The translations under genes and the position numbers were made by a program. DNA of 12,169 bases from Bacillota bacterium (GTDB taxonomy: Bacteria > Bacillota > DTU030): positions 1 through 12,169 of the forward strand of contig DUVO01000127.1 in assembly GCA_012841005.1 (NCBI GenBank), written 5' to 3'. Below, one piece after another: positions 1 to 12,169 of this stretch (the first letter of the stretch is position 1; the number at the start of each line of letters is the position of its first letter). The notes beneath the pieces are model-generated. The model was not told where the DNA came from. It saw only the letters and a list, made by a program, of their open reading frames with translations, and did not search any database.

Positions 1-246
1 AAGGTTGGTTTTAAGACAATTCTGTGTCGGGAAGAGTACGGGGAACTGATACGAATAGCTGCCTGGCTTTGCAAAATTTATGATGTGAGGGTAAGGGAGA
101 TAGGAAGTTACCTCAGCTCTTATTTGCATATGAAAAAACCGGATTGCGAAGGCTGTAATAACGACGGAAGGGCAAGGGGAATGTTTTTTAATAAGGCAAA
201 GCTGACCTACTGTCAGCTGATCTTTGAAAAAGGCGACAGCGACTAA
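1..246 (+). CDS. C-terminal part of a gene, possibly a class I SAM-dependent methyltransferase
   Basis: Frame 1 is open from the first base to TAA at 244-246 and encodes the last 81 residues of a protein whose start lies outside the window. The segment begins KVGFKTILCREEYGELIRIA, has an internal Cys-x2-Cys (DCEGC) and ends with a strand-like KLTYCQLIFEKGDSD. An opening GF-x-(hydrophobic) strand, an acidic/helical stretch and a closing strand before a charged tail is a common ending for class I methyltransferases. In the remembered TrsS neighbourhood a methyltransferase (TrsM, DVU_1556 type) is a partner, which is the contextual reason for the suggestion. No catalytic motif is visible, so the function is a weak inference. 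That the frame is coding is more secure: it ends 39 nt before the next gene on the same strand, and the next gene's RBS lies in that gap. Confidence 0.5.
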   Translation, partial: KVGFKTILCREEYGELIRIAAWLCKIYDVRVREIGSYLSSYLHMKKPDCEGCNNDGRARGMFFNKAKLTYCQLIFEKGDSD

Positions 247-285
247 TGATTGTCAAAGAGATTAATGACTTCTGGAGGCGAGAAG

Positions 286-1680
286 ATGTACGACTATGAT
301 GTGTTATGTATTGGCGCAGGTTCCGGCGGATGTGCGGCGGCAATGAGAAGCGCAGACAGGGGGATGAAGGTGGGACTGGTAGAATATCGCAAGAATGGGA
401 CCGGTGGAACATGTGTTAACAGGGGATGCATTCCGACAAAAGTGTTACTGCATTCCGCCAGGATTTATTCAGAGACCCTGGATGCCAAAAAGTATGGCGT
501 TGTTGTGCCAGAGGCTCACCTGGATTTAAAAACGGTACACAAAAATAAATCAGCCCTTGTCACCCGCTTGAAATTCGGTTTGGACAATATGCTGCTTAAA
601 CCCAGGGGCATCAGCCGGATCACAGGAAAGGCAAAATTGCTCAGCAACCATGAGGTGGAAATTACCGACGGCGATGAAGTGTCGGTGGTTACGGCGGAAA
701 ACATAATCATTGCTACGGGCAGTGAGCCGGCAATGATCCCGGCATTTAATATCGACGGGAAAAAAATCATCACCAGCGATGAAGCCCTGGATCTAATGGA
801 AATTCCCAAGGAGATGCTCATTGTCGGGGCAGGTGCCCTGGGGCTCGAATTCGGATATCTATTTTCGACCCTGGGTGCAGAGGTGACCATTGTAGAAATG
901 ATGTCCCATGTGGTGCCATCTGTGCAGGATGATGAATTCGCCAGGGTAATAGCCAATTATTTGGAAAAGAAGGGCATTGTCTTAAAATGTGGCTCAGCCA
1001 TTGAAAAAATAAGCGTGACCGGTGAGGATCGGGTCTGCTGTGAGCTGGCCAGTGGGGAAAAGTTGAAAGCTGATCTGGCCCTGGTGGCCATCGGCCGCAG
1101 CTTAAATACAAAGGGTATTGGTTTAGAAGAGGTGGGTGTTGAATTGACACCCAAAGGTCAGGTTGTCGTGGACGACCAGCTAAGAACCACTGTACCTAAT
1201 GTTTTTGCTGTCGGGGATATCGCTGAGGGGCCTCAGTTGTCCCATAAGGCCCAGAAGCAAGGATTAATTGCAGCAGAAGTAATTGCAGGGGATAACGTTC
1301 ATATGTCCTATGCTGCTATTCCGGCTGCTATATTTATCCAGCCGGAAATAGCGATGGTAGGTGTTACTGCAGATGAGGCGAGGGAAGCGGGAATAGAAAC
1401 CGTTGTCGGGAAGATGCATTTTACCAGTAATGAAAAAGCTATGACGATGCAGAAAACAGAAGGTATGATCAAGGTGACCGCCCGAGCAGACAACCATAAA
1501 TTAATCGGTTGCCATATCTTTGGCGAAGATGCATCGGTATTGGTAGGAGAGATTGCAACGGCCATACAAAATGATTTAACCTTGGCGGATATTGCCGAGA
1601 GTATCCATGCCCATCCGACCCTGGCGGAAATTATCATGGAAAGCTGCAAAAGTGCTTTGGGGAAGGCCTTTCACCAATAG
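286..1680 (+). CDS. lpdA: Dihydrolipoamide dehydrogenase-like FAD/NAD disulfide oxidoreductase
   Basis: This 464-residue protein is a class I pyridine nucleotide-disulfide oxidoreductase of normal family length. It has an N-terminal FAD-binding GAGSGG (residues 10-15), the redox-active disulfide in GGTCVNRGCIPTK (Cys43 and Cys48), an NAD-binding GAGALG (181-186) followed by Glu204, which favours NAD over NADP, the second FAD motif VFAVGDI (307-312), and the C-terminal dimer-interface catalytic pair in HAHPTLAE (His443, Glu448). All residues needed for lipoamide/NAD thiol-disulfide exchange are present, so it should be active. I chose the ATG at 286 because GGAGG (274-278) sits 7 nt upstream and the protein then starts directly at the FAD fold; an in-frame TTG at 250 lacks a comparable site. 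No lipoylated E2 or H-protein gene is nearby. The gene is followed by two radical SAM genes in the same operon, so it may be a specialised paralogue reducing a disulfide in that pathway rather than serving a 2-oxoacid dehydrogenase. Confidence 0.9.
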   Translation: MYDYDVLCIGAGSGGCAAAMRSADRGMKVGLVEYRKNGTGGTCVNRGCIPTKVLLHSARIYSETLDAKKYGVVVPEAHLDLKTVHKNKSALVTRLKFGLDNMLLKPRGISRITGKAKLLSNHEVEITDGDEVSVVTAENIIIATGSEPAMIPAFNIDGKKIITSDEALDLMEIPKEMLIVGAGALGLEFGYLFSTLGAEVTIVEMMSHVVPSVQDDEFARVIANYLEKKGIVLKCGSAIEKISVTGEDRVCCELASGEKLKADLALVAIGRSLNTKGIGLEEVGVELTPKGQVVVDDQLRTTVPNVFAVGDIAEGPQLSHKAQKQGLIAAEVIAGDNVHMSYAAIPAAIFIQPEIAMVGVTADEAREAGIETVVGKMHFTSNEKAMTMQKTEGMIKVTARADNHKLIGCHIFGEDASVLVGEIATAIQNDLTLADIAESIHAHPTLAEIIMESCKSALGKAFHQ

Positions 1681-1716
1681 ATTATGTAAGGTAAAGGGTA
1701 ATCTGGAGGGAGTATT

Positions 1717-3027
1717 TTGGTCGAAAAATTATTTGAAACAGAAAGCCTCTGCCCGGAATGCCTTAGGAGGATTCCGGCTTTTTATGAAAGGGAAAAGGGT
1801 AAGGTATACTTGAGAAAGACCTGTAAAGTTCACGGCAATTATAAAGTATTGGTTTGGAGTGATGCAGACCAATATCTCAGCTGGCGAGAACAATCTGTAC
1901 ATGCGGAAAAGGTTAGGAGTGGCGGACCGACCGAGAAAGGATGTCCCTTTGACTGCGGGCTGTGTATGGAGCACGAAGGGGGAACCTGCACCGCCGTTCT
2001 GGAAATTACCTATCAATGCAATATGGAATGCAGGGTTTGCTTTGCCGATACGACCAAGGCCTGTTACAACCCGTCATTAGAAAAGATTAAGGAAATGTAC
2101 CTGACAGTTTATCGAAACGGGGGATTTTGCTCCATACAATTGAGCGGTGGGGAACCTACCATGAGGGAGGACCTGACAGACATATTGAAAATGGGCAAAG
2201 AACTGGGTTTTCCCCACATCCAGGTAAATACCAATGGAATTAAAATTGCCCAGAATGCGGAATATCTGCAGAGCTTGAAAGAGGCCGGAGCTGATCTGAT
2301 CTATTTGCAGTTTGACGGTACCAGGGAGGAAATATATCAAAAAATCCGCGGCAGGGATATGTGGGCCATAAAGCAGCAGGCGGTGGCAAATTGCGAGAAG
2401 GTGCGGATTGGGGTCATACTGGTGCCCACGATTATTCCCCATATAAACGCTGACAATATCGGAGAAATCGTTGCCTTTGCCAAGGAACACATGCCGACGG
2501 TCAGGGGAGTACATTTTCAGCCCATCAGCTATTTCGGCAAATTTCCGGGGGGAGTACCACAGGACGAAGACCGAATAAATCTTTCCGATATTATTTTTGC
2601 ACTGGAGAAGCAGACAAAGGGTGAAATCAAGGGTGATGATATTGTCCCGAGAAAACGATACGATCCCCACTGTGCCTTCAGCAGCCTGTTTTACCTGTCC
2701 GAGGAGGGAAAACTGAAGGCCCTTACTGAAAAGAAACAAAACATGTTCATGGATGAGAAAACAGATTTTGCCAGGAGGGCCAATGCATTCACAAGTGCCC
2801 ACTGGAGAATGCCGGTGGAAGGGGAAAAGCAAGGCAGTTTCCGGGAAAGGTTGAGAAGTTATACTTTATCTATTACCGGTATGGGGTTTCAAGATGTTTG
2901 GAACATTGATCTGGGACGGCTGAAGGGTTGTTGTGTCCATGTGGTAACAGCCAATAACCAGGTGACACCTCTTTGTGCCTTCCATGTAACCAGCAGTAAG
3001 GGCGAGAGGTTATATAAAAATGGGTAG
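1717..3027 (+). CDS. Radical SAM protein of the MJ0619/Tes (COG1964) type, TrsS-like, full cysteine set
   Basis: This 436-residue radical SAM enzyme starts at TTG 1717, with GGAGG at 1705-1709 placed 7 nt before it. The N-terminal module has LCPEC (Cys12, Cys15) and KTCKVHG (Cys36, His39), resembling a rubredoxin-like or zinc-ribbon iron site. Next comes an extra cluster motif CPFDCGLC (Cys76, Cys80, Cys83) with His86 and Cys91. The SAM-cleaving cluster is CNMECRVC (Cys101, Cys105, Cys108), followed by SGGEP (143-147), which binds the SAM amino group. The C-terminus has FQDVWNID and GCCVHV (vicinal Cys405, Cys406) with Cys420 in PLCAFH. This layout matches COG1964, which includes archaeal tetraether lipid synthase and MJ0619. 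Closer bacterial relatives are, as I recall, called TrsS and can be selenoproteins; here both vicinal positions are TGT cysteine codons. The reaction is unknown. It overlaps the next gene by 8 nt, implying coupled translation of two related radical SAM proteins. Confidence 0.85.
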   Translation: MVEKLFETESLCPECLRRIPAFYEREKGKVYLRKTCKVHGNYKVLVWSDADQYLSWREQSVHAEKVRSGGPTEKGCPFDCGLCMEHEGGTCTAVLEITYQCNMECRVCFADTTKACYNPSLEKIKEMYLTVYRNGGFCSIQLSGGEPTMREDLTDILKMGKELGFPHIQVNTNGIKIAQNAEYLQSLKEAGADLIYLQFDGTREEIYQKIRGRDMWAIKQQAVANCEKVRIGVILVPTIIPHINADNIGEIVAFAKEHMPTVRGVHFQPISYFGKFPGGVPQDEDRINLSDIIFALEKQTKGEIKGDDIVPRKRYDPHCAFSSLFYLSEEGKLKALTEKKQNMFMDEKTDFARRANAFTSAHWRMPVEGEKQGSFRERLRSYTLSITGMGFQDVWNIDLGRLKGCCVHVVTANNQVTPLCAFHVTSSKGERLYKNG

Positions 3028-4288
3028 GCTGCTGTATTATACCAAAAGCGTCTGTCCGGTGTGCCTGGCGATGATTGATGCGGCAATCGTGGAAGAGCGT
3101 GACGGGATCTACATGGATAAGGAGTGCGAAAAACACGGCAGCTTTCAGACCCTGATCTGGCAGGATAGTGGGGAAAACTATTATCGCTGGCTTTCCTGCG
3201 GCGGCATTGATGTGGAAAGATTGCCACGCACGGTGGAGGAAGCGGAGAGGGAGATCAAGGGTAGGTCCTTTGCCGATGAGGCATGGGTGCAGCCAAGTAC
3301 CGCTGCCTTAATGACAACTAACAGGTGCAACAGCAATTGCCCTGTATGTTTTACCAGGGACAGGAATGAGCCTTTACACGAACCATCCTTGGAGCAGTGC
3401 AAGGATTTAATCATCAATTACAAAAACAAGGCGGGGGAGAATGCCCTTTTGGAATTGTGTGGCGGTGAACCGACGCTGAGGGAAGACATCTTTACCATAG
3501 CAAAATTTGCCTCTGGAAGTGGGTTTGATTATATCCAGTTGAATACCAACGGAATTGAGCTTGCCAAGGGCAGTGAATACTGTGCAAGGCTTAAAGCAAA
3601 TGGGATTACAACGGTATACTTGGGTTTTGACGGGGTAACAGAGAAACCTTATCTTAAGAAATATGGCAGAGAAATGTTGGACATCAAAAAGTCTGCCCTG
3701 GAAAACTGTAAAAAGGGCGGACTGGCCGTTGTGCTGGTTACCTGCATTATTCCCCAGACGAACGATAATGAGTTGGGGGACATCATAGCCTTTGCCAAGG
3801 CAAATATGCCGACGGTCAAAGGGGTATACCTGCAGCCGATAAGTTATTTCGGCCATTATCCTCAGGGGGACATGAGAAGGATTACTATTCCGGAAGTACT
3901 GAGGAGGTTGGAAGTACAAACCGGGGGAGAAATCCGTGCCGATGATTTTTCCCCGGGGGCTTATGAGCATCCCCAGTGCTCTTTTAATGGATGCTTTCTT
4001 CTCAACAAGGATAACAGGTTCAAAAGCCTGACCCGCTTTGCACAGAGAGAAAGGAGTCCGGAGGGGTACAAAGGAATACGCCAATTCATTAAAAAAACAT
4101 GGAGTCCCAGCCCTGTTCCCATACTTACCATCGGCGGAATGGCCTTCCAGGATGCCTGGAATATTGATGTATTGCGCATAATGAGGTGTTCTGTCCAGAT
4201 TATTGGCCGGGGCAACAAAATGATTCCATTATGCAGTAAATATCTCACGAGCTTAAGTGGTGAAAAAATACACCCGGGAATTAGTTAA
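3020..4288 (+). CDS. Second radical SAM protein, paralogue of the upstream gene lacking the extra CxxxCxxC motif
   Basis: This 422-residue protein starts at ATG 3020, inside the end of the previous gene, with a GAGAGG site at 3004-3009. It is plainly homologous to its neighbour: VCPVC (Cys12, Cys15), KECEKHG (Cys36), the radical SAM cluster CNSNCPVC (Cys103, Cys107, Cys110), CGGEP (147-151), the shared LQPISYFGHYP (271-281, against FQPISYFGKFP), FQDAWNID (376-383) and PLC (Cys405). It differs in two informative places. The region corresponding to CPFDCGLC...C in the upstream protein is FADEAWVQPSTAALMT, with no cysteine, so one auxiliary Fe-S cluster should be absent. The vicinal C-terminal Cys-Cys is Cys390-Ser391. 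The core SAM motifs are intact, so it should still cleave SAM. Possible roles are partner in a heterodimer or catalyst of a separate step. The substrate is unknown. Confidence 0.85.
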   Translation: MGRLLYYTKSVCPVCLAMIDAAIVEERDGIYMDKECEKHGSFQTLIWQDSGENYYRWLSCGGIDVERLPRTVEEAEREIKGRSFADEAWVQPSTAALMTTNRCNSNCPVCFTRDRNEPLHEPSLEQCKDLIINYKNKAGENALLELCGGEPTLREDIFTIAKFASGSGFDYIQLNTNGIELAKGSEYCARLKANGITTVYLGFDGVTEKPYLKKYGREMLDIKKSALENCKKGGLAVVLVTCIIPQTNDNELGDIIAFAKANMPTVKGVYLQPISYFGHYPQGDMRRITIPEVLRRLEVQTGGEIRADDFSPGAYEHPQCSFNGCFLLNKDNRFKSLTRFAQRERSPEGYKGIRQFIKKTWSPSPVPILTIGGMAFQDAWNIDVLRIMRCSVQIIGRGNKMIPLCSKYLTSLSGEKIHPGIS

Positions 4289-4311
4289 AAGGCATTTGGG
4301 GTGATGCCGAA

Positions 4312-5673
4312 ATGACGGTTCATTTGGAAGAGGGACTTTTTGAACTATGTTCACAAAGGATCAGAGCTGATGAGGAATTTAAGATCATAGCGAGGAACAG
4401 AAACTTTGATCAGGTTGATTATGATTTGTTCCAGGAATTCAGATTATATCAGTTAAAAAAGACCATCAGGTATGTAGCGGAAAACAGCAGTTTTTACAAG
4501 GAAAAATTTCGGGAAAGTAATGTAGGCCCAGAGGATATAAAAAGCTTTTGCGATCTGGCAAGCTTTCCCTTTACATTTCCGGAAGACCTGCGCAATACAA
4601 GTTATGATTTTCTCTGCATCTCCCAGCGGGATGTGGAAAGACCTGTTACCTTTTTTAGCTCCGGTGCAACGGGGCTTAAGAAAAGAATCTATTTCTCCAA
4701 AGGGGATGTAAGGAAGATTATGGAGTTCCTTCCCCGGGGGATGAATACTGTTATCGACAGGGGTAGCGGCATTATACAGATACTTTTGCCCAATACAGCG
4801 GGAAGGGGGATTGGATATCTTCTGGGGAAAAGCCTGGAATCCTTTGGAATAAAGGCCATCATTTCAGATTTGGAATCACCGCCGGAGGTAATTATTAAGT
4901 CCTGCCTGGCTACCAGGCCCAATGTCTGGTTCGGGGATGCGGGCATTATTTTCAGGGTTACAAAGGAAATGGAAAGCAGGCTGGATTTATCCAAGCTGGG
5001 AGTGCAGGTGCTCTTCCTTACCATGGGGAATGTATCCAGTTCAATGAAAAGATACCTGGAGAAGGTTTGGCAATGTCGTGTGGTTACCCACTACGGTTTA
5101 ACCGAAATGGGCTGGGGATTGGCAGTTGATTGCGATACCTGCCCTGGATATCACTACAATGAACTGGATGTTATTGCAGAGGTGGTTGACCCTGAAACAG
5201 GCAGAGTGCTTCCCGACGGCGAAGTGGGTGAGTTGGTGTTTACCAGTATCGGCAGGGAAGCGATGCCCCTTATCCGTTTTCGCAGCGGAGATATTTCCAG
5301 CCTGTCCAAGTCTACCTGCGGAAGTAATCTTCAGCTAATGGAGCATATTGTAAGGCGAAAGGAAGGCACATATGAATTCGGTGCTGGCCGATACATCTAT
5401 CCGGCCCTGTTGGAAGAGGTGATTTACGATATAGATGAAGTGATTGATTATCGCGCATCTATCAAAGGTCGACATCTGTTTATTGAATTGGAAACCATCG
5501 CCAAGGCCGATTATTGCCGGTCTGAAGAGAAGTTGAAGGAAGAAGCGGTTAAACGTCTTCTTGAACTACCTGAAATCAGGGATGCTGGTGTCAAATTAAC
5601 AGTAGAATTTTTGGCGCAGGGTGCCTTAAAACCATTCTGCAAGCAAAAAAAAGTGATTAGAGAAAGAAAGTGA
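4312..5673 (+). CDS. PaaK-like AMP-forming acyl/aryl-CoA ligase (ANL superfamily)
   Basis: This 453-residue protein has the layout of phenylacetate-CoA ligase: an N-terminal helical part with RLYQLKKTIRYVAENSSFYK (44-63), the phosphate loop FSSGATGLKKR (115-125), the adenylate-binding YGLTEMG (261-267), GEVGELVFTSIG (303-314), the ribose-binding PLIRFRSGD (319-327) and a lysine-rich C-terminal end (440-453) where the catalytic lysine of the second half-reaction lies in PaaK. The family activates a carboxylic acid with ATP to an acyl-AMP and normally transfers it to CoA. The P-loop is atypical, SSGATG followed by LKKR in place of the usual TSGTTGxPK, but keeps the Ser/Gly/Thr/Lys features. ATG 4312 follows the previous stop by 23 nt with a G-rich site (TGGGGTG, 4297-4303). 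It resembles what I remember as the DVU_1553 family ligase found next to TrsS. The acid substrate cannot be told from sequence, and no aromatic-degradation genes are nearby. Confidence 0.82.
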   Translation: MTVHLEEGLFELCSQRIRADEEFKIIARNRNFDQVDYDLFQEFRLYQLKKTIRYVAENSSFYKEKFRESNVGPEDIKSFCDLASFPFTFPEDLRNTSYDFLCISQRDVERPVTFFSSGATGLKKRIYFSKGDVRKIMEFLPRGMNTVIDRGSGIIQILLPNTAGRGIGYLLGKSLESFGIKAIISDLESPPEVIIKSCLATRPNVWFGDAGIIFRVTKEMESRLDLSKLGVQVLFLTMGNVSSSMKRYLEKVWQCRVVTHYGLTEMGWGLAVDCDTCPGYHYNELDVIAEVVDPETGRVLPDGEVGELVFTSIGREAMPLIRFRSGDISSLSKSTCGSNLQLMEHIVRRKEGTYEFGAGRYIYPALLEEVIYDIDEVIDYRASIKGRHLFIELETIAKADYCRSEEKLKEEAVKRLLELPEIRDAGVKLTVEFLAQGALKPFCKQKKVIRERK

Positions 5674-5677
5674 TTTT

Positions 5678-6256
5678 GTGAAAAACTACATCCCGGAAAA
5701 ATATGCACGCCTTATAACGGAGTATTGCCTGGAAAGTTCTTCCCTCAACCCTTTGGGTCTGGCCTATGATATCATGAAGCATGAGGAAATGCGCATGCAC
5801 GGGCCTGAGCATCATTATTTGACGGCAGCAGTTGTAATAACTGCCTATTGCAATGAAAAAGACCTTGGTGCCGAAAAAGGGGAGATGTTGGGAAAAATCC
5901 TTTACAGAACAGGCGCCATTCCGCCGGGGACCTGCGGATTCTATGGTGTCTGCGGTGCTGTGCTGGCTGTCGGTGCTACAGTTAGCCTTATTTTAGAGGC
6001 AACTCCCTTTTCAAAGAATGAACTAAAAGTACTGAATACGATTACCGCGAAGTGTCAGCAGGAAATGGCTCGTTTTGAAGGCCCCAGGTGCTGTAAAAGG
6101 GCTACCTTATTGAATGTTTATACAGCAGCTAAATGTATGAACAGCATGCTGGAGACCGCCTTTATTATTGAAAAACTCAGGGTTTGCGAATTCAGCCAGT
6201 CCAATGAAACTTGCGGTATGGGTGAATGCCAGTTTTATACCCGGGAACAAAATTAA
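5678..6256 (+). CDS. DUF5714 protein, cysteine-rich, function unknown
   Basis: This 192-residue protein begins at GTG 5678, four nt after the ligase stop, so it is almost certainly translated from the same message. I recognise DUF5714 by a set of conserved blocks: HGPEHHYL (41-48), PPGTCGFYGVCGA (82-94), EGPRCCKR (134-141), and a C-terminal CEFSQSNETCGMGECQFY in which Cys170, Cys179 and Cys184 are spaced as a probable metal or cluster site. Other candidate ligands are Cys86, Cys92, Cys138, Cys139 and His41/His45/His46. The segment around 93-107 is hydrophobic but too short to be a clear membrane span, so a soluble protein is likely. The family has no assigned biochemical function that I know of. 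Its place at the end of a radical SAM/CoA-ligase operon, where related systems carry another Cys-rich protein of the C-GCAxxG-C-C type, suggests a redox, sulfur or metal role; that is inference. Confidence 0.8.
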   Translation: MKNYIPEKYARLITEYCLESSSLNPLGLAYDIMKHEEMRMHGPEHHYLTAAVVITAYCNEKDLGAEKGEMLGKILYRTGAIPPGTCGFYGVCGAVLAVGATVSLILEATPFSKNELKVLNTITAKCQQEMARFEGPRCCKRATLLNVYTAAKCMNSMLETAFIIEKLRVCEFSQSNETCGMGECQFYTREQN

Positions 6257-6308
6257 AGCTGCTGCGTCGAAAGGGTTAACATGAGAAAAGAGCGAAGGGG
6301 TGAGAATA

Positions 6309-7268
6309 ATGAGAAAGAAAGTCTTGCTGCTTGTGATATCATTTTTGCTATTGGGTACGCTAATTGCCTTTGCTCAAAACCCTTCCCCGGTAAAGATCAT
6401 CTTTAATGGTGTGGAGTTGGCATCAGATGTGCCTCCCATCATTATCAATGGACGGGTGCTGGTTCCCGTGCGGGTTATTGCGGAAAAATTTGGTGCTGAT
6501 GTAGAGTGGGATCCGGAAAATTACACTGTTCACATTGTCACCAACAGAGCCGACGGGGAAGAAGAAGGAGAGATTGTATTCAAAGGGGGTTTTTACAGGC
6601 CTGTTCCCGGAGAACTGCCGGAGGAGATTACTGCCTGGATTGACTATTCCCGGGAAATACCTTGTGTGCAGGAAAAATACCATAATGGTAACCGCTATGT
6701 CCTGGTAACAGAAGGGATGAAACCCACAGGGGGATACGGTGTGGAAGTAGAAGAAGTTGTCGAAAGGGAAGACAAACTGGAGCTGGTGGTCAGATCCTAT
6801 GCCCCGAAACCGGGGCAAATGGTAACCGAAGCCCTCACCTATCCCTATGATCTGATTATTCTTGAAAACAAGGAACTGCCCCTGGCCTTTACCGATGTCG
6901 ATGACCCGGATAGATACTTTATGAACCTCATTGATATGGAAACGATAGATAAGCCTATTGCGGCCGGGTCGGAATGGATTAAGGTTTTCAGTCCGGCTCC
7001 GGGGGAGGAAGTTGCAGGGACCATTAATCTAACGGGAATAGCCAATGTTTTTGAGGGGACAGTAAGTTATGAGCTTCTTGCGGATAACGGTGAAGTATTG
7101 GACAGTGGTTTTACCATGGCCGCCATGGGTGACTGGGCTTACTTTAGAGAGGAGATCCCGGTCCCGGAAGAGGCAGGCTCCGGCCCCTTGACCCTGCAGC
7201 TTTACAGTGTAAGCATGAAGGATGGGTCGAAGATGTTTGTGGTGGAAATCCCCTTGATTGTAAAATAG
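6309..7268 (+). CDS. Secreted protein: copper-amine-oxidase-N stalk, PrcB-like and Gmad2 domains
   Basis: This 319-residue protein starts at ATG 6309, where AAGGGGTGAG (6295-6304) gives a good site; an in-frame GTG at 6300 would lie within that site. Residues 1-22 form a classical signal peptide (RKK, then a Leu/Ile-rich core, cleavage after AFA), so it is exported. Residues 27-78 match the copper amine oxidase N-terminal/stalk domain (FNG...INGRVLVPVRVIAEKFGA, VEWDPE, VHI). Residues about 129-187 resemble the PrcB C-terminal domain (YVLVTEGMKPTGGYGVEVEE, then TYPYDLIIL). Residues 224-317 match the Gmad2 immunoglobulin-like domain (IKVFSPAPGEEVAGTINLTG, later FREEIPVPEEA). Such proteins are common in spore-forming Firmicutes and are thought to act on the cell surface or in germination. 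It lies 52 nt after the DUF5714 gene with no terminator between, so it may be co-transcribed, but nothing links it functionally to the redox genes. Confidence 0.85.
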   Translation: MRKKVLLLVISFLLLGTLIAFAQNPSPVKIIFNGVELASDVPPIIINGRVLVPVRVIAEKFGADVEWDPENYTVHIVTNRADGEEEGEIVFKGGFYRPVPGELPEEITAWIDYSREIPCVQEKYHNGNRYVLVTEGMKPTGGYGVEVEEVVEREDKLELVVRSYAPKPGQMVTEALTYPYDLIILENKELPLAFTDVDDPDRYFMNLIDMETIDKPIAAGSEWIKVFSPAPGEEVAGTINLTGIANVFEGTVSYELLADNGEVLDSGFTMAAMGDWAYFREEIPVPEEAGSGPLTLQLYSVSMKDGSKMFVVEIPLIVK

Positions 7269-7281
7269 ATAAGGTATAGTC

Positions 7282-7305
7282 TTGACCCGGGACGGCCCGG
7301 GTCAA
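7282..7305 (+). terminator. Perfect 10-bp hairpin after the plus-strand operon
   Basis: TTGACCCGGG (7282-7291) and CCCGGGTCAA (7296-7305) are exact inverted repeats around an ACGG loop, 13 nt after the stop of the secreted-protein gene. The stem is very GC-rich but is followed by ACCGTTTATG rather than a T-run. It could be a weak intrinsic terminator, an RNA-protecting 3' hairpin, or the first part of a tandem terminator with the next element. Confidence 0.55.
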
Positions 7306-7324
7306 ACCGTTTATGAGCATGGTG

Positions 7325-7352
7325 AAAAACCCCATTTTATTTTGGGGTTTTC
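7325..7352. terminator. Bidirectional Rho-independent terminator between convergent genes
   Basis: AAAACCCCA (7326-7334) pairs with TGGGGTTTT (7343-7351) around an 8-nt TTTTATTT loop. The flanking A-run on one side and T-run on the other give a terminator shape on both strands. It lies between the plus-strand operon ending at 7268 and the minus-strand thi4 ending at 7499, exactly where a shared terminator would be expected. Confidence 0.75.
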
Positions 7353-7437
7353 TTGAATCGAAGGCAGTAAAGGTGGCCAGGCTCAGCCGGCGGCTCGCAC
7401 AAATAGCCCAACCAAATCAAGATGGGTTTATTTACCA

Positions 7438-7466
7438 GCCGGGAAAGGAGTATATCCTTTCCCGGC
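7438..7466 (-). terminator. Perfect 12-bp hairpin downstream of thi4
   Basis: GCCGGGAAAGGA (7438-7449) and TCCTTTCCCGGC (7455-7466) are exact inverted repeats with a 5-nt GTATA loop, 33 nt beyond the thi4 stop. On the minus strand it is followed by TGGTAAATAAA, a poor T-run. It is probably the 3' hairpin of the thiamin transcript, acting with the bidirectional terminator further on, but no direct evidence distinguishes termination from RNA stabilisation. Confidence 0.5.
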
Positions 7467-7498
7467 CATTGCCTGGGTATCCCCCTGGCTGTACGGAC

Positions 7499-8272
7499 TT
7501 ATAACCTGTCTTTAATCATATCTGCCGCCTTTTTCCCCGAAAGGAGCATACCACCGAAAATTGGCCCCATGCGGTGTGAACCGAAGACAGCATTACTGGA
7601 CAGCCCGGCCACAAATAAGCCGGGATATACTTCGCAGGTTTTATCTACAGTGTCCCTTTCGGCCCTTTCCGCCCACATGGAACCTTCCCATTCAATCTCG
7701 CCGCTGGCTGTCGGTAACTTTACTTTATTCTTTTTTTGCAGGATACTGACTACTTCGGCATCGTGTCCCGTACCGTCGATAACGTATTTAGCTTCCACGG
7801 CAATGGGGTCTACGAGGAGTTTGGCCATCTTTACCGGCGTCCAGTTCAGGACCAGACCGGTAACCCTTTCCTCCCGCACCATGACATCTTCGACGGTTAC
7901 CAAGTTGAATATCTTGGCGCCGGCCCTGATGGCCTTCATGGTGAGGGTGGTGACGGCTTCAACCGAATCGGCAGTATAGTAGCCGGGTTGATAGAGGGTG
8001 TGGCGGATGTCCAGTTCTTCCAGGATCGGCTTGGCCTCCTCCTGAAAGACAACGTGGTTAAACATGATGCCGCCGGCCCACATCCCGCCGCCGGGATTGG
8101 ACCGCCGTTCAAAAATTACTGTTTTGATACCGGCCTTTGCCAGATAATAAGCAGCAGTTAAACCCGACGGCCCTGCTCCGACAATGGCCACATCCGATTC
8201 CAGGTAGTTGAGAAGGTCTTGTAGGTAGGTCGTAATAATTGCTTTGCTGATTAACTTTTCCTTAATTTCCAT
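7499..8272 (-). CDS. thi4: Thi4-type thiazole synthase (ADP-thiazole carboxylate synthase) with Leu at the Cys/His site
   Basis: This 257-residue protein is a Thi4 family member. It has the dinucleotide-binding DVAIVGAGPSGLTAAYYLAK (27-46), FERRSNPGGGMWAGG (54-68), the conserved WTP...VDP and GTGHDAEVV block (144-175), and the C-terminal GLSSNAVFGSHRMGPIFGG (223-241). Thi4 makes the thiazole half of thiamin from NAD and glycine. The yeast enzyme gives up sulfur from its own Cys205, whereas the Methanocaldococcus enzyme has a histidine there and uses free sulfide. In this protein the aligned residue, two before the Asp of VDP, is Leu153 (CTC at 7816-7814), so it cannot be a suicide enzyme and also lacks the usual histidine. 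The start ATG (8272) has GGAGGAG about 5-8 nt upstream. tenA lies 96 nt upstream in the same direction, under a TPP riboswitch. Confidence 0.92.
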   Translation of the reverse strand: MEIKEKLISKAIITTYLQDLLNYLESDVAIVGAGPSGLTAAYYLAKAGIKTVIFERRSNPGGGMWAGGIMFNHVVFQEEAKPILEELDIRHTLYQPGYYTADSVEAVTTLTMKAIRAGAKIFNLVTVEDVMVREERVTGLVLNWTPVKMAKLLVDPIAVEAKYVIDGTGHDAEVVSILQKKNKVKLPTASGEIEWEGSMWAERAERDTVDKTCEVYPGLFVAGLSSNAVFGSHRMGPIFGGMLLSGKKAADMIKDRL

Positions 8273-8368
8273 TTTCCTCTCCTCCGATAAAATTTTTCCT
8301 CATTACATACCAAAATCCACCTTTTCCGTTGACAGATCTACCCGGGGAAACTGGTAAGTATTTTGTTA

Positions 8369-9037
8369 TCAGAATATCCACTCTTCCAGGGTATGGGCCA
8401 TTTCCCAGAACAGGGATTCATATTTACTGCTTATGAGAAAGGCTTTTTTCATACTTTCCCTTTCCTCTGCGCCAGCTTTTCGGGCATACTTTTCCAGCAG
8501 TTCTTTGCTCCACTCAGTGAGCTTGGCAAATTCATCCGAGGAATACATGGCAATCCAGTCCCGGTAGGGGTTGTCTTCGCCGGTATTTCCGACGGCCTCC
8601 AACCTGGTACCTATCTCGTAAAAGCCCCAGAAACAGGGGAGCAGGGCAGCCACCGTTACTCCCACCGGTTCAAGAGCAGCCGTCCGCACCAGGAAATCTG
8701 TGTAACCCTGGCAGGTCGGTGATTTTTCCAGGGTATCCAGTTCCTGGGCAGTAATGCCAAACTGGGAGCAATAGCTGCGGTGCAGGCTCATCTCAGTGTT
8801 GAGGATACCGTCCATCAAGCGGGCAAAACTCTGCATGTCCTCCAAATTGTTGGCTTTGGCTCCGGCCAGGGCGAATACCCGGGCGTAGTCCTGCAGGTAG
8901 AGATAATCCTGTTTAATCCAGTAGATGAATTTTCCCCTTTTCAGGGAGCCGTCCTTGATGCCACTGATAAAGGGGTGGTTGTGCCAACCATCCCAGATAT
9001 CCCGGGCTTCTTCCCGGAGTTGGGCGCAAAAGTTCAA
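8369..9037 (-). CDS. tenA: TenA, thiaminase II / aminopyrimidine aminohydrolase
   Basis: This 222-residue all-helical protein hydrolyses aminopyrimidines derived from degraded thiamin so that the HMP half can be reused. With the start placed at TTG 9037, the key residues fall at the numbering known for Bacillus subtilis TenA: Asp44 (KQDYLYL), Tyr112 (GYTDF) and the nucleophile Cys135 (LLPCFWGFYEIG). Glu207 in SKYESLFWEMA corresponds to the catalytic glutamate near the C-terminus. The same start has a full GGAGG (9050-9046) 8 nt upstream; upstream in-frame starts would extend into the leader and have no family support. Its position downstream of the TPP riboswitch and upstream of thi4 fits a thiamin salvage and synthesis operon. 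The match is too close for another TenA/HO family member to be likely. Confidence 0.93.
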   Translation of the reverse strand: MNFCAQLREEARDIWDGWHNHPFISGIKDGSLKRGKFIYWIKQDYLYLQDYARVFALAGAKANNLEDMQSFARLMDGILNTEMSLHRSYCSQFGITAQELDTLEKSPTCQGYTDFLVRTAALEPVGVTVAALLPCFWGFYEIGTRLEAVGNTGEDNPYRDWIAMYSSDEFAKLTEWSKELLEKYARKAGAEERESMKKAFLISSKYESLFWEMAHTLEEWIF

Positions 9038-9077
9038 GGTAACCACCTCCAAAATAATAATTACGGAACAATGGGTT

Positions 9078-9118
9078 GGCCTTTGGGAAGGACGAAGTAT
9101 ATTTATTCCCAAAGGGCC
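9078..9118 (-). repeat. Hairpin in the tenA leader
   Basis: On the plus strand CCTTTGGGAA (9080-9089) is exactly complementary to TTCCCAAAGG (9106-9115), and two more pairs (GG at 9078-9079 with CC at 9117-9118) can form across a single bulged G. The loop is about 16 nt and AT-rich. It lies 41 nt upstream of the tenA start and is not followed by a T-run, so it is not a terminator. A stabilising or processing structure in the leader is possible; its role is unknown. Confidence 0.5.
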
Positions 9119-9130
9119 GTGGAAAGCCTG

Positions 9131-9170
9131 TTATATAGCCATAATAATAGCCCTCCTTTTTTGGGAGAGC
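9131..9170 (-). other. Leader hairpin covering an RBS for a three-codon ORF
   Basis: On the minus strand, GCTCTCC (9170-9164) can pair with GGAGGGC (9156-9150) around a CAAAAAA loop, with one G-U pair. The second arm contains a GGAGG nine nt before ATG GCT ATA TAA (9142-9131), a possible Met-Ala-Ile peptide. This may be a mini-ORF acting in translation or stability control, or simply the remnant of a lost gene start. There is no independent evidence that it is translated. Confidence 0.3.
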
Positions 9171-9209
9171 CGAAGTGCAGGATGCAAAGGTTTAACCTGC
9201 GCCTGGGAT

Positions 9210-9243
9210 AAAAAAACTTTTACCCCTCAGGCTGGGTAAAAGT
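9210..9243 (-). terminator. Intrinsic terminator (attenuator) of the TPP riboswitch
   Basis: On the minus strand ACTTTTACCC (9243-9234) pairs perfectly with GGGTAAAAGT (9225-9216) around an 8-nt loop, and the stem runs directly into seven consecutive T residues (9216-9210). This is a textbook Rho-independent terminator located 26 nt after the riboswitch and before tenA. The 5' arm includes TTACCCAG (9239-9232), the exact complement of CTGGGTAA within the aptamer (9296-9289), which supplies a mutually exclusive antiterminator. Confidence 0.88.
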
Positions 9244-9268
9244 GTATTGGTCCACCTCTGATCCAAAT

Positions 9269-9360
9269 TCCAAATCCCTTCGCTGGTATTACCCAGATCA
9301 GGTTATAAGGGTCTGAACCCCTAGGGTTCATTCTCAGCCATGATTTCGGCTCCCCTTGGA
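9269..9360 (-). promoter_or_regulatory. TPP riboswitch (THI element)
   Basis: Read on the minus strand, the segment has the conserved parts of the thiamin pyrophosphate aptamer in order: GGGGAGCC, GGCTGAGA (CTGAGA at 9337-9332), an ACCCTAGGGGT-containing P3 region, ACCTGATC (9303-9296), TGGGTAATACCAGCGAAGGG, and a closing P1 in which TCCAA (9360-9356) pairs with TTGGA (9273-9269). It precedes tenA and thi4, both thiamin genes. Binding of TPP should free the 5' arm of the terminator at 9243-9210 and stop transcription. The sequence match leaves little room for another class. Confidence 0.95.
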
Positions 9361-9392
9361 TTATTCAGTTTTGTAAAATTCGCTAAATATAA

Positions 9393-9420
9393 AGTATCAT
9401 ACCCGGCTGGGCAATGTCAA
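9393..9420 (-). promoter_or_regulatory. Sigma-70/A-type promoter of the tenA-thi4 operon
   Basis: On the minus strand a perfect -35 TTGACA (9420-9415) is followed after 16 nt by GATACT (9398-9393, four of six consensus positions). An alternative -10, TACTTT with an upstream TG, overlaps it with an 18-nt spacer. Transcription would begin near 9385, some 25 nt before the aptamer, which is the usual layout for a riboswitch transcript. Confidence 0.65.
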
Positions 9421-9572
9421 GGATAATGAGGCGGGGATCGGCCTAATTCTTTAATAAAGCCTATCCGAAAAGGATTATTATAATAGGACACCAAATATTA
9501 TAGCGAATTGTACATAGAAAAAGAAAACCTAAATCTGGCCCTCAGGGTAAAATATCAACATTTTAAAGGATT

Positions 9573-9618
9573 AATTTGCACCAGATATGATCAAATTTAC
9601 ATATTTCTGGTGTTAATT
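9573..9618. repeat. Imperfect inverted repeat in the intergenic region
   Basis: CACCAGATATG (9579-9589) and CATATTTCTGGTG (9600-9612) form an 11-bp stem with a two-nt bulge and a 10-nt loop. Flanking AATT/AATT bases add a few pairs beyond one mismatch. It has no adjacent T-run on either strand, so it is more likely a protein-binding site or the stem of a small RNA than a terminator. Confidence 0.45.
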
Positions 9619-9672
9619 CGTGTTTAGCTATAGGTGGCACTGTTAGCCAGCACAGGGCGGTTCTTCTATGTT

Positions 9673-9699
9673 TTTTAGGTTCATATAATAAACCTAAAA
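9673..9699. repeat. 9-bp AT-rich inverted repeat
   Basis: TTTTAGGTT (9673-9681) and AACCTAAAA (9691-9699) are exact inverted repeats separated by CATATAATA. It could be an operator for the downstream regulator or an incidental structure in an AT-rich region. No gene ends here, so a terminator role seems unlikely. Confidence 0.4.
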
Positions 9700-9822
9700 T
9701 ATAATCTGGCATCGGGGGAGGGGGTAAAGGGTTCTACAAATGGAAGGGATTCACTTTTGTTTGGTCCTTTACTTACATGAAACTGCGCATTATATAAAAG
9801 TAGAGTCACGATCAATTTGGGC

Positions 9823-9851
9823 TTGACAGGTCACCTTCGATATGTCAAAAT
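9823..9851 (+). promoter_or_regulatory. Promoter for the HTH regulator, overlapping an inverted repeat
   Basis: A perfect -35 TTGACA (9823-9828) is followed after 17 nt by CAAAAT (9846-9851, four of six -10 positions), about 40 nt before the TTG start of the regulator. The -35 box is also the left half of an inverted repeat, TTGACA (9823-9828) with TGTCAA (9843-9848), so a dimeric regulator bound there would block the promoter. Self-repression by the gene that follows is an inference. Confidence 0.5.
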
Positions 9852-9890
9852 AAAGTTAAACGATATTTTGGTTTTTTGGGAGTGCTCAAA

Positions 9891-10565
9891 TTGACGCTGA
9901 CTGGTAGACGCAAGGAATTTCTGACAGCGATTCAAGAAACCTATGCCGCAACGGGTGAACCTCTTCATTATGAAGATATTGCTCGTTTACTTGGTGTCAG
10001 CAAGTGGACGGCATATGATATGGTCAGGGAACTGGCAAAGCAGGGGCTCGTATCAATTGAATATACTACTAACCAGAGTGAGAAACAGGTGGGGCGCTCC
10101 CGGCTGGCCATCAGACCAGCTGTAGCTTCCTCCTTTTTTATTTCCCTGCCGGAGGAATCGGCCAGGGTATTGGAAATGATCCGCACTTGTGAACCCGGTG
10201 CAACTAAAGAGCATTTTCAGGTCTTCATGCAAAGGGCAACGGCCTCGGATTCTAAGGGAATGTTCTGCTTTTATCTGGTGGCGGCCCTGGTACTTTTATC
10301 CAATCGACTGATTCGCAGCGGGGGTTTGCTCAGTATCCTGGAATCCCTTCTTGTCTTCTCTAGCTCGGAACTGGGGCTGGTGGCAGCGGCGGGGATGGTA
10401 GTGGCTTTGATTATCCGGGGGGGCGTTCATCCCGAAATGGTAAACCACCTGCAAGAATCTGTTGCCTGCTTCCACGAATACATTGGTGAAATAACCGAGG
10501 AAGAGCGCACTAAAATTACCGGCTTTTGGCAGAAGGCATTAAATATAAACCTGGCTGAAATCTAG
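9891..10565 (+). CDS. Winged-helix transcriptional regulator with a hydrophobic C-terminal half
   Basis: This 224-residue protein starts at TTG 9891, with GGGAG (9878-9882) 8 nt upstream; TTG 9876 and GTG 9882 are in frame but overlap that site. Residues 5-60 form a winged helix-turn-helix: GEPLHYEDIARLLGVSKWTA (22-41) is the HTH and MVRELAKQGLVSIEY (44-58) leads into the wing, in the style of DtxR, MarR or LexA N-terminal domains. The rest (85-224) has no signature I recognise. It contains two hydrophobic stretches, FYLVAALVLLS (127-137) and LGLVAAAGMVVALIIRGG (161-178), compatible either with a buried all-helical ligand domain or with membrane association. No metal-binding or sugar-binding motif is visible. 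The radical SAM gene begins 87 nt downstream on the same strand, so that gene is the most likely target or operon partner. Confidence 0.7.
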   Translation: MTLTGRRKEFLTAIQETYAATGEPLHYEDIARLLGVSKWTAYDMVRELAKQGLVSIEYTTNQSEKQVGRSRLAIRPAVASSFFISLPEESARVLEMIRTCEPGATKEHFQVFMQRATASDSKGMFCFYLVAALVLLSNRLIRSGGLLSILESLLVFSSSELGLVAAAGMVVALIIRGGVHPEMVNHLQESVACFHEYIGEITEEERTKITGFWQKALNINLAEI

Positions 10566-10598
10566 CAATATTTTTTCCGCTAATTTTTGGTCTTTTGG

Positions 10599-10623
10599 GT
10601 GATATCCCAGAGGGGGATTTCAC
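10599..10623. repeat. Imperfect palindrome between regulator and radical SAM gene
   Basis: GTGATATCCC (10599-10608) and GGGATTTCAC (10614-10623) are complementary except for one position, with an AGAGG loop. It lies 30 nt before the ATG of the radical SAM gene and 13 nt before its RBS. It could be an operator for the upstream regulator or an RNA hairpin modulating expression of the second gene. Confidence 0.45.
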
Positions 10624-10652
10624 TGAATAAATGTTGGGGAGGAGGAATCGTT

Positions 10653-12011
10653 ATGGCGGCGGGTGATTATTTGCGCAGCCAGGCAATAGTGCAGGCTTTA
10701 AACTTCGCGGCGAAGGATCCGGAGCATAATTTGGAAAAACTGGTCAGTGTAGCAGAAAAACTGGCATTGGACCCGTGTCACAAGCGCAATGTAGAGGGAG
10801 TAAAGAGGTTTCTTACCCGGGACAGCAATTGGAAAGAATTTGCCTTCCGGCTGCTGTGGGAGACCAACCCCAATGTCAGGAACCGCCTGGGAGTGAACTT
10901 TTTTGCCAACGCTGCTTTCAAGGGAGTGCCCAAACAGCACCAGCTGCAAGAGGAATTGGGCTTTTCCATCCCCTTTGCCCTGCTCATTGATCCTACCTCT
11001 GCCTGCAATCTAAAATGTACCGGGTGTTGGGCCGGTGAATACTCCCAGGCCGACAATCTGGAGACTGAGCTGATGGAGAGAATTTTAAGAGAAGCCAGGG
11101 AATTGGGCATCTATTTCATTGTCTTCTCGGGAGGAGAACCCCTGGTCAGGAAAAAGGATCTCCTCTACCTGGCAGAAAAATTCAATGATATGGCCTTCTT
11201 GGCCTTCACCAACGGCACCCTGGTTGACGATGAATTTGCCGACGGACTGGCCGAAGTAGGGAACTTTACCCTGGCCTTCAGCCTGGAGGGCTTTGCTGGG
11301 GCCACCGACGGGCGCCGGGGGAAGGGTGTTTTTGCGAAGGTAATGCAGGCCATGGACCGGCTGCGGGAGAGGGGCGTTATTTTCGGGGCCTCTACCACCT
11401 ACACCCGGCAGAATACCGGAGAGGTTGGCTCCGAGGCCTATATCGATATGCTGATAGACAAGGGCTGTGCTTACAGCTGGTACTTCACCTATGTCCCCGT
11501 AGGCAGAAATCCCGACTTGAACCTGATGGCGACCCCCAAGCAGCGGGCCTACATGTACCGCCAGGTCAATCATTTCCGGCAGACAAAACCTATTTTTGTC
11601 CTGGATTTCTGGAATGACGGGGACCACAGCGGTGGCTGTATTGCCGGGGGCAGGCGGTATCTCCACATTAATGCCGCGGGAGATGTGGAGCCATGTGCCT
11701 TCATTCATTATGCAACTGATAACATCAAAAATAAGAGCCTCCGCGAAGTTTTGGCTTCTCCCCTCTTTGCCGCCTACCAGAAACGGATGCCCTTTAATGA
11801 TAACCACCTGCGCCCCTGTCCCCTCATCGACAATCCCGAAAAGATACCGGAGATGGTTGCCGAATCTGGTGCCCATAGTACCCAGGAACAATCGCGGTAT
11901 ACACCAGAGCAATTGGCCCAATCCCTGGAGCAGTATGCTGCGGCGTGGGGTAAGGTTGCCGACGGGTTAAAAAGGGAAAAACCCGTTAGGGCTGCGGAGG
12001 GCATAAAGTAA
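10653..12011 (+). CDS. Radical SAM protein with SPASM-like C-terminal cysteines, function unknown
   Basis: This 452-residue protein starts at ATG 10653, preceded by GGAGG (10641-10645) at 7 nt; an upstream in-frame start at 10587 has no site and would add an unconserved leader. Residues 1-105 are a helical N-terminal extension. The SAM-cleaving cluster is CNLKCTGC (Cys118, Cys122, Cys125) in DPTSACNLKCTGCWAGEY, followed by FSGGEPLVRKKDL (158-170), FTNGTL (185-190) and SLEGF (210-214). The C-terminal part has GGCIAGGRRYLHINAAGDVE (327-346) with Cys329, then PCAFIHY (Cys348) and LRPCPLIDNPEK (Cys389), typical of SPASM-type auxiliary-cluster regions, though with few cysteines. This family is widespread in Clostridia, and I know of no firm function for it. 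No short precursor peptide of a RiPP is evident upstream. Pairing with a regulator of unknown ligand is the only clue from context; it is not closely similar to the two COG1964-type proteins at 1717-4288. Confidence 0.85.
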   Translation: MAAGDYLRSQAIVQALNFAAKDPEHNLEKLVSVAEKLALDPCHKRNVEGVKRFLTRDSNWKEFAFRLLWETNPNVRNRLGVNFFANAAFKGVPKQHQLQEELGFSIPFALLIDPTSACNLKCTGCWAGEYSQADNLETELMERILREARELGIYFIVFSGGEPLVRKKDLLYLAEKFNDMAFLAFTNGTLVDDEFADGLAEVGNFTLAFSLEGFAGATDGRRGKGVFAKVMQAMDRLRERGVIFGASTTYTRQNTGEVGSEAYIDMLIDKGCAYSWYFTYVPVGRNPDLNLMATPKQRAYMYRQVNHFRQTKPIFVLDFWNDGDHSGGCIAGGRRYLHINAAGDVEPCAFIHYATDNIKNKSLREVLASPLFAAYQKRMPFNDNHLRPCPLIDNPEKIPEMVAESGAHSTQEQSRYTPEQLAQSLEQYAAAWGKVADGLKREKPVRAAEGIK

Positions 12012-12046
12012 CTATAACCAAAACAGGATAAAAGGTGGTAGAAGTC

Positions 12047-12130
12047 ATGGAAATAAGGGCAGCCATGCTGAGGAAACTATCTCTTTTGTTGATTCTATTG
12101 GGTTTGAGCAGTCTAGCCGGTGGTTGTTAA
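12047..12130 (+). CDS. 27-residue lipoprotein-signal-like ORF, possibly a broken lipoprotein gene
   Basis: ATG 12047 is preceded by AAAGGTGG (12031-12038) at a normal distance, 35 nt after the radical SAM gene. The peptide has a charged start, a Leu/Ile-rich hydrophobic core (LRKLSLLLILLGLSSL) and ends AGGC, which looks like a lipobox cysteine. TAA follows this cysteine immediately, so the product would be just a signal peptide plus the lipidated residue. The frame stays open after the stop for the 13 codons left in the window (GGSYVIINRGEHR), which suggests a lipoprotein gene interrupted by a nonsense mutation or sequence error. A genuine very short lipopeptide is the alternative. Confidence 0.4.
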   Translation: MEIRAAMLRKLSLLLILLGLSSLAGGC

Positions 12131-12169
12131 GGTGGAAGCTATGTAATCATCAACAGGGGGGAACACAGG

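Follow-up and report, generated by a model that had tools for sequence, protein, structure and literature searches.

What pathway could bring together two radical SAM enzymes, a PaaK-like ligase, a lipoamide-dehydrogenase-like flavoprotein, a Cys-rich DUF5714 protein and a methyltransferase? The question was raised by an initial annotation of 12,169 nucleotides of DNA from a Bacillota bacterium (contig DUVO01000127.1; hereafter the window), which could name no known pathway with this gene set; a literature search likewise found no described counterpart. The window is one entire contig of a metagenome-assembled genome (MAG; 1.67 Mb in 339 contigs, 87.1% complete), so genes 5' of base 1 are out of view. 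As had been claimed, the open reading frame inventory holds six closely spaced genes, all on the plus strand, with intergenic gaps of 39, 36, -8 (an overlap), 23 and 4 bases when the flavoprotein start is taken as 286. Counts of promoter-like sites (15 in the window versus 11.0, sd 3.6, in shuffles) and terminator-like sites (5 versus 8.6, sd 3.0) gave no clear signal.

Gene Content and Conservation

The first gene (1..246, plus strand) is the 3' part of a gene for a SAM-dependent methyltransferase, truncated at the contig edge. Its 81-aa product has no Pfam or NCBIfam match of its own; the assignment, which agrees with the annotation, comes from a full methyltransferase in a related locus, L060 (L060:4655-5416), with which it shares 62% identity across 98% of its length; in L060 that gene precedes the same four genes as in the window. 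As to the DVU_1556 family, the full L060 protein reached 84.6 bits against its model (cut-off 155); the name TrsM occurred in no family result. Alignment of 19 methyltransferases revealed Cys159 (L060 numbering) in all 19 and Cys43, within the SAM-binding motif, in 18. Resemblance to ArsM models had pointed to a metalloid methyltransferase, a candidate that was rejected when no ArsM-like Cys triad was seen in these 19 sequences.

The flavoprotein (LPD; 286..1680, plus strand; 464 aa) passes the lipoamide_DH model TIGR01350 (477.5 bits, curated cut-off 408.8) and carries a GGTCVNRGCIP redox site (CVNRGC, CX4C) together with a HAHPT motif. Score and CX4C site place it in the dihydrolipoyl dehydrogenase family, with predicted lipoamide activity. 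The likelier start is ATG 286 rather than TTG 250, given a GGAGG 5' of 286 and a protein of another locus, L065, that starts at the equivalent place. The PaaK-like, AMP-dependent ligase (4312..5673, plus strand) belongs to the DVU_1553 family (NF045666; 330.6 bits, curated cut-off 300), and its K446 is conserved in 27 of 27 aligned ligases. Last in the row is the DUF5714 protein (5678..6256, plus strand; PF18978, 174.3 bits, cut-off 26.2), in which 20 columns, six of them Cys, are invariant among 45 aligned sequences; against MbdU (NF045648) it scored 78.3 bits through one domain only, far from the cut-off of 600. All three proteins are thus what the initial annotation took them to be. Kinship of the DUF5714 protein with C_GCAxxG_C_C proteins was also considered and not upheld, profile comparison giving 20% probability over 36 columns.

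A neighborhood search, which had been proposed along with the original observation, located relatives of the second radical SAM enzyme (rSAM2) in 18 named genomes: 15 Bacillota, one Desulfovibrionaceae and two Chloroflexota. These are the 18 of 74 loci with at least 41% identity over nearly the full query; the other 56 (at most 32%) were left out of the counts. The first radical SAM enzyme (rSAM1), rSAM2 and the ligase occur together in 15 of the 18 loci, and the remaining three (L061, L073 and L074) stop at a contig end. Together with L060, which has the order methyltransferase-LPD-rSAM1-rSAM2-ligase and is 73-79% identical in each of the four complete genes, this shows that the grouping goes beyond chance: the operon is real and conserved, in oxygen-avoiding bacteria. 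A wider search at E <= 1e-110 covered 294 additional genomes in each of two orders and matched none. Among 41 relatives of the window genome, rSAM1 was matched (E <= 1e-30) in three, its own genome included, and in neither of two same-genus relatives.

The Radical SAM Pair

Both radical SAM proteins that had been described are present; the family assignment holds for one of them. rSAM1 (1717..3027, plus strand), a Cys form with no in-frame TGA, passes the TrsS model (NF045646; 533.8 bits, curated cut-off 490), whereas rSAM2 (3020..4288, plus strand) fails it at 376.7 bits and is best classed as a TrsS paralogue. The two form one clade with support of 100/98, within which rSAM2 has support of 100/99. 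A single duplication is likely as their origin, short of proof, since the tree (outgroups, 14 of the 56 more distant loci) is rooted at its midpoint, contains a very long L106 branch and places two Chloroflexota rSAM1 rows beside rSAM2.

By far the best structurally solved relative of both is Tes (MJ0619, 7tol; E 1.4e-85 for rSAM1, E 5.7e-100 for the rSAM2 profile), and no other is matched along almost the entire protein. The pair resembles Tes in domain order and in almost every metal-ligand position, but differs in its gene partners and fails the Tes model (NF045702; 347.2 bits for rSAM1 and 294.8 for rSAM2, cut-off 450). Window rSAM1 has ligand positions for the rubredoxin-like site and three clusters; the rubredoxin-like site, the radical SAM cluster and three C-terminal-cluster Cys are kept in 17 of 17 rSAM1 sequences, although the Tes passages cited below do not name the C-terminal ligands individually. 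The same positions recur in 19 of 19 rSAM2 sequences, except that the first rubredoxin Cys is missing from one row, while the N-terminal cluster site of Tes is absent from window rSAM2. At the labile Met position, Met is found in 15 of 17 rSAM1 and all 19 rSAM2 sequences, and Lys in the two other rSAM1 sequences (L063 and L066). Tyr459 of Tes is replaced by Val, Ala or Ile in the rSAM1 and rSAM2 rows; in Tes itself, Y459F and Y459L variants are reported as active (PMC9433317).

The same report describes a substrate carbon bonded via sulfur to the auxiliary cluster of Tes, and a sulfur-bearing lipid, interpreted as an S-C intermediate, that accumulates when SAM is limiting (PMC9433317). The ligand positions of this cluster are retained in both rSAM1 and rSAM2, and sulfur insertion, methylation or C-C coupling would all fit them. 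A link to defence was rejected: viperin models alone were matched (rSAM1 26-62 bits, rSAM2 40-41 bits), which is ascribed to the common radical SAM core.

Relation to the TrsS Cassette

The name TrsS was reportedly given by Haft and Tolstoy in 2025, and a literature search on TrsS, DUF5714 and DVU1553-DVU1559 found no functional study of the cassette. By its gene families, the window is a paired-enzyme relative of the TrsS/DVU_1551-1557 cassette and not the cassette itself. Common to both are a TrsS-type radical SAM enzyme, a related methyltransferase and a DVU_1553-family ligase, which adjoins the TrsS pair in the window as it does TrsS in the DVU_1551-1559 cassette; relatives of the window further share a DVU_1557-like ribbon, a C_GCAxxG_C_C protein and a DUF4258-like domain. 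The last residue of this zinc ribbon is Lys in 39 of 39 matching rows (about 38 distinct).

The likeness that the initial annotation drew stands for TrsS and DVU_1553, whose cut-offs are passed, and breaks down at the redox genes. Of 24 fetched TrsS-type loci, 19 have the Mo aldehyde oxidoreductase and HdrB-like dicluster fusion of the classic cassette, whereas both are missing from the 18 paired loci and from the window contig, itself cut at base 1. Conversely, none of the 24 classic loci examined has rSAM2 or an operon-type LPD; the paired loci double TrsS and add LPD, DUF5714 and HGD-D (2-hydroxyacyl-CoA-dehydratase-type) genes. The TrsS and DVU_1553 families were already named, and what is new is the doubled TrsS next to a flavoprotein that handles thiols.

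From classic and Chloroflexota loci, 10 fusion or HdrCB-like proteins were examined, and every one contains two CX(29-41)CCX(32-35)CXXC motifs. We infer that a disulfide module may have been swapped, an HdrB-like fusion or HdrCB serving in classic and Chloroflexota cassettes where LPD would serve in the paired ones; 14 of the 18 paired genomes have an operon-type LPD grouped with methyltransferase or HGD-D genes, and neither methyltransferase nor LPD was seen near the pair in L063 and L066. CCG domains are found also in proteins without a disulfide-reducing role, which counts against such a swap. The same core is joined to a Mo enzyme and an HdrB-like fusion in one set of loci, to LPD and HGD-D, at times along with lipoyl proteins, in another, and to HdrA and HdrCB in a third. 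This series of three redox modules narrows the core's possible role, and disulfide redox is possibly their common part.

A Possible Pathway and Its Alternatives

Starting from the families, the conserved order, the rSAM1-rSAM2 clade and the kept metal-ligand positions, we tentatively favor a variant of the TrsS/DVU_1551-1557 system that would serve as an acyl-modifying anaerobic pathway with two C-S- or C-C-forming radical enzymes and a recycled dithiol; its chemistry and substrate are conjectured from homology. The lipoyl-domain protein and LplA of G303, G305 and G306, described below, also speak for it, whereas the replaced Tyr459, the Lys at the labile Met position in L063 and L066, and the missing methyltransferase and LPD near the pair of these two loci count against it. 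The ligase would adenylate a carboxylic acid and hand it to CoA or a carrier, whereupon rSAM1 and rSAM2 would each abstract hydrogen from an unactivated carbon of the acyl chain and, at a Tes-like C-terminal [4Fe-4S] cluster, link carbon to sulfur, or carbon to carbon via a C-S intermediate. The methyltransferase may place a methyl group on the product or an intermediate, LPD may cycle a dithiol/disulfide with NAD(H), a role that the HdrB-like protein would take in classic and Chloroflexota cassettes, and the DUF5714 protein may be a metal-binding helper. If the pair does form C-S bonds on acyl chains, it would add another way of placing sulfur on unactivated carbons.

Somewhat unlikely, by comparison, is the catabolism of an imported monocarboxylic acid, with the ligase producing a CoA ester that undergoes radical rearrangement or cleavage and an ATP-driven HGD-D/BadF (in classic loci, Mo enzyme) redox step. 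Speaking for it, 12 of the 18 rSAM2 loci hold HGD-D-type genes and several hold BadF activases. MFS transporters lie next to the core in L071, L076 and L077; L071 also has, upstream, Fe-ADH, aldehyde dehydrogenase, PTA_PTB and acetate/butyrate-kinase-type genes, and an Fe-ADH is found near the classic locus L039. In many relatives the pair has linked HGD-D/BadF systems (2-hydroxyacyl-CoA dehydratase/double-cubane reductase), but no such genes lie on the window contig; in genome G000 HGD-D matches are limited to weak ones (28.5 and 24.2 bits) next to a BadF-type gene, and the one HGD-D-type gene of the L060 locus is distant. The linked HGD-D subunit of L065 fails the double-cubane model (173.8, cut-off 350). 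Catabolism would moreover leave the methyltransferase, the paired Tes-type enzyme and the lipoyl set unexplained.

Improbable, too, is a lipoyl-type cofactor synthase in which each radical enzyme adds one sulfur to a carrier-bound acyl group, as LipS1/LipS2 do, with LPD and LplA as partners. The parallel lies in the lipS1-sLpl(AB)-lipT-lipS2 clusters that, according to two reports, adjoin shdr-lbpA (PMC10332631; PMC6067878): the sHdr-LbpA system likewise combines two radical SAM enzymes with an NAD(P)H-type flavoprotein, and some relatives of the operon also share its lipoate ligase, lipoyl carrier or Hdr-like proteins. LipA is absent from 17 of 19 genomes searched, and in G303, G305 and G306 the gene set includes a lipoyl-domain protein (Lys at the usual place) plus the only LplA and LPD matches found in the genome, with no GCV_H, E2 or LipA found. 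The operon differs, however, in its Tes-like radical enzymes and in the presence of an acyl ligase along with a methyltransferase; no lipoyl carrier, LplA or Hdr gene lies on the window contig, and the window genome gave no GCV_H match and no LplA above cut-off. Classic cassettes use a single TrsS with no lipoyl genes at their loci, and neither LplA nor GCV_H was found in G310, G313 and G316, which argues that protein-bound lipoate is not general. The lplA of L065 scored 277.3, close to the cut-off of 280 for ordinary LplA, making scavenged lipoate a simple alternative.

A carrier-protein pathway as the role of the core is very doubtful. Here, a DVU_1557-like zinc ribbon would be the scaffold; the ligase would load the acid onto it or onto a lipoyl-domain protein, and the Tes-type pair would insert two sulfurs, yielding a new protein-bound dithiol cofactor, recycled by LPD or the HdrB-like protein, that feeds Mo or HGD-D enzymes. 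Equally hard to credit is the synthesis of bacterial membrane-spanning lipids, with fatty-acyl tails joined as Tes joins them in archaea. Such a role has been proposed for bacterial Tes homologues (PMC8941075), and rSAM1 and rSAM2 are homologous to Tes over their full length, but the failed Tes cut-off contrasts with the TrsS cut-off that rSAM1 passes, and no glycerolipid gene is found among the recurring partners.

It is most improbable that LPD merely neighbors an unrelated TrsS operon and works as the housekeeping E3 for a 2-oxoacid dehydrogenase or for glycine cleavage. Its lipoamide_DH score would agree with this, as would G301, where the operon-type LPD is the sole LPD match despite a glycine cleavage cluster and may thus serve both roles. 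Against it, a further LPD (39% identical) is encoded in the window genome, and the gene partnership recurs as counted above.

The cassette lends itself to tests in a named strain, as Schaedlerella arabinosiphila DSM 106076 carries a long version, with 15 recognised genes in L065:131-13967.

A six-gene operon encoding paired radical SAM enzymes

The window is one entire contig of a 1.67 Mb MAG (339 contigs, 87.1% completeness), and bases 1-6256 hold six genes, all on the + strand. The 3' end of a methyltransferase gene, truncated by the contig start (1-246), is followed by a dihydrolipoyl-dehydrogenase-type flavoprotein (LPD; 286-1680; 477.5 bits against a cut-off of 408.8), two radical SAM genes, rSAM1 (1717-3027) and rSAM2 (3020-4288), a ligase (4312-5673), and a DUF5714 protein (5678-6256; 174.3 bits against 26.2). 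Successive gaps measure 39, 36, -8, 23, and 4 bases. With the TrsS model (cut-off 490), rSAM1 scores above the threshold (533.8) and rSAM2 below it (376.7), while the ligase exceeds the DVU_1553 cut-off (330.6 against 300). A gene with Cu_amine_oxidN1, PrcB_C, and Gmad2 domains lies directly after DUF5714 (6300-7268); its sole match among the compared loci is partial (28% coverage, in L041), and because it is not a recurring neighbour at the relatives' loci, it was excluded from the operon.

The nearest named relative, L060 from a Clostridiales MAG, has the same methyltransferase-LPD-rSAM1-rSAM2-ligase order, with identities to the window of 62% (methyltransferase fragment), 79% (LPD), 74% (rSAM1), 77% (rSAM2), and 73% (ligase). 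Upstream, it encodes a C_GCAxxG_C_C protein, a DUF4258-like protein, and a DVU_1557-like zinc ribbon; 3' of the ligase, the place of DUF5714 is occupied by a 449-aa protein without a Pfam match, whose 24% identity (E 7e-36) to the alpha-type protein of L065 marks it as distantly 2-hydroxyacyl-CoA-dehydratase-type (HGD-D-type). Both the anatomy and the relatedness of the operon are well supported.

Conservation and distribution of the paired loci

Scanning one-genome-per-species contigs with an rSAM2 profile yielded 74 loci, and counts were restricted to the 18 with at least 41% identity (L060-L077), three of which (L061, L073, L074) are cut by contig ends. Both radical SAM genes occur in 16 of these 18 loci (the second being assigned through tree placement in L076 and L077), the ligase in 17, an HGD-D-type gene of any kind in 12, the DVU_1557-like ribbon in nine, and DUF5714 in seven. 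The methyltransferase is present at nine loci and LPD at eight, rising to 15 and 14 of the 18 genomes, respectively, once second clusters on other contigs are included. At L065, from Schaedlerella arabinosiphila, 15 recognised genes share one strand (131-13967), in the order BadF, HGD-D beta, HGD-D alpha, DUF4258-like, zinc ribbon, methyltransferase, LPD, DUF5714, lipoyl domain, HGD-D-type, rSAM1, rSAM2, ligase, DUF5714, and LplA.

The hosts are 15 Bacillota, one Desulfovibrionaceae, and two Chloroflexota. The distribution of the pair is patchy: it was found in none of 294 additional genomes in each of two orders sampled. A protein database returned 635 rSAM2 matches at E <= 1e-40, among which other TrsS-type proteins are expected; identity spans 50-99% among the 120 matches listed.

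Radical enzymes and conserved residues

In a 73-row tree, rSAM1 and rSAM2 form a single clade (100/98), within which rSAM2 (100/99) and the 15 non-Chloroflexota rSAM1 sequences (100/99) each group together and the two Chloroflexota rSAM1 sequences fall next to rSAM2 (89/84). Their top solved relative is the tetraether lipid synthase Tes (7tol; E 1.4e-85 with rSAM1 and 5.7e-100 with the rSAM2 profile), followed by MoaA (1.2e-8 and 4.3e-11). Ligand columns were mapped to Tes through alignments and the residue numbers in the available text of PMC9433317, which does not name individual Cys ligands of the C-terminal cluster. On this mapping, all 17 rSAM1 sequences appear to carry the ligands of a rubredoxin-like site and of the radical SAM cluster, along with three Cys for the predicted C-terminal cluster; the 19 rSAM2 sequences keep these positions, save a single row that lacks the first rubredoxin Cys. 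At the labile Met position, every rSAM2 has Met, as do 15 of 17 rSAM1, the exceptions being L063 and L066 with Lys. The N-terminal cluster site is present in every rSAM1 and lost in 14 of 19 rSAM2, including that of the window, being retained in L071, L072, L074, L076, and L077. Tyr459 of Tes is replaced by V, A, or I in both enzymes; according to the available text of PMC9433317, the Y459F and Y459L variants of Tes remain active, and under limiting SAM a sulfur-bearing lipid builds up that was interpreted as an S-C intermediate.

Ligase residues K446, C255, C274, and C336 are conserved in all 27 aligned sequences, and C102 in 26. In DUF5714, 20 columns are invariant across 45 sequences, including C86, C92, C138, C139, C170, and C179. 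The DVU_1557-like ribbons, small ORFs from paired and classic cassettes among L034-L187 (e.g., L060:4458-4649), end mostly in LEGK or LEDK, and the C-terminal residue is Lys in 39 of 39 matching rows (36 passing a length and CxxC filter, 35 of them distinct, plus three that it dropped). Such a fixed terminus suggests that the tail itself is in use. Any ribbon gene of the window's operon would be upstream of base 1, matching its position in L060.

Related TrsS cassettes and alternative redox modules

Among 299 genomes of the window's phylum, 22, including its own, matched the TrsS model at E <= 1e-80, 17 of them above the cut-off. Of 24 TrsS-type loci fetched (L034-L057), 19 contain a Mo aldehyde oxidoreductase, 15 of these with a ligase like that of the window; L052-L056 represent other TrsS-like loci. 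Neither rSAM2 nor the window-type LPD is the best match of any gene in the 24. Genome G042 has three TrsS-like loci (L044, L045, L056), of which two adjoin a Mo aldehyde oxidoreductase and the third lacks it. L057, from the window's own family (G300), has seven genes above their cut-offs: aldehyde oxidoreductase (1699.6 against 1100), dicluster protein (979.1 against 530), DVU_1557 (103.1 against 60), DVU_1556 (224.5 against 155), DVU_1555 (176.4 against 103), TrsS (667.5 against 490), and DVU_1553 (438.4 against 300). A proteome table groups D. vulgaris DVU_1559 with ethanol metabolism (PMC10920352), and DVU_1559 also appears in a differential table of PMC11784015; the available portions of both do not mention the TrsS genes.

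In the dicluster protein, a GltD-like part is fused to two CCG domains and, C-terminally, to the DUF4258-like domain that is a separate protein at paired loci. HdrA-like and HdrCB-like genes precede the radical SAM pair in both Chloroflexota loci (L076, L077), and two CX(29-41)CCX(32-35)CXXC motifs occur in all ten dicluster or HdrCB-like proteins examined. Comparison of classic, paired, and Chloroflexota loci thus reveals a common core (DUF4258-like domain, DVU_1557-like ribbon, methyltransferase, TrsS-type enzyme, and ligase) served by three alternative redox modules, and we infer that a disulfide is the element common to all three.

Proposed function

We tentatively rank first an acyl-modifying pathway in which C-S or C-C bond formation would be coupled with dithiol recycling. 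Catabolism of an imported acid ranks below it and seems rather unlikely. That the radical SAM pair is a lipoyl-type synthase is improbable, synthesis of membrane-spanning lipids by these Tes relatives is very unlikely, and placement of LPD beside the operon by chance is the least credible reading.

Lipoyl-related genes

An LplA gene lies at the radical SAM locus in G303, G305, and G306 (L062, L064, and L065; 277.3 bits in L065 against the TIGR00545 cut-off of 280) and is each genome's sole LplA-B_cat match. The sole LPD match at E <= 1e-60 in each, among the candidates scored (41 of 41, 50 of 82, and 50 of 73, respectively), adjoins HGD-D genes and a lipoyl-domain protein of ~99 aa, which in all three carries FEVQKRVLEIHAP, with Lys at the usual place, and has E2 lipoyl domains as top NCBIfam matches. 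GCV_H, 2-oxoacid_dh, and LipA were not found in these three genomes, and the LipA search was negative in 17 of 19 genomes. However, neither LplA nor GCV_H was found in G310, G313, and G316, which counts against the lipoyl parts being general; in the Biotin_lipoyl search of ten genomes, with G316 outside the set, the G310 and G313 matches are biotin-type. The window genome has an E2 and a second LPD, with no GCV_H and no LplA above cut-off (single match, 18.9 bits). Each gene absence is weak evidence because MAGs may be incomplete.

Other genes in the window

On the - strand, a TPP riboswitch (9257-9365; 70.8 bits against 54.3) precedes a gene that we take to be TenA-like (8369-9112) and a Thi4-type gene (7499-8272). 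An additional radical SAM/SPASM protein, matching no named NCBIfam equivalog (top model TIGR04055, 98.3 against 500), is encoded near an HTH protein at 9876-12011 (+).
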